Shown: positions 1 through 64,000 of the stretch, piece by piece
Numbering within the stretch: the first letter of the stretch is position 1
Layout of the letters: every line of letters starts with the position of its first letter
Source: Candidatus Amoebophilus asiaticus 5a2
GTDB taxonomy: Bacteria > Bacteroidota > Bacteroidia > Cytophagales > Amoebophilaceae
Reading direction: 5' to 3'
DNA length: 64,000 nucleotides
Assembly: GCF_000020565.1 (NCBI RefSeq)
Contig: NC_010830.1
Coordinates: 1,034,001-1,098,000 of the forward strand
Notes under the pieces: model-generated
Seen by the model: the letters and a program-made list of their open reading frames with translations, nothing else
Database searches by the model: none
Told to the model about the DNA's origin: nothing
Program-made: the position numbers and the translations under genes

Positions 1-840
1 AGTATTATATATATTATGCTTGCCTAGCAGGGGTAAGGTTTGGGTAGGTAGTTGAAAATTGTAGTTGTCTCCTACAAAATGAAGATGGTTATTTTCTACA
101 TAAGCACCGTGATGGGTCGATTGGGTCAAAGAAATAGGATAGAGTTGAGGTAAATTAGTAGTTTGTTTAACAAGGTACTCACGTATGTTAGTATCATCTT
201 GATTATAAATAAAATACCCCTCTTTAATCATATTACGTAATATCCTAAACTTAGCGGCTATATAATTATTTAGTTGATTGTCATAACGATCTAAATGATC
301 AGGTGTAATATTGAGTATACAAGCTATATCTGCTTTAAAGGTCTGTAGATGTTCTAATTGAAAACTGCTGAGCTCTAGTACATAATAATTATGCTCTTCT
401 AATAAAACTTTTCTTGCAAAACTTGTCCCTATATTTCCTGCTATACCTACATTTAGTCCACCTGCTTTCAGTAAATGATAAGCTAAATGGGTGGTTGTAG
501 ATTTACCGTTTGAGCCAGTTATGGCAATAAGCGAAGCCTTTGTATAGCGACTCGCAAACTCTACTTCGTCTATGATAGGTATACTTGCTTCTTGAAGTGC
601 TTGTATGATAGCTATATGATTAGGGATACCAGGGCTTTTAATAACTTCATCGGCAATTTTTATCTTATCCCAGGTATGTTTGCACTCCTCAAATTCAATT
701 TTATGGTCTAATAGCTGCTGTTTATAGCCTTTTGTAATTATGTTTTTATCTGAGACAAATACTTGATAGCCTTTTGCTTGTGCCAATAGAGCAGCTCCTG
801 TTCCACTTTCCCCTGCTCCTAAAACGACTAACTTTTTCAT
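1..840 (-). CDS. murD: UDP-N-acetylmuramoylalanine--D-glutamate ligase MurD (3' end outside window)
   Basis: Cytoplasmic ligase that adds D-glutamate to UDP-MurNAc-L-Ala in peptidoglycan precursor synthesis, using ATP. The frame is open from the ATG at 840 to the window edge, giving the first 280 residues. Seen: an N-terminal Rossmann-like start (VVLGAGESGTG, residues 5-15), the Mur-ligase ATP-binding loop GSNGKSTT at about 109-116, and a LLGKHNIYN segment at the cut end, which matches the LxGxHNxxN motif of Mur ligases. The usual length is about 450 residues, so the missing part holds the C-terminal domain. It lies 26 bases downstream of the CPBP gene on the same strand, so the two may be co-transcribed. 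An intact murD suggests that at least part of the peptidoglycan pathway is kept. Confidence 0.95.
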   Translation of the reverse strand, partial: MKKLVVLGAGESGTGAALLAQAKGYQVFVSDKNIITKGYKQQLLDHKIEFEECKHTWDKIKIADEVIKSPGIPNHIAIIQALQEASIPIIDEVEFASRYTKASLIAITGSNGKSTTTHLAYHLLKAGGLNVGIAGNIGTSFARKVLLEEHNYYVLELSSFQLEHLQTFKADIACILNITPDHLDRYDNQLNNYIAAKFRILRNMIKEGYFIYNQDDTNIREYLVKQTTNLPQLYPISLTQSTHHGAYVENNHLHFVGDNYNFQLPTQTLPLLGKHNIYNT

Positions 841-866
841 ATTATCTATGTTGATATAGGTTGAAT

Positions 867-1766
867 TTATTTATGCAAGTAGCGTGTCTTTTTCTGTATA
901 TAGATACCTAGCAATGTTCCTATAATGGCAAAAATTATAATGATAGGTATAGGAGGTAGTTCATAACCTTCTAGCTCATGTACAGTAGCGCTTTTGGGAT
1001 ATAAAAATGATACAGTTAGTGCAAAACTATTATTAAAAAGATGTGCTATAATTGGAAAAACTAAATTTTGGGTCCACCAATAAAAATATCCAAATAAAAC
1101 GCCTAATAAGAATCTAGGTAAAAACCCATATAGCTGTAAGTGAATAGCACTAAAAATAAAGGCACTTGTTAAAATAGCTATATGTATATTTTGTGTACTC
1201 TTAAAAAATAAGTTTTGAAGTATACCCCTAAAGAGTAGCTCTTCACCTATAGCAGGAATTAACCCTATTATTACAATAGCTATTAGTAAATCTTGAATTG
1301 ATTTAAAATTGGTAAGTAAGTCGGTAAGCTTTTTCAATTCCCATTCCTTTTTTTGTGCCCATGTTTCAAAGGCTTTTAAGTAAGCTGGAAACTTTATATG
1401 CACATTCCAGTAAGTAAATACTGTATTAACCATTATAGCAGCTAGTGTTAACCCAATAGTTAGCATAATAAATTGGCTGTAACGCTGTTCTCCTACAAAA
1501 AAATAGCGTACAGATTTCTTTTCAATAGAGAAACAATAGAGTAGGGGCGCTATTATAAAAATAGCACTTGCCATGATAGCCTGTGAAATGAGTAAAAAGC
1601 TCCTGTAATTTACTTTGTATTTACCTAAAAGGTAATAGGAACTTTTAGCAATAGTGAATAAACCGTTTAAGGCTAATTGTCCTGCTAATACACTTATACA
1701 TATAACACCTATAAGTGCTACTAGGTAATGCCAAATATTATTTTTCTTATTGGTAGAAGTTAACAT
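867..1766 (-). CDS. CPBP-family intramembrane metalloprotease
   Basis: Polytopic inner-membrane protein of 299 residues with several hydrophobic segments. It belongs to the CAAX protease/bacteriocin-processing (CPBP, formerly Abi) family. Visible motifs are EELLFR at 175-180, the glutamate pair and arginine of motif 1; a conserved His near 209 (FSAIHLQ); and a third motif HLFNN near 242-246. Known members are glutamate/metal-dependent proteases acting on membrane-embedded substrates; the substrate here is unknown. The gene precedes murD on the same strand with a 26-base gap. No truncation is seen. Function beyond the family is inference. Confidence 0.85.
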   Translation of the reverse strand: MLTSTNKKNNIWHYLVALIGVICISVLAGQLALNGLFTIAKSSYYLLGKYKVNYRSFLLISQAIMASAIFIIAPLLYCFSIEKKSVRYFFVGEQRYSQFIMLTIGLTLAAIMVNTVFTYWNVHIKFPAYLKAFETWAQKKEWELKKLTDLLTNFKSIQDLLIAIVIIGLIPAIGEELLFRGILQNLFFKSTQNIHIAILTSAFIFSAIHLQLYGFLPRFLLGVLFGYFYWWTQNLVFPIIAHLFNNSFALTVSFLYPKSATVHELEGYELPPIPIIIIFAIIGTLLGIYIQKKTRYLHK

Positions 1767-1843
1767 GCTATGATTATATTATTGATAAAGTTTTATAGCA
1801 CAAGTTTGATAAGCATAACTAACCTGTCTATTTTAAATTCTTA

Positions 1844-1861
1844 TTTTGTAAATTTACAAAA
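1844..1861. promoter_or_regulatory. Perfect 18-bp palindrome between divergent genes
   Basis: TTTTGTAAATTTACAAAA reads the same on both strands. It lies between the divergent starts of the CPBP protease (1766) and dusB (1898), 36 bases before dusB. It could be an operator for a dimeric regulator, or chance in AT-rich DNA. No partner regulator is evident. Confidence 0.3.
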
Positions 1862-1897
1862 ATATTATTGTGCTACTAATTAATTTTTTATACGCTC

Positions 1898-2881
1898 ATG
1901 GTTAAGATAGGTAACATAGAATTAGGTGAATTTCCTTTGCTATTAGCTCCTATGGAAGATGTGAGCGATCCTCCTTTTAGGGCTGTTTGTAAAGAGAAGG
2001 GGGCAGATTTGATGTATACTGAGTTTATATCAGCAGAAGGCCTTATTCGAGAAGCTGATAAAAGCATAAAGAAGCTCGATATCTACGATTATGAGCGCCC
2101 TATTGGCATACAAATTTTCGGAGAAAAAATAGAATCTATGCGAGAAGCAGCTGCAATAGCAGAGGCAGCTAGCCCAGCACTGCTTGATATCAATTACGGT
2201 TGTCCTGTTAATAATGTTGCTTGCAGAGGTGCTGGAGCGGGTATTTTGTTAGATTTGCCTAAAATGCAAACTATGACAGCAGAGATTGTCAAGCGCGTTT
2301 CACTACCTGTAACTGTCAAGACCCGTTTAGGCTGGGATGTTAATTCCATTAAAATTGTAGAGGTAGCACAACGCCTTCAAGATGCAGGAATACAAGCACT
2401 TACCATTCATGGGCGTACCCGCCAGCAAATGTATAAAGGCGAGGCTGACTGGTCTTATATTGCTGATGTAAAAAATCATCCAGCTATACGCATTCCTATA
2501 TTTGGTAATGGTGATATTGATACTCCACAAAAAGCTTTGGCTTACAGGAATGAGTATGGTATTGATGGTATTATGATTGGCAGGGCTAGTATAGGCTATC
2601 CATGGATATTTCAAGAGATCAAGCATTTTTTTAAAACGGGTGAGCAGCTTGCTCCACCAGATTTACAAGAAAGAATTGCTACGCTACAAAAGCATTTACA
2701 GCATGCCATACAATGGAAAGGGGAACGGACTGGTATTTTAGAAATGCGCAGGCACTACACCAACTATTTAAAAGGGTTGCCCGAAGTGAAAACATATAGG
2801 CAAATGTTGGTAGAGGCAGGCGACCTTTTAACTGTAGAGTCTATTTTAGCTGAATTAGTCAATAAGCTTATGGCTGCATAA
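1898..2881 (+). CDS. dusB: tRNA-dihydrouridine synthase (DusB type)
   Basis: FMN-dependent enzyme that reduces uridine to 5,6-dihydrouridine in the tRNA D-loop. The 327 residues match the usual family length. Seen: the N-terminal APMEDVSDPPFR flavin-site segment, the catalytic cysteine in NYGCPVNNV (about Cys102), KTRLGWD, the HGRTRQQMYKG motif and a GNGDI phosphate-binding strand typical of the TIM-barrel Dus fold. The ATG start at 1898 gives the expected N terminus. Assignment to DusB rather than another Dus subgroup rests on overall similarity and is less certain than the enzyme class. Confidence 0.93.
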   Translation: MVKIGNIELGEFPLLLAPMEDVSDPPFRAVCKEKGADLMYTEFISAEGLIREADKSIKKLDIYDYERPIGIQIFGEKIESMREAAAIAEAASPALLDINYGCPVNNVACRGAGAGILLDLPKMQTMTAEIVKRVSLPVTVKTRLGWDVNSIKIVEVAQRLQDAGIQALTIHGRTRQQMYKGEADWSYIADVKNHPAIRIPIFGNGDIDTPQKALAYRNEYGIDGIMIGRASIGYPWIFQEIKHFFKTGEQLAPPDLQERIATLQKHLQHAIQWKGERTGILEMRRHYTNYLKGLPEVKTYRQMLVEAGDLLTVESILAELVNKLMAA

Positions 2882-3193
2882 AAAAGAACAAACCTACCAG
2901 AAAAATCTTCTTATTTTTAACTCTTTAAATCCTTTGTGTCTTTATATAATCATATAAAGCTTACTTAATTTTCTGTTTTACTTTTCTTGGATGCATATGA
3001 GCTAAAATTTTTGAATACTTATTAGGAGATTAGAAGAACTTATATGTCATGTTATGACGTATAAAATAGCTTTATATAAAAATAGGTATTTTATTTTGGG
3101 TGATTCAAATTTATATAATAATTTTACCTCCGTGTTATAGATCTCTTTACAGTAAGATACATAATAATGATTGGAGGAGGAGGCATAGTTAAT
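2882..3193. other. Intergenic, no gene seen
   Basis: AT-rich stretch after dusB. I see no convincing ORF, RNA gene or strong hairpin; it runs directly into the 35-bp repeat array. Confidence 0.6.
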
Positions 3194-3376
3194 TTTTCTA
3201 ATATTTCGGTTCAAACAATAATCCAAAGTTTTCTAAGAGTTCAATTCAAACAATTATTCTAAATTTTCTAATATTTCAATCTAAATAACAATTCAAACTT
3301 TTCTAATATTTCATTTCAAACAATAATTCAGAGTTTTCTAAAGGTTTATTTCAAACAACAATTCAAAGTTTTCTTA
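3194..3376. repeat. 35-bp degenerate tandem repeat array, interrupted by an IS
   Basis: Units beginning TTTTCTAA/TTTTCTTA start at 3194, 3229, 3264, 3299, 3334 and 3369, exactly 35 bases apart, each followed by a variant of a TTCAAACAATAATTCAAAG core. The sixth unit is broken at 3376 by the IS at 3377-4247; its remainder (GAGTTCAATTCAGATAATCATT and on) resumes at 4248 and ends just before the kinase gene at 4292. There are no unique spacers, so this is not a CRISPR array. It occupies the upstream region of the kinase gene and may once have been its promoter or regulatory region. Confidence 0.85.
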
Positions 3377-4247
3377 GAGGCTGTCTAAAAAGCCAAAATG
3401 GAGTCATAAAAGCCGCTTAAGCATGATTCTAATCATAACAATTTTAATATGTGTTTCAGAAGACTTGGGATTATGCTCGTAATCTTTAGAGAGCCTCCTA
3501 GAAAAACTCAGCCAAGCAAATGTACGCTCGACTATCCATCGCTTTTTTAGAATATGAAACCCATTTGAGAGCCGTTGTACAACTTCTAAAGTATAACCTA
3601 GCACCCCATAAGCCCACATTATACATCCTTTCTGGTATCCTCCATCTACCCATATGTGTTTAATAGAAGGGAATGTATTAAAAAGGCGAATAAGCAAAAG
3701 ATGACATCCTCTTGAGTCTGATAAGTGAGCTGAATGTACTACCACACAAAGTATAAGCCCCAGCGTATCAACAATAATATGCTGCTTACGGCCTTTTACT
3801 TTTTTTGCTGCATCATAGCCTCTCGACCCCCTTTTTGTGCTGTTTTAACCGAGCGGCTATCCATAATGGCAGCGCTAGGTATGGCTTGTTTGCCCAACTT
3901 TTCTCGTACTTGATCTCGAAGTGTATCATGGACTAAGTCCCATTTACCATTTCTTCGCCAGCGATAATACAAGTCATAAACACTTTTTCAGGGTGGAAAA
4001 TGGGCAGGTAGCATGCGCCATTGACAGCCTGTTTTTTCTAAATAGAAAATAGCATCTAATACTTCTCTTATAGTGTATTTACGGGGTCGGCAAGGACCTA
4101 TGTAAGTAACTAATGGTTCTAACACTTCCCATTCCTTATCTGTTAAATCGCTAGTGTATGGCATAGCTGTTAGTTTAAAGTTCACTAACTAATTTTATAA
4201 AGTTTTGTCTGCTTTTCCTATCTAAATTACCCTTTTTAGACAGCCTC
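3377..4247. mobile_element. IS5-type insertion sequence, copy 1 (871 bp)
   Basis: Bounded by perfect inverted repeats GAGGCTGTCTAAAAAG (3377-3392) and its complement (4232-4247). Flanking bases are TTA on the left and TAA on the right, consistent with a TNA-type target, though the two flanks differ at the middle base. It interrupts unit 6 of the 35-bp repeat. A second copy of the same length lies at 26713-27583 and, as far as I can compare by eye, has the same sequence. Confidence 0.92.
3404..4185 (-). pseudogene. IS5-family DDE transposase, broken by a TGA and a frameshift
   Basis: The N-terminal part (start [16 protein letters not shown], or Met8 at 4164) holds the helix-turn-helix-like region ending [13 protein letters not shown] and then stops at TGA, where the family has Trp (WKSVYDLYYRWRRNG). 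Reading on in the same frame gives the DDE segment MDSRSVKTAQKG, then a frame change in an A5G5 run; a -1 shift there restores GSRGYDAAKK. The last part contains WVDGGYQKG (second Asp) and KRWIVERTFAWL (Glu region). Two lesions therefore separate three in-order blocks. The G-run could be a programmed frameshift, as in some IS5-family elements; the TGA cannot be explained that way. Confidence 0.85.
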
Positions 4248-4291
4248 TAAGAGTTCAATTCAGATAATCATTCTTTAAAATCTTATTAGCC

Positions 4292-7200
4292 ATGTTTACA
4301 TTATACAATAAAAGACATAGAATAATTGCACTATTATTATTCATTGCTATTCTTTTAGAGAGTTGTGGTAATCCGCTTCCTACTATAGCTCCAACTGTAG
4401 TACAGTCTACAGAAGGTGAAGTAGGTACCCAGCAAAGGTTAGGCTTGGATGGAGTTGCAAATGCAAAGCAAACCCATCAAGAGTCCGAAGAAGATAGTGA
4501 ACAAGAAGAGTATACTGAATCTGAGATAGAAGAAGATGGAAATAGTGAACAGGAAGAGGTTGAAGAAGAAACAATATCTTCATATACAACGCTTATTACT
4601 ACATATCAATCAGCTAGAAAGGACGAAGTATTTGAGTTCCCATCTGCAATGCCTGCTGATATATATCAACTGGATCAACGAGATAAAGAAATTAGCGAAA
4701 GAAAGAAAATACCTTCATATAAGTCACCTATTCATATTGATTTTTCCAAGGAAAGATTTGGTAAGGGGAAAGCAATGTCTTCATATATAATACCTATTGA
4801 AATAAGAGGACCACATGAGTCAGACGAGGAGGCAGAAAAGGAAGTAAAAGATGGATCAACAGAACCAAATGAAAGAGAGCAAGAACAGCTAACAAGTGAT
4901 CAAGGGAAAAAATATTGTTTATTACATACAATTGATCGAATAACAGCAGCATCTATTCACCAAGCCACGGGTTTAGAAATAGATTTCCAGTTAGGTCAGC
5001 AAATACATAAAAATTTTATTTTAGGTGAAGGTTCTTTTGGTAAGGTATATTTAGCGCAACAAGAAGATGGGACTTACGTTGCCATCAAAATAGTTCCGGA
5101 GGAAAAGATTAAAGAAAAAGAAGCGGAAATTCAGCAAGTGCTTTCTCAATTGCCACATTTGATGAGTGCTTTAGATACATGGAAGGGGAAGAATAAAGAC
5201 AATCAAGTTACTTTTTATCAAGTAATGCCTTTGGCCGTATTAGGAGATCTTAGAAATATAGATTTAAGTCAGGTAGATACTATTTTTAAAGAGCAGGTGC
5301 TTACTTTTCTGTCTTCTCGAATGCTAACGGGCTTAGCAACGATGCATGAAAAAGGTTATTTACATGGGGATCTTAAACCAAGTAATGTAATGCTAGAGCA
5401 AGATGTTAACTTGAGAATTATAGATTTTGGATGTAGTGAAGCTTTTACCGGTTTGTATCAAACAAAGGTTAAGGATATGTATCCTGACAATATCAGTCCT
5501 GAATATTTTTTAAGTGTGTTAGGATATATTGATGAACAGTTTCATGATCCTAGAAAATTTGATAGTTGGTCAGTAGGTTTGACTTTGTTATATCTAGCCA
5601 ATAAAAAGTATAAAAAAAGGTATAATCGCCCATTTTATTATAAGACTGTAGCAAAAAGTTGTCGTTCGTATAAAGATTATGAAGATATTATACAGAAAGT
5701 TAGTGAGTTAGCCAATCCTGCCGCAGGAAGTATATGGGAGCTTATCCGCGCATTATTAACACCTGATCCCCAAGAGAGACCTACACCTGAAGAAGCTTTA
5801 GCATATACTTGCTTCAAACAAACATTACCATCGTCCGTACAAACTTACTTAAAAGATCTAATTCAGCACCAACAAGTAGAGAAGCGAATAAAAAAGTATA
5901 AAGTACATATTCCTCGCTTGTTACCTTTATCAAATTTTGCCAAGTATATATCCCGCCCTGAATTAGAAAATCAGCTATTAGCGAGTTTGTTGACTCCCAG
6001 CAATAACATGACCGTTTGCCAAGGTAGTGGTGGGGTAGGAAAAAGCGAGCTAGCTAACTATATCATTTACCATAAAGATATTCAAGCACATTTCAATAAG
6101 ATATACTGGTTTAGTAGTGCAGACAACCCTAACCAGCTACAGGAACAATTTAGATTGCTAGCTATAGATTTAAATTTGATTGATAGGGGGGCAAATTTTG
6201 TGGAAGCTAAAGAAGCATTGTTAAAGTATTGGAAGGAAAAGAAAAGCCGAGTGCTGCTTATATTTGATAATGCAGATGAGCCAAAATCATTAAATGCTTA
6301 TTTGCCTATAGAGGAAGACGTACATGTTTTAATCACTACCCGTGAACCTAGCTGGTCTAATCCAATCAAAATTGGTAGTTTAGATGTTATTCAAGGCCGT
6401 GCTTTAGTGAATAAATTACTTGGATGTTCTAATACTGATGCGAATAAGCTTGCTAAATTTTTAGGCTATCTACCTCTATCCATCACCTATGCATGCGCTT
6501 ATATACGCCGAGAGCAGGTTTCTGTAGATAAGTTTCTAAAAAAGCTTTCTAAGAATTCCAATATTTTAACACAAAACCCTAAGCTCTTTGGACAAGAACT
6601 CCCGCACTCGATTGCTACTTTATGGCAAGCAACATTTAAAAAGTTAGAAGAGAGGTGCCCTTTAGCATTACGGGTATTAGAAAGCTTAACTTTTTGTGAG
6701 CCGGAAGGAATTCCATATGAACTGTTAGAAGGATTATTTAATGAACTTGATCCTTCTGCAACTAGTGAAGTGCGCCAGATATTAATAGACTATGAGTTGC
6801 TCCAAGAAAGAGAAATGCAGCAAGATGGAGAGGTATATAAGTATTTATCCATGCATAGACTCTTACAGCAAGTAGTACAACAAGCAGCAGGCAAGGAGTA
6901 TTTGAATTCTTGTGAAAGTACTAGTATACTAGGGCAAAAATCATTGAACCCTCTGATACAAGTACTACATAAGTGTATACCTAATGCAAAGCCAGTCCCT
7001 GATAAGAATTGGGAGCAAGCAAGATTATATGTTCCGCATGTGGTATCTATCTTAGCAAAAACAGGAGGAAATTTAGAAGAATCGATAGTATTAGCTGAAC
7101 TGCTTGATTGTATGGGTAGCTATAGTGAAAAAGTACAGAGTAACTACCCGCAGGCCTTGAAGTATTATAGGCAAGCTCATGCAATAAATCGGATATTATA

Positions 7201-7930
7201 CATAGACAATCATCCTGCTAGAGCTGCTTCCCTAAATCACCTAGCATCAGCTCATCGAGGTTTAGGAAAACACAAAGCAGCCTTAACATACCTTGAGAAA
7301 GCCCTTGCAATAGAACTGGCGTTGTATCCAGATAATCATTCTCATATAGCGAAGTCTCTGAATAATATAGGATTAATATATAGGGATTTAGGACAATACA
7401 AAGAATCCTTAAAATCTTTTGAACAAGCTCTTGCAATGAAGCATCTAACTTATCCAAATAATCACCCTACTATAGCTGCGTCTTTGAATAATATAGGAAC
7501 AGTTTATAAATCTTTAAGAAAATATGAGGAAGCCTTAAAGTATTATAAACTAGCTCTTGCAATAAAGAAGGCAAACTATCCAGATAATCACCCTTCTATG
7601 GCTGCGTCTTTGAATAATCTAGGATCAGTTTATGAAAATTTAAACCAACCTGAGGAAGCCTTTGAATATTATGTGCAAGCCTTTATAATAAATCAGGAGT
7701 TTTATACAGATAATCACCCTAATACAGCCCATACGCTGAATGGCATAGGATCGACTTATCGAGCTTTAGGAAGGTATCGAGAAGCCTTAAAATATTATAA
7801 GCAAGCCCTTACAATAAATCAGAGATTCTATACACACAATCACCCTAATATAGCTTATACGATGAATGGCATAGGCTCAACTTATCGGGCTTTAGTAGAA
7901 TATGGGGAAGCGTTGAAATATTGTGAGTAA
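4292..7930 (+). CDS. Lipoprotein with Ser/Thr kinase, NB-ARC and TPR modules (C terminus lost)
   Basis: A 1212-residue product with a lipoprotein signal (hydrophobic stretch, LLESC, Cys25) and an acidic low-complexity stretch (65-95). The kinase domain spans about 240-510: Gly loop GEGSFGKVYLAQ (245-256), Lys266 in VAIKIV, catalytic loop HGDLKPSN (358-365), DFG (378-380), SPEYF and DRKFDSWSVGL-like segments. An NB-ARC/STAND NTPase follows at about 555-860, with P-loop GSGGVGKSE (578-586), Walker B LLIFDNADE and LGYLPLSIT. Kinesin-light-chain-type TPRs start near 935. The catalytic loop has HGD rather than HRD, yet Lys, Asp and DFG are kept, so catalysis is plausible. The stop TAA at 7928 sits where sister repeats have CAA, just before an IS. 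Fold assignments are solid; role in host signalling or defence is inference. Confidence 0.85.
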   Translation: MFTLYNKRHRIIALLLFIAILLESCGNPLPTIAPTVVQSTEGEVGTQQRLGLDGVANAKQTHQESEEDSEQEEYTESEIEEDGNSEQEEVEEETISSYTTLITTYQSARKDEVFEFPSAMPADIYQLDQRDKEISERKKIPSYKSPIHIDFSKERFGKGKAMSSYIIPIEIRGPHESDEEAEKEVKDGSTEPNEREQEQLTSDQGKKYCLLHTIDRITAASIHQATGLEIDFQLGQQIHKNFILGEGSFGKVYLAQQEDGTYVAIKIVPEEKIKEKEAEIQQVLSQLPHLMSALDTWKGKNKDNQVTFYQVMPLAVLGDLRNIDLSQVDTIFKEQVLTFLSSRMLTGLATMHEKGYLHGDLKPSNVMLEQDVNLRIIDFGCSEAFTGLYQTKVKDMYPDNISPEYFLSVLGYIDEQFHDPRKFDSWSVGLTLLYLANKKYKKRYNRPFYYKTVAKSCRSYKDYEDIIQKVSELANPAAGSIWELIRALLTPDPQERPTPEEALAYTCFKQTLPSSVQTYLKDLIQHQQVEKRIKKYKVHIPRLLPLSNFAKYISRPELENQLLASLLTPSNNMTVCQGSGGVGKSELANYIIYHKDIQAHFNKIYWFSSADNPNQLQEQFRLLAIDLNLIDRGANFVEAKEALLKYWKEKKSRVLLIFDNADEPKSLNAYLPIEEDVHVLITTREPSWSNPIKIGSLDVIQGRALVNKLLGCSNTDANKLAKFLGYLPLSITYACAYIRREQVSVDKFLKKLSKNSNILTQNPKLFGQELPHSIATLWQATFKKLEERCPLALRVLESLTFCEPEGIPYELLEGLFNELDPSATSEVRQILIDYELLQEREMQQDGEVYKYLSMHRLLQQVVQQAAGKEYLNSCESTSILGQKSLNPLIQVLHKCIPNAKPVPDKNWEQARLYVPHVVSILAKTGGNLEESIVLAELLDCMGSYSEKVQSNYPQALKYYRQAHAINRILYIDNHPARAASLNHLASAHRGLGKHKAALTYLEKALAIELALYPDNHSHIAKSLNNIGLIYRDLGQYKESLKSFEQALAMKHLTYPNNHPTIAASLNNIGTVYKSLRKYEEALKYYKLALAIKKANYPDNHPSMAASLNNLGSVYENLNQPEEAFEYYVQAFIINQEFYTDNHPNTAHTLNGIGSTYRALGRYREALKYYKQALTINQRFYTHNHPNIAYTMNGIGSTYRALVEYGEALKYCE

Positions 7931-7937
7931 GTTCTTA

Positions 7938-8828
7938 GAGCCTGTTCAAGATCTTTGTTCATTAAGTTAATATTTATTAGATTAGAGAGGAAACTAGTCA
8001 ATAACTTGATAAAAAAGGGACTTATCTATGACTCAAGAGTATTCTACTAATATTAATAGAGAACAATTTGAAGTTATACGCCCTATTTTGGAAGCAGCCC
8101 GAAAAAAGACTAAACCTCGCCAGGTAGATTTATATGAGGTATTCTCTGGATTACTGTATCTGCTCAAGACAGGCTGCCAATGGAGAATGTTGCCTAAAGA
8201 TTTTCCTAAATGGCGTACGGTACATGCTTATTTTCAGATATGGAGTGAAAAGCAAGAAAATGGCATAAGCTTTCTAGAAGAAGCATTAAAAAAATATGGT
8301 TGCTCGTCTGAGGAAGCAAGCAGGTAAAGCAGCCCAAACGAGCCTGATTATAGTAGATGCGCAAAGCATAAAGAATACAGATACAGCCAAAGAGAAAGGC
8401 TATGATGGAGCTAAAAAGATAAACGGGATCAAGCGCCACATAGCCGTAGACAGCCAAGGCTTACCGCATGGGATATATGTTACACGGGCTAGTGAAACAA
8501 ATAGAGATGGAGCAGTAACTATGCTTAAAGATCACAAAGAGCAATTAGCTAAGGTAAAGAAGGTGCTCGTAGATGGAGGCTATAGTGGAGAAGTGTTTGC
8601 CAACCAAGTAAAAGAAGTCCTTCAGGGAGCGGAAGTAGAAGTAGCTAAAAGGAGCGAATTGCATCGATTTAAGGTAATACCTAAGCGATGGATAGTGGAG
8701 CGAAGTTTTGGCTGGCTGGAAAAATGCCGACGCCTATGGAAAAACTGTGAGAGAAGATTAACTACAAGCTTACAAATGGTGGTGCTTGCTTTTCTAAGAA
8801 TATGCCTACAAAGATTATGAACAGACTC
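7938..8828. mobile_element. IS5-type insertion sequence (891 bp), different from the 3.4-kb element
   Basis: Ends GAGCCTGTTCAAGATCTTTGT (7938) and, on the other strand from 8828, GAGTCTGTTCATAATCTTTGT form imperfect inverted repeats. A direct TTA target duplication flanks it (7935-7937 and 8829-8831). It sits in the TPR region of the kinase gene, seven bases after that gene's premature stop codon. Confidence 0.9.
8028..8820 (+). CDS. IS5-family transposase in two overlapping frames
   Basis: Frame 1 (8028-8327) carries the N-terminal DNA-binding half ([33 protein letters not shown]). Frame 2 (open from 8290, through 8820) carries the DDE half: VDAQSIKN with the first Asp, VDGGYSGE with the second, and KRWIVERSFGWL around the Glu. 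The two join only if one base is skipped or lost in the seven-A run at 8288-8294, a +1 change. Either a one-base homopolymer insertion inactivated it or slippage on the A-run makes the full product. All expected catalytic residues are present. The stop is TGA. Confidence 0.85.
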
Positions 8829-9055
8829 TTACAATAAATCGGGGATTCTATCCAGGTAATCACCCTGCTATAGCTACTTGTATGAATAGTATAGGATCAG
8901 TTTATATAGTTTTAGAAAAATATAAAGAAGCCTTAAAGTATTATGGACAAGCTCTTGAAATGAAGCAGGCAATCTATCCAGATAATCACCCTTCTATAAT
9001 TACTACTTATCGAACTTATCGAAAGCTAGATTTAATTTGTAATGCTTTAGAATAA
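8829..9055 (+). pseudogene. Detached C-terminal TPR tail of the kinase/NB-ARC gene
   Basis: Joining the host DNA across the TTA duplication gives ...GTT CTT ACA ATA AAT CGG..., which continues the TPR frame of the kinase gene (LTINRGFYPGNHPAIAT, then EALKYYGQALEMKQAIYPDN) to a TAA at 9053-9055 after NALE. This adds about 75 residues, roughly two TPR units, to the 1212-residue product. It is cut off both by the TAA at 7928 (Gln codon CAA in sister repeats) and by the IS. Confidence 0.85.
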
Positions 9056-9065
9056 TCTAAGGGAG

Positions 9066-9188
9066 TTTTATTTATTAACAGCAGGCTTAAATATAAATCA
9101 GCTCAATAATATATCTGTGCATATGCCGTTACAGGTGGCTATTGAATCTGATAATATAGAAATTTTATTGCTGTTATTAGAAAAATGA
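9066..9188 (+). pseudogene. Ankyrin-repeat remnant
   Basis: A short frame reads LLTAGLNINQLNN, PLQVAIESDNIEILLLLLEK and then TGA. This matches the ankyrin pattern (LLxxGxxIN...PLxxAxxxxNxEIxxLLLEK). There is no start codon and the frame is closed just upstream by TAG at 9048, so it is a leftover of an ankyrin-protein gene lost next to the TPR gene. Confidence 0.6.
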
Positions 9189-9260
9189 GTGAATATGGGC
9201 TAATGGAATAAACCTGGAGGTATTTCGTTTGATATGTCCATTAGATTTCTAATATTAGAA

Positions 9261-9340
9261 TAGACCCGGTGCTAAAAGTTGGTTCAACCAGAAAAAACAT
9301 GGATAGAAAGCTGATTATTTATCGTTTTGCAGCGGGTCTA
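9261..9340. repeat. 80-bp element with terminal inverted repeats
   Basis: TAGACCCGGTGCTAAA (9261-9276) is inverted at 9325-9340 (TTTTGCAGCGGGTCTA), matching at 14 of 16 positions. It could be an internally deleted IS or a miniature element. The rest of 9189-9568 shows no gene. Confidence 0.5.
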
Positions 9341-9568
9341 AACAGCATATTAGCCTATCAATATCTTGGTTATTCTTCAATGAGTGATAAAATCTTGTGT
9401 TTTATGTTTTTCTTAAAATTGGAGAAGGGGTGAAATGTGTTTAAATTGCTTTTAATTAGTTTGCGAAACATATAATAACCAATGCTTGACAAGCTACAGG
9501 CTAATTATCAGTAGCTCTCAACAGGCTTAGAATTTAATTGCTATTATAATCTATTACTGGAATTAATT

Positions 9569-10105
9569 TTGAAATCGTTAGATATACTTTTGTCAGTTTT
9601 ACTTATATGGGGAGCTTATAGTGGGTTCAGAAGGGGATTTGTATTAGAAATATTTTCTTTAGGAGCATTCTTTCTAGCTACTATTGGGAGTATTAAATTG
9701 ATGGATTATTTCGCTGGTTTTCTAAAGAAATGTAATGGTAATTTAGGAAGTCTTGCTCCGTATCTTGCTTTTGTATTAATATTTTTAGGTATTGTAGTGG
9801 CCATAACGCTTGTTGGTAAGCTTTTTAAATACTTGATCAGTATGACATTACTGGGTTGGGTGGACAGGCTAATGGGCGCTATATTGGGTATTTTTAAATG
9901 GGCTTTTTTTGTAAGTACTTTTGTATGGGTAGCTGACTTATTACATTTTAATTTACCGGGCGAGTATTTAAGTGATACATATATTCTTCCTATTATCAAA
10001 CCATTTGCCCCACGCTTTTTAGGTTGGTTACCTAGCTGGCTGCCTACATTACAAGAATGGTTTAAAAAGTTTAGTGAAACCACTAACAATTTAATGGGAT
10101 GTTAG
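9569..10105 (+). CDS. cvpA: CvpA-family membrane protein
   Basis: A 178-residue protein with four hydrophobic segments and the family start LDILLSVLLIWGAYSGFRRGF, then LGWVDRLMGAILGIFKW, a characteristic CvpA segment (WxDRxxGxxxGxxKG). Members are named for colicin V production, but their biochemical role is poorly defined; the protein is in the inner membrane. The start is TTG at 9569, the only in-frame start that keeps the N-terminal helix. It lies 124 bases before the alpha/beta hydrolase gene and may share its transcript. Confidence 0.85.
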   Translation: MKSLDILLSVLLIWGAYSGFRRGFVLEIFSLGAFFLATIGSIKLMDYFAGFLKKCNGNLGSLAPYLAFVLIFLGIVVAITLVGKLFKYLISMTLLGWVDRLMGAILGIFKWAFFVSTFVWVADLLHFNLPGEYLSDTYILPIIKPFAPRFLGWLPSWLPTLQEWFKKFSETTNNLMGC

Positions 10106-10229
10106 TTGTAAAAAAATAGTTGTATAAAAATACTATAAGTGTAACCTCTTGAAGTTATTAAATTAGTATTTTTAAGACTATTTTTATTCTTTTATCTTGT
10201 ATAGAAAATATTAAATATTCTATTATATC

Positions 10230-10988
10230 ATGGATCTAACGGTTAGGAAGGAGAGTGGCTTTAGTTATATTGAAGAAGGCCAAGGAGAAATACTTTTGCT
10301 TTTACATGGCCTTTTTGGTGCCTTAAGCAACTGGGGTCATGTTGTAGCATATTTTTCTAAAAGTTATAGGGTTATTATTCCTCTAATCCCTATCTATGAA
10401 ATGCCTTTAAAGAAGGCAAATATGGATGGGTTAGTAGAATTTATAGATACATTTATTCAAAGTAAAAAGCTTGAAAAATTTACGCTAGTAGGCAACTCAT
10501 TAGGCGGACATATTGCTCTCATCTATACTTTGGAAAATCCCGCTAAAGTTTCTAGACTAATACTTACAGGTAGTTCAGGGTTATATGAGAATACAATGGG
10601 AGCTTCTTTTATTAAAAGGAACAATTATAACTATATAGCAGAACGAGTAAGGTATACTTTCTATGACCCTGAAATAGTTACAGAAGAATATATTAATGAA
10701 GTTTTTAATCTAGTGCAAGATAGTAATAGGGTTCTTCGGATAGTTGCAATTGCCAAGTCTGCACAACGCCATAACTTGGCTGATAGGCTCCCTGAAATTA
10801 AAATCAATACACTATTGATCTGGGGACTAAATGATACTATTACACCTCCCTTAGTAGCACACGAGTTTAATACCTTAATACCTAATAGTTTTTTACAGTT
10901 TATCGATAAGTGTTGCCACGCACCTATGATGGAGCATCCAGATAAATTCAATCAGATTATGAACCAATTTCTAATAGCTAAAACTTAA
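10230..10988 (+). CDS. Alpha/beta-fold hydrolase
   Basis: A 252-residue hydrolase of normal length. Seen: the oxyanion-hole segment LLLHGLFGALSNW (about 23-36), nucleophile elbow GNSLGGH (Ser near 92), an acid-bearing strand LLIWGLNDTITP (Asp near 200) and a late His in CCHAPMMEHP (about 228-229). The complete Ser-Asp-His triad suggests an active esterase, lipase or C-C hydrolase; the substrate cannot be told. No signal peptide, so cytoplasmic. Confidence 0.88.
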   Translation: MDLTVRKESGFSYIEEGQGEILLLLHGLFGALSNWGHVVAYFSKSYRVIIPLIPIYEMPLKKANMDGLVEFIDTFIQSKKLEKFTLVGNSLGGHIALIYTLENPAKVSRLILTGSSGLYENTMGASFIKRNNYNYIAERVRYTFYDPEIVTEEYINEVFNLVQDSNRVLRIVAIAKSAQRHNLADRLPEIKINTLLIWGLNDTITPPLVAHEFNTLIPNSFLQFIDKCCHAPMMEHPDKFNQIMNQFLIAKT

Positions 10989-11160
10989 TTAAATTGATAG
11001 AGATTAGCGAGGTTATTTAACAAGCGTAACTAGCAATAGGTGTTGAGTTTCGGACATACATAGTAATCATTTTTATTAACTAGCTAGTTATAATAAAAAT
11101 TCTCTTGCACTTCTGCACTTCTATGAACAACTATACTTTGGATATTATTGCATTTCTAGG

Positions 11161-11235
11161 TGGGCAATACTGGACTCGAACCAGTGACCTCCCCGATGTC
11201 AACGGGACGCTCTAAACCAACTGAGCTAATCACCC
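11161..11235 (-). tRNA. tRNA-Val (anticodon GAC)
   Basis: Read on the minus strand it folds as a full cloverleaf: acceptor GGGTGAT pairing with ATTGCCC plus discriminator A, D-arm GCTC...GAGC, anticodon stem TCCCG/CGGGG with loop TTGACAT (anticodon GAC), and T-arm CTGG-TTCGAGT-CCAG. CCA is not encoded. It would read GUC and GUU. Confidence 0.95.
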
Positions 11236-11506
11236 AATAGTCTTGTTGGCACCCAAGTTCAATATAAATAAGGTCAAATGCAAAATTTAAAACTAAAATT
11301 GCAAGTTATATAGCTTCTTGGTAGTATATAAGGTGAAAGAACTCAGAGGTAGAAATGAGAATTATGAAGTTAACAGCGCTACAAGTAGTTCGCCAGAAAA
11401 GTAGGGTGGTAAATTGAGATATCTATAAATTCGTTGTTAGCTTGCACACAATATGCTCCCTAAAAGATGTGAACATATTTTAATAATAGTTTTATACAAA
11501 TCTTAA

Positions 11507-11767
11507 AGCTTACGAAAATTTTTTAAAAATAATAACTATAACTATGTAGGGATTGCTGTATTACTGCTATCAGTTATAGCAACTTCTTGTGGTACATGTC
11601 GAGACAATAAAAACGGTAATGGAGATACCGCACCAAATTTAACACTTATTACTGAAGAAATGATTACTGCAGCACAAGCTGACGGTATTCTTTTTCTGTA
11701 CGTATTCACGGGTCTGCCAATGCTAGTAACAGGTTATTTTAAATATAAAAAGCACTTTTGTTGCTAA
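11507..11767 (+). pseudogene. Lipoprotein gene fragment running into a miniature element
   Basis: The frame reads NYNYVGIAVLLLSVIATSC with a clear lipobox Cys, then GTCRDNKNGNGDTAPNLTL and TEEMITAAQADGI, and then enters the repeat element at 11698, ending at TAA 11765-11767. No ATG, GTG or TTG is seen at the proper place, and the part after 11698 is also found, without the lipoprotein part, at 29307. I read it as the 5' end of a lipoprotein gene truncated by the element. Confidence 0.6.
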
Positions 11768-11894
11768 GAATAAAACACGAAGCAACTATAAAATTAACCA
11801 TATACTAACCATCAACAATAGTTTTATAGCTAGATGCTAAATAGAATATGTGCTTTTGGCTCATCTTAAAGATAGTAGACTCGTGAACGCATAC
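11698..11894. mobile_element. Miniature inverted-repeat element, copy 1 (197 bp)
   Basis: Ends GTACGTATTCACGGGTCT and (minus strand) GTATGCGTTCACGAGTCT form terminal inverted repeats. The whole is closely matched by 29307-29493, which lacks only a 10-base insertion (TATACTAACC region). It holds no full gene of its own. The two copies lie in unrelated contexts, which supports mobility. Confidence 0.7.
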
Positions 11895-12034
11895 CGTTTC
11901 TCTGTTAATTAAAGTGTGCCATAACAATTTTATGGCGGTCTACCTTGTGTACAATTGCTATACTACTTGATAGAGTTTATAGAATTCTTGTTAGGTGTAG
12001 TATAATAGAATACACATGATTTAAAGATTAATTT

Positions 12035-14533
12035 TTAATCATGCTCCTGTTGTACCGGTAATAAAGTTATTTCTTTAATTATATATTTAGAAAGCCGGCT
12101 GCCTACTGCTTTCCACCCTTTAACAGGTAAATCTCCTAAATCATAAATTAAATTCTGTGTGGCTTCACCAACTGCTATACTATACTCCATACATATTTGT
12201 GGGGTTGCAGTAACCGTGGCTATTATAAGTTTGGAATTTCTAGCTTCTGAAATGAAGCAGAATTTTTTATCTAGCACAGTAGTTTCTATATGAAAACGTT
12301 TTACATAATGTTGTTTAGTTTTTCCATCATAATAAACTGCTGATACAATACATTTAGGATCAAACTTCTCTAAAAGTATAACTTGATCTGGCTCATAGTG
12401 GTTGGTAAGGGCATAATTAGTAAGCATGTATTGTCCACTTTGTAAGAGTAATAATACGCGATCATCTTCCTTAAAGGTTCCTAGCCATTTGCCTCTATTC
12501 TCTGTATTTAGCTTTCCTATGTGCTCATCATACCAAACTTCTAATGCTCCCAATGTAGACTGGCCTGCAACTTTAAGTTGTATTTTTTTGATTGTGTATT
12601 TGGTTAGTATATTACCCTGGCTGTTTCTTCCTTTTATTTGTAAGCTAGCAAAATCAAAATCAATAACTTTATTGCGTGCCGGACTATTAGGTGATAAAAT
12701 TACTGTAACAACTTCTGCATTTCCATTAGGGTTGTCAGTTAGGTATAATATGCGTGAACCAGTACTGCCGATAGTTACATCATATTCTTTATCACGAATA
12801 ATGCCAAGCATCTGGAACCTTTTTGCCCTCGCTATACCTGTTTTGCCATCTATATAAATTAGGTTATAGACACGACGTTCATCATTCTTTTTATAGACAG
12901 CAGCATGAATAATATCTTTTCCAACAAATACTTTTTCTGCTATTTTAACTACAAGGCACTTCCCATCTTTTCTGAAAACAATAACATCGTCTAAGTCTGA
13001 GCAATCTCCAATTAGTTCATCCTTTTTTAACCCATATCCTATAAATCCTTGTTTGCGATTAATATATAGTTTTTGATTGTTGGCTACTACAGCATGAGCT
13101 TCTATGGTATCAAAGGTCCTGATTTCAGTCTTGCGCTCTTTACCAGCTCCATACTTTTTTAGTAGGTTTTTGAAATATTGAATAGTAAAGGTTGTTAGGT
13201 GTTGTAAATGATGTTCTACTTCGGCTAATTCTTTCTCTAATACAAGTAGTGCATCTTCAGCCTTTTGGCTATCGTATTTAGATATACGCTTAATTTTAAT
13301 TTCTGTAAGCCTTACAAGATCGTCTTCTATAATCGCCCTATAAAATTGTTTTTTGTAAGGTTCTAATCCTTGGTCAATGGTTAGCAGTACTTGTTCCCAA
13401 GTTTCACTTTCTTCTATATCTCTATAAATCCGCTTTTCAATGAAAAGCTTTTCTAAAGAAGCAAACAGAATTTTTTCTTGTAAATTCTTATGTTGGAGAG
13501 TTAATTCTTGCTGTAAAATATCTTTGGTGCGGTAAGTATTGTATTCCAGCAATTCATTAACTCCTATAAAGGTTGGCTTTTCATCTTTAATTACACAGGT
13601 ATTGGGTGAAATACCTATTTCACAATCTGTAAATACATACAGTGCATCCAAGACCACATCAGGGGATTGGCCAGGAGCCAAGTGAACCAATATTTCTACA
13701 TCTTCTGCTGTATTGTCGATTACTTGTTTGATTTTAATTTTACCTCTTTCATAAGCTCGTATAATAGACTCAATGAGGCTGTTAGTGGTAGTCCCATAGG
13801 GGATTTCACGTATGGCTAGGGTCTTTTTATCTAGAATTTCAATACGAGCTCTTAGGCGTATTCTGCCACCTCTTTTACCTTCGTTATAAGCAGAACAATC
13901 TACCAAGCCGCCTGTAGGAAAGTCTGGTAACAAATTGGTAGTTTTTCCTTGGAGTACAGCAATAGCTCCTTCTATCAGTTCACAAAAGTTGTGCGGTAAT
14001 ATTTTGGTGGCTAAGCCAACGGCAATGCCTTCTGCTCCTTGCGCTAAAAGCAACGGAAACTTAATAGGAAAAGTAACTGGTTCTTTTTTTCTGCCATCAT
14101 AGCTTAGCTGCCAAGATGTAATCTGTGGGCTGTATAAGATAGCATGCGCTAGGGAAGAAGGTCTTGCTTCAATATAACGGGCAGCTGCAGCACTGTCGCC
14201 TGTACGGATATCTCCCCAGTTACCCTGCATATCTATTAATAATTCTTTTTGACCCAAATTGATGATCGCTTCGGCAATAGAAGCATCTCCATGAGGATGG
14301 TATTGCATGGTTTGCCCAATGATATTTGCTACTTTGTTATAGCGCCCATCATCCATTTCCTTCATTGCATGTAAGATTCTGCGTTGAACGGGCTTAAGCC
14401 CATCTTCAATGGCTGGTACAGCTCTTTCTAAGATTACATAGGAGGCATAGTCCAAAAACCAGCTTTGGTACATATCGCCTATGGGAGTAAGATCATGAAT
14501 AGTAGCGTTATGAGGAATGATTTCTTCTGACAT
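12035..14533 (-). CDS. parC: DNA topoisomerase IV subunit A
   Basis: The 832-residue ParC breaks and rejoins DNA to unlink daughter chromosomes; it works with ParE, which is not in this window. Seen: VQRRILHAM, the conserved YHPHGDASI helix (78-86) that faces quinolones, the catalytic tyrosine in AARYIEARPSS (Tyr120), a long coiled-coil arm and a C-terminal beta-pinwheel region. It is distinguished from gyrA nearby by its N terminus and by FLDYASYVILERAVP, typical of Bacteroidetes ParC. The ATG at 14533 is the natural start. Monocistronic as far as visible. Confidence 0.93.
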   Translation of the reverse strand: MSEEIIPHNATIHDLTPIGDMYQSWFLDYASYVILERAVPAIEDGLKPVQRRILHAMKEMDDGRYNKVANIIGQTMQYHPHGDASIAEAIINLGQKELLIDMQGNWGDIRTGDSAAAARYIEARPSSLAHAILYSPQITSWQLSYDGRKKEPVTFPIKFPLLLAQGAEGIAVGLATKILPHNFCELIEGAIAVLQGKTTNLLPDFPTGGLVDCSAYNEGKRGGRIRLRARIEILDKKTLAIREIPYGTTTNSLIESIIRAYERGKIKIKQVIDNTAEDVEILVHLAPGQSPDVVLDALYVFTDCEIGISPNTCVIKDEKPTFIGVNELLEYNTYRTKDILQQELTLQHKNLQEKILFASLEKLFIEKRIYRDIEESETWEQVLLTIDQGLEPYKKQFYRAIIEDDLVRLTEIKIKRISKYDSQKAEDALLVLEKELAEVEHHLQHLTTFTIQYFKNLLKKYGAGKERKTEIRTFDTIEAHAVVANNQKLYINRKQGFIGYGLKKDELIGDCSDLDDVIVFRKDGKCLVVKIAEKVFVGKDIIHAAVYKKNDERRVYNLIYIDGKTGIARAKRFQMLGIIRDKEYDVTIGSTGSRILYLTDNPNGNAEVVTVILSPNSPARNKVIDFDFASLQIKGRNSQGNILTKYTIKKIQLKVAGQSTLGALEVWYDEHIGKLNTENRGKWLGTFKEDDRVLLLLQSGQYMLTNYALTNHYEPDQVILLEKFDPKCIVSAVYYDGKTKQHYVKRFHIETTVLDKKFCFISEARNSKLIIATVTATPQICMEYSIAVGEATQNLIYDLGDLPVKGWKAVGSRLSKYIIKEITLLPVQQEHD

Positions 14534-14756
14534 AGTGATTCTTATTGCGCATTTGGCCTATGTAATAAATTTAACTACGATTTTTGTTTTAAAAAAGTAT
14601 GGTGATGGTTATTGTGTAGAATAGGGCCTTGTGATACACACTTAAGCTAATAATATTAGCTTGCGCAGTATAATCTTATGATTCTAAAAAGTCATCTGCT
14701 AAGCTTTTAAAAGTGGGATCTTATGGTATCTGCCTTTATTAAACTATTATGAAGGA

Positions 14757-17213
14757 TTAACCAATATTAAAAAACCTTTTAAGCCAAGATTTATCCTCAT
14801 CTCCTTTTTCGTTAATAAGTCCAATAATTTCATTTTTTACGCGATTTATTAAAGTATTCAAGCTATTTAATTTAGTGTTTAATTCTTGTTGCATATCAGA
14901 CTTGGCTTCGGATATTTTATCACTATTAACTTCTTCGGATTGTTTAAGAGCTTCATTAATTTGTTCTTGAAGTTTATTGATAGACTTATTAACTTGTTCA
15001 GCAGCAGCGTTTGTAGCAATCTCGGCATGTACTTTAGCTTGTGTAGCAGCTTTTTCAGCTTCTTCGATAGCTCCTGCTTTAGCTTTTATTGCTAAATCTG
15101 CTTGTTTTTTAGCCTCTTTAGCTTGCTCTGTAGCATCTTCTACTTGCTTCTTAACAGCTTCTTTAGCGACTTTAATAGCTTCCTCTTTAACTTTTGCTAC
15201 CAAATCTGCCTGCTTTTTATCTTCTTCGATAGCTTCTTGTTCAGCTTTTTTTCTAGCAGTTTCTTCTTTGGCTAACTTTTTAGCTTGTTTTTGTTGTGCT
15301 TTTTCTTGAGCTTTCTTTTTAATTTGCTCTACTTGCTTCATGGCTTTAGTAGCTTCTTTTTCTGCAGCTTGTTGAGCCTCTATTGCTTCATTTCTAGCTG
15401 TTTTTGCTTCTTCACTAGCAGTATTGGCTTGTGTAGCAGCGTTTGTAGCAGTCTCTGCATCATCTTTAGCTTGTTTGGTAGCTTTTTCTGTAGCTTCTTG
15501 GGCCTTTATTGCTTCTTCACTAGCAGTATTAGCTTGATCTCTTGCTGCCTCGGCTTGTTGTTGAGCTTTCTCTGCTTCATTTCTAGCTGCTTTTGTTTCT
15601 TCACTAGCAGTATTAGCTTGATCTCTTGCTGCCTCGGCTTGTTGTTGAGCTTTTTTTGCTTCATCACTAGCTGTTTTTGCATCGCCACTAGCAGTATTGG
15701 ATTGATCTCTTGCTGCCTCGGCTTGTTGTTGAGCTTTCTCTGCTTCATTTCTAGCTGCTTTTGCTTCTTCACTAGCAGTATTAGCTTGATCTCTTGCTGC
15801 CTCGGCTTGTTGTTGAACTTTCTCTGCTTCATTTCTAGCTGCTTTTGCTTCTTCACTAGCAGTATTGGCTTGATCTCTTGCTGCTTTGGCTTGTTGTTGA
15901 GCTTTTTTTGCTTCATCACTAGCTGTTTTTGCATCGCCACTAGCAGTACTAGCTTGTTCTTTTGCTGCTTTGGCTTGTTGTTGAGCTTTTTCTGTAGCTT
16001 CTTGGGCCTTTATTACTTTATCGTTAGCAGTATTGGCTTGATCTCTTGCTGCCTCGGCTTGTTGTTGAGCTTTTTCTGTAACTTCTTGGGCCTTTATTGC
16101 TTCATCGCTAGCTGTTTTTGCTTCCTTACTAGCAGTACTAGCTTGTTCTTTTGCTGCTTTGGCTTGTTGTTGAGCTTTTTCTGTAGCTTCTTGGGCCTTT
16201 ATTACTTTATCGTTAGCAGTATTGGCTTGATCTCTTGCTGCCTCGGCTTGTTGTTGAGCTTTTTCTGTAACTTCTTGGGCCTTTATTGCTTCATCGCTAG
16301 CTGTTTTTGCTTCCTTACTAGCAGTATTAGCTTGTTCAACAGCTTTGTTAGCAGCCTCTACATTACTTTTGACTTGTTGTTGAGCTTTTTCTATAGCTTC
16401 TTGGGCATTTATTGCTTCATTTCTAGCTGTTTTTGCTTCCTTACTAGCAGTATTGGCTTGATCTCTTGCTGTCTCGGCTTGTTGTTGAGCTTTCTCTGCT
16501 TCATTTCTAGCTGCTTTTGCTTCTTCACTAGCAGTATTAGCTTGATCTCTTGCTGCCTCGGCTTGTTGTTGAGCTTTTTCTGCCTCATCGCTAGCTGTTT
16601 TTGCATCGCCACTAGCAGTACTAGCTTGGTCTTTTGCTGCCTTGGCTTGTTGTTGAGCCTGTGCGCTAATAAATTCTGTTAGTTCTTCTTTAACCTTATC
16701 AATGGCTTTTTGTAACCCTTCAATTTTTTGTTCTATACTACTAGTATCTGTATGAGATTTAGCAGCTTGTCTTATTTCCTTTAACAGCTCTTGAAGCTTA
16801 TCTTCAAAGCTTTCTAATTCTTCTTGTAGCTGCGTTTGATTTACATAATAGTCTATCGATTGTAGTAATGCTGCCAGTTGATCTTTTATTGGAACAATGT
16901 CAGCTTTTATTGTGGATAGCTCAGTCTCTAAGGTTGTCAAATCTTGGGTAGAGGTAATATTAAGATGCGCTAACAGTTTAGCTAGTTTCTTACTTATTTT
17001 ATCTATCTGTTGAGATAAATTATAGACAGATGCTGAATGTTTATCTGTTTTTTCTCTGTTAAGTTTTAGTTTTTCTTCTAACTCTCGAATCCTTGCTTCA
17101 AGCCGCTCTAATTGTAGCTGTTCTTCTAAATTAGGATTATGATAATTTTGGCAACCGAAGCATATAAATGCTAGGAGAAAGCTGATAATTCTTATGTAGG
17201 TCAGGCGAAGCAT
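14757..17213 (-). CDS. Large Ala/Gln-rich coiled-coil lipoprotein
   Basis: An 818-residue product when started at the ATG at 17213, which gives a clean lipoprotein signal (MLRLTYIRIISFLLAFICFGC). An upstream in-frame start (17432) would bury the signal and is less likely. After a heptad-rich stretch (LERLEARIRELEEKLKL) the centre is built of near-identical 28-residue blocks such as AEKAQQQAEAARDQANTASE followed by EAKAARNE, about 20 of them, and the C terminus is Lys/Glu-rich helical. This predicts a very long rod anchored to a membrane by its N-terminal lipid. The family is not recognised. A periplasmic spacer or surface fibre is inference. Confidence 0.8.
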   Translation of the reverse strand: MLRLTYIRIISFLLAFICFGCQNYHNPNLEEQLQLERLEARIRELEEKLKLNREKTDKHSASVYNLSQQIDKISKKLAKLLAHLNITSTQDLTTLETELSTIKADIVPIKDQLAALLQSIDYYVNQTQLQEELESFEDKLQELLKEIRQAAKSHTDTSSIEQKIEGLQKAIDKVKEELTEFISAQAQQQAKAAKDQASTASGDAKTASDEAEKAQQQAEAARDQANTASEEAKAARNEAEKAQQQAETARDQANTASKEAKTARNEAINAQEAIEKAQQQVKSNVEAANKAVEQANTASKEAKTASDEAIKAQEVTEKAQQQAEAARDQANTANDKVIKAQEATEKAQQQAKAAKEQASTASKEAKTASDEAIKAQEVTEKAQQQAEAARDQANTANDKVIKAQEATEKAQQQAKAAKEQASTASGDAKTASDEAKKAQQQAKAARDQANTASEEAKAARNEAEKVQQQAEAARDQANTASEEAKAARNEAEKAQQQAEAARDQSNTASGDAKTASDEAKKAQQQAEAARDQANTASEETKAARNEAEKAQQQAEAARDQANTASEEAIKAQEATEKATKQAKDDAETATNAATQANTASEEAKTARNEAIEAQQAAEKEATKAMKQVEQIKKKAQEKAQQKQAKKLAKEETARKKAEQEAIEEDKKQADLVAKVKEEAIKVAKEAVKKQVEDATEQAKEAKKQADLAIKAKAGAIEEAEKAATQAKVHAEIATNAAAEQVNKSINKLQEQINEALKQSEEVNSDKISEAKSDMQQELNTKLNSLNTLINRVKNEIIGLINEKGDEDKSWLKRFFNIG
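15490..16650. repeat. In-frame tandem repeats in the coiled-coil gene (84-bp and 189-bp periods)
   Basis: The 84-bp unit encodes the 28-residue block. A larger 189-bp unit is repeated almost exactly: the sequence from 16072 recurs from 16261. The near identity at the DNA level shows recent unequal exchange, so length variation between strains is expected. Confidence 0.85.
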
Positions 17214-17576
17214 AGGATTGATTTTTGAAGGGCTTAGACATAAATAAGATATAATATGTTGTTGCAAACTTACTGATTTATTGCTTATAAACCATGTATG
17301 CTTGTTAACGATTATTGTATTGAGGTATATGATTATATTCTTCAAAAGAACGAAAATGTTCTTATTTATATTTTGTATTGCTTGCCTTATCCTATTTAAG
17401 CTAACTAATATAATATAAGCATAGCTTGCCAATTTTAGGTAAGGAATTAGTGCCTATATATCCATTGATATGTCAATCCTATTCCACAAACAAGCTGATT
17501 GAGAAATACTGATTTTAGTGCTGGTCGGTTATTAAATTAAGCATTATGGCATACATACTGTAGTGCTTAGTATAGC

Positions 17577-18761
17577 TTATTCTAATTCTAATAGTTGTGT
17601 TCCTCCTTTTATGCTCTTCATTTTATGAGCTATCTGGCTAGCTTTATCTGCTTGATCAAGTCTTGTATAAAGGGTATGGAGTGATTTTAAAATGGGTAAG
17701 TTTTTAGGATTTATTTTATGCGCTGTCTTAAAGTGATGTAGCGACTTTTCTAAATATCCATTTGCATCCTCAATAATTTCTTTGCCGGTTTGTTGAAAAG
17801 ATTCTTCATCCATATCTGTTATGCTATTGATAATGGCTGCGCCTTGGTTATAGTATAGTGAAGCTAGTTGAGAAATTGGTTCTAGCTGGAGAGGAGCTAA
17901 TTCAAAAGCTTTTTGATAATGCAAAGCTGCTTTTTCCCATTCATCTGTTAGTATATATAAATAGGCTAATTGATAATGTGCAATAGGATTGATTGAATTT
18001 TCTTGTAGATGGGCAGATAATTGTACTTGCCAATTTCCTAGTTGGTTAGTTTGTGTTAGTAAGTGACACTTTTCTGCTATTAGGTCGATATCCCACGGAT
18101 ATTGTTGCATTCCTTGATATAAAATTGCCAAAGCACTATCCTTATTTTTTAAATAATTAGCTGTTAGATTAGCAAATGCTCGGTATACGGCTGGTTCAGC
18201 ATAGCCGTTCTGTATATATCTTGCATAATGTTGCAAGGACATTTCATATTTATCAGCCTGGTGGGCAACAATAGCTGTATATAGTAGAGTATGACGAGCA
18301 TTATCATTAATCTGATTACATATAGATAGCTGTTCTAGTGCTTCTTCAAAAGCTTCTACCTTATAATATTGTACACTGCGATTTAAATAGTAAGTCCATA
18401 ATCCCTGTAAATTAATCTGTGCAAAGCTATGGTACTGAGACCTTTTTTTGCCGAGATTCATTGCTTTTTGATAAGAATTTAATGCTTTTGCTAGATAATT
18501 TGGTGCAGCATCAGAGGTTATATTCTTACGCATCAGTTGATCATAGATGATACCATGATAGTACCAGCTACTAGCTTGCTTTTGATATTTAGCATCTTGT
18601 AATAATGCATCAATTTGGATTTGGGCTTTTTCAAACTTTTGTTGATCAAATGCTCGAATTGCCTGTTTAATGCTAGCTGGTAATCCAAAGAGGGGAGAGG
18701 CGATAAAAGTTACCCCAATTGCTAATATTAAGCACTTAAAATGGTATTTATAAAGCAGCAT
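17577..18761 (-). CDS. Secreted/periplasmic TPR protein
   Basis: 394 residues with an N-terminal signal-like helix (CLILAIGVTFIASPLFG) and TPR-type helices through the chain: KAIRAFDQQKFEKAQIQID-like, AEWKEAALHYQKAFELAP-like (read as DEWEKAALHYQKAFELAPLQ) and SLHHFKTAHKINPKNLPIL. TPRs bind protein partners; none is identifiable. It starts 17 bases after the gyrA stop on the same strand, so it is probably translated from the gyrA transcript. That pairing has no obvious functional logic and may be incidental. Confidence 0.82.
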   Translation of the reverse strand: MLLYKYHFKCLILAIGVTFIASPLFGLPASIKQAIRAFDQQKFEKAQIQIDALLQDAKYQKQASSWYYHGIIYDQLMRKNITSDAAPNYLAKALNSYQKAMNLGKKRSQYHSFAQINLQGLWTYYLNRSVQYYKVEAFEEALEQLSICNQINDNARHTLLYTAIVAHQADKYEMSLQHYARYIQNGYAEPAVYRAFANLTANYLKNKDSALAILYQGMQQYPWDIDLIAEKCHLLTQTNQLGNWQVQLSAHLQENSINPIAHYQLAYLYILTDEWEKAALHYQKAFELAPLQLEPISQLASLYYNQGAAIINSITDMDEESFQQTGKEIIEDANGYLEKSLHHFKTAHKINPKNLPILKSLHTLYTRLDQADKASQIAHKMKSIKGGTQLLELE

Positions 18762-18778
18762 AAACTTTGCATTATTTA

Positions 18779-21229
18779 TTATAAGTTTTCTGTAATCTTA
18801 GCAATAGAGGTAATGGCATCCCCTTCATTAAGACGGATAAGTCGTACACCTTGCGTATTCCTGCCCATAATTCTTAAGGTACTAACCTCTATTCGAATGG
18901 CTATTCCTGATGTATTAATGATAAGCAGTTCATCTGCATCAGTTACCGCTTCAATGGCAGCTAGTGCACCAGTTTTTTCTGTTATATTGAGTGTTTTAAC
19001 ACCTTTGCCACCTCGTTTAGTAATTCTGTAATCTGCTACGGCAGAGCGTTTTCCAACGCCTTTTTCAGCTACTACTAGTAGCTCAATATCAGGTTTATAT
19101 ACCGTTACCATACCTACTACCCGGTCTTCAGGACCTGCTAATGTAATGCCTCTTACACCAGTGGATACCCTACCCATGGAACGAACATCACGTTCGTGGA
19201 AATGAATAGCTCTTCCTGAGCGTAATGCTATAATAACATGGTTATCTCCTTTAGTTAGCTTTACAGTTAATAACCGATCTCCTTCATTTATTTTGATTGC
19301 CTGTATACCATTTGTTCTAGGATTGATATAAGCATCTAAAGGTGTCTTTTTAATGACGCCTTGTACAGTACACATTAAAATATAGCGGCTGTTTACATAA
19401 GTCTCATCTTTTAGGTTTCTTACTTTAATAACACTTTGTACTTGGTCGCCTGGTGCTATTGGTATTAGATTTTGTATGGCTCTACCTTTAGACGACTTGC
19501 TTCCTTCAGGTAAGGTGTAAACTTTTTTCCAAAAGACCTTTCCGAGCGTTGTAAAGATTAATAGATATTGATGTGTTGAAGCTACAAATAAGTGAGTAAT
19601 ATAGTCATCTTCTTTTGTTGCTGTGCTGCGTGCACCCACACCTCCTCTGTTTTGTATTCTATACTCTGAAAGAGGAGTCCTTTTAATATAGCCTTGCTGA
19701 GAAATAGTGATTACCATATCTTCTTCAGCAATCATATCTTCTAGCGTAATATCGTCTGTATTATGTTCTATTACCGTTCTTCTAGCGTCTCCATATTGTT
19801 CCTTAAGTTCTGCAAGTTCATTTTTAATAAGGGTCATTTGTAAGTCTCGATCACTTAAGATTAACTGAAGGCGCTCTATGAGCTGGGTTGTTTCGCGGTG
19901 CTCTTGTAAGATTTTGTCACGCTCCATCCCTGTTAAGCGCTGTAGACGTAATTCTAAGATTGCCTTAGCTTGTTGTTCGCTTAGCTGGTAGGTTTGTATT
20001 AGGCCTTGTTTAGCAGCTTCTGCATCTCTGGATGAGCGGATAAGGCTTATGATAGCATCTAAGTTATCTAGTGCAATAAGGTATCCCTCTAAAATATGTA
20101 GTCTTTTTTGCGCCTGGTTTAGTTCATATTTTGTTTTCCTTAATAATACCTCGTGTCTGTGTGCTACAAAGTGTTGAATGAGTTCTTTCAGGTTAAGCGT
20201 CTGAGGCTTCCCTGCAACAAGTGCTACATTATTAACACCAAAAGAAAATTGCAGTGAGGTATTCTTATATAAGTTATTGAGCACAACTTGTCCAATGGCA
20301 TCTCTTTTAAGGTCGTATACAATACGCAAGCCATCCTTATCAGATTCATCGCGTATATCTGAAATACCTTCTATTTTTTTTTCATTGACAAGTTGAGCTG
20401 TTCTTTCTATGAGCATTGCCTTATTAACCATATACGGAATCTCTGTAACAATGATTTGCTCTTTGCCGGTTGGCGTTGTTTCAATAGTAGCTTTGGCACG
20501 CATTAAGACTTTACCTCTTCCTGTTCTGTAGGCTTCTCGAATGCCTTGAGATCCATAGATAATACCCCTGGTCGGAAAATCAGGGCCTTGGATATATTGC
20601 ATAAGTTCCTCTATGGTTATATCATTGTTATTGATATAGGCTATTATACCTTCTATGACTTCGGTGAGGTTATGGGGAGGCATATTGGTAGCCATACCTA
20701 CTGCAATACCAGAACTGCCATTGATAAGTAGTTGAGGTAGCTTTGCTGGTAATACGGTAGGCTCTTGGAGAGAGTCATCAAAGTTAGTTTGAAAGTCTAC
20801 AGTATCTTTGTTAAGGTCTGCCAACATTTCTTCGGCTGTGCGTGCAAGCCGAGCTTCTGTATAACGCATGGCTGCAGGCCCGTCGCCATCAATAGAACCA
20901 AAGTTACCTTGTCCCTGGACTAAGGGATAGCGTAGGCTCCAATCTTGTGCCATACGTACCATGGCATCATACACAGAAGCATCGCCATGAGGATGGTATT
21001 TACCTAATACTTCCCCCACTATTCTAGCAGACTTTTTAAAAGGCTTATTATGGGTTACGCCCAACTCATGCATACCATAGAGTACCCTGCGATGTACAGG
21101 CTTAAGTCCATCTCTTACATCTGGTAGCGCCCTAGCAATGATTACTGACATAGAATAATCTATGTAGGCTGTGCGCATCTCATCTACAATATTAATGGGA
21201 ATAATATTTTCTTGTGGTTCTATAGCCAT
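18779..21229 (-). CDS. gyrA: DNA gyrase subunit A
   Basis: The 816-residue GyrA (started at ATG 21229, giving [18 protein letters not shown]; a TTG six codons upstream is less likely) introduces negative supercoils with GyrB. Seen: [19 protein letters not shown], the quinolone-facing helix [13 protein letters not shown] (79-91), the catalytic tyrosine in [10 protein letters not shown] (Tyr123), the coiled-coil arm, and a C-terminal beta-pinwheel with the GyrA-box-like [10 protein letters not shown] and KRGGKGVKT motifs. At the position of E. coli Ser83 there is Ala84, a substitution that lowers quinolone sensitivity in other bacteria. GyrB is not in the window. Confidence 0.95.
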
Positions 21230-21247
21230 TTTATATAAGGTTAACAA

Positions 21248-21736
21248 ATAAGTGGCAATTTACTCATTTTTTTATAAAATGTCACATTATATCTTACTAG
21301 AAGAGAAGATAGATGGTGTACTTTTTTAAAGCTCTTGCTTGCTTGTTTGTATGTAGCTAGCGTATTATGAATTTAAAATCTATCAAGCTTGTTTCAGTAG
21401 GCTTGTGGCTTGGTTATCGAAATTAAAAAATACTTTCTTTATTATGGCTTAAGCTTACTGAGCTCAAAACCTTGAGAATTAATGAATAAAAATGAAAAAT
21501 AAAGACCCTATTAATTTACCATAGCTTTACCCATTAATATTGATTCTATGATTGGTGTGATCTGTATCAATCTTATTTTAACAATAATCAAATATATTTT
21601 CCAAAACTTATAAAACCTAGCAGTAAAACTTATTTAGGGATATAGGATATGGAGTCTGTTAAACTTGGTGATTAGATGTAGCTTTTTAACATCAAAATAT
21701 AGCATTCTTATAATTTCCTAATCGATTGTTTATATA
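21248..21736. other. Intergenic, nothing recognised
   Basis: About 490 AT-rich bases between the start of gyrA and the 3' end of the repeat-domain lipoprotein gene. I see no ORF with coding character, RNA gene or strong hairpin. The gyrA promoter must lie here, but I could not fix a consensus. Confidence 0.5.
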
Positions 21737-22702
21737 TCACTCTGCCCAAGTTACCTCTTGAGGTGTTCCTAAAATTATTTCTTGCTGCTTATCTCCATTC
21801 TGTTGGGTATAAAATAAGGTGAATCTAAATGTAACAGAATTTTCTGTGGCTCTAGGCTCTATCCATATTTTAGGAAATGGCAAATTGCTCCCAGTATTAA
21901 TTATTTTCTTCCTGTCCGTTGGTATTACATTAACTGAGTTTAGTATGTTGCCAGTTATAAATATATTCTGGGTGTTTATTCCTACATATTTTTGTCCATT
22001 TTTCCCAAATGTTCCCAAACGGCTTTGCTTATTACCTAAACGTTCTATTTTTAGTTGTAGAATATCTTTATCCTCGTCTGATAGAGTATCTCCTTGATTA
22101 TTTAAAGTAAGCTGAATCTCTTTCTCATTACCCTTTATTTCTTTCTTATCTATTTGAAGTGCTACCTTTATATGTTTGGGTTCCCAAATAATAGTTGTAG
22201 GGATATTATTTATTGGAGTTAACTTACCGTTACTATCCTTGCAAAGTTGAATTTGGTATTCAACTTTTTTCTCTTTTAAAGGACATAAATGCAAAGTTTT
22301 TTGATTAGAGATTTGAAATTCATAATCTCTAATTGCTAATAAGCCTGCACCAGTACCAGCAACAGTATTATGATCAAGCCTAATGGTATATCCGTTTTTA
22401 CCATCATCGTAGCCTTGCTGCTGCAGTTCTTTAATTATAGCTGTACCTTGAATTAGACTAAAGTGTAGATATAAACTAGGTTGATCATTATAAATATATT
22501 CATCTCCTTGGTTAAATATTACCAATTCAAAATTTTGGTTATTTCCTCGTAATACTTTCCTGTTTTCTCCCACGGCTTTTCCATTTTTTACGGATGCGAC
22601 CATAACGTCTAAATCAACTTTACCTTCTCGACGGTCCCAAGTGGCTTGTTCTATTTTTTGATAGTAATTTATTTTGGGTTCCATAGATGCCATATAAACC
22701 AA
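21737..22702 (-). pseudogene. Repeat-domain lipoprotein, C-terminal part (frameshifted)
   Basis: The frame holds two further copies of the domain seen upstream: TWDRREGKVDLDVMV...FNQGDEY and WEPKHIKVALQIDKKEIKGN...LNNQGDTL, each starting with a Trp strand and carrying an N-x-GD turn, and ends at TAA after EVTWAE. There is no own signal peptide. It overlaps the preceding frame by about 80 bases; a single one-base change near 22640-22690 would join KFNPHTSQSIELGLYG to this part. It is the last third of a gene that began at 25686. Confidence 0.75.
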
Positions 22703-23807
22703 GTTCTATTGACTGGGATGTATGAGGATTAAATTTTTTCTCTTCTATCTGTTCTATTGTTATATTTACTGCTTCACCTTTTTGTAAAACCTTATCAGTT
22801 GATAGGAGGTCGCTTAAACTGATTTGTGCCTCTTTTACGTTAATAGGCTTCCCATTTACTTTTAAACTAATATTCAAACCTGATAAATTCCGATTCCAGA
22901 CCTTTAAGATAGCCTCACTAGCATTTATTGTATCACCTTCATTTTTGATCTTAAACTGTAGCGGAGCCTTGTAAGAAAGCTCTTTTTTGGGTAGACCTTG
23001 GAAACTGAGCATTATATTTTTGGATATCCACTTAATAGTTGGACTTACCCATTGCATATTATGATGCTTTAACACAAGCTTTACAGTAGCTTCTGTGCAA
23101 TTGTTAGTGTTAGCTAGCTGGAGTTTGATATTACTTATAATTTCGTTGGGTGCTAACTCTCTGGGCATACTTTCTCCTAAAATTTCTTGTAGGGTTAAGC
23201 TTTTATGGATATTTTTTCCATTAAAGTAAAATATAGGTGTATTGCTACTCAATAATTGAGTATTACTAACCTCATGGGTTAAAGTAATTTCATCGGTTTT
23301 TACCGTATCACCTAGGTTATGTATGGATATAGATAATTCTTTATAGCCTGATATCTGTTTATTTTCTAAGCCTACAAAAGATAAATTAGTAACTTTATTA
23401 TCCCATTTGATAATCTTTTTATCTAGTTCTTCAATTACTCCATCTTTTTCTTTTGTAAGTAATAAAGTTATTTCAGAATCTTTCTTGTCATCCGAATCAC
23501 TATATAAACATAAATCTAAACGTAAGTCTTGCATTAAGCTTCCTGTAAGGAAGTCAGTAAGTCTGGCACTTTGAAAAGGTTTATTATTAATCCTAAATAT
23601 TACATTATTAGTGGATTGTATGCTTAATTTTATATTATCCCAGTTAATTGCTTTAGTCTTTGGTACTGCTATTATCTTTAGTATTTCATTTCCCTTTATA
23701 TGGTCTTTTATATCGTTATTAATAATTAAACTTGCATTTTTGGCAATATAATTCCAACGCATAGGTTGTGTGCTCGCTAACTGCTGGCCACCTTTTGCTA
23801 AGATCCA
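22620..23807 (-). pseudogene. Repeat-domain lipoprotein, middle part
   Basis: From the IS junction at 23807 the frame reads LWILAKGGQQLASTQPMRWN and then several ~130-residue domains: WNYIAKNASLIINND, IKWDNKVTNLSFVGLENKQI...HNLGDTVKTDEI, IKWISKNIMLSFQGLPKKEL...KNEGDTINASEA. The pattern is a W-containing strand, a hydrophobic strand, then N-x-GDT, like a bacterial Ig-like or CARDB-type beta-sandwich, though I cannot name the family. The apparent start codon (TTG at 23834) is inside IS DNA and is an artefact of the insertion. Confidence 0.78.
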
Positions 23808-23809
23808 TA

Positions 23810-24795
23810 GAACTGCTGCGAAAAAGATTGACAAAGAAGATAAAAAGGGTTAAGATGTAATTCTTGTTATATAAAAGGAATAAGTATGCATTTAACGTAC
23901 ACCAGGATAAGCAAATATCCCTATAACTTTAGAAGAATAACTGGCTTAAGTATAGAAACCTTTGAGCAATTATTAGTTTTAAAAGTAAGGCCTCTCTTTG
24001 AAGAGTTAGAATCGAGCAAGCTGCGCCATGGTAGGATGAGTCATTTACCTACCTTGGAAGATAAATTGCTCTGTGTACTCATGTATTATCGCACTTATAT
24101 TAGCCATGTGTTTTTAGGCTATTTGTTTAATCTGCACAATTCTAATATATTCCGCTTGCTAAGAAAAATGGAGCCATTACTAGCTAAGAAGATTAGCATT
24201 AAAAAAGATCGCAGCTTAACCTCAGAAAAGGTATTGCGCATATTAGCAGATGTGAGTGAACAGCCTACGCAAAGACCTACTAAGAAGCAAAAGAAATCAT
24301 ATTCAGGCAAGAAAAAGAGACATACTATAAAAACAGAGATAGTGATGTGAGAAGATGGAAAGATACTCTCTGTATCCAAATCTCATAAAGGAAGAGTGCA
24401 TGACTTTAAAATCCGTAAAGGAGAAAAACTCTTACCTAAAGAAAGCTTAAAGCTAGCAGATAGTGGTTATCAAGGCTGGCAAAAGCTACAGAGCAATGTC
24501 ATGATTCCCTACAAAAAGAGCCGTAAGCGGCCATTAACCAAGGAGCAGAAAGAACATAACAGAAAGCTATCCTCCATACGCATGAAGGTAGAGCATAAGA
24601 TAAGAGAGATCAAGGTGTTTAAGATTATGTCAGAAGTTTACCGTAACTTTGAGAAGAAATATAACCTGCGCTTTAATATTATAGCGGGTATGATAAACTT
24701 CAAGCATGCTTTTTAACAAATAGCATCGCTACTGGCAAGATTCTCTCTCTGTTTTATTCAAATTCTACTCTGTTTTATCTCTTTCGCAGCAGCTC
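23810..24795. mobile_element. IS5-superfamily insertion sequence (986 bp)
   Basis: Inverted ends GAACTGCTGCGAAAAAGAT (23810) and, minus strand from 24795, GAGCTGCTGCGAAAGAGAT. A TA duplication flanks it (23808-23809, 24796-24797). Removing the element and one TA restores an uninterrupted reading frame in the host gene, which confirms the boundaries. Confidence 0.9.
23886..24716 (+). pseudogene. DDE transposase with HTH_Tnp_4-like N terminus, in-frame TGA
   Basis: The first part (154 codons) has the IS1031/DDE_Tnp_4-type layout: ITGLSIETFEQLL, HLPTLEDKLLCVLMYYRTY and LLRKMEPLLAKKI. It ends at TGA after KTEIVM (24348). The same frame continues EDGKILSVSKSHKGRVHDFKI, then LADSGYQGWQKL (Asp motif) and SSIRMKVEHKIREIKVFKIM (Glu region) to the end. 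A point stop therefore splits one gene; reading order and frame are otherwise intact. The first catalytic Asp, expected soon after RILADVSEQPT, looks lost or changed. Confidence 0.8.
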
Positions 24796-25686
24796 TAGTG
24801 TTATTTGATCGCTAGATTGGTTATTTCGATTGGCTAGCTTCAGTTTTATATCTGTAGTACTTTGTTGTTTTTCCAATTTCTGTAGATGATTGGATAATAT
24901 ATCTTTTAAGGAAATAGGTTGGTTGGCTTGTTGTCCATTTAGACTAAATATGGTACCATTTTCAGTTTGGGCTACTATAGTAATTTCATCTAATTTAATT
25001 GTTTCTAATCCTATGTTCGTTATTGTGAAATTAAATTCTTGATCGTTTTCAATTATTTCTGATTGGTCTTCTAGGCGACTTAGCTTGTCAAATGTAAGGT
25101 CCATAGGCGCAGGACGCACTGCTTTCCAAACAATCTTTTGTGGTTGACATATAAGTTTGCCACTGCTTTCATCTAATAATTCAAGTACGACTGTAAGCGC
25201 TTTAACCTCTGTTCTCTGGATTACATTAAGAGTAATATATTTAAATATTGACTGGTTAGGAGGTGTTAAAGCTTCAAAAGTAAGATATTCATTAACAATT
25301 TTGCTAGTCTTACTTTTTCCATTTGGATAGGTGCACTTTAATTGACTAGATTCTGGAGTACCTCCTTTCCCATCAACAATATAGGCTTTGATTTTAAACT
25401 TAATGAGGTTTATATCATTGTCAATAGCTGCATATTCGTCAGCCTCAATTTTTACTTTAAAATCTTGATTGCCTTGTATGTTGGTTCGATTTGTTTCTAT
25501 TCGTAATCCTTTCCAACTAATACCCTTATCATTACTGCCACTGCTACCACTACCATTACCCGAGGTATCAGTTTTGCGACGATCATCATTTCCGCAACCA
25601 CAGCTACTTACACCCAGTCCTACAATAATAAGAAATGAAGCAATGAGTATACCAGTTAAATTTCTAGGATTATCCTTTTTAAGCAT
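24796..25686 (-). pseudogene. Repeat-domain lipoprotein, N-terminal part (cut by IS)
   Basis: Started at the ATG at 25686 this gives MLKKDNPRNLTG, a hydrophobic helix and the lipobox GLGVSSC, then a Gly/Ser linker and domains beginning WKGLRIETNRTNIQGNQDFK and WKAVRPAPMDLTFDKL...TNIGLETIKLDEI. The last genuine host codons are GAT CAA ATA ACA CTA; the apparent end LELLRKR is read from IS sequence. Across the IS the frame continues TGG ATC TTA GCA, giving DQITLWILAKGG. The rebuilt gene (25686 to 21737) would encode close to 1000 residues, similar to its relative at 58931. Confidence 0.85.
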
Positions 25687-25716
25687 ATGATAAAATGTGG
25701 AGATGTGGAGTCTCAA

Positions 25717-26029
25717 TAAGCAGACGGTTGGTTGATATTTATAATATATTTTCTGATATATTGAATTACAAAATTAAGTATTTTTATCGAACCTAGTTAA
25801 AATGTTGAATTATTTATTGTGTCTTGAGATATAATCTTATTGATAAAAAATTAATTGATGGCTTAGATGAATCAAAAATTAATGAAAATTAGGATTCATT
25901 TGATTTTTAATATTATTTTTGAAAAGTCGTTAAAAGAAGCTTAAGAAAAAACTACTAAGCTTTGTAAGTAGTTTTCTAAAAAGCTTTGTAAGCGCGCATA
26001 CAAATTAGAACTTTAAATCATTAGTAAAA
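25717..26029. other. Intergenic region between divergent genes with a hairpin
   Basis: Upstream regions of the lipoprotein gene (minus) and rpmH (plus). It contains AAAACTACT (25948-25956) and AGTAGTTTT (25967-25975), a perfect 9-bp stem with a 10-base loop, about 55 bases before rpmH. It could be a leader hairpin or terminator. No ORF. Confidence 0.4.
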
Positions 26030-26188
26030 GTGAAAAGAACATACCAACCCTCTCAGAGAAAAAGAAGCAACAAACATGGCTTTAGAAAGCGCATGGCTAC
26101 TGCCGATGGAAGAGCTGTATTAGCACGCAGAAGAGCTAAAGGTAGGAAAAGGCTTACTGTATCTGACGAGCCACGTCATAAACGATAA
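26030..26188 (+). CDS. rpmH: 50S ribosomal protein L34
   Basis: A 52-residue, strongly basic protein starting at [21 protein letters not shown], then [20 protein letters not shown] and [14 protein letters not shown]. This matches L34 throughout (KRTxQPSxRKRxxxHGFRxRM...GRxVLxxRRxKGRxxL), the small protein at the base of the 23S rRNA in the large subunit. The length is normal. A hairpin terminator follows 37 bases after the stop. It is not beside rnpA or dnaA here, unlike the classic arrangement. Confidence 0.97.
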
Positions 26189-26224
26189 ATACTTGTTGTT
26201 TATCTACTGTATAAAAAAATTATA

Positions 26225-26261
26225 ACAAATCTTAGGTTAATTTAATTTTTCTAAGATTTGT
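26225..26261 (+). terminator. Hairpin terminator after rpmH
   Basis: ACAAATCTTAG and CTAAGATTTGT form a perfect 11-bp stem with a 15-base AT-rich loop, followed by GCCTTTTA. It ends the rpmH transcript. Confidence 0.7.
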
Positions 26262-26538
26262 GCCTTTTATGCTAAGTAATAAGCTAGTTGCCAATAAAAT
26301 ATAACAAAGGAAGAAAGTCCTAGTAAAGGTGGGTAAGGTATGGCTTTTGGAAAAATACTACGTATAGGGTAGAAATTTCTTTTAAAATATGCAGGTTTCG
26401 GTTATGATAAGTTCATTATGCAATTGGTATGTAGGAACCTAGGCTGACCTTGCTCGTTGCCTTTTTTAATGGCGTGCAATATCAAACTTTTTCGAAGATT
26501 AGCATAAGTAACACTAGGTAAACCTAATATTATCTAAA

Positions 26539-26712
26539 TTAATTAGGTTTCAGGTTAAGAGCAGCAAATCCTAGTATTTCTTTAATGCGTTTTTGTCTGG
26601 TTTCCTGTCGTTTAGCAAGAACAAGCCACTGCAACATATTCTTCCTAACGGATTTGCTCAAGTTCAAGAAAAAGTCCTTTGTACCTGGTTGTGTTTTGAA
26701 TTTATCCTCTAA
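26539..26712 (-). pseudogene. YdeI-like protein, C-terminal fragment (separated by IS)
   Basis: After the insertion point the frame reads EDKFKTQPGTKDFFLNLSKS and WLVLAKRQETRQKRIKEILG, ending at TAA 26539-26541 after NLKPN. This is the conserved tail of YdeI/OmpD-associated proteins (WxxxAKRxETRxKRI). It continues directly from the part at 27584-27985 once the IS and one TAA are removed (IPNDLEDKFK). Confidence 0.85.
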
Positions 26713-27583
26713 GAGGCTGTCTAAAAAGCCAAAATGGAGTCATAAAAGCCGCTTAAGCATGATTCTAATCATAACAATTTTAATATGTGTTTCAGAAGAC
26801 TTGGGATTATGCTCGTAATCTTTAGAGAGCCTCCTAGAAAAACTCAGCCAAGCAAATGTACGCTCGACTATCCATCGCTTTTTTAGAATATGAAACCCAT
26901 TTGAGAGCCGTTGTACAACTTCTAAAGTATAACCTAGCACCCCATAAGCCCACATTATACATCCTTTCTGGTATCCTCCATCTACCCATATGTGTTTAAT
27001 AGAAGGGAATGTATTAAAAAGGCGAATAAGCAAAAGATGACATCCTCTTGAGTCTGATAAGTGAGCTGAATGTACTACCACACAAAGTATAAGCCCCAGC
27101 GTATCAACAATAATATGCTGCTTACGGCCTTTTACTTTTTTTGCTGCATCATAGCCTCTCGACCCCCTTTTTGTGCTGTTTTAACCGAGCGGCTATCCAT
27201 AATGGCAGCGCTAGGTATGGCTTGTTTGCCCAACTTTTCTCGTACTTGATCTCGAAGTGTATCATGGACTAAGTCCCATTTACCATTTCTTCGCCAGCGA
27301 TAATACAAGTCATAAACACTTTTTCAGGGTGGAAAATGGGCAGGTAGCATGCGCCATTGACAGCCTGTTTTTTCTAAATAGAAAATAGCATCTAATACTT
27401 CTCTTATAGTGTATTTACGGGGTCGGCAAGGACCTATGTAAGTAACTAATGGTTCTAACACTTCCCATTCCTTATCTGTTAAATCGCTAGTGTATGGCAT
27501 AGCTGTTAGTTTAAAGTTCACTAACTAATTTTATAAAGTTTTGTCTGCTTTTCCTATCTAAATTACCCTTTTTAGACAGCCTC
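26713..27583. mobile_element. IS5-type insertion sequence, copy 2 (871 bp)
   Basis: Same inverted repeats (GAGGCTGTCTAAAAAG) and same length as the element at 3377-4247; I found no difference between the two by eye. It is flanked by a direct TAA duplication (26710-26712 and 27584-27586) and splits the YdeI-like gene. Confidence 0.93.
26740..27521 (-). pseudogene. IS5-family transposase, same lesions as copy 1
   Basis: Carries the same TGA after [13 protein letters not shown] and the same break in the A5G5 run as the copy at 3404-4185. Because the defects are shared, this copy cannot have moved by its own normally translated protein; it was mobilised in trans, or the defects are bypassed. Confidence 0.85.
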
Positions 27584-27985
27584 TAAGTCATTAGGGATAA
27601 TAAGGGCTTCTACTTCATCTAAAATGGTCCAAGATCCATTTTGTTTTGCAATTTCTATACTTTCTAAACCTGCCTTAGTCATGGTTCCTCCATCAATAAG
27701 TTTCTGGACTTTTTCTTTATTCACTTTTGACCAAGTACTAATGGCTCTTCGTTTGCTGAAAAACTGCATATATTTTTCTTCATCAATAGGCTTTGCTTTG
27801 CTATCAATCCAACCAAAACAAAGTGCTTCGTCAACTGCTTCGCTCCAAGAGATTGTTGGCATGCTGGATTTTATTTTGTAGTGAATGAGCCAAATCGATT
27901 GTTTTTTAGCATGATTTTCTTGTAACCATTCTCTCCATTGCTGTCTATTTGATGGATAGAAAGATTCAATTTCTTTTACACTCAT
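27584..27985 (-). pseudogene. YdeI/OmpD-associated family protein, N-terminal fragment
   Basis: Starts MSVKEIESFYPSNRQQWREW and continues WLIHYKIKSSMPTISWSEAV, DEALCFGWIDSKAKPIDEEK, QFFSKRRAISTWSKVNKEKV, all typical of the YdeI family (function unclear; sometimes called bacteriocin-protection proteins). The native frame ends at the IS after IPNDL; the extra residues EAV are IS-encoded. The rebuilt protein would have about 190 residues, the usual length. It is the upstream neighbour of IS copy 2 and lies near a DUF1761 gene and a WYL regulator on the same strand. Confidence 0.85.
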
Positions 27986-28016
27986 TTTAATATATGAAAA
28001 GCGTAGGTTAAATGAA

Positions 28017-28433
28017 TTACCGCATAGCTACTATAACAACACTAACTATTAAAATACCAATTAAATGGAACATTCCACTTATTATGCCATATAGAATCGG
28101 CTTTGGTATGTTTGGATTTATTGCAATGTTGACCGTATTGGTAAACAAATATCCTATACCAATAACGAATGCAAATTCTATAGCTTTACCATAAGAATCA
28201 ATTCCTAAAGCATCAATCAATATGGCACTTGTAATGGTGATTACAAGTGAGCATACTGCTGGTCCAATAAAGAAAATGGGAGAAGAATTTTGTAGTGTAT
28301 CATTTTCTTTACCCAATGAATGGGCGTATTGCTTTTTGAATAAAAGAGTAAACCAAAGAGCTCCTAGAAGAAAATATGCAACAAATGCAATTAGAACGCT
28401 TATCCAATTAATAGCTGAAAATAAATTAATCAT
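28017..28433 (-). CDS. DUF1761 membrane protein
   Basis: 138 residues with four predicted transmembrane helices: NWISVLIAFVAYFLLGALWF, a segment around FFIGPAVCSLVITI, AIEFAFVIGIGYLFTNTVNI and ILYGIISGMFHLIGILIVSV. The GALWFTLLF start and the (T)VNIA segment are typical of DUF1761. Function unknown. It sits between the YdeI-like gene (31 bases downstream) and the WYL regulator (75 bases upstream), all on the same strand, so the trio probably formed one unit that may have been acquired together. Confidence 0.8.
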   Translation of the reverse strand: MINLFSAINWISVLIAFVAYFLLGALWFTLLFKKQYAHSLGKENDTLQNSSPIFFIGPAVCSLVITITSAILIDALGIDSYGKAIEFAFVIGIGYLFTNTVNIAINPNIPKPILYGIISGMFHLIGILIVSVVIVAMR

Positions 28434-28508
28434 AGGTCTTATTTTTTAATACTTTCAGTAAAGGTAGTACAGGGCTGTGACAGCCTTATGTCAGGGGTAT
28501 CAGTAAAA

Positions 28509-29198
28509 TTAATGGTACTTGTCAAAATATTCTTGTAAGGTCATATTATGCGGGGTAAAGGTTTCTGTAAGTACTTCAAGCTTTATTATTCTGTCGAGGC
28601 GAAAAAATCTAAACTCATTTCGTAAACGACACCATGCTATCAATAACCAATTTGCTGTACTTAGTAATGCAAACGGTTCAAGGATTCTCTGAGTGGATTG
28701 CTTTGCCCCATTGGTATACTCTATTTTCGTTAAGAAGAAATTTGTCAGGGCAAATTGTAGGTCTGATAAGTTATTACTAGTTCTTTCATTATTGAAGCTT
28801 TGTGTGAATCTTGTGCGTTCGGTTAGTAAGTTTACTTTGCTTTTTACATCGTGTCTTAATACAGCCTTAATTTTGTCAATCACTTCTGAATACTCTTTAA
28901 TCAATGAAGCATCTTTGTTTTTTAGAACTAATTGTTCTGCAAGGATCAGAGCGTTAGCTTGGCTTTCGGTAAACATTATTGGCGGAAGGCGGTAATGTTC
29001 CATAAGCGTATAGCCCTTACCTTCTTCTGTTATAATTGGAATGCCCGCTTGCTCTAGTGTCCTAATATCTCTATAAATGGTCCTGATACTTACTGAAAAT
29101 TTGGAGGCAAGCTCAGATGCAGTCAAAAGGCGTTTGGTCTGTAATTGAGTAAGGATTGCAGTTAGCCGCGAAATTCGTTTTGTATCAGTATAGTCCAT
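28509..29198 (-). CDS. YafY-type transcriptional regulator (HTH + WYL)
   Basis: 229 residues. The N-terminal DeoR/HTH_11 helix-turn-helix reads LTAILTQLQTKRLLTASELA then SVSIRTIYRDIRTLEQAGIP and GKGYTLMEHYRLPPIMFTES; the C terminus is a WYL-like domain (TANWLLIAWCRLRNEFRFFR, LDRIIKLEVL). Such proteins bind DNA and sense small ligands or nucleic acids through the WYL fold. It probably controls the two genes downstream on its own strand, an inference from position. Confidence 0.88.
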   Translation of the reverse strand: MDYTDTKRISRLTAILTQLQTKRLLTASELASKFSVSIRTIYRDIRTLEQAGIPIITEEGKGYTLMEHYRLPPIMFTESQANALILAEQLVLKNKDASLIKEYSEVIDKIKAVLRHDVKSKVNLLTERTRFTQSFNNERTSNNLSDLQFALTNFFLTKIEYTNGAKQSTQRILEPFALLSTANWLLIAWCRLRNEFRFFRLDRIIKLEVLTETFTPHNMTLQEYFDKYH

Positions 29199-29306
29199 TA
29201 AAGAGTTTTTTTCTGAAAATATACTTATTACTTCTTGAATAAGGAATTTAAAAGGCAGGCTTGTTATTTAGCAAGTCTTGGTCAAGTACTTATATTTTAA
29301 ATAAGA

Positions 29307-29493
29307 GTACGCGTTCACGGGTCTGCCAATGCTAGAAACACGTTATTTTAAGTATAAGAAAACACTTGGTTGTTAAGAATAAAATACGTAGCAACTATAA
29401 AATCAACCATCAACAATAGTTTTTATAGCTAGTTGCTAAATATAATATGTATTCTTGGCTCATTTTAAAGGTAGTAGACCCATGAATGGATAC
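29307..29493. mobile_element. Miniature inverted-repeat element, copy 2 (187 bp)
   Basis: Begins GTACGCGTTCACGGGTCTGC and ends with an inverted copy (minus strand GTATCCATTCATGGGTCTAC). It is closely similar along its length to 11698-11894 and differs chiefly by lacking a 10-base insertion. No gene inside. Confidence 0.7.
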
Positions 29494-30040
29494 AAATAAG
29501 AAACCTTTGAAAATCAATTTTCTAGCAAGAGTTAATTAGTCAGTAGGCAGGTGTTGAATATTTGTTTGCGACATTATTTCTTATTCATATGTTTGTATAT
29601 ATGTTCTTGAATTTTCTTTAATAGGAATGATTGGCTTAATTAGTTGGCTCATCACAACTTTATAAAAGCAAGCTTACCTATATTCTGGCTATGGCTGCTC
29701 TTCTTCTTGCTTTTTATAATTGATGGTATAGCTGCTTTTTTGATTGCTTTTGCATGTTTATACACATTGCATATGCCAGCAGGAATAAATGAAGAAGATC
29801 CCAGATTGCCTAGCTTTTATTGTGTATTCTAACTTTCTAGTATTGTTTTTCAAGTGATTATGAGTGAGCATAATGCTATATACTACCAGGTATTAATCAA
29901 TTTAAATTCCCCAGATTTTACAAGAGGTATTTTTTACCTAAATGTTTGTGAGATTTTTGTATTTAACCAAAAATTGCTGTAAATAATGGTTCTATGTTAT
30001 TGAATAAAATACTCAACGAACCTTTTATTAATTACGAGCT
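29494..30040. other. Mostly non-coding; weak 62-codon ORF at 29644-29832
   Basis: A TTG-started frame at 29644-29832 (+) would give a hydrophobic peptide with one or two membrane helices (PIFWLWLLFFLLFIIDGIAA). It has no clear ribosome-binding site or family match and may be a gene remnant. Otherwise nothing is seen before the start of the symporter fusion. Confidence 0.3.
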
Positions 30041-33000
30041 ATGATAGATATCATCATTTTTATTGTTTTCTTGCTCCTTAACCTTATTATAGGAATCCTT
30101 TACCGTGGTAAGCAACAATCTTTTAAAGAATATGCCATCGGAAATAAAAACTTTTCTACAGCTGCACTAATTGCTACCCTTGTGGCTACCCAGGCTTCTG
30201 GTAGCATGTTTCTTAATGGACTAGAACAAACTTACACCAATGGGTTATACTATGTCCTGGCAAGTGTAATAGGAAGTTTCTTGGGGTTATTAATTACAGG
30301 GTACATCATAGGGCCTCGTTTAGGGAACTTTTTAAACTGCGTTTCTATAGCCGATATCATGAGCAGCGTTTATGGTAAAGGTGTACAATTGATTACTGCT
30401 ATCTGCACCGTATTAGCAACAATAGGCTACATAGCTATTCAATTTAAAGTAATATCAAGAATTTTGGAGGCCCTATTTAACTATCAAGGACCTGAAGTTA
30501 CTGTTATTGCAGCTACCATTATTATTATTTATTCAGCGTTTGGAGGCATTAAATCCGTTACTTTTACAGATGTCATTCAATTCATTACTTTTGGCACTTT
30601 GCTTCCTGTTTTAGCCTTGGCCATTTGGCACCACATTCCCAATATTAGCCAGGTAATACATACCCTCTCAGAAAATCCTAATTTTAATTTTGAACACGTG
30701 ATCAGTTGGAGTCCTCAGTTTATAGGGACCTTGGCTTTTATGTTTGTGCTTATAGTTCCTGGTTTACCTCCTGAGATATTTCAGCGTATGGCCATGGCAC
30801 GAAATACTAGTCAGATAAAACGTGCTATCGCCTATGCGGCGGTACTTTGGGTTTTAATACAACTATTTATAGTCTGGATCGCTGTTTTACTTTTGTCTGA
30901 TAATCCACATTTAACTACCAATCAAGTAGTAGGGTATATGATTAAGACATACACCTATACAGGCCTTAAAGGATTTTTAGGGGTAGGTGTTATTGCTTTG
31001 GCTATGTCCACAGCAGACAGTGCGCTAAACTCTTGTGCGGTACTAGTTGCTAATGATATTCTCCCTCCTTTAAAAATTACTAAACAAGCCTCTGTACAAG
31101 CAGCTGCTATTGCGACTTTTGCCATAGGATTTTTGGCTGTCCTATTAACGCTCTCTATTCAAAATATTTTACAAATTATATTGCTCTTTTCTAATTTCTC
31201 TTTGCCTATCCTCACTATCCCCATGTTGCTTACTATCTTCGGATTTCGTACTAGTAGGCGAGTTATTTACATAGGTATGGGGGCTGGTTTTGTTATGACT
31301 GCTCTTCTATTACTCTATTTCAAAAATGTTAATAGTTTCTTTCCCGGTATGATGGCTAACCTCATTTTCCTAGTAGGTAGCCACTATTTGCTCAAAGAAG
31401 AAGGGGGTTGGATAAAACAAGAAACAGAAGCAGGGATAGAAGCCATTACCTGGAAAGATCGATGGACTCAATTAAAGTCCTTTAACTTACCAGCTTACCT
31501 TGAAAAAAATCTGCCTGAACAAGAGTATTATTATCCTTTGCTAGCCTTTTATTCACTTATTGCTACGTATGTCTCGCTATACCATTTACCACATGTTATC
31601 GAGCAAGAGTATCTAATGCTTTATAGAACCATCCAATATTCCGTACTTGTGATTACTACAAGTTTATTGGGCTTTCAAATTTGGCCAGCTCCACTAAAAA
31701 ACAAGCGATTATTAGCATGGGTGTGGCCTTTACTTATCTTCTATACGCTCTTTTTTGTAGGAGGCATGATTGTGATTATGAGTGGATTTCAATCAAGTCA
31801 AATTTTAATATTTATGCTAAGCCTTGTGATGATTGCCTTATTTACTTATTTGCCATTAGCGCTCACATTAGCTATAGCTGGAATAATAGTTGCTGCAGGG
31901 GTATTTAAGTGGGTTACAGGCCAAGACATCTCACCTAATCAAGCAATACCTATTTCTTTTCATTTTAGTCATGGGTTGCTCTTATTTAGTAGTTTACTCA
32001 TAGCCTTATTTAGATTTAAACAAAGTAAAGAAACTCTGCAAAAGAAGAATGCTTACCTAATGACTCTTAATAACCAGTCTAAAGAAGAAATGCAGGAGGT
32101 ACTTAGATATAGGGAGGAAATACTAAAAGACCTTACTAAAGAAGATACGCTTCTTTTTGATGAGACGATGGCTGCTTATATGAGGCAGGCTATTTATCGC
32201 ATGACAGATTACATGCGACTCGATGTAAAAAGGATAAGTATGGAGGAGTTAATTTCTGAAGTTAGAGAAACTATCAAGTTAAGTGACTTTCCACAAATGC
32301 CAGACCTTTTAATCCAGAATAAATCCAAGCAACCTACTATAGAAGTAGATAGGGAAAGAATAAAGCAAATGCTTGCAAACAGTATTACATACCTTTATCA
32401 AAGTAGCAATGCCACAAGGCCCATTACAATTGCCTTAGAAGATGCCAAATTAGGCTACAGTGTTGCCCATATGCAAAACTATGCGCGGGAATCAAATGCC
32501 ATTAGGATTGTTTTAACAATAGAAAAGTCTTTACCAAAAATACAACCTATTTACAATCTCAATCACAATTCTATAGTGGACCAAGTGGCCCGTGATAGAA
32601 ACCGCCGTATGCTCTTGCAAAATGCTCGTATTGTAGATGCTCATTATGGTTATGCAGAACTAGACAGCCATATTATTACCCATTTATATGTTATTCCTGT
32701 AAACCTCCGAGAGGTACGAGGTAAGGTCATGGAAATTATTAGAGAGCCTGCTGTTGTGGATCCAGCAGAGTTAAATCACCCCCTGTCAATTAAGGTTGAA
32801 GAAGAGCTCAAAAATAAATTAACTGCTAAAGGAATAGATTTTAAACCTATAAGTAAAGCACTCAATGTAATAAAAAGATACCATGCAGGAGTAAAAAGAA
32901 AGTCAGGAGAGCCTTTCTTTACGCATCCTATTGCTGCTGCTTTAATCCTTTTAGAATACTGCCAGGACCCAGATGCAGTTATAGCAGCACTTTTGCATGA

Positions 33001-33358
33001 TACAGTGGAAGACACCGGGCTTTCTCTTATTCAGATAAAGATTATGTTTGGAGAGACAGTCGCTTTTTTAGTGCAAAAGGTGACTAATTTAGAAGAAAAT
33101 AGAAAACGCCTGATGCTTGAAGATCATGAAAACATTGCACGTCTTATCAATTATGAAGACAAGCGAGCAGCCTATGTAAAACTAGCTGATCGCATGCATA
33201 ACATGCGCACCATCAGTGGCCATTCTTCCCTTGCCAAACAGAAGCATATTGCTTCTGAAACCTTAAATTTCTTTGTACCTCTGGCAAAAAATCTAGAATT
33301 GACAACTGTATCACAGGAATTGGAAATATTAAGTCTAGAAGTACTAAAGAAAAAATAA
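30041..33358 (+). CDS. Sodium:solute symporter fused to a RelA/SpoT-type HD (ppGpp hydrolase) domain
   Basis: 1105 residues in one unbroken frame. Residues 1-450 form an SSS-family (SLC5) symporter with about 13 helices (IAIGNKNFS-like AIGNKNFSTAALIATLVATQ, GFLGVGVIALAMSTADSALN). Residues 510-660 add further hydrophobic segments, and 670-900 resemble a sensor-kinase helical and ATPase region without clear N, G1 or G2 boxes. Residues 925-1105 are a RelA/SpoT HD domain: RKSGEP (953-958), THP (His962), HDTVED (His986, Asp987, Glu990, Asp991) and LADRMHNMRT (Asp1050). All metal and catalytic positions known from SpoT hydrolases appear present; no synthetase domain follows. Predicted role: membrane transport linked to alarmone breakdown (inference). 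rnhB follows after 6 bases. Confidence 0.9.
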   Translation: MIDIIIFIVFLLLNLIIGILYRGKQQSFKEYAIGNKNFSTAALIATLVATQASGSMFLNGLEQTYTNGLYYVLASVIGSFLGLLITGYIIGPRLGNFLNCVSIADIMSSVYGKGVQLITAICTVLATIGYIAIQFKVISRILEALFNYQGPEVTVIAATIIIIYSAFGGIKSVTFTDVIQFITFGTLLPVLALAIWHHIPNISQVIHTLSENPNFNFEHVISWSPQFIGTLAFMFVLIVPGLPPEIFQRMAMARNTSQIKRAIAYAAVLWVLIQLFIVWIAVLLLSDNPHLTTNQVVGYMIKTYTYTGLKGFLGVGVIALAMSTADSALNSCAVLVANDILPPLKITKQASVQAAAIATFAIGFLAVLLTLSIQNILQIILLFSNFSLPILTIPMLLTIFGFRTSRRVIYIGMGAGFVMTALLLLYFKNVNSFFPGMMANLIFLVGSHYLLKEEGGWIKQETEAGIEAITWKDRWTQLKSFNLPAYLEKNLPEQEYYYPLLAFYSLIATYVSLYHLPHVIEQEYLMLYRTIQYSVLVITTSLLGFQIWPAPLKNKRLLAWVWPLLIFYTLFFVGGMIVIMSGFQSSQILIFMLSLVMIALFTYLPLALTLAIAGIIVAAGVFKWVTGQDISPNQAIPISFHFSHGLLLFSSLLIALFRFKQSKETLQKKNAYLMTLNNQSKEEMQEVLRYREEILKDLTKEDTLLFDETMAAYMRQAIYRMTDYMRLDVKRISMEELISEVRETIKLSDFPQMPDLLIQNKSKQPTIEVDRERIKQMLANSITYLYQSSNATRPITIALEDAKLGYSVAHMQNYARESNAIRIVLTIEKSLPKIQPIYNLNHNSIVDQVARDRNRRMLLQNARIVDAHYGYAELDSHIITHLYVIPVNLREVRGKVMEIIREPAVVDPAELNHPLSIKVEEELKNKLTAKGIDFKPISKALNVIKRYHAGVKRKSGEPFFTHPIAAALILLEYCQDPDAVIAALLHDTVEDTGLSLIQIKIMFGETVAFLVQKVTNLEENRKRLMLEDHENIARLINYEDKRAAYVKLADRMHNMRTISGHSSLAKQKHIASETLNFFVPLAKNLELTTVSQELEILSLEVLKKK

Positions 33359-33364
33359 ATAGGC

Positions 33365-33961
33365 ATGTTTATGAAGGAAACTTTCAATCAGTTAGTGGCT
33401 GGATGTGACGAAGTCGGCAGAGGATGCTTAGCAGGGCCGGTTGTAGCAGCGGCAGTAATATTACCTCTTCAATATTATTACTTTTTATTAAAGGATTCCA
33501 AAAAGCTTACCCCTAAGCAAAGAATAGAAATAGCAGCTATTATCAAAAAAGAAGCCATTGACTGGGCTATTGGCTGTGCAACACCAGAAGAAATTGACCA
33601 AGTCAATATTTCTAATGCTACTCATTTAGCCATGCATCGGGCTATTAATAAGCTGATCGTAAAGCCAGAACTGCTGCTCATAGATGGCAATAAATTTCTA
33701 CCCTATCCTAATATCGAGCATGAGTGTATTGTCAAAGGTGATAAAAAAGTTAATTCCATAGCTGCTGCGTCTATTATAGACAAAGTATACCGGGACGAGT
33801 ATATGCAGGAGCTAGCGGAAAGAGAACCTGGCTACAATTGGGAAATCAATATGGGTTATCCTACCAAAGAGCACTACCAAGCTATCTATGAGCTTGGAAT
33901 GAGCTTTCACCACCGTAAAAGCTTTAGTTTGGTCGCCAAACATTTACAGCCTAGCTTGTAG
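33365..33961 (+). CDS. rnhB: Ribonuclease HII
   Basis: 198 residues, normal length. It removes ribonucleotides and RNA from RNA:DNA hybrids. Seen: AGCDEVGRGCLAGPVVAAAV with the Asp-Glu metal pair, KDSKKLTPKQR, LLIDGNKFL with the third acid, and AAASIIDKVYRDEYM. It starts 6 bases after the symporter-HD gene, so it is translated from the same message. Confidence 0.95.
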   Translation: MFMKETFNQLVAGCDEVGRGCLAGPVVAAAVILPLQYYYFLLKDSKKLTPKQRIEIAAIIKKEAIDWAIGCATPEEIDQVNISNATHLAMHRAINKLIVKPELLLIDGNKFLPYPNIEHECIVKGDKKVNSIAAASIIDKVYRDEYMQELAEREPGYNWEINMGYPTKEHYQAIYELGMSFHHRKSFSLVAKHLQPSL

Positions 33962-34088
33962 TACGTTTAAAATTTTTCCGTCTACCTTTCTTTAAACTCT
34001 GTTTATTCTTTAACATGAACTCACGCTTATATCCGTTAGTTAACATTAAAACCATAAGTTTCTGTACGAATTCCCCCACTAGTCCAAA

Positions 34089-34373
34089 TTACTTAAATTT
34101 TTGAGGTATATCCAGTAAGGGTGAAAAGTCTACTTTCCAAATATCCAATTCAAATAAATTACCCTTATCATCTATATACAAGGATGCGATAACATCTATT
34201 CCATCTTTATCTTTAAATTGGCATTCACTAATCTGCTTGCCGAACATACGATCATTCTTTGTAATATCATATGGGAATAATAACAAGCTACCCATTTTGC
34301 CATCATTCATTGGCCGAACTAGTAAGTTATCTTTCCAATTTGCAGGAAGGCGACTTTTAGACTTTTTTACCAA
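34089..34373 (-). CDS. Immunity-like protein (resembles DUF6984)
   Basis: At least 94 residues. The end CQFKDKDGIDVIASLYIDD then GNLFELDIWKVDFSPLLDIP matches what I recall of DUF6984, a family found beside polymorphic toxins. The start is uncertain: TTG at 34373 gives MVKKSK, but the same frame runs back to about 34430 (QLNRKLLLSEERLLDFLVKK), which looks like the true N terminus yet has no standard start codon before a TAG. It follows a decayed orphan toxin tip (34411-34637), the usual toxin-immunity order. Likely the third immunity gene of the array. Confidence 0.6.
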   Translation of the reverse strand: MVKKSKSRLPANWKDNLLVRPMNDGKMGSLLLFPYDITKNDRMFGKQISECQFKDKDGIDVIASLYIDDKGNLFELDIWKVDFSPLLDIPQKFK

Positions 34374-34410
34374 AAAGTCTAAAAGTCTTTCTTCAGATAA
34401 TAAAAGTTTT

Positions 34411-34637
34411 CTATTTAACTGAATGTATTCTACCTATATTTATAATTCCATCCGCTAGCTTAAACGCTGTATATTGAATTTTAACTTCTCCAATTTGTAC
34501 TACTTGATTAAAAGGCTTTCCTTCTATTATTTGATTATTTGAGCACTTACACTTTTAAAATGTTTTTCTATAACCGACTGTACCATTTTACGATCTACGC
34601 CCAGAGCATCAATATGCCGAAATGAATATTTTATTTA
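34411..34637 (-). pseudogene. Orphan polymorphic-toxin C-terminal fragment 3 (frameshifted)
   Basis: Directly after the stop of the 34640-34930 gene the frame reads SFRHIDALGVDRKMVQSVIE and KHFKSVSAQII, then shifts to NQIIEGKPFNQVVQIGEVKI and QYTAFKLADGIINIGRIHSV, ending at TAG 34411-34413. The NQIIEGKP...YTAFKLxDGxINIGRIH pattern is like the tips of secreted toxins. No start codon. Domain family not identified. Confidence 0.55.
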
Positions 34638-34639
34638 GC

Positions 34640-34930
34640 TTAAAATGCTGTTCGGTTTTCAATGCTTAATGCCTTCAAAATAGATGCAAGCCTCTTTAAA
34701 TCATAAGTAATTGCATCATCTGACTTAATAAGTCGTTGTATCTCTTCCAAATCATCTGACAACTGATCTAAAGTAATGTTTTTAGGATCCTGGTATGGAT
34801 TGTATAATTCTTCTTCGGAAATATCCCAATAGAAATCATTATTCAATTCAATTTCATTTCCTTTACTTTCTTTAAGTTTTGAAAGTAGAAGTGAAGTAAC
34901 CTTTTCTATATCATCAATTTTTACTTTCAT
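34640..34930 (-). CDS. Small acidic immunity-like protein
   Basis: 96 residues, acidic: MKVKIDDIEKVTSLLLSKLK, then IELNNDFYWDISEEELYNPY, PKNITLDQLSDDLEEIQRLI and DLKRLASILKALS. The D-x-YWxI...P...LxxLxDD pattern resembles contact-dependent-inhibition and polymorphic-toxin immunity proteins. It starts 2 bases after the stop of an orphan toxin tip. Small, acidic and toxin-adjacent: an antitoxin by context. Function not proven. Confidence 0.65.
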   Translation of the reverse strand: MKVKIDDIEKVTSLLLSKLKESKGNEIELNNDFYWDISEEELYNPYQDPKNITLDQLSDDLEEIQRLIKSDDAITYDLKRLASILKALSIENRTAF

Positions 34931-34932
34931 AG

Positions 34933-35199
34933 TTATTTCCCATTAATGATTTTTTGAATGTTGTCTCGGAATGCATTAATCGCTTGCTGAAGATGATTAA
35001 TCCTTGATTGAATGATTTTCTGCCTTACCACCTCATTTGGAGCATTTTTAAGAAATCCTTTATTATCAAACTTCATAGGGTCTTTTATATACTCCGCAAG
35101 CTTAGCTTCGTGTTTAGCTATCTGTCTTTCAAGTGAAGAAATAGACTTTAACTGTGGATTTGTAAGATTAACTTCCCCATTAGTGACAGCTGCTACAAC
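34933..35199 (-). pseudogene. Orphan polymorphic-toxin C-terminal domain 2
   Basis: An 89-codon frame without a start codon: AVTNGEVNLTNPQLKSISSL, ERQIAKHEAKLAEYIKDPMK, FDNKGFLKNAPNEVVRQKII, SRINHLQQAINAFRDNIQKI. The block HExKLxxYIKDPxKxDNKGxLKNAP is, from memory, a recurring C-terminal tip of secreted polymorphic toxins. It overlaps the last bases of the preceding immunity gene (stop at 35193). It is either a silent cassette for recombination into the main toxin gene or a relic. Confidence 0.6.
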
Positions 35200-35663
35200 T
35201 CAACATCTATGTTATCTATAAACTCCTTTTTACCATTAATGTTTTTCACAAAAAAGAACCCCAAACTGTCAAATTTTAAACTCGTATATCCAACAACCTT
35301 ATCCGTTTTATTGAGTTCCGCTACTTTAACACTATCAAGCGGAGAAAAACTACTTTGAAATGATACGAATGCAAACTTCTTTTCAGAATTATCTTTACTC
35401 CTTACCTCAATAAAATCTATTGAAGCATAGTCATCATAGTTAAAATTGTATTTAGCAATTGTATATTTGAAAGCAACTTCTCCAGTTAGTGAAGAACAGA
35501 CAATATTCTTATATAAGGCTTCCGCTATATTATCCCAATCATCATAAGCTTCTCCTTCTTTCCATTTGATTTTTGCTTTTTCAAGCCATGGGATTACTGC
35601 AAGTAATACTTCTCTGAATATGTCTAATAGTTCGCTTACAGATATCTTCCAATTATTGCTCAT
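35193..35663 (-). CDS. Immunity-like protein for the main toxin
   Basis: 156 residues from ATG 35663, two bases after the toxin stop; a longer frame exists upstream but is read through toxin codons. Seen: MSNNWKISVSELLDIFREVL, PWLEKAKIKWKEGEAYDDWD, IAEALYKNIVCSSL and a beta-rich C-terminal half (FVSFQSSFSPLDSV). No signal peptide, so it acts in the cytoplasm. Family name not known to me. Its place immediately after the toxin tip argues for immunity. Confidence 0.65.
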   Translation of the reverse strand: MSNNWKISVSELLDIFREVLLAVIPWLEKAKIKWKEGEAYDDWDNIAEALYKNIVCSSLTGEVAFKYTIAKYNFNYDDYASIDFIEVRSKDNSEKKFAFVSFQSSFSPLDSVKVAELNKTDKVVGYTSLKFDSLGFFFVKNINGKKEFIDNIDVEL

Positions 35664-35665
35664 GA

Positions 35666-36100
35666 TTAATTTCCCCATACTTGTTTTAAAAGATTCAAAT
35701 GTTCTTGTGTCGGAGTAACTTTTGGCCCAAAACCTTGTCCAGGTATTACTGATTTTGCTCTGTCTTTGGTAATGTCCCAAATAACTTTCTCAGCATTATC
35801 CGTAATAAAAATCCTTCCTTGGCTACCTTTTACCACACTATTTGCAGGGCCAGTTAAAGTTTTTACCAACTGCCCACTACGCCCCCCACTAAGCACAATG
35901 TCAGTACGAATTGATAGGTTACTTCCCCCCTTAACAACCCCTCTGGCCAACTTCGCCCCCTCTACCACGCCTTCTCCCACTTTAGTCCCTTGCTGCACTC
36001 TCTTAATAAATTGGACTCCCTTGATAACACCTTTCCTGGCCCCTTTAATTATCTGTCCCCCAAAGATAATTTGTACTGCCTCTGCTGGAATATACCCCAA
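35666..36100 (-). pseudogene. Polymorphic toxin tip, separated from its N-terminal part by an in-frame TAG
   Basis: 144 codons in the same frame as the upstream 36101-37720 segment, separated only by TAG (…GQDK, stop, LGYIPAEAVQ). It holds a Gly-rich hydrophobic pre-toxin segment (IIFGGQIIKGARKGVIKGVQ) and the tip SGGRSGQLVKTLTGPANSVV, GSQGRIFITDNAEKVIWDIT, KDRAKSVIPGQGFGPKVTPT. This layout (linker, variable tip, adjacent immunity) fits polymorphic toxins; the toxic activity is not identifiable. A TTG directly after the stop could restart translation. Confidence 0.6.
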
Positions 36101-37720
36101 CTACTTATCTTGCCCTAAATGGTAATTCTCTGCATCAAATGCACGACGGTAAAGTGCCTCCCTCCTTTTTATTTCATGAGCAGCCTGCATACGAGCTTTA
36201 TAAGCCTCTGGGTCTTCCCAGGCTTGTTTTGTTTCATCAAACAATTTTTTACAAAATTCTCCTAAGTTAGCCCAGCCCTGTTTCATACCTAGCTTATCTT
36301 CCCACTTTACCAATGATTCAATTCCTTTCATCCCTAAATTATCTAATAAGACAGGTACATCTACTAAAAATAGTTTTCCTGTATCATAAAAACTTTCAAC
36401 AAATCCTTTTATACCTTCTGCTGTCCTTCTTAACCCGCTTGGTCTGTGCGAACAGCATAATAGATCTCGTAAAGAGTTAAGAATAGTTGCTTCAATTTCT
36501 TCTGATTCTTGACGAAATTCTCTTGACTGATTTATCTCTAATGGTAGTATAATATGCGGTAATATTGTAGCCCTAATATGTCTCTCGTCAGCTTTTAACT
36601 CTGCTTGCTGGCATAGAGCCATAACTTCTATTCCTAACGCTATAACTTGGCTGTAAAGCGGGTGGCTTTGGAATTTCTCTAGCTGTTTTACCCTTAACGC
36701 TTGTAAAGACTTATTATTGGGTTCTTTTTTGAGCTTCTCATCGATCATCAATAATACTACTCTACAATTAGTAAATTCAGCATCCTCTACACAAGATTTC
36801 ACTTGATCTTTAACCAAGCTTTTAAGTTGCTCTTTAGCTTGTCCTATTTTTATCAGCTCTTTTTCATGGGCTTTTTTGGGAGATGCTTCTTTTCTTCTGG
36901 CTTTTTGGTTAGCTCTTCTTTGTTCTTTTCTGGCTTGCCTTTTTGCTGCTGATTCTTTCTCTTTCTCATTTATACCTGCTTGGCTACTAGCCCTTTCTTG
37001 TTCTTCCTTTTGGCTTACTGTTTTCTCGTACTTAGCTTCTCTTTCTAAATGCTCCTCTACACCTTGCCTTTCTTCTTCTTCATCCTCCTCGCTACTGTTA
37101 GCATTCTCTTCTGCTGCTGGGAAATTAACAGTTATATCTAAAGTATCTATCAGTTTTTGCAAATTGAAGTTATTGCTGGAGTCTTCTGGAAAAATTTCCT
37201 CTAGTTGCGCTATGGTTATACCTGACTTATTGGTTATAGTTATTTCAGGCTTTTCGACTGACTTTCCTATGCTCTTAGCTAATTCTTCTTGCTCTTGCTC
37301 TATCCTTTTTGAAACATGCTTGGCTGCATAGCTAAAAGCTGACTTGTACTTATCCCATAAAACTTTCCTGTGAGTATAATCTCTAATCACCCCTTCAAGC
37401 TGACTTTTGGCTTCTTTCAAGTTCTCTATACTAGAACTCTTATCTTGCTTGGTCGAAAACTCCTCCAAGTGTTTTATAGCTGCTTCTACATGGGGCTTTA
37501 TCTCGCGTGCCGTTGCTATGATAATAACTGGGTCTGCTTCTTCCTCTTGTAGCCTGTTAATAGTTTCTATTCTTGTATCCAACACTTGCTTGATTTCACC
37601 TACGACTGCATTATACCTCTCCTTATCCAGGGCAGCTTCAACCTGTACAGATAGCTTTTCCAGCTCATTGAGTGAGTGCTTGCTCGAGGGAAGATCTGCT
37701 AATGCATTTATATTTTTCAT
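36101..37720 (-). CDS. Coiled-coil segment of the polymorphic toxin locus
   Basis: 539 residues, charged and helical: LSVQVEAALDKERYNAVVGE, acidic/Lys-rich stretches around 205-285 (EEDEEEERQG, KEQRRANQKARRKEAS) and a more globular end (KGFVESFYDTGKLFLVDVPV, LGEFCKKLFDETKQAWEDPE). There is no signal peptide. Its ATG lies inside the end of the upstream lipoprotein frame (56-base overlap), and it ends at TAG with the toxin tip continuing in frame. It is either a coupled second gene or the middle of one long gene broken by a frameshift and a stop. Confidence 0.65.
   Translation of the reverse strand: MKNINALADLPSSKHSLNELEKLSVQVEAALDKERYNAVVGEIKQVLDTRIETINRLQEEEADPVIIIATAREIKPHVEAAIKHLEEFSTKQDKSSSIENLKEAKSQLEGVIRDYTHRKVLWDKYKSAFSYAAKHVSKRIEQEQEELAKSIGKSVEKPEITITNKSGITIAQLEEIFPEDSSNNFNLQKLIDTLDITVNFPAAEENANSSEEDEEEERQGVEEHLEREAKYEKTVSQKEEQERASSQAGINEKEKESAAKRQARKEQRRANQKARRKEASPKKAHEKELIKIGQAKEQLKSLVKDQVKSCVEDAEFTNCRVVLLMIDEKLKKEPNNKSLQALRVKQLEKFQSHPLYSQVIALGIEVMALCQQAELKADERHIRATILPHIILPLEINQSREFRQESEEIEATILNSLRDLLCCSHRPSGLRRTAEGIKGFVESFYDTGKLFLVDVPVLLDNLGMKGIESLVKWEDKLGMKQGWANLGEFCKKLFDETKQAWEDPEAYKARMQAAHEIKRREALYRRAFDAENYHLGQDK

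Positions 37721-64000: not shown

Follow-up and report, generated by a model that had tools for sequence, protein, structure and literature searches.

We propose that Candidatus Amoebophilus asiaticus 5a2 encodes a membrane-embedded (p)ppGpp hydrolase that takes its input from a symporter and supplies the hydrolysis that Rel has lost, a reading to which we give a probability of about 0.55. The gene lies in a window of 64,000 nucleotides (the whole stretch of DNA analyzed), corresponding to positions 1034001-1098000 on the single 1,884,364-base contig of the genome (described as 1.88 Mb; PMC3196728). It forms an unbroken 1105-codon frame with an ATG start at window positions 30041-33358 (+ strand; ORF reading), and the protein displays, in this order, an SSS symporter, an extra transmembrane (TM) segment, a middle region derived from a histidine kinase (HK) and a RelA/SpoT-type HD domain. 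The features, in window coordinates, are the following:

30041..31390, + strand: SSS/SLC5 sodium:solute symporter module, residues 1-450 (Pfam SSF, TIGR00813, STADS motif)
31391..32020, + strand: extra TM module, residues about 451-660 (hydropathy; tblastn to Ca. Megaera proteins; gene breaks)
32021..32755, + strand: degenerate histidine-kinase region, residues 661-905 (hhalign, PDB matches)
32834..33355, + strand: RelA/SpoT-type HD alarmone hydrolase domain, residues 932-1105 (HD_4, spoT_relA, PDB Rel, AF2)
32924..32926, + strand: His962 codon (conserved among intact fused HDs)
32996..33001, + strand: His986-Asp987 codons, HD motif (residue alignment)
33008..33013, + strand: Glu990-Asp991 codons (residue alignment)
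33188..33190, + strand: Asp1050 codon (residue alignment)
33365..33961, + strand: RNase HII gene (Pfam RNase_HII; 6 nt downstream of the fusion)

The preliminary description of this DNA had read a symporter, a kinase-like middle and a RelA/SpoT HD domain in one frame, and this is confirmed by the ORF and by the Pfam, NCBIfam and PDB matches. Indeed, SSF matches residues 31-407 (Pfam, E 3e-14), TIGR00813 (NCBIfam) also matches the SSS part, and the STADS sodium-site motif (residues 323-327) is retained in most family members, so that profile and motif together identify an SSS (SLC5) symporter. HD_4 is found at residues 940-1085 (E 3e-26) and HD at residues 960-1055 (Pfam), and the HD portion only of spoT_relA (NCBIfam) matches residues 940-1104 (E 2e-43), below the curated whole-protein cut-off because the remainder of Rel is missing from the fusion. 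The best solved relatives of the fused HD in a PDB sequence search are Rel chains (E about 1e-27). All the catalytic residues named beforehand (H962, H986-D987, E990-D991 and D1050) are in place, together with R953, N1054 and T1057; His962 corresponds to H53 of RelSeq. As for the comparison with SpoT and MESH1 that had been proposed, the AF2 model, built for the HD domain only (pLDDT 90.5), is nearer to solved Rel/SpoT hydrolase domains (TM mostly 0.76-0.84) than to MESH1 (0.61-0.69). With its 1105 aa and its SSS and kinase-like parts, the fusion is not a small alarmone hydrolase, i.e., an HD-only small protein. Note that STAC had no Pfam match in the extra TM module, and that natural gene breaks among the paralogues occur immediately before this module.

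Synthesis as two separate products was rejected, since the frame is unbroken and the paralogues have their junctions at the same places, although the genome also contains two relatives that break just after the SSS part. Chance or an assembly artefact was likewise dismissed given 10 more full-length fusions elsewhere in the genome and the same architecture in 16 of the 21 family genomes. A scan for promoters and terminators gave a result no better than chance. The downstream RNase HII gene is probably not part of the fusion system; it was considered as a functional partner and discarded, since tblastn did not find it in the fusion loci examined from the sister species. A second RNase HII gene lies near rel (C1:1521095-1521679) and a third, a fragment, follows the fusion at C1:54870-58196, which suggests that the fusion and rnhB were duplicated together.

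Sixteen HD_4 domains were identified in the Amoebophilus genome: full-length SSS-TM-kinase-like-HD proteins account for 11 (including an identical pair), kinase-HD proteins without the SSS part (641-643 aa) for 2, free-standing HDs for 2 and Rel for 1. The genes for the identical proteins (C1:224869-228192 and 239379-242702) are about 14 kb apart and reflect a recent duplication. One free-standing HD (C1:265428-265973) has lost its catalytic histidine (LLYD, H to Y) and is dead; the other (C1:890564-891154, 197 aa) is intact, and its gene is transcribed divergently from those of a pair of SSS-kinase-like proteins without HD. The fusion at C1:1126697-1130027 (L041:2698-6028) is broken by a frameshift in an A-rich run just past the SSS part, giving an SSS half of 485 aa and a TM-kinase-HD half of 641 aa with a 47-nt overlap, for which a lesion, a natural two-gene form and slippage are the candidate explanations. 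At C1:1343536-1350087 (L045), an SSS, a TM-kinase-like, a TM-kinase-HD and a second SSS protein are clustered as separate genes. Altogether, the genome has 19 SSS-bearing frames, which equals the number given in PMC8831229; that transcriptome study found 10 of the 19 symporters rising at 72-144 h and does not mention HD domains or ppGpp. The window protein shares 75% identity in SSS and 57% in HD with the copy at C1:1189051, and 47% and 75%, respectively, with the copy at C1:722840. Judged from such sequence identities, domain shuffling among the paralogues is apparent: the transporter modules diverge and the HD stays similar, i.e., many inputs and one output.

The middle region had been described as kinase-like without clear ATP-binding boxes, and this was borne out. 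No Pfam match to HisKA or HATPase_c was found there in the fusion or its 23 relatives (24 members), and in the alignment the H box, G1 and G2 are absent, while an N-box-like stretch and a terminal 'RIxxAHYG' motif are retained. The region matches the intact Megaera HK (hhalign 95.8%, E 7e-9) and, weakly, PDB kinases (E 0.007-0.3). The fusion is not a sensor kinase, as it lacks the phospho-acceptor His and a HATPase_c with G1/G2, and profile comparison indicates common descent with histidine kinases.

The proposal that an HD replaced the kinase output also found support, since Rickettsiales homologues have an intact kinase and no HD. Indeed, plasmids of Ca. Megaera (Rickettsiales) encode homologues of 929-931 aa with the same SSS and extra TM module (33-36% identity, the tblastn match spanning residues 21-775 or less of the fusion), which carry intact HisKA and HATPase_c and terminate without HD. 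Free-standing HD genes of 220-240 aa are located on the same Megaera plasmids or on sister plasmids; on one Ca. Megaera plasmid (L230:1997-3657), genes for a 204-aa (p)ppGpp synthetase, a free-standing HD and an MFS transporter are neighbours. In a class-wide sample reached via Alphaproteobacteria, SSS homologues occur in 3 of 385 genomes, none with an HD within the match; at both readable alphaproteobacterial loci a kinase H box lies in or beside the SSS protein, and at one of them SSS and TM-kinase are adjacent genes. Fusion homologues were not found in the two orders reached via Rickettsiales/Alphaproteobacteria MAGs (43 and 32 genomes, probably not Rickettsiaceae). In the HD tree, all fused HDs cluster with the Megaera free-standing HDs (100/99), separate from every Rel HD; the rickSpo character of this group is based on three Megaera free-standing HDs taken as rickSpo. 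A genome scan with the full alignment, whose patterns lay in the HD and linker regions, retained 80 loci, which were ordinary Rel-type HDs and of use as references only. These sequences suggest a transporter-kinase in which kinase activity was lost and an HD of the rickSpo type acquired.

The search for the same fusion in other intracellular bacteria, as had been recommended, was positive: long SSS-HD frames occur in 16 of the 21 genomes of the family (Amoebophilaceae), and fusions are also carried by plasmids of Cardinium from Dermatophagoides farinae, on the second of which the protein is in two frames. A NUDIX hydrolase gene lies divergent beside the fusion on both Cardinium plasmids (L225:3022-3771 and L229:2017-2766). 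One relative (G038, 1.2 Mb) contains 43 HD matches. Frames longer than 1,150 aa account for at least 20 of these and are partly arranged in tandem (C1:about 181000-209000 and 312000-377000, with a spacing of about 3.7 kb); there, the transporter parts diverge more than the HD. As an example, dS between two fusion copies is 1.39 in SSS and 0.33 in HD. Outside the family, among the matches listed for a 195-genome sample of the order, nearly all are ordinary Rel-length frames, and in 396 genomes of the phylum no fusion was found at a stricter threshold besides that of the Amoebophilus genome itself. In one genome of the same order, an ordinary Rel-strength HD match is located inside a 2330-aa open frame (G009:C1:441248-441775). 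A family genome of 2.7 Mb (G198), which may be incomplete or contaminated, has one 226-aa HD and no synthetase domain was found in it.

The fused HDs bear the marks of strong purifying selection. In nearly all of them across the family, each of the 12 catalytic or contact positions holds the expected residue or a conservative replacement (one relative, G122, is partly degraded), and mean identity among paralogues is 64% for the HD, versus 47% for SSS and 39% for the kinase-like part. In the closest pairs of the Amoebophilus genus where it was measurable, dN/dS of the fused HD is 0.04-0.12, and it reaches 0.2-0.4 in the very recent tandem copies of G038, whose low divergence makes them less informative. 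For the SSS and membrane parts the ratio is about 0.1-0.3. In many comparisons dS is close to saturation. Across the family, transporter residues are conserved and kinase motifs are lost. The fusion is real, widespread within one family and under selection.

The counterpart of this expansion is found in Rel. A genome search for a (p)ppGpp synthetase, as had been suggested, returned as the sole synthetase-domain gene over the cut-off a Rel of about 424 aa (C1:1516994-1518286), so that the objection that no alarmone is made in this organism does not apply. This Rel has no TGS/ACT domain; it retains the synthetase motifs (10 of 10 positions) and only 4 of 10 HD catalytic positions, the other 6 being changed (e.g., HDVVEDT to HDILKDK and ADRLHNMRT to AEYLRKMYK). 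In all 16 fusion-bearing genomes, the HD of the RSH synthetase scores 0-4 of 10 or, in second copies, is absent, and the synthetase positions score 9-10 of 10, except for 8 of 10 in one incomplete genome; where the Rel HDs are most decayed (one genus), alignment of this region is uncertain, although the motifs are plainly absent. The one relative that combines a full-length Rel with no fusion (G200) has an HD of 10 of 10.

The conservation order of the two Rel domains is mostly inverted in the fusion-bearing genomes. Ordinary Cytophagales pairs share 73 vs 60% and 71 vs 63% identity in HD and synthetase, respectively; in recent fusion-bearing pairs (G122/G135) the HD shares 84% (dN/dS about 0.5) and the synthetase 93-97% (about 0.1-0.2), with Amoebophilus and G147 as an exception (74 and 75%, about equal). 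In the HD tree, the Rel HDs of fusion-bearing lineages are on very long branches. Inverted constraint in Rel together with low dN/dS in the fused HDs is the signature expected if hydrolysis had shifted from Rel to the fusions, and alarmone hydrolysis appears to have moved in this way. The strongest indirect sign that the cell's hydrolase function resides in the fused HDs is the loss of the hydrolase site in the native Rel. It should be noticed that the loss of the Rel HD and the gain of the fusion are common to related genomes and may therefore be one event rather than 16 independent ones, and that, given the intact free-standing HD (C1:890564-891154) and the two kinase-HD proteins without SSS, the fusions are not provably the sole hydrolases.

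We suggest the following working scheme. The SSS symporter and the extra membrane segment would provide the input, the kinase-derived, non-catalytic middle would relay the conformational state, and the RelA/SpoT-type HD would degrade the alarmone. The soluble Rel would be left with synthesis only, since its HD site is dead and, in most genomes, it has lost the C-terminal regulatory domains, and hydrolysis would be provided in trans by the array of transporter-HD fusions. While a substrate is carried, the HD would be active and (p)ppGpp low; once uptake stops, hydrolysis would drop and the synthetase would raise (p)ppGpp. Transport state likely controls the hydrolase in this architecture, and the level of the starvation signal may follow directly from nutrient uptake. 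Tentatively, this could be extended to a family-wide rewired stringent response, in which (p)ppGpp would be set mainly by summed nutrient uptake at the membrane, with a synthetase that in most members is also devoid of its ribosome-sensing end and with hydrolysis spread over a transporter-HD array (11 in Amoebophilus and 20 or more in a relative). A nutrient-state precedent exists in Caulobacter, where EIIA-Ntr~P inhibits the SpoT hydrolase (PMC4848567). CbrA, in which the transporter and the kinase attached to it both function, is a precedent for the joining of such modules, and L-histidine had no significant effect on its activities, kinase included (PMC7096432); transport coupling should therefore not be assumed, even in known relatives.

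An intact fused HD beside a dead Rel HD would also be expected of a constitutive tethered hydrolase, whose HDs are active and replace that of Rel without transport control, the fusion being an anchor and the copy number a result of duplication and exchange. The catalytically dead kinase middle and the obvious duplication (the identical pair, the G038 tandem arrays and the plasmid copies) agree with it. However, purifying selection also acts on the SSS and membrane parts (dN/dS about 0.1-0.3), the sodium motif is kept, and the SSS-TM-HK-HD architecture is held across genera, although the existing free-standing HDs would suffice as hydrolases; we consider such an anchor unlikely, while still the strongest competitor. 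Coupling might also run in reverse, with the HD sensing the alarmone and gating the transporter, so that binding or hydrolysis of (p)ppGpp tunes uptake. The same architecture, the conserved binding residues and the presence of one conserved HD on many different transporter modules fit this idea, but the catalytic metal-binding residues are kept beyond the ligand contacts and the Rel HD is lost in the same genomes, which demands a replacement hydrolase, making it rather improbable.

That the HD cleaves another nucleotide, e.g., (p)ppApp or NADPH, seems more improbable still: NADPH hydrolysis is reported for Mesh1 (PMC9765508) and a (p)ppApp hydrolase structure is solved (7smg), yet the nearest relatives of the domain by sequence and structure are long Rel/SpoT HDs rather than Mesh1 or the (p)ppApp hydrolase, and the HD co-occurs with a synthetase that has no working HD. 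Finally, a functionless, decaying relic of a proliferated mobile gene would fit the association of rickSpo expansion with mobile elements described for Rickettsiales (PMC3153485, PMC10732058), the dead solo copy (H to Y, C1:265428) and the two split copies. Such a relic is highly implausible when full-length frames (about 1,100 codons) that keep their catalytic residues persist in several genera, dN/dS is low and symporters of the set are expressed, with a rise at 72-144 h in 10 of 19 (PMC8831229). The symporter-fed hydrolase that compensates for Rel is the reading we prefer.

The known routes from nutrient supply to (p)ppGpp run mostly through the ribosome (RelA/Rel) and through a small number of soluble partners of SpoT; with transporter and hydrolase on one chain, a single protein would make this link. 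The family, intracellular in amoebae and insects, offers natural replicates, with the same HD-bearing module on many different transporter modules, and the fusion could explain why intracellular bacteria with few regulators have many symporters. In addition, the annotated 'Rel' of these bacteria should be read as a synthetase only. What is new, within transporter-linked signalling, is the unexpected output together with the corresponding loss in Rel. In the open-access literature, we found no discussion of the function of the fusion or of the lost hydrolase of Rel, symporters and hydrolase expansion being listed separately; the review of SSS proteins PMC7918813 does not mention ppGpp and SpoT. 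The only trace of the fusion found there is an orthogroup name in PMC6232779, 'spoT ... /sodium glucose cotransporter', with 18 homologues in Amoebophilus and 2-7 in Cardinium.

Compared with known systems, the fusion resembles the SSS/SLC5 sensor kinases CbrA, CrbS and MxtR in that an N-terminal SSS is joined across the membrane to a sensory output. In contrast to them, its output is an alarmone hydrolase, it has no STAC/PAS match, its kinase motifs are lost and a response regulator is unneeded. It shares the SSS, the extra TM module and the kinase position with the Rickettsiales SLC5sbd+HK proteins (PMC5615194, and the Megaera plasmid copies), which were described as spread by lateral transfer to Amoebophilus and Cardinium (PMC5615194); these, however, end at intact HisKA/HATPase_c, and their rickSpo-type HD is a separate gene of 220-240 aa. 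The fused HDs group with free-standing Megaera HDs and in this respect are like the rickSpo[H] small alarmone hydrolases (Atkinson et al. 2011, PMC3153485), whereas most Amoebophilus copies are the C-termini of transporters. The same study assigned Amoebophilus a Rel[HS] and a rickSpo expansion, while in our analysis the HD site of this Rel is dead. The Orientia RAGE HATPase-SpoT hydrolase fusions (PMC10732058) also combine an HD with a kinase-derived piece in an intracellular bacterium, but there the HD is merged with part of a HATPase gene and no SSS part is described. As in the PTS-Ntr/SpoT system of Caulobacter (PMC4848567), nutrient state would act on the hydrolase side of the (p)ppGpp balance, through a soluble phosphotransfer partner in Caulobacter and through a fused transporter in Amoebophilus.
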